Made by a program: the position numbers and the translations under genes. From NCBI GenBank assembly GCA_031279815.1, contig JAITHW010000077.1, positions 1 to 41,295 on the forward strand: DNA of 41,295 nucleotides, in the 5' to 3' direction. Positions 1 to 41,295 of this stretch are shown piece by piece. The first letter of the stretch is position 1. Every line of letters starts with the position of its first letter. Source of the stretch: Treponema sp. (GTDB lineage Bacteria; Spirochaetota; Spirochaetia; Treponematales; Breznakiellaceae). The notes beneath the pieces are model-generated. The model had not been told where the DNA came from. It did no database searches and saw nothing but the letters and a program-made list of their open reading frames with translations.

Positions 1-1018
1 AGCCGCCGCGTAAGACGCGGTCGCCGCCGGCTGAGGGGCCCGCAGGGTCAGTCTGGGCGGCGCCTGTATAGTCCTCATACCAGTCCCAGCACCACTCCCA
101 TACGTTCCCATGCATATCATACAGGCCCCATCCGTTTGACCCAAAACTCCCTACTTCTACCGTCTTTCTACGGTTTGCCCCTTTCGCGTTGTTGTTGTAC
201 GGATAATTCCCGTTATAATTTGCCTGACTCGTGGTTATATTGTTTCCAGTACTGAACGGGCCGCTCGTCCCCGCACGGCAGGCATATTCCCATTCCGCCT
301 CCGTGGGCAGACGGTAGCCGTTCACGTTCCGGTCCCAGCGTACATCCGTCCCGTTTATCCTATACGCGGGACTCAGCCCCTCGCGCCGGCTCCGCTTGTT
401 GCAGTATTCCACCGCGTCATACCAGTTCACACACTCTACAGGCAGGCTGCCCCCCTCGAAAGAGCTTGGATTGTTTCCCATCACCGCCCGCCATTCCGCC
501 TGGGTCACCGCATACCTGCCCATGTAAAAGGAACCCACCGTTACCTGATGCTGCGTTTCATTGCTAGCCCTCCCCGGCTCGTCAGCCGGACTGCCCATCA
601 TAAAGGTCCCCCCGGGTATCTTCACAAAGCCTGCGGGTACAGGCTGTACCGGCCCCTGCGCGGACTGGGAGCCTGCCGGTTTCGGCGGAGCCGGCACAGG
701 CGGGCTTGCCGCCCCATACAGCGCCGCTTCCAGCAGGTCCAGGGCCTCCGCGGAAAAGGCCGGATCAGTGCCGTGCCCCTTCCGCACCCGCTGCACGATT
801 ACGGCTTTGCGGGCGGCCCGCTCCCCCGGGTCCGCCGCGGACTTCAGGGCGGTATACCCACGGCTCTCTATACAGAGGACCAACGCAATGCGTATAGGCT
901 TGGGCTCCTCCTGGGCAAGATCGTTTAAACCAGCCTTGACCCGCTCCGCATCGTCCAGCACTTCCTCGCCGTACCGCGCGGTCATCTGTTTCAGCACTGC
1001 TAATAAATTGGTGTTCAT
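1..1018 (-). CDS. FGE/SUMF1-like protein, copy 1 (3' end outside window)
   Basis: The frame is open from ATG at 1018 to the left edge (about 339 codons) with no stop. A roughly 95-residue N-terminal region with no domain I can name begins MNTNLLAVLK and is shared with two decayed copies in this window. A Pro/Ala linker follows, then an FGE-sulfatase fold with [49 protein letters not shown] and GLYDMHGNVWEWCWDWY, ending at GGDRVLRGG. The family includes formylglycine-generating enzymes and many non-catalytic relatives. The catalytic cysteine region would lie beyond the edge, so activity cannot be judged. It sits 73 bp downstream of a truncated PP2C gene and probably shares the promoter at 2069-2096. 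The ribosome site is weak (AGAGAG). This is the only intact copy of the three. Confidence 0.85.
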   Translation of the reverse strand, partial: MNTNLLAVLKQMTARYGEEVLDDAERVKAGLNDLAQEEPKPIRIALVLCIESRGYTALKSAADPGERAARKAVIVQRVRKGHGTDPAFSAEALDLLEAALYGAASPPVPAPPKPAGSQSAQGPVQPVPAGFVKIPGGTFMMGSPADEPGRASNETQHQVTVGSFYMGRYAVTQAEWRAVMGNNPSSFEGGSLPVECVNWYDAVEYCNKRSRREGLSPAYRINGTDVRWDRNVNGYRLPTEAEWEYACRAGTSGPFSTGNNITTSQANYNGNYPYNNNAKGANRRKTVEVGSFGSNGWGLYDMHGNVWEWCWDWYEDYTGAAQTDPAGPSAGGDRVLRGG

Positions 1019-1091
1019 CAGTTTTCTCTCTCTTTCCCCGTCCGGCGGCTCTGGAAACCGCCATAGAGCCTTATATCGCCTTCCTGACTGT

Positions 1092-1999
1092 TCATGGTTT
1101 TTTCATAAGCCCGGGCCGCCGCCGGGATTTGGGTTTTTCCGCGCTTTTGGTTCCGGCGGTTTCAGAAGGTTTATCCGGCCCGGCTTGAGAGGGCCTTTCG
1201 GCCTTTTCTTCAGCGGCAATCTGTTCCCGCCAAACCGCCGCGGCCCGGGCTGCCGCGTCCATGTCGATAAAGCCCGCAATGCTCGTATCGTCGCCTTTGC
1301 CGTTGGCGGCAAAAGAAGCGGCCAGGTCTTTAAGCTGCCCGCAGGTGGAATCAAAGCCGTCTTCGGCAAAGGTCAGGGCGATGATACGGTAGATTTTGAA
1401 AAGATGCTGTTCGTTCTGCCAGATAGGATAATTATCGTCCACGCCGTCGCTGCACAGGAACACCGCGACAGGGGGCGCTCTTTCAGTGTGAAGGGAAACA
1501 TACACCCGGGCCCGCTCCGCCGCGTCGTCGTCGCAGATAGAGGCGGTCCGGTTGAGAAAGCATCTATCGTCCCAAGGCACAGGCTGGTCAAAACTGCCGT
1601 CCCCGTAGAGGGCCGTCAAACGGCCGTCCCCGATATGGATGCCGAACCAGTATTCTTGGGTAATTGCCGCAGCGATAAGGGTTGTGCCGTAGGCTTTATG
1701 GCGGTCCTGGCCTTTTTCATACCGGCTGCGGTACTTTGCCCCGGCAGATTCAAGTTCCGCCGGTGTAAAGGGATTAGCGGTATAATCGGCTTCCACATCC
1801 CGATACCACGCGCGGATAAAATCGTTTTTTATCAGGCGGTTCCTCAATTCGCTTTCTATTTCACAGGCCCTCAAGGTTTCAGCAGGAGTTTTCAGGCCGC
1901 CTTCCGGTTTTTCGCCCAGGTGCTTTAGAAAATCCCCAATCTCCTGTCCCGCGCGTTCTGCCGCGAATTCCGCGCCCTTGGCGCTGCGGAAACATTCCT
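1092..1999 (-). pseudogene. 5'-truncated PP2C-family (PPM) serine/threonine phosphatase
   Basis: The frame closes at 1092 and carries PP2C-like metal-site motifs: IHIGDGR, FLCSDGVDDN and GKGDDTSIAGF, with a charged Pro/Lys-rich tail. PP2C enzymes dephosphorylate Ser/Thr using two metal ions. The N-terminal part with the first DG metal motif is missing. The recognisable reading (EECFRSAKGAEFAAERAG) stops at about 2000, exactly where the repeat block shared with 13387-13552 begins. Upstream the frame runs to a TGA near 2053 without ATG, GTG or TTG; the first start-like codon is a TTG at 1874 with no ribosome site. I read it as a remnant left by recombination at the repeat. A short active protein is possible but unlikely. 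Confidence 0.6.
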
Positions 2000-2068
2000 C
2001 CTCCCATCCGCAGGCTGCCCCGCGGCAGCGCGGGATTACCGCGCTGTTTCATAAAACTAATGGGTAAG

Positions 2069-2096
2069 GGTATATACGCTAATGGGTTTTTGTCAA
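2069..2096 (-). promoter_or_regulatory. Sigma-70 promoter upstream of PP2C remnant/FGE copy 1
   Basis: On the minus strand TTGACA (2091-2096) is followed after 16 bp by TATACC (2069-2074). The same arrangement is kept in repeat copy B in front of FGE copy 2, which supports a functional role. It faces the truncated PP2C gene and FGE copy 1. Confidence 0.6.
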
Positions 2097-2104
2097 GCAA
2101 GAAA

Positions 2105-2114
2105 CGCGCTTTCC
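2105..2114. repeat. Left target-site duplication of MITE
   Basis: CGCGCTTTCC abuts the left inverted repeat. The second copy is at 2321-2330 and the single pre-insertion copy at 13493-13502. Confidence 0.75.
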
Positions 2115-2320
2115 CAGGGCAAAAGCATTTAACTTTTGAAGGGTATAAAAAGCCCACAGCTCAACAGGGATTTGGGTACTACGCCGGAAATAGTAACCGT
2201 CGGTTCCTTGAAATATTCTCCTTATCCGCGCTATTCATGCTTATATCCTTTTTAACCCGTGAAATTAATCCGTGAAAATCCGTGTAATCTGCGGACCCGT
2301 GTTTAAATGCTTTTGCCCTG
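2115..2320. mobile_element. MITE-like element: 18-bp perfect TIRs, 10-bp TSD
   Basis: The left end CAGGGCAAAAGCATTTAA (2115-2132) is the exact reverse complement of the right end TTAAATGCTTTTGCCCTG (2303-2320). CGCGCTTTCC lies directly outside both ends (2105-2114 and 2321-2330), a perfect 10-bp target duplication. The matching unoccupied site, with one CGCGCTTTCC, is at 13493-13502 in repeat copy B. The 206-bp interior has no convincing gene, so it must be moved in trans. Its right part (ATTAATCCGTGAAAATCCG) recurs inverted near 40325-40350. A 10-bp duplication would fit the IS4 group, but I cannot assign a family. Confidence 0.8.
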
Positions 2321-2330
2321 CGCGCTTTCC
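2321..2330. repeat. Right target-site duplication of MITE
   Basis: CGCGCTTTCC abuts the right inverted repeat and is identical to 2105-2114. Confidence 0.75.
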
Positions 2331-2464
2331 CGGCAGTCCAAAGCGCCGCAAAAACCCGCGGGCTTGCACGGGCCAGGCGGGTTGCTGCCGGAAACCCGCA
2401 TAAATTTCAGCCGTACCTTGCCAATAACCTCGACGAAACGGATAAAATCTGCTATTTTTTACCT

Positions 2465-3052
2465 ATGCAGACTATAATGAATATACTCGCCGGCGCTACC
2501 GGCATCTTCATGCTACTCGTTTTTATCAGGATCATGCTGACTTGGTTCAGCGGGGCGAATTACGGACGGCCTATGGAGCTGTTATGCCGTATCACCGGCC
2601 CCTACCTAGACTGGTTCCGCCGCTTTCCCGCTTTACAAGCAGGGTTTCTGGATCTGTCCCCTATCGCGGCTATGGCGGTGTTATCCCTGGCGCATAATAT
2701 TTTTATGACCCTGGCCCGTTACGGGGCCGTCCGTATGGGCGTCATCCTGGCTATGGTGATTTCTTCCCTGTGGTCCGCGGTATCTTTTATCCTGGGATTT
2801 TTCATAATCGTCCTCATCCTGCGGCTTATCGCCTATCTGACCAACCGGAACATATACGGTACGTTTTGGCGGATCATCGACGCGGTATCGCAGCCCGTAC
2901 TGTACCGCATAAACAGGCTGCTTTTTCAGCGCCGTTTGGTGAATTACCGGACCGGTATTCTTGCCTCCATAGGGCTTTTAGGAGGAGGCATGATTATAAT
3001 GGGTTTGCTTGTACGCGCGGCCGTATTGCTGGTTGAAAGGCTCCCCGTATAA
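2465..3052 (+). CDS. YggT family integral membrane protein
   Basis: 195 residues, very hydrophobic. Two YggT-type units are visible: one near residues 5-90 (FIRIMLTWF, then the Pro-Tyr-Leu-Asp-Trp-Phe-Arg stretch) and one near 100-190 (FIIVLILRLIAYL, SQPVLYRINRLL). YggT proteins are small inner-membrane proteins often near division or cell-envelope genes, with a poorly defined role in osmotic tolerance or septum formation. The gene is 22 bp upstream of recG on the same strand and may be cotranscribed. An alternative ATG lies at 2477. Family assignment is good; the precise function is unknown. Confidence 0.8.
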   Translation: MQTIMNILAGATGIFMLLVFIRIMLTWFSGANYGRPMELLCRITGPYLDWFRRFPALQAGFLDLSPIAAMAVLSLAHNIFMTLARYGAVRMGVILAMVISSLWSAVSFILGFFIIVLILRLIAYLTNRNIYGTFWRIIDAVSQPVLYRINRLLFQRRLVNYRTGILASIGLLGGGMIIMGLLVRAAVLLVERLPV

Positions 3053-3074
3053 AGTGTAAAGATAAGGGATCCGA

Positions 3075-5204
3075 ATGTTTCTTCGAGAACTTACCATGTC
3101 AATCGATCATATTAAAGGCGCGGGGCCTGCCTCCATCCACGCGCTTGCCCGTGCGGGAATAACCGGCGTGGCAGGCCTCCTCTGCCGCTACCCGCGGGAC
3201 TGGGAGGATCGGAGCAAAACCATCCTTTTGAAGGATTTTAATCTGTCTCCGGTATGTACGGCGGTACGGGTCCTTGCCCACGACTGGTTCGGTTTTGGGA
3301 ATACGAAGGCCCTCAAGGTTTATGTGGAGGATGAGAGCGCCCGGGCGGTGCTGGTCTGTTTCAACCGTTCCTTTATGGACAAGGTTTTGTTGGTAGGCAA
3401 TTATTACCGGCTTTGGGGTGTTTTTCACTATAAATTCGGGGAACTCCAGTCCTCAACCTTTGAGGTGGAAGCCCTGCAAAAAAAAAGGGATGGCGAACCC
3501 GGGATGGGAGAGTCCTCCGGTTCTGCGGATCCGGGGAAACAGAGTACCTTTGGCCGGATTTTGCCCGTCTATCCCCTGAATACCGGGCTTAGCCAGGGTA
3601 TGCTGAGAAAGTTTATACAGCAAGCCCTTGCCCAATACGCGGGGCCGGTGGAAGACGAACTGCCCCGGGATATTATGATCCGGTACGGCCTCTTGCCGAA
3701 ATCTAAAGCCCTGAAGGCCATTCATTTTCCCGAATCCCTGGAAGAACTGGAAAAAGCCAAGCAAACCCTCATCTACGAGGAACTTTTTTATTTGGAAGTG
3801 CTGGTGGGCCGCAGGGCTATGGAGCGCAGGGCGGTAACGGGGAGCAGGGGAAGGGGGAACGAACAGGCCGCCCTGCGCCTTTCGCCCTTACAGCAGCGTC
3901 TTTTAGAGCGGCTGCCCTTTTCTCTGACTTCCGGCCAGGAGGAAGCGGCGGCGGAGATAAACCGGGATATGGAGCGGCCCTATCCTATGGCCCGGCTTCT
4001 ACAGGGAGATGTAGGTTCCGGGAAGACCCTGGTGTCTTTCTTAGCGGCTTTGCGGGTGGCGGAACAGGGGGGGCAGGCGGCCCTCATGGCTCCCACAGAG
4101 CTGCTGGCCCGGCAGCACGCGGAAAACGCCGCCCGCTTATTGGAGCCCCTGGGGATCCGGCCCGCGTTCTTGACTGGGAATATCAGGGCCGCAGGGCGGT
4201 CCGCGCTGCTCAAAAGCCTTGCCGCGGGGGAAATCGATCTTGTGGTGGGGACTCATGCCCTTTTTTCCCGGGATGTGGCGTATAATAACCTGCGCCTGGT
4301 GGTGATCGACGAACAGCACCGTTTCGGAGTGGTCCAGCGGCAGGCCGTCATGGCTAAAGGGGATCATCCCGGCCTGCTGATGATGAGCGCCACTCCCATA
4401 CCCCGGACTTTGGCGCTCACGGTTTTCGGGGATATGGATGTGTCGGTTATTCGGGACCTGCCTCCGGGCAGAAAGCCGGTGAGAACCCATCTGGCGCGGG
4501 AATCTAACGAGGCTAAGGTCTATGATTTTGTCCGCAATGAACTGGCCGCAGGAAGACAGGCGTATTTTGTGTATCCTCTTATCGAAGCGGATACCAACAG
4601 GGGCTTAAAGGATGCGGAATCCATGGCCGTGCGCCTGGGGGAATCGGTCTTTCCAGACTATCCTGTGGCGATGATTCATTCAAGACTCGATGAAGAGGAA
4701 AAACGGAAGACTATGGAGCATTTCCGTAAGGGGGATATCCGTATTCTGGCCGCCACCAGCGTAGTGGAAGTGGGAGTAGACGTACCTAATGCAACCTGCA
4801 TGGTCATTGAACACGCGGAGCGTTTCGGCCTTTCCGCGCTGCACCAGCTTAGGGGGCGGGTGGGCCGGGGAACCGATCAGTCCTATTGTTTTCTCGTCTA
4901 CTCCGACGCCCTCACCGATGAAGGTAAGGCCCGGCTCAAGGTCATGCTGGAAAACGCCGATGGTTTTGTCATTGCCGAGGAAGACCTCAAACTGCGGGGC
5001 CCGGGACATATTGCCGGGACCGAACAATCCGGCTACTTTGTCTTGGGGATAGCGGATCCCCTTCGGGATGCCTCCAGGCTTGAACAGGCCCGGTCCGACG
5101 CGTTTTCTATGCTGGAGCGGGATCCTTCCCTCAGCCTCCCGGAACACCGGTGTGTGGCCCAGGTGCTGAACCGGGCCCCTCCCTTTGGGAATATAGGGTT
5201 ATAA
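3075..5204 (+). CDS. recG: ATP-dependent DNA helicase RecG
   Basis: 709 residues, the usual RecG length. The N-terminal wedge/OB part is followed by the superfamily 2 helicase core: Walker A GDVGSGKT at residues 311-318, DEQH at 412-415, the MSATPIPRTLALTVFGDMD block, and motif VI QLRGRVGRG near 591. The TRG/C-terminal LRGPGHIAGTEQSG is present. RecG remodels stalled replication forks and Holliday junctions in the cytoplasm. The start at 3075 has AAGGGA five bases upstream; ATG at 3096 (MSIDHIKG) is an alternative closer to most family alignments. The protein appears intact. Confidence 0.96.
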   Translation: MFLRELTMSIDHIKGAGPASIHALARAGITGVAGLLCRYPRDWEDRSKTILLKDFNLSPVCTAVRVLAHDWFGFGNTKALKVYVEDESARAVLVCFNRSFMDKVLLVGNYYRLWGVFHYKFGELQSSTFEVEALQKKRDGEPGMGESSGSADPGKQSTFGRILPVYPLNTGLSQGMLRKFIQQALAQYAGPVEDELPRDIMIRYGLLPKSKALKAIHFPESLEELEKAKQTLIYEELFYLEVLVGRRAMERRAVTGSRGRGNEQAALRLSPLQQRLLERLPFSLTSGQEEAAAEINRDMERPYPMARLLQGDVGSGKTLVSFLAALRVAEQGGQAALMAPTELLARQHAENAARLLEPLGIRPAFLTGNIRAAGRSALLKSLAAGEIDLVVGTHALFSRDVAYNNLRLVVIDEQHRFGVVQRQAVMAKGDHPGLLMMSATPIPRTLALTVFGDMDVSVIRDLPPGRKPVRTHLARESNEAKVYDFVRNELAAGRQAYFVYPLIEADTNRGLKDAESMAVRLGESVFPDYPVAMIHSRLDEEEKRKTMEHFRKGDIRILAATSVVEVGVDVPNATCMVIEHAERFGLSALHQLRGRVGRGTDQSYCFLVYSDALTDEGKARLKVMLENADGFVIAEEDLKLRGPGHIAGTEQSGYFVLGIADPLRDASRLEQARSDAFSMLERDPSLSLPEHRCVAQVLNRAPPFGNIGL

Positions 5205-5258
5205 TTATTATGCAGTATTATTTGGAAAAAATAAAGGCGAAAGGAGTATAGTTAAGAT

Positions 5259-7622
5259 ATGGATGAATATACGGGAAAAACAATTATCGCATGGCTCACC
5301 TATAATGAAAATTATACCGGTGAAGACAACCGGGTTTTATATGTGTTTCCCCGGTATGTGAAACGCCCCAAGGGAGCGAAGAATTTATTTGAGAAGATGC
5401 CCGATGAATCGGCCAATGACCGGATCGACATCTATCTGCCTCCGGGAAAAGACGCTCCCGAAGAGTACGCCAATTATGGCCCTTTGGTAGAGGTGAAGTT
5501 TAACGAAGAACCGAAACTGTCGTCAAAAAACATCGGAGACCGGAATTATTTTACCGTCCTGTTCAGCATGATAGAGATTGAGAAATTTCATGAACTGATG
5601 ATTCAGGTGATCGATGCTTCAAGCAATTTTAGCGATATCAATGTCAATAAATTTATTGAATATCCTGTTTCCCTGCTGTTTACTAATGAATTGATCATCG
5701 GCACTAATGACTTTGCCTACTATGGCCCCTTCGAAGCGGTACAAGAAGGAGAAAAAGTATTGCTGTCTGGTAAAAAACAGTACCACTATTTTATTAGAAA
5801 GTATTCTGTTTTTGAAATCGACCGGTTGTGTATGCCGGTTAATGACGACAAAGGAAAAACCCAAGCCCTTTTCATTCAACGGCATGATTTACCCCTTCAA
5901 GAAGATCCGCAGAACCGTATTGATTGGATGAGTAATGAAGAACTGGCGGAAAAGCTCAAATCCATACTGAAAACCATTGAGGACCCTCAAAAGTATACCA
6001 AACGGGAGATCAAGCAGATAAGCGCGGTTATTTCCAAAGCATTGGAACTGAATGAGGATGTGGAACTTACCGAAGAGCGGAATAAGCGCCTGTTGGGTAT
6101 CCTCGATATGGTTCTCAGGCAAGAGGATTTTATCGAAAATATCTTTTCTTATCTGATGAACAACGCGGATCTTTTCGATATCTTGATTGCCCTGCTGCAG
6201 GAAGATGATTTTAAAAAGATAGAAGAAAAGAACGCGGCTTTTTCTAATATCCGGGAACGGCTGGCCGCGTTGCAATTAGAAAAAGCCTATGAAGAAAAAA
6301 AAATTGAAAAATTGAATGCCGATCAAAAAGCACTGAAAGCGGAAATTCAGGAATTAAAAACCATGGAGCGGCAGTTGCAGGATGTGATCGCCCGGTCTTT
6401 AACCGAATTCAGCGACCGGGAAAGAACCATTATCAGGGCAATCGAGGCCAAGTGGCTGAACCGCATTTTTGACCCGGAGCATGAACCGGCGCAGGCGCAG
6501 GCGCAGGATGAAGAAGAGGAAAGCGGTCCCGGCTTTAACGTACAATTGCTGGTAAAACCGGAACACACATCCGGTAACGCCGTTATCGACAGGGTATACG
6601 AATACCTCAAATCGGCTAACCGGGAGGCTTCCCGGAATGAGGTGGTGAATTACCTTACCTGCATCATGCAGGGATTCATTGCCACCTTTGCAGGAGAACC
6701 CGGAACCGGTAAGACCTCTCTCTGTACGATTCTCGCCAAATCCCTGGGGCTTGCCCGATCCGACGCAAACAGCCGCTTTACCGACATATCGGTTGAGCGG
6801 GGGTGGACTTCCCACAAGGATTTCATCGGTTACTATAACCCTCTTACGAAACAGATGGAAAAAAGTAATAATGAAGTCTTTGACGCCTTTGCCCGGTTGG
6901 ATCAGGAATGCGCCCAACCGGTGGATGCGCCTTTCCTTATACTGCTTGATGAAGCAAATCTCAGCCCCATAGAGCATTACTGGGCGGCTTTTCTCAAGCT
7001 CTGCGATTCCGATTCGCCTCACAGCCGTTCTCTGGTTTTGGGAGGGAATCATTTTTTAAAAATCCCCGATCATTTACGGTTTCTTGCAACCGTTAATTTT
7101 GATCATACCACAGAAGAACTTTCTCCTAGGTTTTTGGATCGCAGTTGGATCATAACCTTGAATCCCCCAAGCATAAACAGCGCCGTACCGGTAGATTATG
7201 AAGCGTCAAATCTTGAATCCATTATTCCTTTTTCCGCATTGCATAGAGCATTTCTATCCCGCATTGAAACGGGAAACAGCGATCCCGTATTGATTAAGTG
7301 CCATGAAAAATGGGACGCTATACAGCGTATCTTTCAGAAGAACGGTCTTTCTATTATGCCAAGAAATCAGAAAATGGTTCGTTCCTATTACGGCGTTGCC
7401 TGCCGGTACATGGATCCGGACGAGAACTGGTTTACCCCGCTTGATTATGCGGTGTCTCAAAAAATATTGCCCATTATAAACGGTACGGGAAAACACTATC
7501 AGATCCTTTTGACGGAGCTGCGGGAAGCCTGTAGAATGATGCCTCTCTGTGATTACCATATAGGGCGGATACTCAAAGCCGCGGATGAAAATATGGGATT
7601 CTACCAGTTTTTTGCTAAATAG
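5259..7622 (+). CDS. McrB-like AAA+ ATPase, candidate defence component
   Basis: 787 residues. The first 320 or so form a region I do not recognise. Residues about 325-400 are rich in Glu/Lys/Leu and look like a coiled coil. An AAA+ domain follows with Walker A GEPGTGKTS (479-487), Walker B FLILLDEANL (Asp564-Glu565) and TVNFDHTTEELSPRFLDRSW in the sensor region. That last motif matches the McrB-related branch with NVDETT-type sequences and not the classical McrB MNTAD. McrB-type motors drive a partner nuclease along foreign DNA. The ribosome site AAGGAG lies upstream of 5259. The partner nuclease gene starts 21 bp downstream. The window shows no direct evidence of substrate or nucleotide preference. 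Confidence 0.85.
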   Translation: MDEYTGKTIIAWLTYNENYTGEDNRVLYVFPRYVKRPKGAKNLFEKMPDESANDRIDIYLPPGKDAPEEYANYGPLVEVKFNEEPKLSSKNIGDRNYFTVLFSMIEIEKFHELMIQVIDASSNFSDINVNKFIEYPVSLLFTNELIIGTNDFAYYGPFEAVQEGEKVLLSGKKQYHYFIRKYSVFEIDRLCMPVNDDKGKTQALFIQRHDLPLQEDPQNRIDWMSNEELAEKLKSILKTIEDPQKYTKREIKQISAVISKALELNEDVELTEERNKRLLGILDMVLRQEDFIENIFSYLMNNADLFDILIALLQEDDFKKIEEKNAAFSNIRERLAALQLEKAYEEKKIEKLNADQKALKAEIQELKTMERQLQDVIARSLTEFSDRERTIIRAIEAKWLNRIFDPEHEPAQAQAQDEEEESGPGFNVQLLVKPEHTSGNAVIDRVYEYLKSANREASRNEVVNYLTCIMQGFIATFAGEPGTGKTSLCTILAKSLGLARSDANSRFTDISVERGWTSHKDFIGYYNPLTKQMEKSNNEVFDAFARLDQECAQPVDAPFLILLDEANLSPIEHYWAAFLKLCDSDSPHSRSLVLGGNHFLKIPDHLRFLATVNFDHTTEELSPRFLDRSWIITLNPPSINSAVPVDYEASNLESIIPFSALHRAFLSRIETGNSDPVLIKCHEKWDAIQRIFQKNGLSIMPRNQKMVRSYYGVACRYMDPDENWFTPLDYAVSQKILPIINGTGKHYQILLTELREACRMMPLCDYHIGRILKAADENMGFYQFFAK

Positions 7623-7643
7623 AGCGGTTATTGAGGTAGAAGC

Positions 7644-9608
7644 ATGGAATGTAGCCTTAAACTGCGCTGTCTCCGCGGGCATGGACAGTACGGCTCTGAT
7701 CCGGTAGAATTGCTAATCCCCATGCAGCAAACCTACCGGCAGGACCCTTCCGTTCCGCAAGAGGGGTCTATTCATGAGGACCGGATTGGGGAACTCTGTC
7801 TGCTGGAAGAGGGGGTCTATATATGCAGGGTACTGCTTTCCGGCATGGCGTATCGTCTTGTTTCGGCAGAACTGTTTCTCAACAACGAACCTATTGGCTG
7901 CAGCCTCAGAGTTCCCTATATGCAGGACAAACAGGGAGAAGAAACTGCAATAGATATACTATTTAAGAATGATTTTGAAAGCAAAGAGGAAGGACAGCCC
8001 TTCCTTCTTCAATACGATTTGGTGCGGCTTTCCCTATGTATTCAATATGACGGAGGTTCTTTTGGCACTCAATATTTATACTACAGCAGTGATTATTTAC
8101 CTTGTTTAAGCAAGTATAGTGATAATGTGGAAAACAAAGAAGCGATTCTCAAGGCGCTCTTTGAATTTGATGATGATAGAATCAGCGATCTGATGTTTCC
8201 GGCAAAGCCTAATCAGACAGGCCCGGGTACATTCTTGCAGGGAGGATGGCAGAAAAATTCTTATAAATCCCTGGGTTCTTATATTCAGATGATAGAAGCC
8301 GTCTGTCTGTGTTATGAGCGGAACTATCCTTCATTTAAAAACAATGTGAAACATACCATTGCAAAGCAGAGTTCCATGCAGTCGTACCGGAATATCAGAA
8401 ATATCACCGCCAATAGCCTGCAATGGCTGTTTCAAAATTCAGAACAGTTGGTAAAAGTACAGGGTACTACCGCCATACAATTTAATAATAAATACTATCT
8501 TCCCTATCGGATGCATATTGAAAAATCAATAAAAAGTTTCGATATTTATGAGAATCAGGCAGTGTTAGGATTTCTACAGTTGGTGTATAACCACGCCCGT
8601 TATATTGAAACTCAGTTAAAAAATGATATAGAAGCGGAAGATAAACTGGTGGATAAACTGCAAAGGATGGAACACGGCGGCATGAGGATGTCGGTGATAC
8701 CGGTCAAGCGGATACAGATACAAAACAGCCGGTCTCAACTACAGGTATTGCAGAGTCTCATTTTGACTATAGAAAGGCAATACCCGAAATATCAGGAAAT
8801 CCTGCGGTGTTTTGAAAAACAGCTTGCCGGTATTCCTCAAAAGACCAAGGTCTTTCAGGAAGTGCAGCCTTACCGGCATATCTTTGAACAGATTATGGAA
8901 TGGTATCGGTTTGGCGAATTTAATTTGTTAAAAGAAAATCTCATATTCAACATAAAAACTATGGATACCCTGTTCGAATACTATTGTCTGTATAAATTAC
9001 TCCTCATGCTGCAGGATGCGGGTTTTACCGAACCGGTACCCGGCGAGGCCCCCTCAACCTATCATACATATAAACCGGCGGTATACCCCTACCACTGTGA
9101 TATAGCCAACACCTACCGGTTTCAAAAAAAGGATATCCGGATAACCCTCTACTACCAGCCGGTCATCCGGGCGGATGATTTTGAGAACCGCATAACCCTG
9201 TACAGAACCACGTCTTTTCAGGATTGTTACACTCCTGATTTTATGTTTAAGATAGAAGATCCTCTGAATGCCGCCTGTTATGTAATTATGGACGCCAAGT
9301 ATTCTACAGGAGAAACGATTAGAAAATACTATATGGATAAAACCATCCTTAAATACTCCTGCCAGGTATCGGGGATGGAACAGCACCCGGTCAAACTGGT
9401 ATGGCTGCTGCAGGGCCGCACGGATTATACCATGAGAAACAGCACTGAAAATACCCCTATTGAAAAATACCATAATTCGCCTTTAGCGGACAAATACAAG
9501 CCGGATATTTCTTATGCCGTCATACCGGTAAATAATAAAACCGATATGTCCCGGCTGTGGCACGAGATCTGTACGGCCATCCCGGAACTTGGTGAAAAAA
9601 CCCCATAA
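7644..9608 (+). CDS. McrC-like DUF2357 / PD-(D/E)XK nuclease, candidate defence component
   Basis: 654 residues. The N-terminal and middle parts resemble DUF2357-type proteins that pair with McrB-like ATPases. The C-terminal part has a restriction-type nuclease motif: TPDFMF with Asp532, then IMDAKYS with Asp550 and Lys552, i.e. PD-x(17)-DxK. The layout (ATPase gene, 21-bp gap, nuclease gene) is that of McrBC-like restriction modules. The ribosome site GAGGTAG precedes 7644. Codon use is more AT-rich than in recG and murJ on either side, consistent with transfer. DUF2357 is my reading of the overall pattern and needs a profile search; the nuclease motif is directly visible. Confidence 0.8.
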   Translation: MECSLKLRCLRGHGQYGSDPVELLIPMQQTYRQDPSVPQEGSIHEDRIGELCLLEEGVYICRVLLSGMAYRLVSAELFLNNEPIGCSLRVPYMQDKQGEETAIDILFKNDFESKEEGQPFLLQYDLVRLSLCIQYDGGSFGTQYLYYSSDYLPCLSKYSDNVENKEAILKALFEFDDDRISDLMFPAKPNQTGPGTFLQGGWQKNSYKSLGSYIQMIEAVCLCYERNYPSFKNNVKHTIAKQSSMQSYRNIRNITANSLQWLFQNSEQLVKVQGTTAIQFNNKYYLPYRMHIEKSIKSFDIYENQAVLGFLQLVYNHARYIETQLKNDIEAEDKLVDKLQRMEHGGMRMSVIPVKRIQIQNSRSQLQVLQSLILTIERQYPKYQEILRCFEKQLAGIPQKTKVFQEVQPYRHIFEQIMEWYRFGEFNLLKENLIFNIKTMDTLFEYYCLYKLLLMLQDAGFTEPVPGEAPSTYHTYKPAVYPYHCDIANTYRFQKKDIRITLYYQPVIRADDFENRITLYRTTSFQDCYTPDFMFKIEDPLNAACYVIMDAKYSTGETIRKYYMDKTILKYSCQVSGMEQHPVKLVWLLQGRTDYTMRNSTENTPIEKYHNSPLADKYKPDISYAVIPVNNKTDMSRLWHEICTAIPELGEKTP

Positions 9609-9662
9609 AATCCGGTACCGGCTGTTATTGCAGAGCGTACCCTTTCCGGGTATTATGAGCCT

Positions 9663-11231
9663 ATGTCAAGTTTTTCCCGATCCATGATGCGTCACGGATC
9701 AATCCTGTCCCTTCTCACCTTGGTTTCCAGGGTTCTTGGGTTACTTCGGGAAATGGTTAAAGCCGGCATGCTGGGAACCAGCGTCCTGTCGGACGCCTTC
9801 TCGGTAGCCTTCTTAATCCCCAATCTGTTTCGCCGCCTCTTTGCGGAGGGGTCCATCGCGGCGGCTTTTATTCCCACGTTTAAGGAATACCTTCTCGAAA
9901 ACGACCGCAAGGCAATTACGGACTTTCTCTCCTGCGTTTTTACCTTTCTCACCTTTTTCGTAACCCTGGCGGTGATGATCGGGATCATCCTTACGCCCCT
10001 GATTGTGCCTGTCTTCGGCATAGAAGCCTTTGACGAGACCGTTTTTTTAACCCGGCTCATGTTTCCCTTTTTGGCCTTCATCTCCCTGGCCGCTTTTTTT
10101 CAAGGCATCCTAAACAGCCTGCGAATCTTTACCCCTTCGGGGCTTGCGCCGATACTGCTCAATCTGGTTACGATCGGCGCGGCGTATGCACTCAGCCCCT
10201 TCACCGCAAACCCCGCGAGGGATATGGCCGCGGGCATTCTCCTGGGGGGGGTCCTTGAAGCGGCCGTCCAGTTCCCCTTTATCAGGCAAAAAGGGTATGC
10301 GTTCTTTTTCGTGGGGCTTAAACGGTCCCTGCAAAATCCCGGGGTTAAGAAGGTGATCCGTCTCATCGGGCCTACCATTATCGGTATGGCGGCGTATCAG
10401 CTCAACGATCTGGTTTCCACCGCGCTTGCGGGAAACGCCGGGGAGGGGGTGGTGTCGAGCCTCCAGTATTCTCTGAGGCTGCAGGAACTGATCCTGGGGG
10501 TCTTTGCAGTGTCCATCGGAACGGTGATCCTCCCCGACTTAGCGGAGTACGCGAAATCGGCCCGATGGGAAAACTACAACGAGCGGCTGGTTTCGGCCAT
10601 GAATATCATCGCGCTGATCACCATTCCGATTACGTTTTTTTCCCTGGCCCAGGGAGAGAGCCTGATTCGGCTCCTCTTTCAAGGCCGCAGTTTTGGGGAA
10701 GATTCGGTCCGCCTGACCCTCGCGGCTTTTACCTTCCACATACCAGGGCTTTTTTTCATCGCGCTCAACCGTATTCTGGCTCCTGCCTTCTATGCCCAAA
10801 GCGATTCCAAATCCCCCTCTCTGGCGGGAATTATCTCCTTTGGGGTTAATATCGGTTTAGCCCTTTTGCTGGCCGGACCCCTGCGGGGCGCGGGAATAGC
10901 CCTGGCCCTTTCCCTAGCCGGCGCGGTAAACACCGCCCTGCTGCTGCTCTTTTTGACGAAAAACCCTCACATCGCCGTAGGGAAAGCCCTGAGATCCGCG
11001 CTGCTGTATACGCTCAAGCTGTCCTTTGTTTCAGGATTGGCAATTCTGCCTGTTTTGCGGCTCAATTCCAGGCTGATCGCTTTGTGCAGCGGCAGGGGGC
11101 GGTTCATTGCTTACGGGCTTCCCCTGGCGTTCACCGCGCTGGCCTACGGCTTGCTGGGATTTCTGTTCCTCCTTTTAACCGGGGATGCCCAGGTACGGGG
11201 GATCCTCAGGCTGCTCAAGAAGAGGGGATAA
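9663..11231 (+). CDS. murJ: Lipid II flippase MurJ (MviN)
   Basis: 522 residues, close to the usual length, with about 14 predicted membrane spans. The N-terminal motif SLLTLVSRVLGLLREMVKA and the next block SDAFSVAFLIPNLFRRLFAEGSIAAAFIP are highly typical of MurJ. MurJ moves the peptidoglycan precursor lipid II across the inner membrane. The gene lies 54 bp after the candidate defence pair and on the same strand as recG, so that pair looks inserted into a housekeeping neighbourhood. No terminator is evident after the stop. Confidence 0.96.
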   Translation: MSSFSRSMMRHGSILSLLTLVSRVLGLLREMVKAGMLGTSVLSDAFSVAFLIPNLFRRLFAEGSIAAAFIPTFKEYLLENDRKAITDFLSCVFTFLTFFVTLAVMIGIILTPLIVPVFGIEAFDETVFLTRLMFPFLAFISLAAFFQGILNSLRIFTPSGLAPILLNLVTIGAAYALSPFTANPARDMAAGILLGGVLEAAVQFPFIRQKGYAFFFVGLKRSLQNPGVKKVIRLIGPTIIGMAAYQLNDLVSTALAGNAGEGVVSSLQYSLRLQELILGVFAVSIGTVILPDLAEYAKSARWENYNERLVSAMNIIALITIPITFFSLAQGESLIRLLFQGRSFGEDSVRLTLAAFTFHIPGLFFIALNRILAPAFYAQSDSKSPSLAGIISFGVNIGLALLLAGPLRGAGIALALSLAGAVNTALLLLFLTKNPHIAVGKALRSALLYTLKLSFVSGLAILPVLRLNSRLIALCSGRGRFIAYGLPLAFTALAYGLLGFLFLLLTGDAQVRGILRLLKKRG

Positions 11232-11299
11232 GGGAGCGCAAGTGTAATACGCCGTTCTCTTAACTGCGCCTGAGAGAGGCTCCCAGTTGCTGCACTGTA

Positions 11300-11350
11300 A
11301 GCGGTTTATCAAATGAGCGGGTGTTTGAGCATGGCGCTGCCCGCTTGTGG
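11300..11350 (+). pseudogene. 3' remnant of a second PIN toxin gene
   Basis: About 40 bases reading LSNERVFEHGAA (from TTATCAAATGAGCGGGT, about 11308) closely match the 3' part of the intact PIN toxin reading LSNARVFERLLP at about 11998-12032. Nothing else of a PIN domain is present here. It suggests an earlier toxin copy or a small duplication in front of the present antitoxin. Confidence 0.4.
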
Positions 11351-11390
11351 CGGATTCTAGTTTATGACCCCTGCGGCAGCGGCTACAGGC

Positions 11391-11419
11391 TTGTTCAGAC
11401 AAGGGGTTGCCGTTATAGT
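11391..11419 (+). promoter_or_regulatory. Promoter of antitoxin/PIN toxin pair
   Basis: TTGTTC (11391-11396), a 17-bp spacer and TATAGT (11414-11419). The expected start of transcription falls on or next to the antitoxin ATG at 11426, so the message may be leaderless. Confidence 0.5.
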
Positions 11420-11425
11420 TATGGT

Positions 11426-11674
11426 ATGATTGGGATACAAAAAACAGTAACTATACCGGAAAACAGGCGGATTTCTGTTGATCTTTTTGGGAGGGCCTTT
11501 CCCTCAATAGAGGAACTGAAACGGCAGGGGGCGGAAAAAACGGCGCTCCGTAAGGCTGAGGGCAGAAAGCCCTTTGGCAATCTCTGCGGCGTTCTCAAAG
11601 ATAGTCCCGCCCTCTCCGGCGATCCGGCGGAAATGGCAAGGGCCTGGCGCGATGAATGGGAAACCGCCCGCTAG
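11426..11674 (+). CDS. Antitoxin-like protein of PIN toxin pair
   Basis: 82 residues beginning MIGIQKTVTIPENRRISVDL, a start reminiscent of bacterial antitoxins with an AbrB-like or related N-terminal strand, followed by a charged helical part ending RAWRDEWETAR that would suit toxin binding. The start at 11426 is chosen because it is the first ATG in frame after the promoter and the protein reads sensibly from it; there is no clear ribosome site. The 3' end overlaps the toxin start at 11652 by 23 bases, typical of a translationally coupled toxin-antitoxin pair. It would bind and neutralise the PIN toxin and probably repress the operon. No exact family is assigned. Confidence 0.7.
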   Translation: MIGIQKTVTIPENRRISVDLFGRAFPSIEELKRQGAEKTALRKAEGRKPFGNLCGVLKDSPALSGDPAEMARAWRDEWETAR

Positions 11675-12236
11675 GGTTGTATTTGATACCAACACGCTTT
11701 TGGGTTTTCTCAAGAAATACGGCGGGTATTTTGATGTCCCCGGGATATTTCCCGATTCGGATTTGTTTATCAGTGAAATTACCGAAATAGAATTATTGTC
11801 GTTCTGGAACATACCGGCCCAAGAAGAAGCCGCTATTGTACGGTTGCTATCCGATGTGGTTATCATTCCGGTGCTGCCGGAAATCAAACGCGAAACAATT
11901 GCTTTTCACCGGGCATCGCGCTGTAAAACGCCTGACTCGATTGTCGCCGCGACCGCGATTATCCTTGACGCGGCGCTGGTTACCCAGGAAGCAAAATTAT
12001 CAAATGCGCGGGTATTTGAGCGGTTGCTGCCCGAATACTGGGTTGTGATCCGCAGGCGGTATGCCCCGGGCGCGGGGGCAGGAATCACCGCGATAAGCTC
12101 CGCAGGGCGGTTGACTGCGGTGTCCGAGCGGGTGATCTCCGCGCCGATCCGCATGATGCGGTCAACAATGTCCCCTTGGGTATGGGAAGCAGCGTTGACC
12201 GCCTGGGCCCGGTATAATCCTCCGGCCCCGCGGTAA
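11652..12236 (+). CDS. PIN-domain toxin (VapC-like) with aberrant C-terminal tail
   Basis: 194 residues from ATG 11652. The first 130 or so form a PIN ribonuclease domain: RVVFDTNTLLG with the first acidic residue, SEITEIELL with the conserved Glu, and CKTPDSIVAATAIILDAALVTQEAKL with the third acidic site. VapC-like toxins cleave RNA and arrest growth. Family members end soon after the LLPEYW-like strand. Here the frame continues for about 60 more codons (RRRYAPGAGAGITAISS and onward) through DNA that on the other strand encodes a decayed DUF4469-like domain. The tail is therefore probably a read-through after the native stop was lost. The toxin core appears intact. Confidence 0.8.
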   Translation: MNGKPPARVVFDTNTLLGFLKKYGGYFDVPGIFPDSDLFISEITEIELLSFWNIPAQEEAAIVRLLSDVVIIPVLPEIKRETIAFHRASRCKTPDSIVAATAIILDAALVTQEAKLSNARVFERLLPEYWVVIRRRYAPGAGAGITAISSAGRLTAVSERVISAPIRMMRSTMSPWVWEAALTAWARYNPPAPR

Positions 12237-12268
12237 GTTCATTTACTTCCAGCACATATTCAAGTTTA
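12035..12268 (-). pseudogene. Remnant of a DUF4469-like C-terminal domain
   Basis: Minus-strand reading gives KLEYVLEVNELTAGPEDYTG. After a frame change near 12208 it continues as RAQAVNAASHTQGDIVDRIM, then VNRPAELIAVIPAPAPGAYRLRITTQYSG. The pattern (VNRP, IPA, APG.Y.LR..TQYSG) resembles C-terminal DUF4469 domains found after HU-like DNA-binding domains. No start codon, no N-terminal domain and no natural end remain, and the last strand overlaps the PIN toxin gene. The family name is from memory of the motif and is moderately uncertain. Confidence 0.5.
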
Positions 12269-12298
12269 AAAAAAGGGGGGTCTTTGACCCCCCCCTTG
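12268..12298 (-). terminator. Rho-independent terminator after FGE copy 2
   Basis: On the minus strand a run of G then TC, loop AAA, GA and a run of C forms a strong G:C hairpin, followed by seven T. It lies just downstream of the stop of the broken FGE copy 2. Confidence 0.75.
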
Positions 12299-12330
12299 TA
12301 CCCCCCGCTTGCCCGGTGAGGGCTGTTTAC

Positions 12331-13330
12331 CAAGAGCCGCCGCGAGCCACGCGGTTGCCGCCGGAGGGGGGACCCGCAGGGTCCGTCTGGGCGGCAACCG
12401 TACAGGCCCCATATCAATCCCAGCACCACTCCCATACGTTCCCGTGCATATCGTACAGGCCCCATGGATTTGCCGCGAAACTTCCTACATTAACTGGCCT
12501 TTCCCGGTATACCCCTTTCGCGTTGTTATTGTACGGATTATTCCCTTCATAATTCGCCTGATCCGTGGTAATGTTATCCCCTGTATTAAAAGGCGTAGTG
12601 GTCCCCGCCCGGCAGGCGTACTCCCACTCCGCCTCAGTAGGTAGCCGGTACCCGTTCACGGCCCGGTTCCAGCGTACATCCGTCCCGTTTATCACATACG
12701 CGGGGTTCAGCCCTTCAGCCTCGCTCCGCTGGTTGCAGTACGCAACCGCGTCATACCAGCTCACCTCTTCTACAGGCAGATTGTCCCCCTTGAAACGGCT
12801 TGGATTGGTCCACATCACCGCCCGGTACTCAGCCTGGGTCACCTCATACCTGTTCATGTAAAAGGAACTCACCGTTACCTGATGCTGCGTTTCATCACTA
12901 TCCCTCCCCGGCTCGTTAGCCGGGCTCCCCATCATAAAGGTTCCGCCCTGTATCTTCACAAAGCCCGCGGGCGCGGGAGCCGCAGGCTTCGGCGGCGGCG
13001 CGGGCCGGGAAGCCGGGCTTGCCGCCCCATACAGCGCCGCTTCCAGCAGGTCCAGGGCCTCCGCGGAAAAGGCCGGATCAATGCCGTGCCCGTCCCGCAC
13101 CCGCTACGCGATTACGGCTTTGCGGGCGGCCCACTCCCCAGGTCCGCCGCGGACTTCAGCGCAGAATACGCCCCTTCCTCGATACAGAGGCAAAAGGCAT
13201 TGCGCAGGGGCTTGGGTTCGTTCTTGGCCAGGCCGTCAAAAGACCACCTGAGCCGCTCCGGATCGCCCAGCACCCCCTCGCCGTATTTCCCGCTGATCTC
13301 TTTCAGCACTGCTAATAAATTGGTGTTCAT
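12331..13330 (-). pseudogene. FGE/SUMF1-like protein, copy 2 (broken)
   Basis: Starts at ATG 13330 (MNTNLLAVLKEISGKYGEG) behind a strong AGGAGG. Against copy 1 it carries four lesions. (1) A one-base loss in the GC-rich stretch near 13135-13145 shifts the frame after SAADLG. (2) An in-frame TAG lies near 13105, where copy 1 reads KAVIVQRV. (3) Tryptophan TGG becomes TGA after NVWEWCWD, near 12412. (4) A TAA follows RGGSW at about 12330, without the rest of the fold. The longest surviving frame, 12414-13100, still encodes most of the FGE core. Over 65 bases around 13014-13080 match copy 1 (701-767) exactly, suggesting recent duplication or gene conversion. Confidence 0.85.
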
Positions 13331-13386
13331 CGTTTATCCTCCTCTCCCTCCTTGCCATTTACCATTTACCGCCTCCCATCTTACCG

Positions 13387-13552
13387 CCTCCCATCCGCAG
13401 GCTGTCCCGCGGCAGCGCAAGATTACCGCGCTGTTTCATAAAACTAATGGGTAAGGATATATACGCTAATAGATTTTTTGTCAAGCAAGAAACGCGCTTT
13501 CCCGGCAGTTCAAAGCGCCGCAAAAACCCGCGGGCTTGCACGGGCCAGGCGG
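13387..13552. repeat. Repeat block, copy B (uninterrupted)
   Basis: 166 bp matching copy A at 2000-2380 once the MITE-like insertion is removed. It holds the empty insertion site CGCGCTTTCC at 13493-13502 and the conserved minus-strand promoter. The 5' flank has a short duplicated GCCTCCCATC unit. Confidence 0.85.
13456..13484 (-). promoter_or_regulatory. Sigma-70 promoter of FGE copy 2
   Basis: TTGACA (13479-13484, minus strand), 17-bp spacer, TATATC (13456-13461). It is the counterpart of 2069-2096 inside the shared repeat block. Confidence 0.6.
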
Positions 13553-13622
13553 TCTTTGCTTGCCGGAAATCCGCGTTAATCCGCGGACCCGTGTTTAAAT
13601 GCAGCAGCCCTGCGGTTTTGTA

Positions 13623-13651
13623 TTGACAAAGGGAAATAAGGCTGCTATTAT
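13623..13651 (+). promoter_or_regulatory. Sigma-70 promoter of cbiMQO operon
   Basis: TTGACA (13623-13628), 17-bp spacer, TATTAT (13646-13651), a near-consensus promoter facing cbiM. It leaves an untranslated leader of about 138 nt before 13796, in which I see no B12-box of a cobalamin riboswitch. Confidence 0.75.
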
Positions 13652-13795
13652 TCTTATAACTCTTAAATCATGAAGATTGAGGGGGATGCGTAAAAACAGA
13701 AAATCAAATTATATTATTGATAGAAAGCCATGAAGGTGTGAGCTTGTATGAAGCAGGCGTGTCTTCAGGGCTTTTTATTTTTGAGGAGAAACCTT

Positions 13796-14806
13796 ATGCA
13801 CATGGCTGATGCCTTGCTTTCACCCCTTGTGGGAGGCGTGATGACCGCGGTCAGCGCCGGGGCGGCCGGGTACGCGGTTAAACAAATTGCCGGGGATAAA
13901 CTGGACGAAAAGAAAATCCCCATGATGGGCGTCATGGGAGCCTTGGTATTTGCCGGGCAGATGATCAATTTCACCATTCCCGGCACCGGTTCCAGCGGGC
14001 ATATCGGCGGGGGCATCCTGCTGGCGGCTCTGCTCGGCCCTTTTCCCGCGCTGCTTACCCTGGCTTCGGTGCTTTTAATCCAATGCCTGTTTTTTGCCGA
14101 CGGGGGGCTCCTGGCTTTCGGCTGCAACGTCTTCAATATGGGGGTTATTGCCTGTCTTTTTGCGTATCCCCTTATCTTTAAGCCCTTGGTCAGCAGGGGG
14201 ATGGATAAGAAGCGCATTGTTATCGCGTCGGTAGCCGCGGTGGAAGCGGGGCTGCAAGCGGGGGCTTTCTGCGTGGTCCTGGAAACCCTGTTCTCAGGAG
14301 TAACCGAGCTGCCTTTCGGGGCGTTCCTGCTCCTCATGCAGCCGATTCATCTTGCCATTGGTTTGGTGGAAGGGCTGGTTACTGCGGGGGTACTCTGTTA
14401 CGTCCACAGCGCCCGTCCCGAACTGCTGGACAGCGCCGCGAACAACGCACCCATTCCCATAGCGATTCCCATGAAGAAGGTGCTGATTACCTTCGGGATT
14501 CTCGCGGCGCTGACCGGCGGCCTGCTGTCCCTATTCGCCTCCGCATACCCTGACGGGCTTGAGTGGTCTATGGAGGGGGTTGCGGGTACCGCCGAGCTTG
14601 AACGGGAAGGCCAGGTGTATGAGACCGTGAGTACCCTGGTGGAAAGCACCGCGTTCATGCCCGATTACGGCTTTGCCGGCGATGAAGAAGGCTCTGCTCT
14701 CGGTACCGCCGCGGCGGGCATCGTAGGCAGCGGGATCACCGTGATCCTCGCGGGGGGCATCGGGTTCGTCATCCGCGCGGTAAGGAGAAAAAGCGCGGCC
14801 TTATGA
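13796..14806 (+). CDS. cbiM: Cobalt/nickel ECF transporter substrate-binding component, CbiM-CbiN fusion
   Basis: 336 residues. The start at 13796 is chosen because CbiM proteins begin Met-His, whose His2 binds metal; the start is preceded by GAGGAG. The N-terminal 210 residues are the CbiM membrane domain with the metal-site loop SSGHIGGG (His69). Near residues 251-256 is YPDGLE, the hallmark of CbiN-like PDGLE domains, followed by a final membrane span. Metal is captured by this S component and imported using CbiQ and CbiO. The stop overlaps the cbiQ start (ATGA), indicating coupling. Cobalt versus nickel cannot be decided from sequence alone. Confidence 0.92.
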   Translation: MHMADALLSPLVGGVMTAVSAGAAGYAVKQIAGDKLDEKKIPMMGVMGALVFAGQMINFTIPGTGSSGHIGGGILLAALLGPFPALLTLASVLLIQCLFFADGGLLAFGCNVFNMGVIACLFAYPLIFKPLVSRGMDKKRIVIASVAAVEAGLQAGAFCVVLETLFSGVTELPFGAFLLLMQPIHLAIGLVEGLVTAGVLCYVHSARPELLDSAANNAPIPIAIPMKKVLITFGILAALTGGLLSLFASAYPDGLEWSMEGVAGTAELEREGQVYETVSTLVESTAFMPDYGFAGDEEGSALGTAAAGIVGSGITVILAGGIGFVIRAVRRKSAAL

Positions 14807-15597
14807 ACCTGTACCAAGGGGCGGCAGGAATCGATAGCCTGGAACGCTTGGCAATGGGGGATTCTCCGGTTCACCGGCTGCATCCTCGGGCCAAGCTCCT
14901 CGCCACGGTCGCCTATATCGGGGTGGTGATCTCTTTCCCTTCCTATAATGTGAGCGGTCTGGTCCCCTTTCTCCTATATCCCGCGGCGGCGATGCCCCTT
15001 TCCGGTACGCCCTATAAGCCCCTGCTGATAAGGCTGCTGGCCGCTTTGCCCTTTTCCCTCATGGGAGGGTTCAGCAGCCTCCTTTTGATCCGGGAAACCG
15101 CCTTTTCTCTGGGAACCTTCAGCGTTACCTGGGGCATGGTGTCCTTCGGGTCAATCATGCTGAAAACCCTGCTCACCGTGCTGGCCGTGCTTATCCTGAT
15201 CGCTACGACTTCTTTTATTGAAATCGGTTATCAGTTAACCGCGATAGGCCTCCCCAAAATTATGAGCCTCCAATTGGTGATGACTTACCGGTATATATCG
15301 GTGATCCTCGGAGAAGCCGCGTCTATGTTCACCGCCTACATCTTGCGCGCGCCAAATCAAAAGGGTATAAAGATGAAAGACATGAGCAGTTTTCTGGGGC
15401 AGCTTATTCTCAGAAGTTTCGACCGGGCGGAGCGGGTGTATCAAGCCATGAAGTGCCGGGGCTTCCAGGGGACGTACCAAGGAAAGGGCCGCCGGAAGTT
15501 TAGGCCCGCTGATTATGGGTATGCCTTGGGGCTTTTGGCCGCGGCTCTGGGGCTGCGGTTTTTCAACCTCAGCGTGTTTCTCGGCAGGCTTCTCTAG
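14803..15597 (+). CDS. cbiQ: ECF transporter transmembrane component CbiQ
   Basis: 264 residues with about five hydrophobic spans. The cytoplasmic coupling signatures of EcfT proteins appear around residues 195-225: LRSFDRAERVYQAMKCRGF, which holds the Ala-Arg-Gly-like coupling helix contacting the ATPase. The HPRAKLLAT motif is near the N terminus. It forms the membrane scaffold joining CbiM to CbiO. It overlaps the cbiM stop by four bases, and the next gene begins 34 bp after its stop. Confidence 0.92.
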   Translation: MNLYQGAAGIDSLERLAMGDSPVHRLHPRAKLLATVAYIGVVISFPSYNVSGLVPFLLYPAAAMPLSGTPYKPLLIRLLAALPFSLMGGFSSLLLIRETAFSLGTFSVTWGMVSFGSIMLKTLLTVLAVLILIATTSFIEIGYQLTAIGLPKIMSLQLVMTYRYISVILGEAASMFTAYILRAPNQKGIKMKDMSSFLGQLILRSFDRAERVYQAMKCRGFQGTYQGKGRRKFRPADYGYALGLLAAALGLRFFNLSVFLGRLL

Positions 15598-15630
15598 CCT
15601 TCGTCTCAGGTTAAAAAATAAGGAAATGGG

Positions 15631-16332
15631 TTGGTACAGGTAACGAATCTGACGGTACAATACACGAAGGCCGACGAACAGGCGGTATTACAGGATATAA
15701 GTTTTTCCGTTCCTGCGGGGGAACGGCTGGCGCTGATCGGCGCCAACGGCGCGGGAAAATCCACCCTTTTGCTCGCCCTGATCGGGGTAATTAAACCTCT
15801 GCGGGGGGAAATGGTCATAAACGGTGTTCCTGTGAAAGAGGAACGGCTGCGGGAACTGCGGCAAACAGCGGGCATGGTGTTTCAAAATCCCGAGGACCAG
15901 CTTTTTATGCCCACCGTGCAGGACGACATCGCCTTTGGGCTTCGCAATTACGGGTTTGATGAACAGAGTGCCGGAGCCCGTACCGGCGCTATACTGGAGC
16001 GGCTTGGGATTGGCCATCTTAAAGCCCGGATGTCTCACAAACTGTCCGGCGGAGAGAAGCGCATGGCCGCATTGGCGGGGGTTCTGGTGATGGAGCCGTC
16101 GCTGCTCCTTCTGGACGAACCTTCCTCTTTCCTTGACCCCCGGTCCCGGCGGAACCTTATTACCGTGCTGGCTTCCCTGCCCCAAACCATGATAATCGCC
16201 ACCCACGATTTGGATCTCGCCTTGGCTCTATGCCCCAGAACCCTGTTCTTAAAAACGGGCCGTATCTTTGCCGATGGCCCCGCCGGGGAACTACTGCGGG
16301 ATCCCGCGCTGCTGGAACAATGCGGTTTATAA
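15631..16332 (+). CDS. cbiO: ECF transporter ATPase CbiO
   Basis: 233 residues. ABC ATPase motifs are Walker A GANGAGKST, Q-loop FQNPEDQLF (typical of EcfA/CbiO), signature LSGGEKRM, Walker B LLLLDEPSSFLD and switch His in ATHDLD. It powers cobalt or nickel import with CbiQ and CbiM. No ATG is in frame; TTG at 15631 follows AAGGA by seven bases and is the likely start. The family is often 250-280 residues, so this is slightly short at the C terminus but complete in motifs. It converges with the lipase gene, with only 11 bp between them. Confidence 0.92.
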   Translation: MVQVTNLTVQYTKADEQAVLQDISFSVPAGERLALIGANGAGKSTLLLALIGVIKPLRGEMVINGVPVKEERLRELRQTAGMVFQNPEDQLFMPTVQDDIAFGLRNYGFDEQSAGARTGAILERLGIGHLKARMSHKLSGGEKRMAALAGVLVMEPSLLLLDEPSSFLDPRSRRNLITVLASLPQTMIIATHDLDLALALCPRTLFLKTGRIFADGPAGELLRDPALLEQCGL

Positions 16333-16343
16333 AAAGGCCCGGC

Positions 16344-17234
16344 TTAAAATCCCATCCCGCTTAACTCATGGGCAATATTGATATAGAGTGAAGGTATATC
16401 AAGGCCGGCTACGGTTCTCTTTTTTATATCAATAATTTCACTGTGGGAGACCCCTTGATTTACTATTTTTACAGAATGATTTCCCCAGGCCGCAGACTTT
16501 TCACTTACCAAGCCGTCATTAGGCCCGGTTATTTTTTTTATATACGAATAGGTATGAAAATACAGTAAATCGTCAAAGCCGTTATGCATGACCGAATACA
16601 GGCTCTGATAATACACCCGATCATCCATGGGGATTCGCCGATTAAAGGCGTCCATGCTTGCGGTGGTTAATTGATAAAGCACGGCATACAAATTCGGATT
16701 CTTGTCTCCGGATAATTTGCCGAAAACCTCTAGCGCATGTTTTATTGATTTTGAATACACTATCTCTTGTGCGGCTATTAAATCCGCCACTTCAGCCCCA
16801 TGATGGGGAGTCGACACGGTGGTTAAACTTGCCACTTTATCTCCAAAACCATAGCGCCAGATAAGATACCGGGAATCTATCCCCCCTTTAGAATGGGCGA
16901 TAATGTTTACTTTCTCCTGATTTGTTTCTATAAGTACCCTTTCTATAGTTTCTTTTAATATGGACGCATTGGATTCGTAACTGCCCCAAGCATCGGTATT
17001 TCCAAAGAACACCTGTACTCCCTGATCTTTCAATATCTCAGGAATTCTGCCCCAAAAATGAATGAGGCCTTTTCTGTCATGGGCAATAATGCCGTGGACC
17101 AGCACCACAGGATATTTCAGCGGTCTGTGTTCTTGAACCGGAAGCGTATCTTTTCTAAGAGTATCTAATCCGCAATTAGTAATAGAAAATACTAATATTA
17201 TTACTCCAATCGTAAAAACGGTAATGTTTTTCAT
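16344..17234 (-). CDS. Lipase-like alpha/beta hydrolase, putative lipoprotein
   Basis: 296 residues. The N-terminal hydrophobic segment ends SITNC, with Cys21 a relaxed spirochaete-type lipobox, so an outer-surface or periplasmic lipoprotein is likely. The VVLVHG oxyanion motif (residues 43-48) is followed by nucleophile Ser115 in IAHSKGGID, Asp240 in GPNDGLVS and His264 in GVSHSE, a complete triad in the order of triacylglycerol lipases. It should hydrolyse acyl esters; the substrate is unknown. The upstream promoter is at 17282-17310. Asn before the lipobox Cys is unusual, so simple secretion is an alternative. Confidence 0.85.
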   Translation of the reverse strand: MKNITVFTIGVIILVFSITNCGLDTLRKDTLPVQEHRPLKYPVVLVHGIIAHDRKGLIHFWGRIPEILKDQGVQVFFGNTDAWGSYESNASILKETIERVLIETNQEKVNIIAHSKGGIDSRYLIWRYGFGDKVASLTTVSTPHHGAEVADLIAAQEIVYSKSIKHALEVFGKLSGDKNPNLYAVLYQLTTASMDAFNRRIPMDDRVYYQSLYSVMHNGFDDLLYFHTYSYIKKITGPNDGLVSEKSAAWGNHSVKIVNQGVSHSEIIDIKKRTVAGLDIPSLYINIAHELSGMGF

Positions 17235-17281
17235 ACTATTCCCAGGCGCAATATAATTAAATTATCGGTTATGATTACTAA

Positions 17282-17310
17282 TATATAACCGGAACAAAAT
17301 ATTTTGTCAA
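17282..17310 (-). promoter_or_regulatory. Promoter of lipase gene
   Basis: TTGACA (17305-17310, minus strand), 17-bp spacer, TATATA (17282-17287). It faces the lipase start at 17234 and lies back to back with the promoter at 17363-17391. Confidence 0.7.
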
Positions 17311-17362
17311 CAGATTTCCGGTTTTGTTATGCGCGCTTTACCGGATCGGACGATACAAACTC

Positions 17363-17391
17363 TTGACATATATAAAAAAGTACCGTATCCT
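17363..17391 (+). promoter_or_regulatory. Promoter of FliG-like/MotA-like pair
   Basis: TTGACA (17363-17368), 17-bp spacer, TATCCT (17386-17391). The leader before ATG 17412 would be only about 14 nt and includes AAGGGG as ribosome site. Confidence 0.7.
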
Positions 17392-17411
17392 TAGAGTAAG
17401 GGGTTTGCGTT

Positions 17412-17903
17412 ATGGGGGATAAATCTATTGTATTGACCATGTACGGCCAGGATGAACAGATAGACAGCGTTTCGATAAGTTTGTTTGACAGAGGAAACGG
17501 CTGTTCATATCCGTACAGCAGCGCTATTCGGTATTGTAACAATATCAATAATCTGGAGCTTGCGGGCAATAAATGGGTTTACGCCGCGGTTATCGATGAA
17601 AACGAGAAAGTGGTTTTAAAAAAACCTCCCCGGTTGTTTGATATGATTACCCGCTTGAACGGCGGTTCGCTTCAAAGGCTATTGAGAGAAGTTGGCAGGC
17701 CCGTTCTGGCTAGGGCGTTAAAAAACGCCGGTATGGAAACAAAGAAAAAACTATTTGACAATATGTCAGCCCTAGCCGGGGTAATGTTGAGCGAAGACAT
17801 AGCGGGATTAAGGTATATATCTGATGAAGATATAAAAGCCGCCCAACAGAATATCATTCAGACCGCTCAAAAATTAGCCCATACCGGAGAGATCATATTC
17901 TAA
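17412..17903 (+). CDS. Stand-alone FliG C-terminal-like domain protein
   Basis: 163 residues. The first 70 or so have no recognisable family. Residues about 74-163 align without gaps to the torque-generating end of FliG: SLQRLLREV, LARALKN, KKKLFDNMS, EDIAGL and a KLAHTGEIIF end like the FliG RRLEEEGQIVI end. Compared with E. coli FliG, Lys104 matches Lys264 and Glu128-Asp129 match the acidic pair Asp288-Asp289, but Leu121 replaces Arg281 and Ser replaces Arg297. The N and middle FliG domains that build the rotor ring are absent. It is soluble with no signal peptide. The next gene, 24 bp downstream, resembles the MotA cytoplasmic part, the natural contact of this FliG surface. Real motor FliG is about 340 residues, so this is not the motor subunit itself. 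Confidence 0.8.
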   Translation: MGDKSIVLTMYGQDEQIDSVSISLFDRGNGCSYPYSSAIRYCNNINNLELAGNKWVYAAVIDENEKVVLKKPPRLFDMITRLNGGSLQRLLREVGRPVLARALKNAGMETKKKLFDNMSALAGVMLSEDIAGLRYISDEDIKAAQQNIIQTAQKLAHTGEIIF

Positions 17904-17927
17904 CGGAAAGCCGCAGGAGGGAGCAGC

Positions 17928-18302
17928 GTGAATCGCGCCGATTTTGAGGAAGCGTATAAAGCTATAGTAGAACGGGCCATTGCCTTCGCTGAAAAAGCCC
18001 GCCGCGAAGGGCTGCTCGTGATAGAACCGCTGCTGGACGATCGGAAATATAAGCAGCGGGATATACTGGAATTCGGCCTGCGCTTGGTTATCGACGGAAT
18101 CGACGACCGCATAATCGATAAAATCCTAACCAATTGTATTGCGCTTGAAACCGAAGAGGATCAAAAAACATTACAAAAGATACAAAAAGAGGCCGTCCTT
18201 GGAATACAGAGCGGATTGAATCCCCGAGAGCTTATGGTGCTCATGAATTCCTATGTCGATATAGGCATTGAAGACGCCATAAGAAAATACGGTGAATTAT
18301 AA
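17928..18302 (+). CDS. MotA-like protein reduced to its cytoplasmic segments
   Basis: 124 residues from GTG 17928 behind GGAGGG. Residues 20-67 read like the MotA cytoplasmic loop: AEKARREGLLVIE, then LEFGLRLVIDGIDDRIIDKIL. Residues 88-112 (EAVLGIQSGLNPRELMVLMNSYV) match the MotA segment after its last membrane helix. No hydrophobic span is present, so the four MotA helices that form the ion channel are missing and the two cytoplasmic pieces are joined. Arg25 and Glu33 align with E. coli MotA Arg90 and Glu98, the residues that touch FliG. The gene follows the FliG-like gene on the same transcript. It cannot conduct ions; a regulatory or decoy role is inference. Confidence 0.75.
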   Translation: MNRADFEEAYKAIVERAIAFAEKARREGLLVIEPLLDDRKYKQRDILEFGLRLVIDGIDDRIIDKILTNCIALETEEDQKTLQKIQKEAVLGIQSGLNPRELMVLMNSYVDIGIEDAIRKYGEL

Positions 18303-18419
18303 AATGCTCATATAACAAACAAAAGAAAAACTGTTGCGCCTTTGATGCGGATCCGTTTTTACCCTATACTGTGTAGTGGGATTCTTTGGCCAGCGTCATT
18401 GATCCAAAAGAGAGGATAT

Positions 18420-18983
18420 ATGGGTATATTAAAAATAGGAGTTTTTGCAGGCAGCCTGCGCCGGGAGTCTTTCAGCGGTAAAATCGCGGGTATTGTCGCG
18501 GATATGCTGCCGGAAGACCTTCAGGTTAAGACCGTAGATATAGGCGGCCTGGTTTTATACAATCAAGATTATGATGATCAGGGCGCGCCTCCCCGGGAGT
18601 GGGCGGCGTTCCGGCAGGAGATCGCATCCCTGGACGGGTTCTTGTTTGTTACGCCCGAATACAACCGGTCCATGACTCCGGCGTTAAAAAACGCGCTGGA
18701 CATCGGTTCCAGACCCTTCGGGCAAAACCTTTGGAGCGGGAAACCGGGGGCGCTCATCAGTATTTCTCAGGGACAGCTGGGCGGTTTCGGCGCCAATCAT
18801 CACTTGAGACAAACCATGTCGTTTCTGAATATTCTCCTGCTGTCCCAGCCGGAAGCCTACATCGGCAACGTGGCCTCCCTCTTGAACGGCCGGGGAGAAC
18901 CGGCGAATCAAAGCACGAAAAACTTCCTTCAGGAATATGCCGGCGCATTCGCCCTGTGGGTGAGGAGGTTTGCCCGCCCATAA
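18420..18983 (+). CDS. NAD(P)H-dependent FMN reductase / quinone reductase family
   Basis: 187 residues, flavodoxin-like fold. GSLRRESFSGKIA near the N terminus binds the FMN phosphate, and TPEYNRSMTPALKNALD is the conserved second motif of the ChrR/YieF/azoreductase group, followed by ISISQGQLGGF. Members reduce quinones, azo dyes, chromate or flavin using NAD(P)H in the cytoplasm, often for oxidative stress defence. ATG 18420 is chosen because GILKIGVFAGSLR starts as in the family and AGAGGA lies just before it. A strong terminator follows. Confidence 0.9.
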   Translation: MGILKIGVFAGSLRRESFSGKIAGIVADMLPEDLQVKTVDIGGLVLYNQDYDDQGAPPREWAAFRQEIASLDGFLFVTPEYNRSMTPALKNALDIGSRPFGQNLWSGKPGALISISQGQLGGFGANHHLRQTMSFLNILLLSQPEAYIGNVASLLNGRGEPANQSTKNFLQEYAGAFALWVRRFARP

Positions 18984-18992
18984 AACGGTAAG

Positions 18993-19038
18993 ACGCCGCG
19001 GGTTCTCTCGATACGGCAGAGAACCCAAGCGGCGTTTT
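18993..19038 (+). terminator. Rho-independent terminator after FMN reductase
   Basis: ACGCCGC plus GGGTTCTCT pairs with AGAGAACCC plus GCGGCGT across a nine-base loop, followed by TTTT. A 16-bp stem with a small bulge, 10 bp past the stop at 18983. Confidence 0.85.
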
Positions 19039-19203
19039 CCGCGGTTTATTGCTTTTTCTGTTTCAATAAGTGTATCCTGAAAAACCTTCAATTCAGACGG
19101 CCGATAGGGGTATAAGGGTAATTTTTGGGCTTAACATACTCCTCAACTTTATGCTATGAATCAAGATGCGGTTGTATTATTATATCAATAAATTAGGTAC
19201 ACT

Positions 19204-20262
19204 ATGAAGCACATATTGGTTGTAGATGATAACCTTACGGCCTTAAAACAGTTGGAGGCGCAGCTTGCCCTCCGGTATGGTGTTTCCCTTGCCAAATCAG
19301 GCAGGCTGGCACTGCAAATCGGGCGCTCCGAAGTGCCGGATCTCATACTGGTAGATACGGAAATGCCGGATATGGACGGGTTTGCCGCCATTGCCGCCTT
19401 GAAAAATGACCCTCTCCTCCAGCATATCCCGGTCATCTTTCTCTCCGAGGATTATGATCCGGCAATGGAAGTGAGGGCCCTTGAAGCGGGCGCCGTGGAT
19501 TTTATCCCTAAGACAACTCATACGGATATACTGCTCCACAGAATCGAACTCCACCTCCAGCTCTTTGCATATCAGCACCATCTGGAGCATACGATCAAAG
19601 AACTGGAAGATAATATTGTGCTGTCTTTTATGGAATTGGTGGGCTGTAAAGGGGATACGGCGGATAACCATCTGCCGGCTACCGGGGACTATGTGAGGTT
19701 TATCGGGCAAGAACTGCTGAAACGGGGAACCTTCGGCGCCGCGCTGACTGGAGAGGAAGTGGAATTGATAGGCCGGGCGGCCCCCTTTCATGATATCGGG
19801 AAGATTGGGATAAGCGATTTAATCCTGATGAAGCCCGGCCCCCTGTCCCCGGAAGAGTATGAGGAGGTTAAAAAGCACACGGTTATCGGCGGGCAGGTAC
19901 TGGGTTTCATCTATGAGCGCAATCCAGAGCAGCTTTACTTCAAATACGCTCAATTGATGGCCCTGGGACATCACGAGCGGTTCGACGGTTCAGGATATCC
20001 CTCTGGATTGGCTGGAGAGGATATCCCCTTGTGCAGCCGGATTATGGCTGCGGCGAATGTCTATTCCGCCTGTATCACAGACAGGATCTACCGCCCCGCT
20101 TATAGTCATGCGGAGGCGATCGGGATCATCATCGCGGGAAAGGGAACCGAATTTGACCCCCGCATTGTGGAAGTCTTTGAAAACGCAGGCGGCGCCTTCC
20201 GGTTCCTGCCGAATAACAGCCTTTCGGAATCCGCAAAATCGAAGCGGATGCTGTACGTATGA
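19204..20262 (+). CDS. Response regulator with HD-GYP domain, metal site partly degenerate
   Basis: 352 residues. REC receiver domain 1-120 with Asp8-Asp9 and phospho-acceptor Asp51 (LVDTEMPDMDG). An HD-GYP domain follows with HDIGKIGI, a KKH histidine, HHERFDG and GSGYPSGLAG. HD-GYP domains hydrolyse cyclic di-GMP at a two-metal site. Here the usual ADVYDALT metal Asp is replaced (AAANVYSACIT), and the Arg after the first His is also lost. The neighbour's site is complete, so this copy may be a weak enzyme or a binding partner. Its stop overlaps the next start (ATGA). The pair arose by duplication, judging by near-identical N termini. Confidence 0.88.
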   Translation: MKHILVVDDNLTALKQLEAQLALRYGVSLAKSGRLALQIGRSEVPDLILVDTEMPDMDGFAAIAALKNDPLLQHIPVIFLSEDYDPAMEVRALEAGAVDFIPKTTHTDILLHRIELHLQLFAYQHHLEHTIKELEDNIVLSFMELVGCKGDTADNHLPATGDYVRFIGQELLKRGTFGAALTGEEVELIGRAAPFHDIGKIGISDLILMKPGPLSPEEYEEVKKHTVIGGQVLGFIYERNPEQLYFKYAQLMALGHHERFDGSGYPSGLAGEDIPLCSRIMAAANVYSACITDRIYRPAYSHAEAIGIIIAGKGTEFDPRIVEVFENAGGAFRFLPNNSLSESAKSKRMLYV

Positions 20263-21314
20263 AACATATATTGGTAGTTGACGATAATCTTACCAGCCTC
20301 AAACAGATCAAAACCCTGCTTGCGCAGCATTATGAGGTTTCTCTGGCGAAATCCGGGGTTCAGGCATTGCAAATCTGCCTCCATGAACGGCCCGATCTGA
20401 TCCTGCTGGACGTGGAAATGCCGGAAATGGACGGGTTTGAAACCATTGAGCGGCTTAAAAAAATCCCCACCCTCAAGCGGATTCCCCTGGTTTTTCTCAC
20501 CGTAAACCGGGAACCTTCGGTCCAGATCCGGGGGCTTGAGTTGGGAGCCAGGGATTATATCATCAAGCCTGTGGCGAAAAATATTCTGCTGCACCGCATA
20601 GAACTGCAACTGCGCTTCGCCTCTTTTCAGTCCCATCTGGAACACATGGTGATGAAAATGTCCGATATGATTGCCACTTCCCTGGCGGAACTGATTGAGT
20701 GCCGGGATGAAAATACCGGCGGTCATGTGATCCGCACGAGCGCCTATGTGGATCATATTGGAAGGGGTTTGCTGGAGAAAAATTTGTTCTCTGAGGAGCT
20801 GACCGGTGCGGAGCTGGATATGATGGTGCGGGCCGCGCCTTTGCACGATATAGGCAAGATCGTTATCAGCGACCGAATTCTTTTGAAGAACGGGCAATTG
20901 GATGAAAACGAGTTTGAGGATATGAAGCGGCACGCGGCCATCGGCGCGGAGATTTTGGAGAAAATCTACAGCCGAACCCCTTCGCAGCACTACCTCAAAT
21001 ATGCTATTATGATTGCCCATTCCCACCATGAACGTTACGACGGCGCGGGATATCCCCTGGGACTCAAGGGTAATGAGATACCCCTCTGCGGGCGGATCAT
21101 GGCGGTGGCGGATGTTTATGACGCCCTCACCCACGACCGGGTGTATCATAAAGGGAAAACCCATGAAGAAGCATACCGCCTTATTATGAAAGACAAGGGA
21201 ACCCACTTTGATCCGCTTGTTCTGAATGTTTTTGAGGATATCCACGAACGTATGGCCGCGGACACCATGTTTATGGAAATCCCGGATATCCAAAGCAACG
21301 GGGATTACCGGTAA
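20259..21314 (+). CDS. Response regulator with complete HD-GYP cyclic di-GMP phosphodiesterase domain
   Basis: 351 residues. REC domain with Asp8-Asp9 and Asp51 in LLDVEMPEMDG. The HD-GYP domain has the full set: TGGHVIRTSAYV, LHDIGKIVI, KRHAAIGAEIL, SHHERYDGAGYPLGL and AVADVYDALTHDR. It is therefore expected to lower cyclic di-GMP in response to phosphorylation by a histidine kinase not present in the window. It is translationally coupled to the preceding paralogue and ends 1 bp before the next ATG, so all four genes to 23102 are probably one operon. Confidence 0.93.
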   Translation: MKHILVVDDNLTSLKQIKTLLAQHYEVSLAKSGVQALQICLHERPDLILLDVEMPEMDGFETIERLKKIPTLKRIPLVFLTVNREPSVQIRGLELGARDYIIKPVAKNILLHRIELQLRFASFQSHLEHMVMKMSDMIATSLAELIECRDENTGGHVIRTSAYVDHIGRGLLEKNLFSEELTGAELDMMVRAAPLHDIGKIVISDRILLKNGQLDENEFEDMKRHAAIGAEILEKIYSRTPSQHYLKYAIMIAHSHHERYDGAGYPLGLKGNEIPLCGRIMAVADVYDALTHDRVYHKGKTHEEAYRLIMKDKGTHFDPLVLNVFEDIHERMAADTMFMEIPDIQSNGDYR

Positions 21315-21315
21315 A

Positions 21316-22377
21316 ATGAATATGGTTTTCGTGCTGTTTTGGTGTAAGGTCTTGGGTAAACGCATTATCGAGTTAATAAAAATCTCTCCGGTTGCCATCA
21401 TCGGCGGCGGTATCTTTATGGGCGCTTTGGCGTATACCCGCACCAATATCGTGATAACCTTGAATAGGCATACCTGTATTCCGGCTGCCGCTTTGTTATT
21501 TTTCATAATCTTTGCGCTGTCTCTAAAAAAACATCCTGTTTTAGAAAAACTGACTTTTTATAGTAAAAGCGGGTATACAAACACTTTACTGCGGCATATA
21601 TTTTACCTCAAAAGAGCCGTTGCCAATAACGGATTATCTATCTTATTTTTGGGATGCGTCTTTACAAAACGGATTGTATTTGACTTTTCCATGCCCATAG
21701 GAAACATACTATTGCTCTTTTTAACTTGTCTATTATTTTCTTTTATCGTTATTATAATAAACAACAGGAACAGCCGCTCCCGGGCAAAACCGGTATTGAT
21801 TCCTATACATCCCCGGATAAAAAGCACGCTCTATGACTATGAAAACGCGGCGGTTATGGGGATCATAATTATCGCGGTATCGCTATTTATCGGTATAGAA
21901 TTGCTAAAAAATCCCGCTATGCTTAAACGGATGGAACAGCCGCTGTTTATTCCCTTACTGCTTTTTACGGTTTTATCAATAGGCTTATGCGGAATTTTCG
22001 ACGCAATTCCCCATACCAACTGGCTTTTTTACTCGATTGTCTCATTAGATTTCAAGGATCATGTAAAACGTTCCATGGTATTTCTGGTTTCTTTTTATGG
22101 GATTATACTCCTGCAGTATGCGGTTATAACCGCATATATAGATATCAAGGTATGGCCTATTTATATGGCCGGTATTATCATAACGGTATCTCTTGCGGTG
22201 AGCATGGCATTTTGCAGCGGAGGCATGGTAAAAAAAACGGTGATATACCTGCTGTTTATAAGAATAGCCTTATCCCTGCTGTACGCAAATCCCTATATTA
22301 TGCTGGCGGCTCTTCCGCCTGTGATACTGTTGTTCTTTAAAGCAAAAAGCGAATATAGAGACTGGACTTATTTATGA
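21316..22377 (+). CDS. Polytopic membrane protein, likely ABC permease
   Basis: 353 residues from ATG 21316, one base after the upstream stop; an earlier in-frame start at 21226 would overlap the HD-GYP gene by 89 bp and is not favoured. About nine to ten hydrophobic segments are separated by short basic loops, with no soluble domain. The last four bases overlap the start of an ABC ATPase gene, so it is most likely the membrane half of that exporter-type ABC system. I recognise no family motif. The sequence is AT-richer than the flanking genes. The substrate is unknown. Confidence 0.75.
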   Translation: MNMVFVLFWCKVLGKRIIELIKISPVAIIGGGIFMGALAYTRTNIVITLNRHTCIPAAALLFFIIFALSLKKHPVLEKLTFYSKSGYTNTLLRHIFYLKRAVANNGLSILFLGCVFTKRIVFDFSMPIGNILLLFLTCLLFSFIVIIINNRNSRSRAKPVLIPIHPRIKSTLYDYENAAVMGIIIIAVSLFIGIELLKNPAMLKRMEQPLFIPLLLFTVLSIGLCGIFDAIPHTNWLFYSIVSLDFKDHVKRSMVFLVSFYGIILLQYAVITAYIDIKVWPIYMAGIIITVSLAVSMAFCSGGMVKKTVIYLLFIRIALSLLYANPYIMLAALPPVILLFFKAKSEYRDWTYL

Positions 22378-23102
22378 TACGATGTGAAAACCTTACCAAA
22401 GTATTTAATGAAAAAGCCGGCATACACGCTATTAATCTGACGTTCTCCCCGGGAAAGATTTACGGTATTATCGGGTATAACGGAGCGGGTAAAACCACCC
22501 TGCTGCGCTGCATTGAGGGATTGTACGTACCTACATCGGGTCATGTGTATCACAATGATATACGTACAACCCAAGACCGGGAATTCCTGCCGTACCGAAG
22601 AAGAATAGCTTTTCTTCCTACCGAAGAATACCTCTATCAAAAATTAACCTGTAGAGAAAATATTGAATTGGCAACCATATTAAGAACCGGAAAAAAGAAC
22701 TTGCTTGCAAAGACCGCAGAGTTAATAACATATTTTGAGGTACACGATTATTTAGATAAAAAATTCTGTGACTGTTCTACAGGTATGAAGAAAAAAGTTC
22801 AGATCATAATCAGCTTAATAGGCGAAATCGATACTATACTGTGGGATGAGCCTAACGACGGTCTTGATATTATTTCAAATATGAAGATAAAAAATCTATT
22901 GCGGTATTATAAAAACAAACATACTACGATATTGCTGTCCTGTCATGTGATAGAATTCTTACATGATTTTATCGATTACTGTATTCTTATACAAGACGGC
23001 GCGGTTATAGAAGAGAAGGAAGCAGAAAAGATAAGCTCTTTGGAAGAGTTATATCTTAAACACCTTAACAAAGACGCTATAGCGTTTCCGTTTACAGAAT
23101 AG
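22374..23102 (+). CDS. ABC transporter ATP-binding protein
   Basis: 242 residues. Walker A GYNGAGKTT (near residue 36), signature CSTGMKKKV (a variant of LSGG found in exporter-type ATPases), Walker B TILWDEPNDGLD and switch His in LSCHVIEF. It resembles ATPases of the CcmA/NatA/drug-export group that pair with a single multi-span permease, here the gene just upstream. It is the last gene of the HD-GYP set; no terminator with a T tract is seen before the convergent lipoprotein gene. Confidence 0.9.
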   Translation: MIRCENLTKVFNEKAGIHAINLTFSPGKIYGIIGYNGAGKTTLLRCIEGLYVPTSGHVYHNDIRTTQDREFLPYRRRIAFLPTEEYLYQKLTCRENIELATILRTGKKNLLAKTAELITYFEVHDYLDKKFCDCSTGMKKKVQIIISLIGEIDTILWDEPNDGLDIISNMKIKNLLRYYKNKHTTILLSCHVIEFLHDFIDYCILIQDGAVIEEKEAEKISSLEELYLKHLNKDAIAFPFTE

Positions 23103-23163
23103 ACGGTACAGGCCCGCTCTCTATGGATCCTGGCGCCGGCAAATACCGCGGATCCCGGCGGCG

Positions 23164-24408
23164 CTAGGAAGAGGAAGAGGAAGACTGCGGGGATCCCAGA
23201 GGGCCTATAAACTTGTCGGTTCGCCACCAGACCAGTTTTATATCCCAATCGCCTACCAATAGGGCCGACAGGATCCCCTCGCCGGAAAGGGCAAAAGCGT
23301 TGAACTGTAATTCGTCGTTCTGTACCTGGATGAATCCCTGGCGCTGTTCCCGCTCTTCGGGGTTCAAAATCAGCAGAGAATACCCGTTTTCCACAGGAAA
23401 CTGTAGAAATATCCGCCCGTTTCGGATCACTCCCAGGAGGGAATAGAACATCTTAACGTTAAGCTTATGTTTATTTTCGGTAACGGTGGATTCAAAAAAG
23501 GGAACTTCGATGGTTTTCTGATATGAGCCGTCTTCCACAAGCATAACCCAGATGATCGAACTATCCGGTTCATTCCCGGAGCGGGTATTGGTGGATGCGT
23601 CATAAGTATCCCGGTAATAATCCGCCTTAATATACAGCTTTCTGGCATCCGGCGCCGCCACAATCGTATCAAGGGAAACGATTACCTGCCGGTTCGGGGG
23701 AAGGGGGATGTTCTCATCCCGTATTTTAACCAGATAGAGGGACATGCCGTCCGCATCGAACCAGTAGATGTTCCAGCCTATGGGAAGACGGCACACCACC
23801 GCCAATTCATCTTCAATGGAGGTGTACAGCCCTTCGATTTTGGGGAAAGGGCTTCCCCCTATGCCCTCTCGACCCAGATACCCCATAAAGACGCCGTTCC
23901 CGTCAAAATGGAGGATCACATTGTTCAGCAGGGCTTTACTCTCAGAATCGGTACCGTGCCGCTGCTCCGGAAGCATATCCTCCACATAGATATGCTTCCG
24001 GGAATCTACGGTAATTTTTCCCGGATTTTGTAGGGGATAGGTAAAAGCCCACCGGGTGATAACTTCCCCCTGGGGCATTTTTTCTAAGGTCGGCAAGGTC
24101 ATGGGCAGCGGATTGGTTTCTTCGTTATAGATCATAAACAGCGGGTCCCCGTATGAATTATACCGGACTACCTTCTCCCCATTGCCGTCGGAAATATAGA
24201 AAAGACCGTCCTGCATGATCAGGTTGGTCCTCCGTATACCCCGGTCTCCTTCCAGGTTGTAGAGGGCTATCTGATCTTCCAAGCGCCCTACCTGAAAGGT
24301 GAAAATTTCCTCCCTGCTAACCGAAGGTATCTGTTTTCGGGAACATCCCAAAAGCATGAATATGCCGAGCAGCAGGAACATACAAAACAGAACCGTTTTT
24401 TTTCTCAT
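23164..24408 (-). CDS. Lipoprotein, LIC_12708-type (propeller-like) conserved in treponemes
   Basis: 414 residues. The lipoprotein signal ends FMLLGC with Cys22. The mature part is beta-rich with repeated strand pairs such as YNSYGDPLFMIYNE, DSRKHIYVEDMLPE and HFDGNGVFMGYLGREG, resembling a six-bladed propeller (NHL-like) layout. The C-terminal end is Ser-rich. I recall a LIC_12708 family of spirochaete lipoproteins with this look; that label is from memory. Likely periplasmic or outer-membrane attached; its function is unknown. Confidence 0.75.
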   Translation of the reverse strand: MRKKTVLFCMFLLLGIFMLLGCSRKQIPSVSREEIFTFQVGRLEDQIALYNLEGDRGIRRTNLIMQDGLFYISDGNGEKVVRYNSYGDPLFMIYNEETNPLPMTLPTLEKMPQGEVITRWAFTYPLQNPGKITVDSRKHIYVEDMLPEQRHGTDSESKALLNNVILHFDGNGVFMGYLGREGIGGSPFPKIEGLYTSIEDELAVVCRLPIGWNIYWFDADGMSLYLVKIRDENIPLPPNRQVIVSLDTIVAAPDARKLYIKADYYRDTYDASTNTRSGNEPDSSIIWVMLVEDGSYQKTIEVPFFESTVTENKHKLNVKMFYSLLGVIRNGRIFLQFPVENGYSLLILNPEEREQRQGFIQVQNDELQFNAFALSGEGILSALLVGDWDIKLVWWRTDKFIGPLGSPQSSSSSS

Positions 24409-24578
24409 ATACTTTATTGTTCTATATACTTATCATGGTTTTCAAGGCTTATTGCGGAGCCCCGCACAAACCGCCCTCCGAAGAATCGATTCCGGACCGC
24501 GTGTTCATGGATTTGAAGTTTATTCCGGCAAAACGCGGCCGGGGAATATCCTCCGGATCCGGCGGGAAAAAGAGACTG

Positions 24579-24959
24579 CTACTTTTTTAACGAAAGCGGC
24601 GGCGTTTGGTCCGGGTGATATTCAAACAGCAGATCCGGCCCGGTTATTTTCTTCCAGCCTACGGTTCTTTTAGTCAAAGGATTCTTCTCATCAATATACC
24701 GGTGAGTCGGGGTCAAGGTTACCTGGTCATCGGCAAATTTGAGCGTACCGGATAAGTTGTTCTTCCCGTCAATCCGCTGTACCCAGGTCTCGCCCATAAA
24801 TACATAGGTCTGCCTTTTTCCCTGAGCATCGGTAAGATCAACCGGGCTTACCGCGTCCAGCACGGTTGATTTCCCGGTATGCCTGGGCGAATAGGAAGCG
24901 CAGCCCGGGATCATACAGGCGATGAGTACCCAGATAGGCAACATGATTCTATTTTTCAT
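24579..24959 (-). CDS. Small lipoprotein of unknown function
   Basis: 126 residues with signal peptide and lipobox IPGC (Cys20), then CASYSPRHTGKS. The mature part is beta-rich (TYVFMGETWVQRIDGKNNLSG, LKFADDQVTLTP) and ends with a charged tail. No family is recognised. Upstream promoter elements are at 24991-25019. It lies between two other lipoprotein genes but has its own promoter. About 170 bp downstream to the next gene shows no clear terminator. Confidence 0.7.
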   Translation of the reverse strand: MKNRIMLPIWVLIACMIPGCASYSPRHTGKSTVLDAVSPVDLTDAQGKRQTYVFMGETWVQRIDGKNNLSGTLKFADDQVTLTPTHRYIDEKNPLTKRTVGWKKITGPDLLFEYHPDQTPPLSLKK

Positions 24960-24990
24960 AAGATCTCCTAATCAAAGATAAAGTGAATTC

Positions 24991-25019
24991 ATTATTTTCT
25001 ATATGCGCTTCGGTGTCAA
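24991..25019 (-). promoter_or_regulatory. Promoter of small lipoprotein gene
   Basis: TTGACA (25014-25019, minus strand), 17-bp spacer, AATAAT (24991-24996), 32 bp before the start at 24959. Confidence 0.55.
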
Positions 25020-25041
25020 GACCGCGCTTTGGAGCGCCTGA

Positions 25042-25068
25042 GGCCCGATGCCGAAGCATCCGGCGGGC
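25042..25068 (-). terminator. Possible hairpin after carbonic anhydrase gene
   Basis: Minus-strand GGCCC...GATGC-TTCG-GCATC-GGGCC forms a tetraloop hairpin just past the stop at 25085. There is no T tract, so termination is uncertain. Confidence 0.35.
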
Positions 25069-25084
25069 CGCTTGCCCTGTCCGT

Positions 25085-25903
25085 TCATTTGGTGATGTAC
25101 ACTCTCCGTTTATAGAGGTTCTGAACCGGTCTGTTGTTTCCCGAATAAACCGCGGTAAATGCGTCGATCTGTTCTTGAGACAGTTCCAGCGCCGTATCGG
25201 CAAGGCTCCACTTGACCCCTTCGGTACACGGCGGCGTCGTGAGGGACCCGTCATACCGGTACAGCCCCGCGCCCGCAGGTACAAGCGCGGTTAAATCAAT
25301 AGGCGCATCCAGAGAGACCGGTTCTTCATGGGTAACTTCTTTCGGCAGCTTAGAAAAAGCCTCCTTGAGGGTTTCATTTTCCGCTCCCGGAACGATCAGA
25401 ATCCCGACCACCGCCAGATTGCCCGCCGCGTCTTTGTGGACTAAGTGAGCTTCCATAGCGCAAAGTTCCCCGTTAATCCTGTGTTCGCTGGGCGCATGGA
25501 AATGCAACTGCTGCAGCGCATAGTCCGCGGCGTCAAGGACAATGTAATTATCCGCGCCGGAAGGCGCCAGCGCTATGGTGTGCCCATTGTTTTCCGCTTT
25601 GAAAGGGATGCCGGTATAATGAAACTCCGGCTTGGACAGGCCTCCGGTTTCGGCCAGTCCGCCGGTAACAATGTTGATAGGGGACTGGGCTTTTCCGTCT
25701 TTCGCAAGCGCGTAATCGGGACTCAGGGTATGCCAAAAATCGGGGCCTACATCGCCGGTATACCCCCAATGCTTTTCCCCGGCCGCGGCCGCCTCATGAG
25801 CGGGTGCGGAACGCTTTGCCGCGCTTCCGCACCCGGCGGCGTACAATAACACCAGCACTCCGATAATCAGGGGCAGGTACCGTCTTTTGTTTTTGAGCAA
25901 CAT
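25085..25903 (-). CDS. Alpha-class carbonic anhydrase, lipoprotein
   Basis: 272 residues. The signal peptide ends YAAGC (lipobox, Cys25). The catalytic domain has HWGYTG, QSPINI, zinc ligands His134 and His136 in LHFHAPSEH, His153 in MEAHLVHKD, and YDGSLTTPPCTEGVKW. It interconverts carbon dioxide and bicarbonate at the periplasmic or outer surface. ATG 25903 is preferred over a longer frame because it opens a proper signal peptide and follows GAGGAG by eight bases. A role in supplying bicarbonate in a carbon-dioxide-rich gut is inference. Confidence 0.93.
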   Translation of the reverse strand: MLLKNKRRYLPLIIGVLVLLYAAGCGSAAKRSAPAHEAAAAGEKHWGYTGDVGPDFWHTLSPDYALAKDGKAQSPINIVTGGLAETGGLSKPEFHYTGIPFKAENNGHTIALAPSGADNYIVLDAADYALQQLHFHAPSEHRINGELCAMEAHLVHKDAAGNLAVVGILIVPGAENETLKEAFSKLPKEVTHEEPVSLDAPIDLTALVPAGAGLYRYDGSLTTPPCTEGVKWSLADTALELSQEQIDAFTAVYSGNNRPVQNLYKRRVYITK

Positions 25904-26124
25904 ACTGTTTTTCTCCTCGAATTGTAATAAAACGGATAATTTATAATAGAATTTTATGGAACTTGAAATAATCAGACTGTGGCGCGCGGGCGTATTCACG
26001 CTGCAGGCAGGCGCTTACCCCGCTTTCGTTCACATTTGCCGAGGGGAACCCGCTTTATCCTTGCCGTATATTCCCGCCCGGCGCTCCTCTGGTTTTTCGT
26101 AATAAATAAACGGCTTTTTTCGAG

Positions 26125-26301
26125 TTATGTCCAGTTTTTCAAGCGCATAGAATACCGCCGTTGCCGTACAACCGAATTATCCGGCGTATTCTTTAAGAAA
26201 ACATCCGGCCTGCCCGTCGCCGCTTCTTGCCTCAAGTCTTCTTTATCTATCTTCCCTCTGCGTTTCCCCTTTACAATAACTATGGTGTCATTTGACCTCA
26301 T
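26125..26301 (-). CDS. Possible small basic protein, 58 residues
   Basis: Between the carbonic anhydrase and tex genes is a 595-bp stretch with no certain gene. The best candidate is this minus-strand frame, MRSNDTIVIVKGKRRGKIDK and onward, ending YSMRLKNWT: strongly basic, with an in-frame open region back to a TGA 41 bases upstream. Only a weak GGTGGTG precedes it. I recognise no family; it may be a fragment of an older gene. The opposite-strand 144-codon frame at 25979-26413 looks like a shadow. Confidence 0.3.
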   Translation of the reverse strand: MRSNDTIVIVKGKRRGKIDKEDLRQEAATGRPDVFLKNTPDNSVVRQRRYSMRLKNWT

Positions 26302-26498
26302 TATATTTTTTAAAACACCACCTTCATTTTTTTTAATGTATCAGGTTTTACCCCATACCGCCTTGGCATCCTCTGCCTTCTTTCCCTTTCTCATGCCTTC
26401 AGTTTATGGTTAGAGAACAAGTCTATTATATAACACATCCGATTTTGTTTTTCTATAAAAATCTTAATTTTTTTGTAAGTCCCACACAGAGATAAAAA

Positions 26499-28991
26499 CT
26501 ACCGCTTCCTCTCTTTTTTTTCCTGCATCTTCTTGAAAGCCTCTGCAAAGGGGCTATACATGGTCCCGTCGTCTTCAGGTTGGGGTTTGTTTTGTATATA
26601 CCGGCTCCATTGATCCTGCGGCGCCGGTTTCCGGAGGGCGTTGTTTTTAACTGCGCCGGTTTCTCCTTCGGTCTTTTTTACCACCAGTACCTTCTTTTTA
26701 GGCTCTAGGGATTCTCTAACAATAGGTCTTTCCCTTACCGAAGGTTTTTCTTCCGGTATAAGGCCGAGAGGTTTGATGTTGCCTACTGAAACGGAACCCG
26801 CGGCATATAGAGGATCGTTCGGTTTGGTGATTTGAGGGAAACTTTGACGCTTCCGGGAAAGGGCGATCCGGCGGCGGTCTTGATCCAGGCTAATCACCCG
26901 AAATTGCAATATATCCCCTACTTTCATCACTTCCAGAGGGTCTTTCACAAAATGATCGCTCATTTCGGAAATGTGAACCAGCGCGGTTTCCTTGATACCC
27001 AGATCAACAAACGCCCCGAAGTCAACCACGTTTTTGATCTTCCCGGTGATCATCATACCCTCGTAGATATCCTCAAAGGTAACGACTCCTTTCTGCATCA
27101 AGGGCTTGGGGCAGCCTTCCCTGGGGTCCCGATTGGGCTTCTTCAGCTCCTCCACAATGTCTTTGATGATGGTGTCCCCTACGCGGTGCTTTTCTTTAAG
27201 GAGTTGAGCAGCCTCGAAACTCAAGTTTCCGGTAACCGTTATAGTATCCCATATACTTCGGGCAATTTCATAGTTTTCCGGGTGAACCCAGGTATTGTCC
27301 AAAGGTTCCTCGCTTTCAGGTATTTTGAGGAATCCTGCGCATTGCTCGAAACTTTTAGGTCCCATCCCGGAAATTTCAATCAGTTCGTGCCGGCCGGCGA
27401 TTTTTCCTTTTTCTTCCCGGTACTTCACAATTTTCTTGGCAAGAGAACCGTTAATCCCCGATACATACCGAAGCAGGGAGGCGCTGGCGGTATTGATATT
27501 GACCCCCACGTTATTCACTACCGAGGATACTACTTCGTCGAGAGTTTCGGACAGTTTCTTCTGATTAACATCATGCTGATAAAGCCCTACTCCGATAGAT
27601 TTGGGGTCGATCTTCACTAATTCAGCTAAAGGGTCTTGCAGGCGGCGGCCTATGGAAATGGCCCCCCGAATGGTCAAATCCAGATCGGGAAATTCTTCCC
27701 TGGCTATGTCGCCGGCGGAATAGACAGACGCGCCGTCTTCATCCACCACCGTATAGAGGATGTCCAAATTGTTTTCCGCAATCACCTGGCCGACTATCTC
27801 CTGCGCTTCCCTGGAGCCGGTACCGTTTCCTACCGCAATAAGCTGTATATCGTACTGCTTGACTCCTTCTAAAATGAGCTTCTTGGCTTCTTCAATTTTG
27901 TGATTATAGATAACAAAGTTATACAGATATTTTCCCGTATCATCCAAACAGGCGCACTTGGTCCCGGTCCTGATGCCCGGATCAATGCCCATAACCCGAG
28001 TCCCTCTGATAGGCTGCTGCATGAGGAGGTTCTTGAGGTTCTGACTGAATATCGATATGCCGTGATCATCCGCGGCTTCTCCCTGATCGCCTCGAATTTC
28101 CCGGATCACCGCGGGAGACAGCAGCCGTTTGAGCCCGTCTTCAACAGCGGTTTTATGGTATTCATTGGGAATGATATATTTTTTCTGCAAAAGTTCCGCC
28201 GCGGCAGGTTCATCTACGTCGATAACGGTTTCCAGTAATCCTTCCCGCTCGCCCCGGTTGATGGCTAAAATTCTGTGAGGTTTTATCTGGGAAAGTTTTT
28301 CCGTATAATCCCAATACATCTGATAGGTGGAAGTTTTCTTGACCGTTTCATCTCCTATGCCTTTAACTATGATACGTCCGTCCCTGAGATAGAAGGATTT
28401 GACCGCACTCCGATTCCCGGTTTCCAAAGAGACCCGTTCCGCGATGATATCCATAGCTCCCTGTAAAGCGTCGTCTGCGGTGGCAACCGATAGTTCCGGC
28501 TGTCCGGTATTTTCAACGATAAATTCCGCCGCTTTGATCCGCAATTCCGCGGCTTCAAGCCGGGTCATGGCCTCAGCCAGCGGTTCAAGCCCTTTCTCAA
28601 TAGCTATCATACCTCTGGTCTTCTTCTTTTTCTTGTAGGGAGCGTAGATATCTTCCAATTCGGTGAGGGTTGCGGCTTTCGTAATGATCTCATACAGCGG
28701 TTCGGTGAGTTTTCCTTGATCAAAAATCCCCCGGATAATCTCGATACGCCGGGTTTCCAGATTCTTGGCGCCGGTAAAGAGATGATCCGCCTCCCGGACC
28801 TGTACCTCATCAAGGCTGCCGGTCTTCTCTTTCCGGTAACGGGCGATGAAAGGAACCGTATTCCCCTCCGCAAATAGACCGATAACTGCTGAAACTTGAC
28901 TTATATTGATATTCATGGCCTCGGCGATGCATTTCATGATCGCTGCTTCATTGACCTGTAATCCGTCGATAAATTCCTGATGTATTTCCAT
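26499..28991 (-). CDS. tex: Tex-family transcription accessory protein (S1 RNA-binding)
   Basis: 830 residues. N-terminal Tex domain with GNTVPFIARYRKEKTGSLDE (near residues 45-65), YqgF-like RNase H fold with MGIDPGIRTGTKCA and VGNGTGSREAQ, helix-hairpin-helix region NTASASLLRYVSGIN...GRHELIEISGMGPKSFEQCAGFL, then an S1 domain (GMMITGKIKNVVDFGAFVDLG...LVHISEMSDH). A charged tail of about 110 residues extends beyond the usual end. Tex binds nucleic acid and affects transcription and stress tolerance. The start has no ribosome site, and the promoter at 29000-29028 would start transcription almost at the ATG. Met19 is an alternative start. Confidence 0.94.
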   Translation of the reverse strand: MEIHQEFIDGLQVNEAAIMKCIAEAMNINISQVSAVIGLFAEGNTVPFIARYRKEKTGSLDEVQVREADHLFTGAKNLETRRIEIIRGIFDQGKLTEPLYEIITKAATLTELEDIYAPYKKKKKTRGMIAIEKGLEPLAEAMTRLEAAELRIKAAEFIVENTGQPELSVATADDALQGAMDIIAERVSLETGNRSAVKSFYLRDGRIIVKGIGDETVKKTSTYQMYWDYTEKLSQIKPHRILAINRGEREGLLETVIDVDEPAAAELLQKKYIIPNEYHKTAVEDGLKRLLSPAVIREIRGDQGEAADDHGISIFSQNLKNLLMQQPIRGTRVMGIDPGIRTGTKCACLDDTGKYLYNFVIYNHKIEEAKKLILEGVKQYDIQLIAVGNGTGSREAQEIVGQVIAENNLDILYTVVDEDGASVYSAGDIAREEFPDLDLTIRGAISIGRRLQDPLAELVKIDPKSIGVGLYQHDVNQKKLSETLDEVVSSVVNNVGVNINTASASLLRYVSGINGSLAKKIVKYREEKGKIAGRHELIEISGMGPKSFEQCAGFLKIPESEEPLDNTWVHPENYEIARSIWDTITVTGNLSFEAAQLLKEKHRVGDTIIKDIVEELKKPNRDPREGCPKPLMQKGVVTFEDIYEGMMITGKIKNVVDFGAFVDLGIKETALVHISEMSDHFVKDPLEVMKVGDILQFRVISLDQDRRRIALSRKRQSFPQITKPNDPLYAAGSVSVGNIKPLGLIPEEKPSVRERPIVRESLEPKKKVLVVKKTEGETGAVKNNALRKPAPQDQWSRYIQNKPQPEDDGTMYSPFAEAFKKMQEKKERKR

Positions 28992-28999
28992 ATACCGGT

Positions 29000-29028
29000 A
29001 TTATACTGAGAAAAGGCGCTTTGTTCAA
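29000..29028 (-). promoter_or_regulatory. Promoter of tex
   Basis: TTGAAC (29023-29028, minus strand), 17-bp spacer, TATAAT (29000-29005). The predicted start is within a few bases of the ATG at 28991, implying a leaderless or nearly leaderless message. Confidence 0.6.
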
Positions 29029-29193
29029 GGGAACTGCCGGATGCTTTCAGCCTTCGGCCTCCTGTTGATTTGAAGGCTTTAGGGCGTAATCGGGCCCCAT
29101 GCCTAAAGGCGGGATATATCCCCGTGAAGGGGGAAGGGGCGCCTTTATCATAAAAGGGACCCCGCAGCTTCCCCGCTTCACATACCCTAAAGC

Positions 29194-30270
29194 TTAGGGA
29201 TTTTCGTTTAGTTCATGGAGTTCTTTCAAGTTCCGGAGTTTGAAGGTGGCCTTTTCCTGAATCTGCCGAACCCGTTCACGGGTAATGCCTAAAATTTTAC
29301 CAGTTTCTTCCAGGGTTAAAGGCCCTTCGCCGGTTAAACCGAATCGAAGCTGCATGATCTTCATTTCCCGCTCCGAGAGATAGGAAAGAATATCTTCCAT
29401 GGTTTCTTGGAGGGTTATAGAAAAGGCCATTTCAAAAGGCTCTTCCAGATTCTCGTCCTTAATAAGATCCGAAAGCCGGGTGAGGTTGCCGTCGTCCACA
29501 ATGGTGTCCAGGCTGGTGGTTTCCTGGGAGAGTTTTACAATCTCCTTCACCTTGGCAAGGGGCAGCCCAAGATACTCGGATAATTCTTCATTACTCGGAT
29601 CCCGGCCTAAGTCCTGGGTGAGCTGCTTTGAAACAAAGTAGCATTTTTTTATGGTATTCAGCATGTGGATAGGTATCCGGATAACCCGTCCCTTATCGGC
29701 AATGCTTTTGATGATGGCCTGCCGGATCCACCAGGTGCCGTAGGTGGAAAACCGGCAGCCGCGGGTATAATCAAACCGTTCCACCGCTTCGATAAGCCCG
29801 ATATTGCCCTCATCAATCAGGTCCAGAAGTGATAAACCTCGATGCTGATAATTCTTCGCAATGGAAACTACCAACCGGAGGTTGGAGTTAATCATCTTAT
29901 TTTTATACAACTGGAGAGAACTATCAAGCACCGCCCGTTCTTTCTTATAAACCGCCTCATCATTTTTCCCTTCGTACATCAGATCCAGGTCCCGAAGTTT
30001 CCGCCGCAACACGACTATTTTTTCACCGATAACCTGTTCTTCTTCAACCGTTAAAAGGGGAAACTTCGAAATCTGCTTAAAATACAACGCTAAGGGATCC
30101 GTTTCCTTAGAAAGCCTCGATTTCCTGAGACTTTTCGAGGTACGAGAATTCTGGGCCCGTTTCTTTATATGGGTTTTTTCCGCTCCTGAATCACTCATAG
30201 GATATAATATAACCTCTTTTTTGTTGCCTAGCCGTTCTACCGTTTCGGTAGAAATTTTTGTTTTTAACAT
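29194..30270 (-). CDS. RNA polymerase sigma-70 family factor (RpoD-like, group 1/2)
   Basis: 358 residues. Region 1.2 (DPLALYFKQISKFPLLTVEEEQ, near 60-85), region 2 (NLRLVVSIAKNYQHRGLSLLDLIDEGNIGLIEAVERFDYTRGCRFSTYGTWWIRQAI), region 3 (IPIHMLNTIKKCY, PSNEELSEYLGL) and region 4.2 (LTLEETGKILGITRERVRQIQEKA). The long acidic region 1.1 of primary sigma factors is absent and replaced by about 50 basic residues. Spirochaete primary RpoD is usually near 600 residues, so this is more likely a second, RpoS-like sigma factor. The ribosome site GGGGAGGT precedes the start at 30270. Upstream on the same strand is the LysM gene, 85 bp away. Confidence 0.9.
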   Translation of the reverse strand: MLKTKISTETVERLGNKKEVILYPMSDSGAEKTHIKKRAQNSRTSKSLRKSRLSKETDPLALYFKQISKFPLLTVEEEQVIGEKIVVLRRKLRDLDLMYEGKNDEAVYKKERAVLDSSLQLYKNKMINSNLRLVVSIAKNYQHRGLSLLDLIDEGNIGLIEAVERFDYTRGCRFSTYGTWWIRQAIIKSIADKGRVIRIPIHMLNTIKKCYFVSKQLTQDLGRDPSNEELSEYLGLPLAKVKEIVKLSQETTSLDTIVDDGNLTRLSDLIKDENLEEPFEMAFSITLQETMEDILSYLSEREMKIMQLRFGLTGEGPLTLEETGKILGITRERVRQIQEKATFKLRNLKELHELNENP

Positions 30271-30355
30271 ACTACCTCCCCTTTTGAGGTTCTTGTATTT
30301 TTAACTATACTTTTATACTTTATGAAAATCTGCGAGCATACCGCACCCAAGGGGA

Positions 30356-31270
30356 TCACGCCCGAGGGGCTTTGGCGGGGTCAATAGGGGTATTACTCCG
30401 GTATACAAGAAAAAAAAGTTGAGGTTTTCTGGATACCGCATCAATCCCTAACCTCCCAAGTTCACTTCCGGATGTTACCTTATCGCCCTCTTTCACCGAC
30501 AAACTTTCACAGCCGCCATATACGTATAAATAGCCTCCCGTTACCTGTACAATCGCAACCCTGCCAAAACCCCTGTATGGCCCTGCAGATACCACCGTTC
30601 CCTGGGTGAGACTTCTCACCGCTTCGGATCTTTCACCCAACAGAGCCACTCCATAGAGCTTGCCGGTCATATAGAGCACCTCTTTAGCGGCTACCGGCCA
30701 GCGTATTGAAGCGTCTACCCGTTTCGGCTCCATAGCACGAGGAGCGGTTCCCGCGCTTGGAACCGGATTGCTCAACATCGTGCTATGGGAGCCCGATGCG
30801 CTGTTCTGAACGGTCCCCCCTTGAGGGGCGGCGGTACCTGTTCCGCCTGAAGAGGCCGGTTTTTCCGGCCCTTTATGGGGGAGAGGAATCTTGAGGAGAT
30901 CCCCCTCCTTTAATACATAGCTTTCAGAAAAATTGTTGACATTACGCAAAGACTGCAAGGTAATCTCATAATGCCTGGCTATACTATACAGGGTATCCCC
31001 TTTAGAAACCCGGTATTCCACAAAACTGGAAGACCCCCCCATTCCCGGTATTGCAAGGCGCTGACCTGCCTGAAGTTTCTGAGGGTCCGCCACTCCATTA
31101 AACTTCATAAGATCATCAATGCCAACTTTATAGGAACGGGCTATTGAATAAATCGTTTCCCCCCTCTGAACAATATGAACCGTTTCTTCTGCGGCGATGC
31201 GCATCGTCAAACCGATAAGCAGCGCCGGCATACATAAAAAAGAATTTAAAACCCTATATCGACGATTCAT
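30356..31270 (-). CDS. LysM protein with degenerate LytM/M23 domain
   Basis: 304 residues. Signal peptide (1-27), two LysM repeats (about 31-75: VHIVQRGETIYSIARSYKVG; about 84-130: YRVSKGDTLYSIARHYEIT), a Ser/Gly/Pro linker and a C-terminal LytM-like fold (VRSLTQGTVVSAGPYRGFGRVAIVQV). Active M23 enzymes have HxxxD and HxH zinc ligands; here those places read LYVYGG and LFFLVY, so no zinc site remains. It is probably a non-catalytic envelope regulator like EnvC or NlpD that binds peptidoglycan and activates amidases. The gene is upstream of the sigma factor on the same strand. Confidence 0.85.
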   Translation of the reverse strand: MNRRYRVLNSFLCMPALLIGLTMRIAAEETVHIVQRGETIYSIARSYKVGIDDLMKFNGVADPQKLQAGQRLAIPGMGGSSSFVEYRVSKGDTLYSIARHYEITLQSLRNVNNFSESYVLKEGDLLKIPLPHKGPEKPASSGGTGTAAPQGGTVQNSASGSHSTMLSNPVPSAGTAPRAMEPKRVDASIRWPVAAKEVLYMTGKLYGVALLGERSEAVRSLTQGTVVSAGPYRGFGRVAIVQVTGGYLYVYGGCESLSVKEGDKVTSGSELGRLGIDAVSRKPQLFFLVYRSNTPIDPAKAPRA

Positions 31271-31444
31271 AATAATTCTTTATCGGTATTTTCATCTTTT
31301 TTATTATGCTATAAGAAAATATATAATTTTATAATACCGATACACAATCATTTTCTTTCAGAAAAACGTAATGATTATAACATAGTACCAACATTTATAT
31401 TATACAACATAAACAATGATAAACGAAATATGTTACACTTGGGT

Positions 31445-32014
31445 ATGGCTATTGAAATCGAATTAAAGGCTTGGGTTGAAGAGCCGCAGGCATTAAAAGA
31501 GGTCATTACATCGCTGGCGCGCGCCCCCGCTTCCTTTGATAAAGAGGACGCATACTGGTATAGTCAGGAATCCCGCGGATTGGTTCCCATATCAGGAGTC
31601 CGGATTCGGAACGAAAGGGATACGGACCCTCAAGGTACGATTGCCCATACTACCTGGGTAACCTACAAGACCAAAGAAGTGCGGAACCGCATTGAAGTGA
31701 ACGATGAACAAGAATTCACGGTATCCGACGGTAAAACCTTTGAGGAACTCCTCAAGCGGCTGGGGCTTAAACAGGGTATGAGGAAGCATAAGCAGGGCTG
31801 GACCTGGGTGTATGAGGGAATCACGGTGGAGCTTGCCCATATTGAAGGTCTCGGCTGGTTTGTGGAGATGGAAATCCTAGCGGACGACAACCAGGCCGCA
31901 ACCGTAACCGCCGCCAGGACCAGGCTTTTGGGTTTTTTACACCGGATCGGCATCGGAGAAGATAAAATTGAAACCCGGTACTACACGGAAATGCTGCGAT
32001 CAAGAGGAATGTAG
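31445..32014 (+). CDS. CYTH-domain protein, class IV adenylate cyclase (CyaB-like)
   Basis: 189 residues from ATG 31445; ATG 31430 adds five residues and neither start has a good ribosome site. The hallmark EIELK (ExExK) is at residues 3-7, followed by charged tunnel motifs RIRNE, VTYKTKEVRNRIEVNDEQEF, KQGWTW and LAHIEGLGWFVEMEI. CYTH enzymes act on triphosphates: class IV cyclases make cyclic AMP, relatives hydrolyse thiamine or inorganic triphosphate. The C-terminal layout with YYTEML favours the CyaB type. The first parS palindrome lies 87 bp after its stop. Confidence 0.88.
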   Translation: MAIEIELKAWVEEPQALKEVITSLARAPASFDKEDAYWYSQESRGLVPISGVRIRNERDTDPQGTIAHTTWVTYKTKEVRNRIEVNDEQEFTVSDGKTFEELLKRLGLKQGMRKHKQGWTWVYEGITVELAHIEGLGWFVEMEILADDNQAATVTAARTRLLGFLHRIGIGEDKIETRYYTEMLRSRGM

Positions 32015-32100
32015 GAAAGAGGGGGAATTTTTTAAGGCCGCCGGCTGGACGGTATCCGGGCGGAGGCAAGACCCTAGCCTGCTTATGTCCTTGTACCGGA

Positions 32101-32116
32101 TGTTTCACGTGAAACA
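32101..32116. promoter_or_regulatory. parS site 1 (ParB binding)
   Basis: TGTTTCACGTGAAACA, a perfect 16-bp palindrome identical to a common bacterial parS form. It lies between the convergent CYTH and YbaK genes. Confidence 0.85.
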
Positions 32117-32119
32117 TTT

Positions 32120-32596
32120 TTAAGGTTCGGCAACCGGCTTGCAGAGATCGACCCAGGCTTTATTGCGGGAGTAGGTATTGAGCTCATCCGGGGACAGTTC
32201 AATGGCGGAATTACCGCTGCCGCAGGCAGGAAAAACCGTATCGAAACGTTGCAGGGAGACATCCAGATAAACCTCAACCCCTGTAGGCAGCCCGAAAGGA
32301 CAGATGCCGCCGGCCCCATGGCCGGTACTATGCAGCGCTTCTTCCGGGGTGAGCATCTTTGCCTTAATCCCGAAACGCTCTTTGTATTTGCGATTATCCA
32401 GCTTCATATCCCCGGCGATTACCGCCACCACGGCTTTATCCCCTTGTTTAAGAGAAATACTCTTGGCAATTCGAGCGGGAACAACTTTTAAGGCTTCCGC
32501 CGCCTCCGAAACCGTTGCGGTGGATGCTTCCAGCTCAATAATATCCTTATCCCTGCCCCATTGATGTAAATAGTTTCGCGCAGCTTCAATAGACAT
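32120..32596 (-). CDS. YbaK/EbsC family aminoacyl-tRNA deacylase
   Basis: 158 residues, full family length. Conserved segments are ELEASTATVSEAAEAL, RIAKSISLKQGDKAVVAVIAGDMKLD, LTPEEALHSTGHGAGGICPFGLP and SGNSAIELSPDEL. The conserved Lys of the SLK motif and the GICPFG loop are the substrate site of ProX/YbaK editing domains, which remove mischarged amino acids from tRNA(Pro) or tRNA(Cys). It is a stand-alone cytoplasmic form. It sits between the two parS palindromes with no obvious partner. Confidence 0.92.
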   Translation of the reverse strand: MSIEAARNYLHQWGRDKDIIELEASTATVSEAAEALKVVPARIAKSISLKQGDKAVVAVIAGDMKLDNRKYKERFGIKAKMLTPEEALHSTGHGAGGICPFGLPTGVEVYLDVSLQRFDTVFPACGSGNSAIELSPDELNTYSRNKAWVDLCKPVAEP

Positions 32597-32791
32597 GTGT
32601 ATAGTCCTTATACTATGGTTATTGAAACCATAGTTTTTCTATCAAATATTCTACCATAAAATTAGAGTAATGTATATACGAATAGCGCCGCAAGAGTCCG
32701 CGGGTTAACATACATCCGCTCCCCAATGGTAAAACTTGCTGTAGAAAAACCCGCAGAAGCCGGACCGGTACTGGCGGGGAGCTTATGAGCT

Positions 32792-32807
32792 TGTTTCACG
32801 TGAAACA
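32792..32807. promoter_or_regulatory. parS site 2 (ParB binding)
   Basis: A second perfect TGTTTCACGTGAAACA, 691 bp from site 1, in the gap between the YbaK and META lipoprotein genes. Confidence 0.85.
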
Positions 32808-32875
32808 TCGTAATCAAATTGGAGATAAAAGGTATTGCCTTATACAAACCTACGGACCTTCACATTCCCTAGATG

Positions 32876-33352
32876 TTACTCTGTCCCGAAAACCAGAACC
32901 GCTTCCATGCCCTCCATATCCCTGGTGTACAGTTCCAGCCTGCCCTGTACCAAAGCCCAGCGGGTTACCTGGGCCAGATAATCGTAATAGGCCTGTTCTT
33001 TGAGGTCTTCAGGTTCTTTAAAACTCGCCATACGGGTACCTGCTATGGTGTTAAAAGAAATCCCGTGATCCCCTTCCCGTTGATAGGTAGCCGAATAACG
33101 GTTAGGCGCAGCCCTACCGCCGGCCCGCTCGGAATCGAATTGCAGGATGTAGAAATCGCCCATATCTTCGGCTTCCAATTTGGAACGGCTGAAACCCGTA
33201 TCCCCGGAAAGCGTTTTTATTCTCAATAGCCGCCAGGTTTTTCCCTGAAGAGCCGCAAAGCCGGCAGCATCCTGTTTAGCCGAAGCTCCGCCGGTACAAG
33301 CGGTAAAGCCGATTAAGCACACAAAGGCACAGGTTTTTAAGAAATTACTCAT
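32876..33352 (-). CDS. META/HslJ-domain lipoprotein
   Basis: 158 residues. The signal peptide ends GFTAC (lipobox, Cys19). The mature part begins with LQGKTWRLLRIKT and includes NRYSATYQREGDHGISFNTIAGTRMA and a final LVQGRLELYTRD...AVLVFG, the layout of META domains as in HslJ. These small beta-rich proteins are surface or periplasmic, linked to stress or drug tolerance; the molecular role is unclear. It stands alone with GGAG-like ribosome sequence upstream. Confidence 0.82.
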   Translation of the reverse strand: MSNFLKTCAFVCLIGFTACTGGASAKQDAAGFAALQGKTWRLLRIKTLSGDTGFSRSKLEAEDMGDFYILQFDSERAGGRAAPNRYSATYQREGDHGISFNTIAGTRMASFKEPEDLKEQAYYDYLAQVTRWALVQGRLELYTRDMEGMEAVLVFGTE

Positions 33353-33543
33353 ATTTTTTTCTCCTATTTTTTAAACATACTGCTTTTCAGGATAAGATGA
33401 AAGAATCCCTAAAATACTTCATGCCGCCTTGAATGTTCCGGAAGCCGCCCTCTTTACCGGTTAAGGCCCGGTATACTATACTTTCTCAATCATGGATCAA
33501 AGTAATTGTCGAGATTCTAAGGGAAGACGGGAACCGCCTTAAA

Positions 33544-34287
33544 GTGAATATTATCCTCTTTGAAGGCCATGAACTGGGTAAGCCGCTTCCCCGGCGGGAT
33601 GAACGGGCCGTACACCTCCTCAAGGTACTGCATAAGCGGGAGGGGGATCGTTTTGATGCCGGGGTTCTAGGCGGCAATCTAGGAACCGGCCGCATTGCAA
33701 AAGTCAACGGCGACGGTTCCATAACCTTTTCTCTTGAACTGTATGCCTCTCCTCCATCAAGATCTCCTGTACGCATGGCGGTAGGGTTTCCGCGGCCCAT
33801 ACAGCTCAGGAGGCTTTTGCGGGATCTTGCCAATCTGGGGGTAGAAGCGGTCGATCTCATCGGAACGGACCTGGGGGAAAAGAGCTATCGAGACACCGCT
33901 CTCCTCCTAGACGGCAGGGCTAAAGCGGCGCTTATCGAAGGGGCTGTTCAGGCCAGGGATACGGCCATACCGCGCCTGTCGGCGTACCCTTTTCTGCATC
34001 AATGGCTTGAAAAACGTCCCTGGGATGCGGACGGACTCCATTTAGATGCCTGTCTTATTGCGGCGGATAATGTGCGTCCCCAAGGCTCCCTATCCCTTCT
34101 TGGTCCGGCGCCGCCGTATATAGTTGCAGCGGTCGGGTCCGAGCGGGGATGGTCCGACCGGGAACGGGATCTGCTGGAACACGCGGGGTTTCGACGGCTT
34201 TCTATGGGAACCCGGGCGTTACGTACCGAAACCGCTTGTATTGCCGCCGCAATTTTGGCTATGGAAAAAACCGGGGAACTAAGATAA
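33544..34287 (+). CDS. rsmE: 16S rRNA (uracil(1498)-N(3))-methyltransferase RsmE
   Basis: 247 residues from GTG 33544, chosen because NIILFEGHEL then starts like family members and the length is normal; ATG 33433 would add 37 non-matching residues. PUA-like N-terminal part (HLLKVLHKREGDRFD) is followed by a SPOUT methyltransferase domain with VGSERGWSDRERDLLEHAGFRRLSMGTRALRTETACIAA, the knot and SAM site. It methylates U1498 of 16S rRNA. The next gene starts 3 bp after its stop, so they are probably cotranscribed. Confidence 0.93.
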   Translation: MNIILFEGHELGKPLPRRDERAVHLLKVLHKREGDRFDAGVLGGNLGTGRIAKVNGDGSITFSLELYASPPSRSPVRMAVGFPRPIQLRRLLRDLANLGVEAVDLIGTDLGEKSYRDTALLLDGRAKAALIEGAVQARDTAIPRLSAYPFLHQWLEKRPWDADGLHLDACLIAADNVRPQGSLSLLGPAPPYIVAAVGSERGWSDRERDLLEHAGFRRLSMGTRALRTETACIAAAILAMEKTGELR

Positions 34288-34290
34288 AAT

Positions 34291-35112
34291 ATGGTTATGA
34301 ATCAAGATCAGATTAAGACCGCGCTTCTTGCTATTGAAGATGCGCCTTTGGATTTTACCCTTGTCTTTTCAGGGAAAAAGAGCAAAAAGGTAAACGGCCT
34401 GTATAAACCTGAATCCAGGGAAATCGTCATCCACAACCGCAATTTCAGTGACGACAACCTTCTATTGTATACCGCCCTCCATGAATATGCCCACCATCTC
34501 CATGCCTGCTCCCGGGGCGGGCGCTTATCCGCCCGTTCCCACACTACGGAGTTCTGGGCTATTCTCCATAAACTTTTAGAAAAAGCCGAAACCAAGGGGG
34601 TTTATAAAAATGTCTTTGCCGATTCCCCGGAACTGAACGAATTGACCAAGATTATCAGGCAGAAATTTCTCCAAGAAAACGGCGGCCTCGTGAAGGATCT
34701 GGGTATGCACCTCCTCAAAGCGCATGAGCTTTGTATTGCCATAGGAGGCCGCTTTGAAGATTATATTGATCGAATACTTAGGATTCCCAGGAATTCCGCA
34801 CAAATAGCGATGAAGATATATCAATATAATTTGAACACCTCCGTAGGCGCGGAAAATATGCGGTTTCTCGCGGGAATCAGGAACGAGGAGGAGCGCATGA
34901 CTGCGGAAGCTTCCCTGCTCAAAGGGAAAAGTCCGGATACGGTGAAAACAGAGTCGAAACGCCGGACTTTAGGCATCCCAACGCCGGAAGAAGAGCCGAA
35001 AATCCGGTTGGAAAAGGAAAAATCAAGGCTTGAACAGACCATCGCTTCCCTGTCAAAACGGCTGACCGAAGTGGAACGGGAATTGGAACATATAGGAGGA
35101 AGCGGGGATTAG
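34291..35112 (+). CDS. Putative HExxH metallopeptidase-like protein with coiled-coil tail
   Basis: 273 residues. Residues about 62-70 read LHEYAHHLH, a clear HExxH zinc motif within a helix, preceded by short strands (YKPESREIVIHNRNF). No second metal ligand can be assigned with confidence. The middle part is helical, and residues about 225-270 (EEPKIRLEKEKSRLEQTIASLSKRLTEVERELEHI) form a coiled coil. No signal peptide, so cytoplasmic. It follows rsmE by 3 bp. ATG 34297 is an alternative start. The family is not recognised; a protease or a zincin-fold scaffold are both possible. Confidence 0.75.
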   Translation: MVMNQDQIKTALLAIEDAPLDFTLVFSGKKSKKVNGLYKPESREIVIHNRNFSDDNLLLYTALHEYAHHLHACSRGGRLSARSHTTEFWAILHKLLEKAETKGVYKNVFADSPELNELTKIIRQKFLQENGGLVKDLGMHLLKAHELCIAIGGRFEDYIDRILRIPRNSAQIAMKIYQYNLNTSVGAENMRFLAGIRNEEERMTAEASLLKGKSPDTVKTESKRRTLGIPTPEEEPKIRLEKEKSRLEQTIASLSKRLTEVERELEHIGGSGD

Positions 35113-35186
35113 GAATACAATGAGGGCCGGATATTGCGGCGGCGTACATCCCGCTATAATACCGGACGCTTTCGGTCTCGGTCCTG

Positions 35187-35528
35187 CTAGATCAAAACCC
35201 CGCCGGTTCCCCAGTTTTCAAATTCCAAAATATTTAGATACATGTGTTCTTTTTTAAATCCCAGCTCCTTGGACAAAAGATCAAATATCCCCGCGGTGAG
35301 CTGTTTCTTGGGTTCCAAACCGGTCTCGGTGTAGAGCCGCACCTCAATAAACGCTCCCGGAACCTCTTCTCCGGCACGATACAGGGTACGGCCGCCGGAA
35401 AAGTCTACCAGCAGTCCGGCCTCGGTTTTGGCGGGAATTAGAGTGATCAGCCGGCCAAGTTCGGTCTTAATCTTCTCTTTCTTGACGCCGGAAAGCTCCC
35501 GCGCCGTATTGATAGCAATATAGGGCAT
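35187..35528 (-). CDS. Tautomerase/MIF superfamily-like protein
   Basis: 113 residues starting Met-Pro-Tyr-Ile-Ala-Ile-Asn, the signature of the tautomerase superfamily, in which Pro after the removed Met is the catalytic base. ATG 35528 is favoured over ATG 35534 because AGAGG then sits seven bases upstream and the Pro lands in place. The length matches MIF-like double-unit proteins. Substrate unknown. The C-terminal part (ILEFENWGTGG) resembles the Trp-containing end of such proteins. Confidence 0.75.
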   Translation of the reverse strand: MPYIAINTARELSGVKKEKIKTELGRLITLIPAKTEAGLLVDFSGGRTLYRAGEEVPGAFIEVRLYTETGLEPKKQLTAGIFDLLSKELGFKKEHMYLNILEFENWGTGGVLI

Positions 35529-35636
35529 AGGCATACCTCTAAACAGAATTATTCCCCGGCGCACATATCAAAAGAGGGAATGGGAAATCCCATAACTTCC
35601 CAGCCGGATTTGTTCAATACAAGCAAAACCCGCCGC

Positions 35637-35852
35637 TTATTTACCCTTTGATCCGATGAGGGTAAAGGTTAGTCCGGTTTGGTAACGACAGTCCGGATTA
35701 TCGGGGTTTATTATCTTTCCATTGGTATAGAACCCCACACTTCCTGTGGAAAATTCCTTTGGCGTTGCATACAGCCGCCCCCATTCTTGACCGCCATCTC
35801 CTACTATAATGACCTGGAGGGTTTTGGGGGCTTTTTCATCCCGGATTCCCAT
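35637..35852 (-). CDS. Small hypothetical protein, 71 residues
   Basis: Reads MGIRDEKAPKTLQVIIVGDG and contains GQEWGRLYATPKEFSTGSVGFYTNGKI, with a beta-rich, globular composition. The sequence looks like a real protein, but I recognise no family. It has no signal peptide and lies between the tautomerase-like gene and tRNA-Val on the same strand, 47 bp from the tRNA end, so it may be cotranscribed with the tRNA. Confidence 0.6.
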   Translation of the reverse strand: MGIRDEKAPKTLQVIIVGDGGQEWGRLYATPKEFSTGSVGFYTNGKIINPDNPDCRYQTGLTFTLIGSKGK

Positions 35853-35899
35853 TTTTATAACCTGCTATTCAAACAATTTTATATACAAGTAACGTGTAA

Positions 35900-35971
35900 T
35901 GGACGATGCTAGATTTGAACTAGCGGCTTCTACCGTGTGAAGGTAGCACTCTCCCACTGAGTTAATCGTCC
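35900..35971 (-). tRNA. tRNA-Val (anticodon CAC)
   Basis: 72 nt, CCA not encoded. Acceptor GGACGAT/ATCGTCC, D stem ACTC/GAGT, anticodon stem CTACC/GGTAG with loop TTCACAC giving anticodon CAC, T arm GCTAG-TTCAAAT-CTAGC, discriminator A. All stems pair perfectly. Confidence 0.96.
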
Positions 35972-35991
35972 TTAAAACGGTTGCTATTTTT

Positions 35992-36021
35992 ATAATACAA
36001 AACCCCTGCCGTTTATGTCAA
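35992..36021 (-). promoter_or_regulatory. Promoter of tRNA-Val
   Basis: TTGACA (36016-36021, minus strand), 18-bp spacer, TATTAT (35992-35997), about 20 bp before the mature tRNA 5' end. Confidence 0.7.
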
Positions 36022-36089
36022 TAGATTTAATCAGAAATGTGAAAAAACTTCAAAAACCGGATCCGCATTGACAAAGAGCGAAAAATTAC

Positions 36090-36118
36090 TTGAAAAAAAG
36101 CCCGGCCCGTTGTATGGT
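36090..36118 (+). promoter_or_regulatory. Possible argR promoter with nearby inverted repeat
   Basis: TTGAAA (36090-36095), 17-bp spacer, TATGGT (36113-36118). Just downstream, CATTCACTAT-AATTATTA-ATAGTAATG (about 36128-36155) is an imperfect inverted repeat that could be an autoregulatory operator; it does not match the E. coli ARG box well. Confidence 0.4.
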
Positions 36119-36174
36119 TATACAAGTCATTCACTATAATTATTAATAGTAATGTTTTCTTACCGGAGATACCT

Positions 36175-36645
36175 GTGAAAGAGCGATCGGCCCGTTTAAA
36201 AGCAGTCCGAAAATTGATAAAAGCCTACCGAATCGAGTCTCAGGAGACCTTGCTGGGATATTTACAGAAAGAAGGATTTATAGTTACCCAGGCAACCCTC
36301 TCGCGGGATTTAAAACTCCTGAAAGTAGGCAAGATATCGGACGGACAGACCGGCTATGTCTATACGCTCCCCGGGGAAGATGAACAGCAGGAAACCGAAC
36401 GGACCTATATCCATGATTTCCTTAGGGGTTATGTTTCCATCGAATGGTCCGGCAATATGGTGGTAATCAAAACCTATTCGGGCCATTCCGATTCGGTGGC
36501 ACTGGCGCTGGATAATCTGGGGCTTGATGACGTGCTGGGTACCATTGCCGGGGATAATACGGTTTTTGTATGCCTCAGAGAGGGCATAAGCGGGGAAGAT
36601 TTTATGAACCGTATGAAAGCAAGCATACCCGAGCTGGAAGAATGA
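36175..36645 (+). CDS. argR: Arginine repressor ArgR
   Basis: 156 residues from GTG 36175. Winged helix-turn-helix N terminus (KLIKAYRIESQETLLGYLQKEGF, then TQATLSRDLKLLKVGK), a short linker and the C-terminal hexamer/arginine domain (MVVIKTYSGHSDSVALALDNL, LGTIAGDNTVFV). ArgR represses arginine synthesis and activates its breakdown when arginine binds. No arginine pathway genes are in the window; an imperfect inverted repeat upstream may be its own operator. Followed by pgi, 132 bp downstream. Confidence 0.94.
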   Translation: MKERSARLKAVRKLIKAYRIESQETLLGYLQKEGFIVTQATLSRDLKLLKVGKISDGQTGYVYTLPGEDEQQETERTYIHDFLRGYVSIEWSGNMVVIKTYSGHSDSVALALDNLGLDDVLGTIAGDNTVFVCLREGISGEDFMNRMKASIPELEE

Positions 36646-36777
36646 GAGGAGCCGGCCCGGAACGCCTCTACAGGTGAAGGCGCGGGCGGTTCCAAACGTA
36701 TAAAGAGACGGAGGGATAGAAAACCGGTGTGATCTGTCCATATTCAAAGAGAAATCAGAAACATTTAGGAGGTAATA

Positions 36778-38358
36778 ATGGATTATCTTGATTTCGATAA
36801 AACCGCAGCTTATAAAAAGCTGTCGGATCTGGCGTCCAAGGGTAAAGCCTTTGATTTCGGTTCCCTGCTCAATGCCGAGCGGGTGCAGAAGAACATCGTT
36901 CCTATGGCCGCGGGGCTGACCTATTCCTGGGCGGCCAAGGCGGTAGACGCTCCGGTATTGGCGGGTCTCCAATCCCTCGCGGATGAGCAGGAACTTATTG
37001 GGAAATATAAGGCCCTTCTGAATGGGGAAACCATGAATACCGGGGAAAAGAGGAAGGTTCTGCACCATCTGTTGCGGGGGCAACTGGGAAAACCCGTGAA
37101 CCATGCGGGGAAGGACATCGGCGCGTTTTACCGTCTGGAACTGGACCGTTTCTCCTCGTTTGCCGAGGATGTTCACCGTGGCAAACTGCGGGGAACCACT
37201 GGGAAGGCCTTTACCGCGGCGGTGCAGATAGGCATAGGCGGTTCCGACTTGGGGCCCCGGGCGCTGTATCTTGCGCTGGAACAGTGGGCGGCCTCGGAAA
37301 GCAAGCGCCATCTGCGCGCGGCGTTTATTTCCAATGTTGACCCCGACGATGCTTCTCAGGTGGCGGCTTCGGTACCCCTGGAAGAGACTATGTTTGTGCT
37401 GGTCTCCAAGAGCGGCACCACTCAGGAAACCCTGGCCAATGAGCTTTTCGTCAAGGATAAACTGGCCAAAGCGGGGCTGGATCCCAGCAAACACCTGGTG
37501 GCGGTTACCAGCGAAACAAGTCCGCTGGCCCATAACCCCGCGTATTTGGACTCCTTTTACATCGACGATTTCATTGGAGGCCGCTATTCATCCGCTTCGG
37601 CGGTCGGAGGGGTGATCCTCTCTTTGGCATTTGGCCCCGATGCATTTAAAGACCTCTTGGCCGGGGCTCACGAAGCGGATAAACAGGCTCTGGAACCGGA
37701 TATTTTGAAGAACCCCGCGCTTTTGGACGCGCTTATCGGCGTCTGGGAGCGGAACTTCCTGGGGTATCCCTATACCGCGATTCTGCCCTATAGCCAAGCC
37801 CTTTCCCGTTTCCCCGCGCATCTGCAGCAGCTCGACATGGAATCCAACGGCAAGCGGGTAAACCGGGACGGCCAACCAGTGGCCTACTCCACAGGGCCGG
37901 TGGTCTTTGGGGAGCCGGGAACCAACGGGCAGCATTCCTTTTACCAGCTCCTCCACCAGGGTACGGACATCATTCCTCTCCAGTTTGTGGGCTTCATCGA
38001 CAGTCAGCGGGAGGACGACGTTGCCGTAGACGGCTCGGTGAGTCAGACCAAGCTCAAGGCGAATCTAGCGGCCCAAATCGTGGCGTTTGCCAAAGGTAAA
38101 ACCGACCCGGACAGGAACAAGGAATTCCTAGGAGGCCGTCCTTCAAGCCTCATCTGCGGCAAACGGCTCACTCCCAAAGCTCTGGGCGCTCTGCTTGCGC
38201 ACTTTGAAAACAAGGTCATGTTTCAGGGCTTTGTTTGGAATCTCAACAGTTTTGATCAGGAAGGGGTTCAGTTGGGAAAGATTCTCACCAAGAAAGTTCT
38301 TTCCGGTAATTCCGGGGACCCCGCGCTGGATGCGTACAGCAAAATGCTGGGAATATAG
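36778..38358 (+). CDS. pgi: Glucose-6-phosphate isomerase
   Basis: 526 residues. AVQIGIGGSDLGPRALY, VSKSGTTQETLANE (phosphate-binding SIS loop), GGRYSSASAVGGVILSL and GKRLTPKALGALLAHFENKV are typical. It interconverts glucose-6-phosphate and fructose-6-phosphate in glycolysis. A strong AGGAGGT ribosome site lies seven bases before ATG 36778, suggesting high expression. The protein is somewhat longer than the short bacterial type, as in other spirochaetes. The 390-bp gap that follows has only a terminator-like hairpin and no gene. Confidence 0.96.
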   Translation: MDYLDFDKTAAYKKLSDLASKGKAFDFGSLLNAERVQKNIVPMAAGLTYSWAAKAVDAPVLAGLQSLADEQELIGKYKALLNGETMNTGEKRKVLHHLLRGQLGKPVNHAGKDIGAFYRLELDRFSSFAEDVHRGKLRGTTGKAFTAAVQIGIGGSDLGPRALYLALEQWAASESKRHLRAAFISNVDPDDASQVAASVPLEETMFVLVSKSGTTQETLANELFVKDKLAKAGLDPSKHLVAVTSETSPLAHNPAYLDSFYIDDFIGGRYSSASAVGGVILSLAFGPDAFKDLLAGAHEADKQALEPDILKNPALLDALIGVWERNFLGYPYTAILPYSQALSRFPAHLQQLDMESNGKRVNRDGQPVAYSTGPVVFGEPGTNGQHSFYQLLHQGTDIIPLQFVGFIDSQREDDVAVDGSVSQTKLKANLAAQIVAFAKGKTDPDRNKEFLGGRPSSLICGKRLTPKALGALLAHFENKVMFQGFVWNLNSFDQEGVQLGKILTKKVLSGNSGDPALDAYSKMLGI

Positions 38359-38561
38359 CGGTTTTTAACCCTGAGAACCCGGAGATTTACGCAGAGAACG
38401 CGAAACTTTGAAATCCGCATTTTCTGCGGACCTCCGGGATCTTGCGGTTTCTTATGCTCTCTTGAAAAAATGGATACGAAGAGGGTGTTCAGTTTTTTTG
38501 CTCATCCCCAACAAAAAACGCTTTGATTTCTCCGCCCTCTACGGGCAAAGGTCTTTTCTAT

Positions 38562-38608
38562 AAAACCGCCGTTCCTTCAAAGGCATACGCGAGGGAGCGG
38601 CGGTTTTT
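38562..38608. terminator. Terminator hairpin in the gap after pgi
   Basis: AAAACCGCCGTTCC pairs with GGGAGCGGCGGTTTT across a loop of about 18 bases, with A and T tracts on both sides, so it could act in both directions. It lies between pgi and the converging minus-strand coiled-coil gene. The sequence before it (CTACGGGCAAAGGTCTTTTCTA) recurs in similar form at about 40289-40310. Confidence 0.6.
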
Positions 38609-38750
38609 CCGGTTGCCCTTTGGTTTCTACTTGGTTCTCTCCCGCCGGTGGTTCCCTCCTTTTGAGCAGGAGGACTGGGCCGGCTTTTGCCCAAAAGCGG
38701 TATTTCCGCATTTGCCGCACCGCCATTGCGCGGAAGGGGTTTCTACATAC

Positions 38751-39473
38751 CTAGCCCACCGGTGTCCCCCGCCTTATAAACCCAAGTTCAATGCCTTTGC
38801 TCAATTTCTTTTGAAACTCCGATTCAATCTCGTCTGCGGTACGATCAGCCCGGTTTATTGATGCGTCGTCATATCTTGTATCAACACTGCTCACTACGCC
38901 ATTTTTATAATTGACCCTCCTGTATTCTTTTATTATTGTGTCGGAAATATTTCTGCCGGCTCCAATAAATTTCGGCGTAATGCCGGAAACAGAGATCGTA
39001 TTACCGTCCAGCTTTGACACCTTTACCGCGTTCAGGTCAACGCCAAATTTTGCCTGAATATCATGGGTTATGACTACAAGCACTTGATTATTATACGCAT
39101 TTGCGCGCAATCCCCACCCATTTTCCAATTCAGTTAATTTTTCAATCCTGGCCAATGTTTGATTTAAATTGGTTTGTAATAAGGCTACCTCCAGTATTTT
39201 CTGGAAACTTTGCATACTTATTCCGGCGTTTTCGAGCAATTTAATGTTATCGTTCAATGATTCTATCTCTATTGATTGTTTGGCTATGGTAATTTGATTT
39301 TCCAGTTTTTCCCGCTCCAAAACCCTTATTTTGTTTTCCGCCTTCAATCGTGCCACTTCAGCCCGCTGGGCTTTAATTTCGGCTTTTTCCTCATCGCGTA
39401 TGGCGCCCTCAACCGCTATATCAACAAGATTATTAAATGCGGAAATAACCGGAACCATTAAAAAACAGCTCAA
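38751..39473 (-). CDS. Membrane-anchored coiled-coil protein (DUF4230-like layout)
   Basis: 240 residues if started at TTG 39473, which has no ribosome site; the frame is open further upstream without ATG or GTG. A hydrophobic segment around the start (ASLAITASTVLSCFLMVPVI) is followed by a coiled coil (about residues 25-80, Glu/Lys/Ala rich). A globular C-terminal part follows with LEVALLQTNLNQTLARIEKL and FGVDLNAVKVSKLDGNTISVSG, whose order resembles DUF4230 proteins. The upstream 28-codon frame (39515-39601) encodes another membrane span and ends on TTTAAAATAA; a -1 shift there would join both into one protein with a membrane hairpin. Function unknown. Confidence 0.65.
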   Translation of the reverse strand: MSCFLMVPVISAFNNLVDIAVEGAIRDEEKAEIKAQRAEVARLKAENKIRVLEREKLENQITIAKQSIEIESLNDNIKLLENAGISMQSFQKILEVALLQTNLNQTLARIEKLTELENGWGLRANAYNNQVLVVITHDIQAKFGVDLNAVKVSKLDGNTISVSGITPKFIGAGRNISDTIIKEYRRVNYKNGVVSSVDTRYDDASINRADRTADEIESEFQKKLSKGIELGFIRRGTPVG

Positions 39474-39514
39474 AACCGTTGACGCGGTTATTGCCAGGCT
39501 TGCGTTTATTTTTC

Positions 39515-39601
39515 TTATTTTAAAAATCGAAAAAATACTATAGCGAAAATACCGGCTAATCCGCCGCCGACAACAAGAACCGCCGTAGCGGCTTTTACCA
39601 T
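39515..39601 (-). CDS. Small transmembrane frame, possible N-terminal part of coiled-coil protein
   Basis: 28 codons, [20 protein letters not shown] followed by IVFFRFLK and stop TAA. A complete membrane span with a basic end. In the present DNA it is also in frame with the FGE copy 3 remnant. No ribosome site is visible before ATG 39601. The last codons T-TTA-AAA form a canonical slippery heptamer immediately before the stop. It may be an independent small protein, the start of the next gene, or a sequencing or mutational frameshift. Confidence 0.45.
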
Positions 39602-39619
39602 GTTTAACATGTCATACCA

Positions 39620-40192
39620 AGTGGTAATATTATCCCCCGTATTGAAAGGCGTAGTGGTCCCCGCACGGTACGCATACTCCCACTCCGCCTCAGTGGGCAG
39701 ATTGTCCCCGCCGGTAAAATAACTGGGATTTTCCCCAATCACCGCCCGGTACTCAGCCTGGGTAACCTCATACCTGCTCATATAAAAGGAACTCATCGTA
39801 ACCTGATGCAGTGTTTCATCACTATCTCTTTTAGGCTCGGACTCAAGGCTCCCCATCCCGGATTCGGCGGCGGCGCCGGGCTTGTCGACCCAAAGAGCGC
39901 CGCCTCCAGAACGTCCAGCGCCTCGGCGGAGAGCACCGGATCAATGCCGTGTTCATTCCGCACTTTTTGCGCGATTGACGTTTTGCGGGATGCCCGTTCC
40001 GCCATGTCCGCCGCGGTTTTAAGCGCGTTATACGCGCTGCTTTGGATACAGCGGCCAAAGGCCGTACGCAGGGGCTTAGGCTCATCCTTCGCCAGGTCGC
40101 TGAACAGCGACTTGAGCCGCGCCGCATAGCCCAGCACTTCCTCGCCGTACTGGGCGGCGATCTGCTTCGATATTCACGAGATTAGTGTTCAT
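39620..40192 (-). pseudogene. FGE/SUMF1-like protein, copy 3 (heavily decayed)
   Basis: Starts at ATG 40192 behind AAGGAGA. A frame change within the first 15 codons is followed by the shared N-terminal domain ([33 protein letters not shown]). A deletion with frame change then removes the linker and the GGTFMMGSP entry (near 39856). A second deletion joins GDNLP directly to [12 protein letters not shown], consistent with recombination between LPVE and LPTE coding repeats. After FNTGDNITT the sequence switches to the unrelated membrane-span frame. No functional FGE product is possible. Confidence 0.8.
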
Positions 40193-40423
40193 GGGTTTTC
40201 TCCTTCTTTAAACCTGCTATGGGCGCATATCCTTTTCTTCTCGTTTGCCAATAGCGCCGATAATCCGAATCCCCGCCCCTACGGGCCAGGGCCTTTTCTA
40301 AATCAGCGCCGGAGGCTGTCCACGGATTACACGGATTTTCACGGATTAATAAGCGGTACTGAAATCCCTGTTAATCCGTGGAATTCTTATATCAATACAA
40401 CTTTTTCCCCTCCCTTTCCCTTC

Positions 40424-40938
40424 CTACGGCACAATCGCCGAGTAGATTTCCCCCAGGGTCCCTTTTTGCCTACGGTGTTTTCCCAGCGCAGGCAGAAATA
40501 CACGGTTTTTTCCCGCTCATGGCCTTGAAAGTTCAGGATAAAGGGCGAGGCCGTGTCGAACTCCGAATGGATCAAGCCTTCCGGGCTGTTTACGGGGGTA
40601 TCGCTTATCATCCATCTGAGTTCCGCGCCGTGGACCCCGTGAGGCTTTGCTTTGCTCTTGCTCCCGTTACCGCAGGATTGTAGAGATATCTCTTGATGAA
40701 AGCCCGGATTTCGTGTTCATAAAGGGATCGGGCGTCGTTTTTCGCGGCGGTGTCGGGGGCGTCCGTGATTCGGCTGTTCGGCTTCGGCGTAAGCGGCATC
40801 AAAGACCGTTTGTTTCGACTTCAGCGCTGGGACCGCTTCAGAGGGGATTTTGATTGCCGGAGCGTGAGTTTCCAGATAGGCCATGAATGTTTTTTGCCAT
40901 TCATGGAACCCGCTATTGGATTTTGGTATGGAAGGCAT
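40424..40938 (-). pseudogene. Frameshifted gene of unknown function
   Basis: Starts at ATG 40938 behind a strong AAGGAGG (MPSIPKSNSGFHEWQKTFMA). Reading continues in three successive frames: to AYAEAEQPN, then TDAPDTAAKNDARSLYEHEI and RAFIKRYLYNPAVT, then TPVNSPEGLIHSEFDTASPF and VYFCLRWENTVGKKGPWG. The expected end EIYSAIVP* needs one G more in a G run near 40450. It resembles a family of bacterial proteins with the pattern TPVDTEAKNxARK...I..FVxxYLRxPPVT that I know by motif only. At least two or three frame changes make it a pseudogene. Confidence 0.6.
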
Positions 40939-40971
40939 AATTCCTCCTTATGAGATGAGATGAAAAATAAG

Positions 40972-41139
40972 CCGGTCTCAAGACCGGATGTTCCAGTCTC
41001 GATGCTGAAGACCCCAGCCTCAAGGCCGAAGGTCCCGGCCTCGTATCCGAAGACTTCAGACACGAGGCCGAAGGCTCCAGCCTCAAGCCTGAAGACTTCA
41101 GACATGAGCCTGAAGACTCCGGTCTTGAGACCAAGACAA
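40972..41139. repeat. Tandem repeat, eight units of 21 bp
   Basis: Eight consecutive degenerate 21-bp units with consensus CCAGCCTCAAGCCCGAAGACT, e.g. units at 40972, 40993 and 41014. Because 21 is a multiple of three, frames through it encode heptapeptide repeats: minus strand FGLEAGV-like or LKSSxxR-like, plus strand ASRPKTP-like. Three frames (two minus, one plus) are open across it. It abuts the start of the frameshifted gene at 40938. About 150 bp beyond it to the window end shows nothing recognisable. Confidence 0.85.
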
Positions 41140-41295
41140 AATTTGAGAAAAAAAGTAAAAAAAAATGAGAATTTGGGCGCTTAGGCTCCGTAATGCCTAA
41201 AAACAAAACCTAGTCGAAAAGCTGGTGACTAAAAACTAAAAACCTAGTCCAAGGCACACTGGTTGCTTGGAGGCAGCCAAGTGAAACACAAAGGA

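Follow-up and report, generated by a model that had tools for sequence, protein, structure and literature searches.

The contact between FliG and MotA is the site of torque generation in the flagellar motor, and its study is hampered by the fact that MotA is a membrane protein within a large complex. FliG (TIGR00207; PF14842, PF14841 and PF01706) carries a C-terminal six-helix torque domain together with FliG_N and FliG_M, which serve FliF attachment and ring building. MotA, PomA and MotP (PF01618) combine cytoplasmic segments with four membrane helices, and FliM (PF02154 and PF01052) has a CheY-binding motif, a middle domain and the ring-building FliMN_C domain. YcgR, a brake with a PilZ fold, and EpsE, a clutch with a glycosyltransferase-like fold, come closest in action to what is proposed below, in that a soluble protein would work at the FliG-MotA contact, but their folds are unrelated, and here the motor would be bound by paralogues of its own parts. 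Within the contact, genetics has assigned the pair MotA-R90/FliG-D289 to stator positioning and the pair MotA-E98/FliG-R281 to torque (PMC4030992).

The window, by which we mean the whole stretch of 41,295 nucleotides analysed, corresponds to contig C234 in a spirochaete genome assembled from a metagenome (2.8 Mb, 80% complete) and holds two adjacent genes, ORF1 and ORF2, at the place given by the original prediction (Table 1). They belong to a conserved soluble module of two parts, the FliG torque domain (FliGc) and the MotA cytoplasmic domain (MotAc), which are encoded by neighbouring genes or within a single chain and lack whatever builds the rotor ring or anchors the stator. The named relatives are Treponema and Spirochaetaceae genomes, with isolate codes that we take to denote termite-gut material. 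A single promoter had been proposed for both genes; a consensus scan does place a sigma-70-like site before ORF1 and none between ORF1 and ORF2, but shuffled sequence yields such sites equally often. ORF2 starts with GTG, preceded by a ribosome-binding site.

ORF1 is like FliG in its torque domain, which retains equivalents of K264, D288 and D289. Pfam FliG_C matches residues 76-162 (E 4.7e-21), and Foldseek superposes this domain on FliG crystal structures at 0.8-1.3 Å, with 0.8 Å for 4fhr and 1lkv. Unlike FliG, it has neither FliG_N nor FliG_M by Pfam, so it could not join FliF or build the C ring, and it scores 53.6 bits against the FliG family profile TIGR00207, whose cut-off is 226.7. The proposal that ORF1 consists of the torque domain only holds as far as these missing parts are concerned, but residues 1-75 form a second conserved domain, new with respect to FliG and predicted to fold as strand-strand-helix-strand, in which Y41, C42, I45, N46, L48, L50, W55 and A58 are invariant in eight homologues; Foldseek found no fold match for it in the PDB. 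The AlphaFold model of ORF1 has a pLDDT of 81. Matches over most of the length of ORF1 occur in 13 genomes of the family, that in G181 not being confirmed as an intact reading frame, and the ORF1 of the window is fast-evolving and lies on a long branch of the FliGc tree.

ORF2 retains both cytoplasmic segments of MotA in order. It falls below the Pfam threshold, yet it matches the NCBIfam MotP/MotA profile (E 2.9e-9) and aligns with PDB MotA over two in-order stretches, MotA 80-132 and 218-248 (E 5e-7), which in MotA lie on either side of membrane helices 3 and 4. When aligned with the MotA of its own genome (G000:C80), ORF2 proves to lack about 66 N-terminal and about 74 internal residues, corresponding to the two pairs of membrane helices, 1-2 and 3-4, and to have its cytoplasmic stretches joined, just as had been predicted. 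The AlphaFold model is a compact helical fold (pLDDT 92, pTM 0.87), and Foldseek ranks the MotA of the MotAB-FliG complex 8ucs first among its PDB matches (E 0.008; TM 0.72, normalised by query length), the modest E-value probably being due to the interruption of the target by membrane helices. Since all four helices are missing, ORF2, unlike MotA, would form no ion channel or membrane pentamer, and no gene for the partner MotB lies alongside, the neighbour being an FMN reductase. The peak 19-residue hydropathy is 0.98 for ORF1 and 0.75 for ORF2, so neither is a membrane protein.

Table 1. Features of the window and of related loci; positions without a locus, genome or contig prefix are those of the window.
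Feature	Position	Strand	Basis
Sigma-70-like promoter TTGACA-17-TATCCT, 5' of both genes	17363..17391	+	Consensus scan, 10/12
ORF1, 163 aa, soluble: novel N-terminal domain and FliG torque domain	17412..17903	+	Pfam, family alignment, AlphaFold
ORF1 N-terminal domain, residues 1-75, Y-C-x-x-I-N-x-L-x-L motif	17412..17636	+	Alignment, secondary structure
FliG_C torque domain of ORF1	17637..17900	+	Pfam, Foldseek
Ribosome-binding site AGGAGG of ORF2	17915..17920	+	Sequence
ORF2, 124 aa, MotA cytoplasmic segments joined, four transmembrane helices absent	17928..18302	+	Profile, PDB, AlphaFold, alignment
Two tandem response regulators with HD-GYP-type output domains	19204-21314		
Second full-length FliG, 431 aa, N+M+C	G000:C203:3820-5112 (L064)		
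MotAc-FliGc single-chain fusions, family f1	L049, L058, L059, L035		
MotAc-FliGc fusions, family f26, three species, 245-262 aa	L155-L157		
MotAc-FliGc fusion, family f39, 270 aa	L161		
FliM proteins stripped of the ring domain	L164:4212-4967 (G177); L165:4764-5507 (G179); L166:709-1392 (G167); L163:2548-3129 (G143)		
FliGc-LRR-MotAc-MotAc cluster	L034:1605-12189 and L163 (G143)		
Cluster of EIDALL-motif proteins, family f3	L107:3088-10681 (G254)		
Domain of about 75 aa	L047:6668-7462; L058:2255-2482; L165:5794-6051		
Frameshifted MotAc copy	L077:6001-6368		

The proposed residue assignments are borne out. In ORF2, R25 corresponds to MotA R90 and E33 to E98, and in ORF1, K104 corresponds to FliG K264 and E128-D129 to D288-D289, with L121 and S137 in place of R281 and R297. 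R90 persists in 41 of 54 soluble MotA domains and E98 in 39 (with D in five more), which places these two positions second and third among the 20 charged columns that true MotA conserves. The 39 non-canonical FliG domains compared, a set that includes several FliG paralogues with FliG_N/M domains, have R281 in 33 cases, E for D288 in 36, D289 in 28 (E in seven more) and R297 in 22, which is about as well as other charged residues are kept and so demonstrates no selection on the FliG side. The selective retention of contact residues that had been suggested thus stands for the MotA side, but not for the FliG side. Hardly any domain but that of the window has lost R281. There, the docking contact R90-D289 is retained and its torque counterpart E98-R281 is lost, but we attach little weight to a single sequence.

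About 26 of 200 family genomes encode soluble MotAc, the search having been repeated across the order, and the module is therefore accessory. ORF1-type genes and soluble MotAc were found together in nine of 13 cases (p 1.4e-6 by Fisher's test, with no correction for shared ancestry), and the two genes are adjacent in eight family genomes, the window included. A crude hydropathy count gave no transmembrane segments in the soluble MotAc proteins (one LRR fusion barely reaches the threshold) and two to five in intact true MotA. The dN/dS ratio is 0.15-0.36 in six pairs of homologues, all of them from relatives, as the window's own genes are too divergent from any relative for this measure. The origin of the pair from motor genes is certain and ORF1 evolves fast, as decayed fragments of duplicated fliG and motA would, but more than 50 domains have had the membrane segments excised and retain the cytoplasmic ones in their order, and there are intact frames, a ribosome-binding site and a confident fold. 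Such decay is thus highly improbable, and we reject it on the dN/dS values, the fold and the recurrence in relatives. Adjacency in eight genomes, the low dN/dS and recurrent fusions argue that the pair is conserved, under purifying selection and not a set of pseudogenes.

The two domains are joined as MotAc-FliGc in one chain in three spirochaete families (f1, f26 and f39), and in family f3 (L159) a FliGc gene, a PcfJ-like gene, a MotAc gene and a FliG-like gene stand in a row. The natural MotAc-FliGc fusions L162 and L049 have 245 and 250 residues. Both domains are also joined to LRR, DUF4116, Sel1/TPR and ankyrin repeats, with up to three MotAc per protein and architectures such as FliGc-LRR-MotAc-MotAc. 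In the complete genome G143 (4,059,867 bases), a protein of the latter type, two MotAc-DUF4116 proteins and a FliM-like protein lie within about 20 kb. A MotAc-FliGc fusion also stands beside DUF4116 and Sel1 proteins on contig LIUG01000098 (L073) of Candidatus Fibrimonas termitidis, binned to Fibrobacterota, which points either to transfer between phyla or to mistaken binning. A domain of about 75 residues, IscX-like by eye, either ends a MORN-repeat protein or stands alone near MotAc loci.

FliM has a counterpart of the same kind. Relatives hold FliM proteins that, like FliM, keep the CheY-binding motif and the middle domain, but unlike it lack FliMN_C and hence the ring-building contact (L164, L165 and L166); three of the four stripped FliM proteins in Table 1 bear one or two N-terminal motifs of the CheY-binding type. 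Motifs of the FliM type, for example GGTISQDEIDALLGG, terminate the soluble MotAc domains of G254 (family f3); elsewhere among the reading frames of the retrieved loci, this motif occurs in FliM, in FliY-type proteins and in one protein beside a FliM-like gene. The G254 cluster of proteins with FliM-type EIDALL motifs comprises three soluble MotAc, a further two proteins of uncharacterised kind, LRR proteins of the BspA type and, as a neighbour, a PARG-like protein; one of its MotAc is fused to a sliding-clamp-like (DnaN-N-like) domain, at a weak E of 0.0077. Three partners, MotA, FliG and FliM, thus occur stripped of exactly their membrane- or ring-placing parts.

The clamp-like fusion and the PARG-like neighbour, along with the patchy accessory distribution and the eukaryote-like repeat partners, would suit a competitor or anti-competitor device, in which domains of core machines serve as decoys against phages or rivals attacking the motor. 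We consider this improbable, as no phage record matches and the sole copy on a contig classed as viral, an IMG/VR contig of 86 kb, is frameshifted. Carriage by phages or plasmids was likewise rejected, given that no phage matches and that plasmids, where annotated, hold only true FliG. The trees (about 110-120 columns) allow the soluble forms to have arisen once or several times: they reject neither one clade of soluble MotAc (p-AU 0.49) nor one clade of ORF1-type FliGc (p-AU 0.37), and the MotAc tree, which omits about 15 stand-alone MotAc rows, undersamples stand-alone copies. G+C content falls to 0.40-0.46 over the pair, most of the flanks having 0.50-0.56, which is compatible with later acquisition without proving it.

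The identified genes beside the pair are an esterase, an FMN reductase, a glycosidase and an HPr kinase, none of them flagellar. Apart from repeat proteins, and a methyl-accepting chemotaxis protein at three loci, an all-against-all comparison of neighbours found no conserved third partner. Two tandem response regulators lie about 1 kb downstream of the pair. The window genome has its own FliG, FliM and MotA; its second full-length FliG lies apart from the main one and adjoins a PreP-like M16 peptidase. Nearly all examined carriers of the module have motor genes, the exceptions being incomplete genomes.

The fusions to repeats and the lack of flagellar genes around the loci favour the main rival to a motor regulator, namely that the pair has been reused as a docking device, a FliGc-MotAc connector that joins or polymerises LRR, Sel1/TPR, ankyrin or DUF4116 scaffolds without touching the motor. 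The recurrence of FliGc and MotAc in one operon or chain and the multiple MotAc copies of some proteins are consistent with such reuse, but the FliM-type CheY-binding motifs, borne by soluble MotAc and by stripped FliM, link the set with chemotaxis and the motor, and motor genes are present in nearly all examined carriers; we regard such reuse as possible, if rather doubtful.

Our preferred reading, held tentatively and at a little short of even probability, is that the module is a soluble regulator of the flagellar motor, its halves perhaps held in a mutual complex until released. It is favoured by the identity of both domains by profile and fold, the absence of transmembrane segments, the adjacency, fusions, f3 cluster and co-occurrence described above, the low dN/dS, the high rank of R90 and E98 and the contact roles known from genetics (PMC4030992), along with the genome's own FliG, FliM and MotA, the FliM without a ring domain and the EIDALL motifs of G254. 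MotAc would occupy FliG on the rotor and FliGc would occupy MotA on the stator, and the freed halves, being unable to join the ring or the channel, may act as blockers of stator docking or slow the motor. As the two domains recur together or in one chain, they probably hold each other inactive until a signal separates them. This signal may be read by the N-terminal domain of ORF1 or, in relatives, by the repeat domains and the CheY-binding motifs, the latter pointing to chemotaxis. A kept docking contact and a lost torque contact, as in the window, would suit a part that docks without driving. Set against a motor regulator are the non-flagellar neighbours and accessory status of the module, the many copies fused to LRR, Sel1/TPR or DUF4116 repeats, as expected of scaffolds, the ordinary conservation of the FliG contact residues, and the long branch of the window's ORF1 and its lack of R281 and R297. 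It is also conceivable, at appreciably less than even probability, that spirochaetes assemble the rotor-stator-switch contact set a second time, in soluble form, as a cytoplasmic signalling or scaffolding system, in which MotAc, FliGc and FliM without a ring domain, sometimes with CheY-binding peptides, are coupled to repeat-domain proteins, a kind of system undescribed before.

The observation behind the original prediction is therefore confirmed, the kinship with FliG and MotA being upheld by profile searches and fold comparison and the co-occurrence by the genome survey, and its interpretation is partly supported. Beyond its reach lay the wide occurrence of the pair, its fusion in three families, the FliM counterpart and the repeat-fused forms. 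It had also held that no system of this form was known, and in the open-access literature we found no description of soluble proteins of the rotor-stator contact, whether single, paired, fused or attached to repeats, a search that could miss an account in a subscription journal. While the domains are already known, the soluble form is apparently undescribed, and a motor regulator is its likeliest role. The module suggests an undescribed way to regulate, or to reuse, the contact that drives bacterial swimming, and natural soluble partners and single-chain fusions would open this contact to measurement, crystallisation and mutation in solution. Should the module act on the motor, it would represent a new type of regulator, derived from paralogues of the motor parts, in bacteria with internal flagella.
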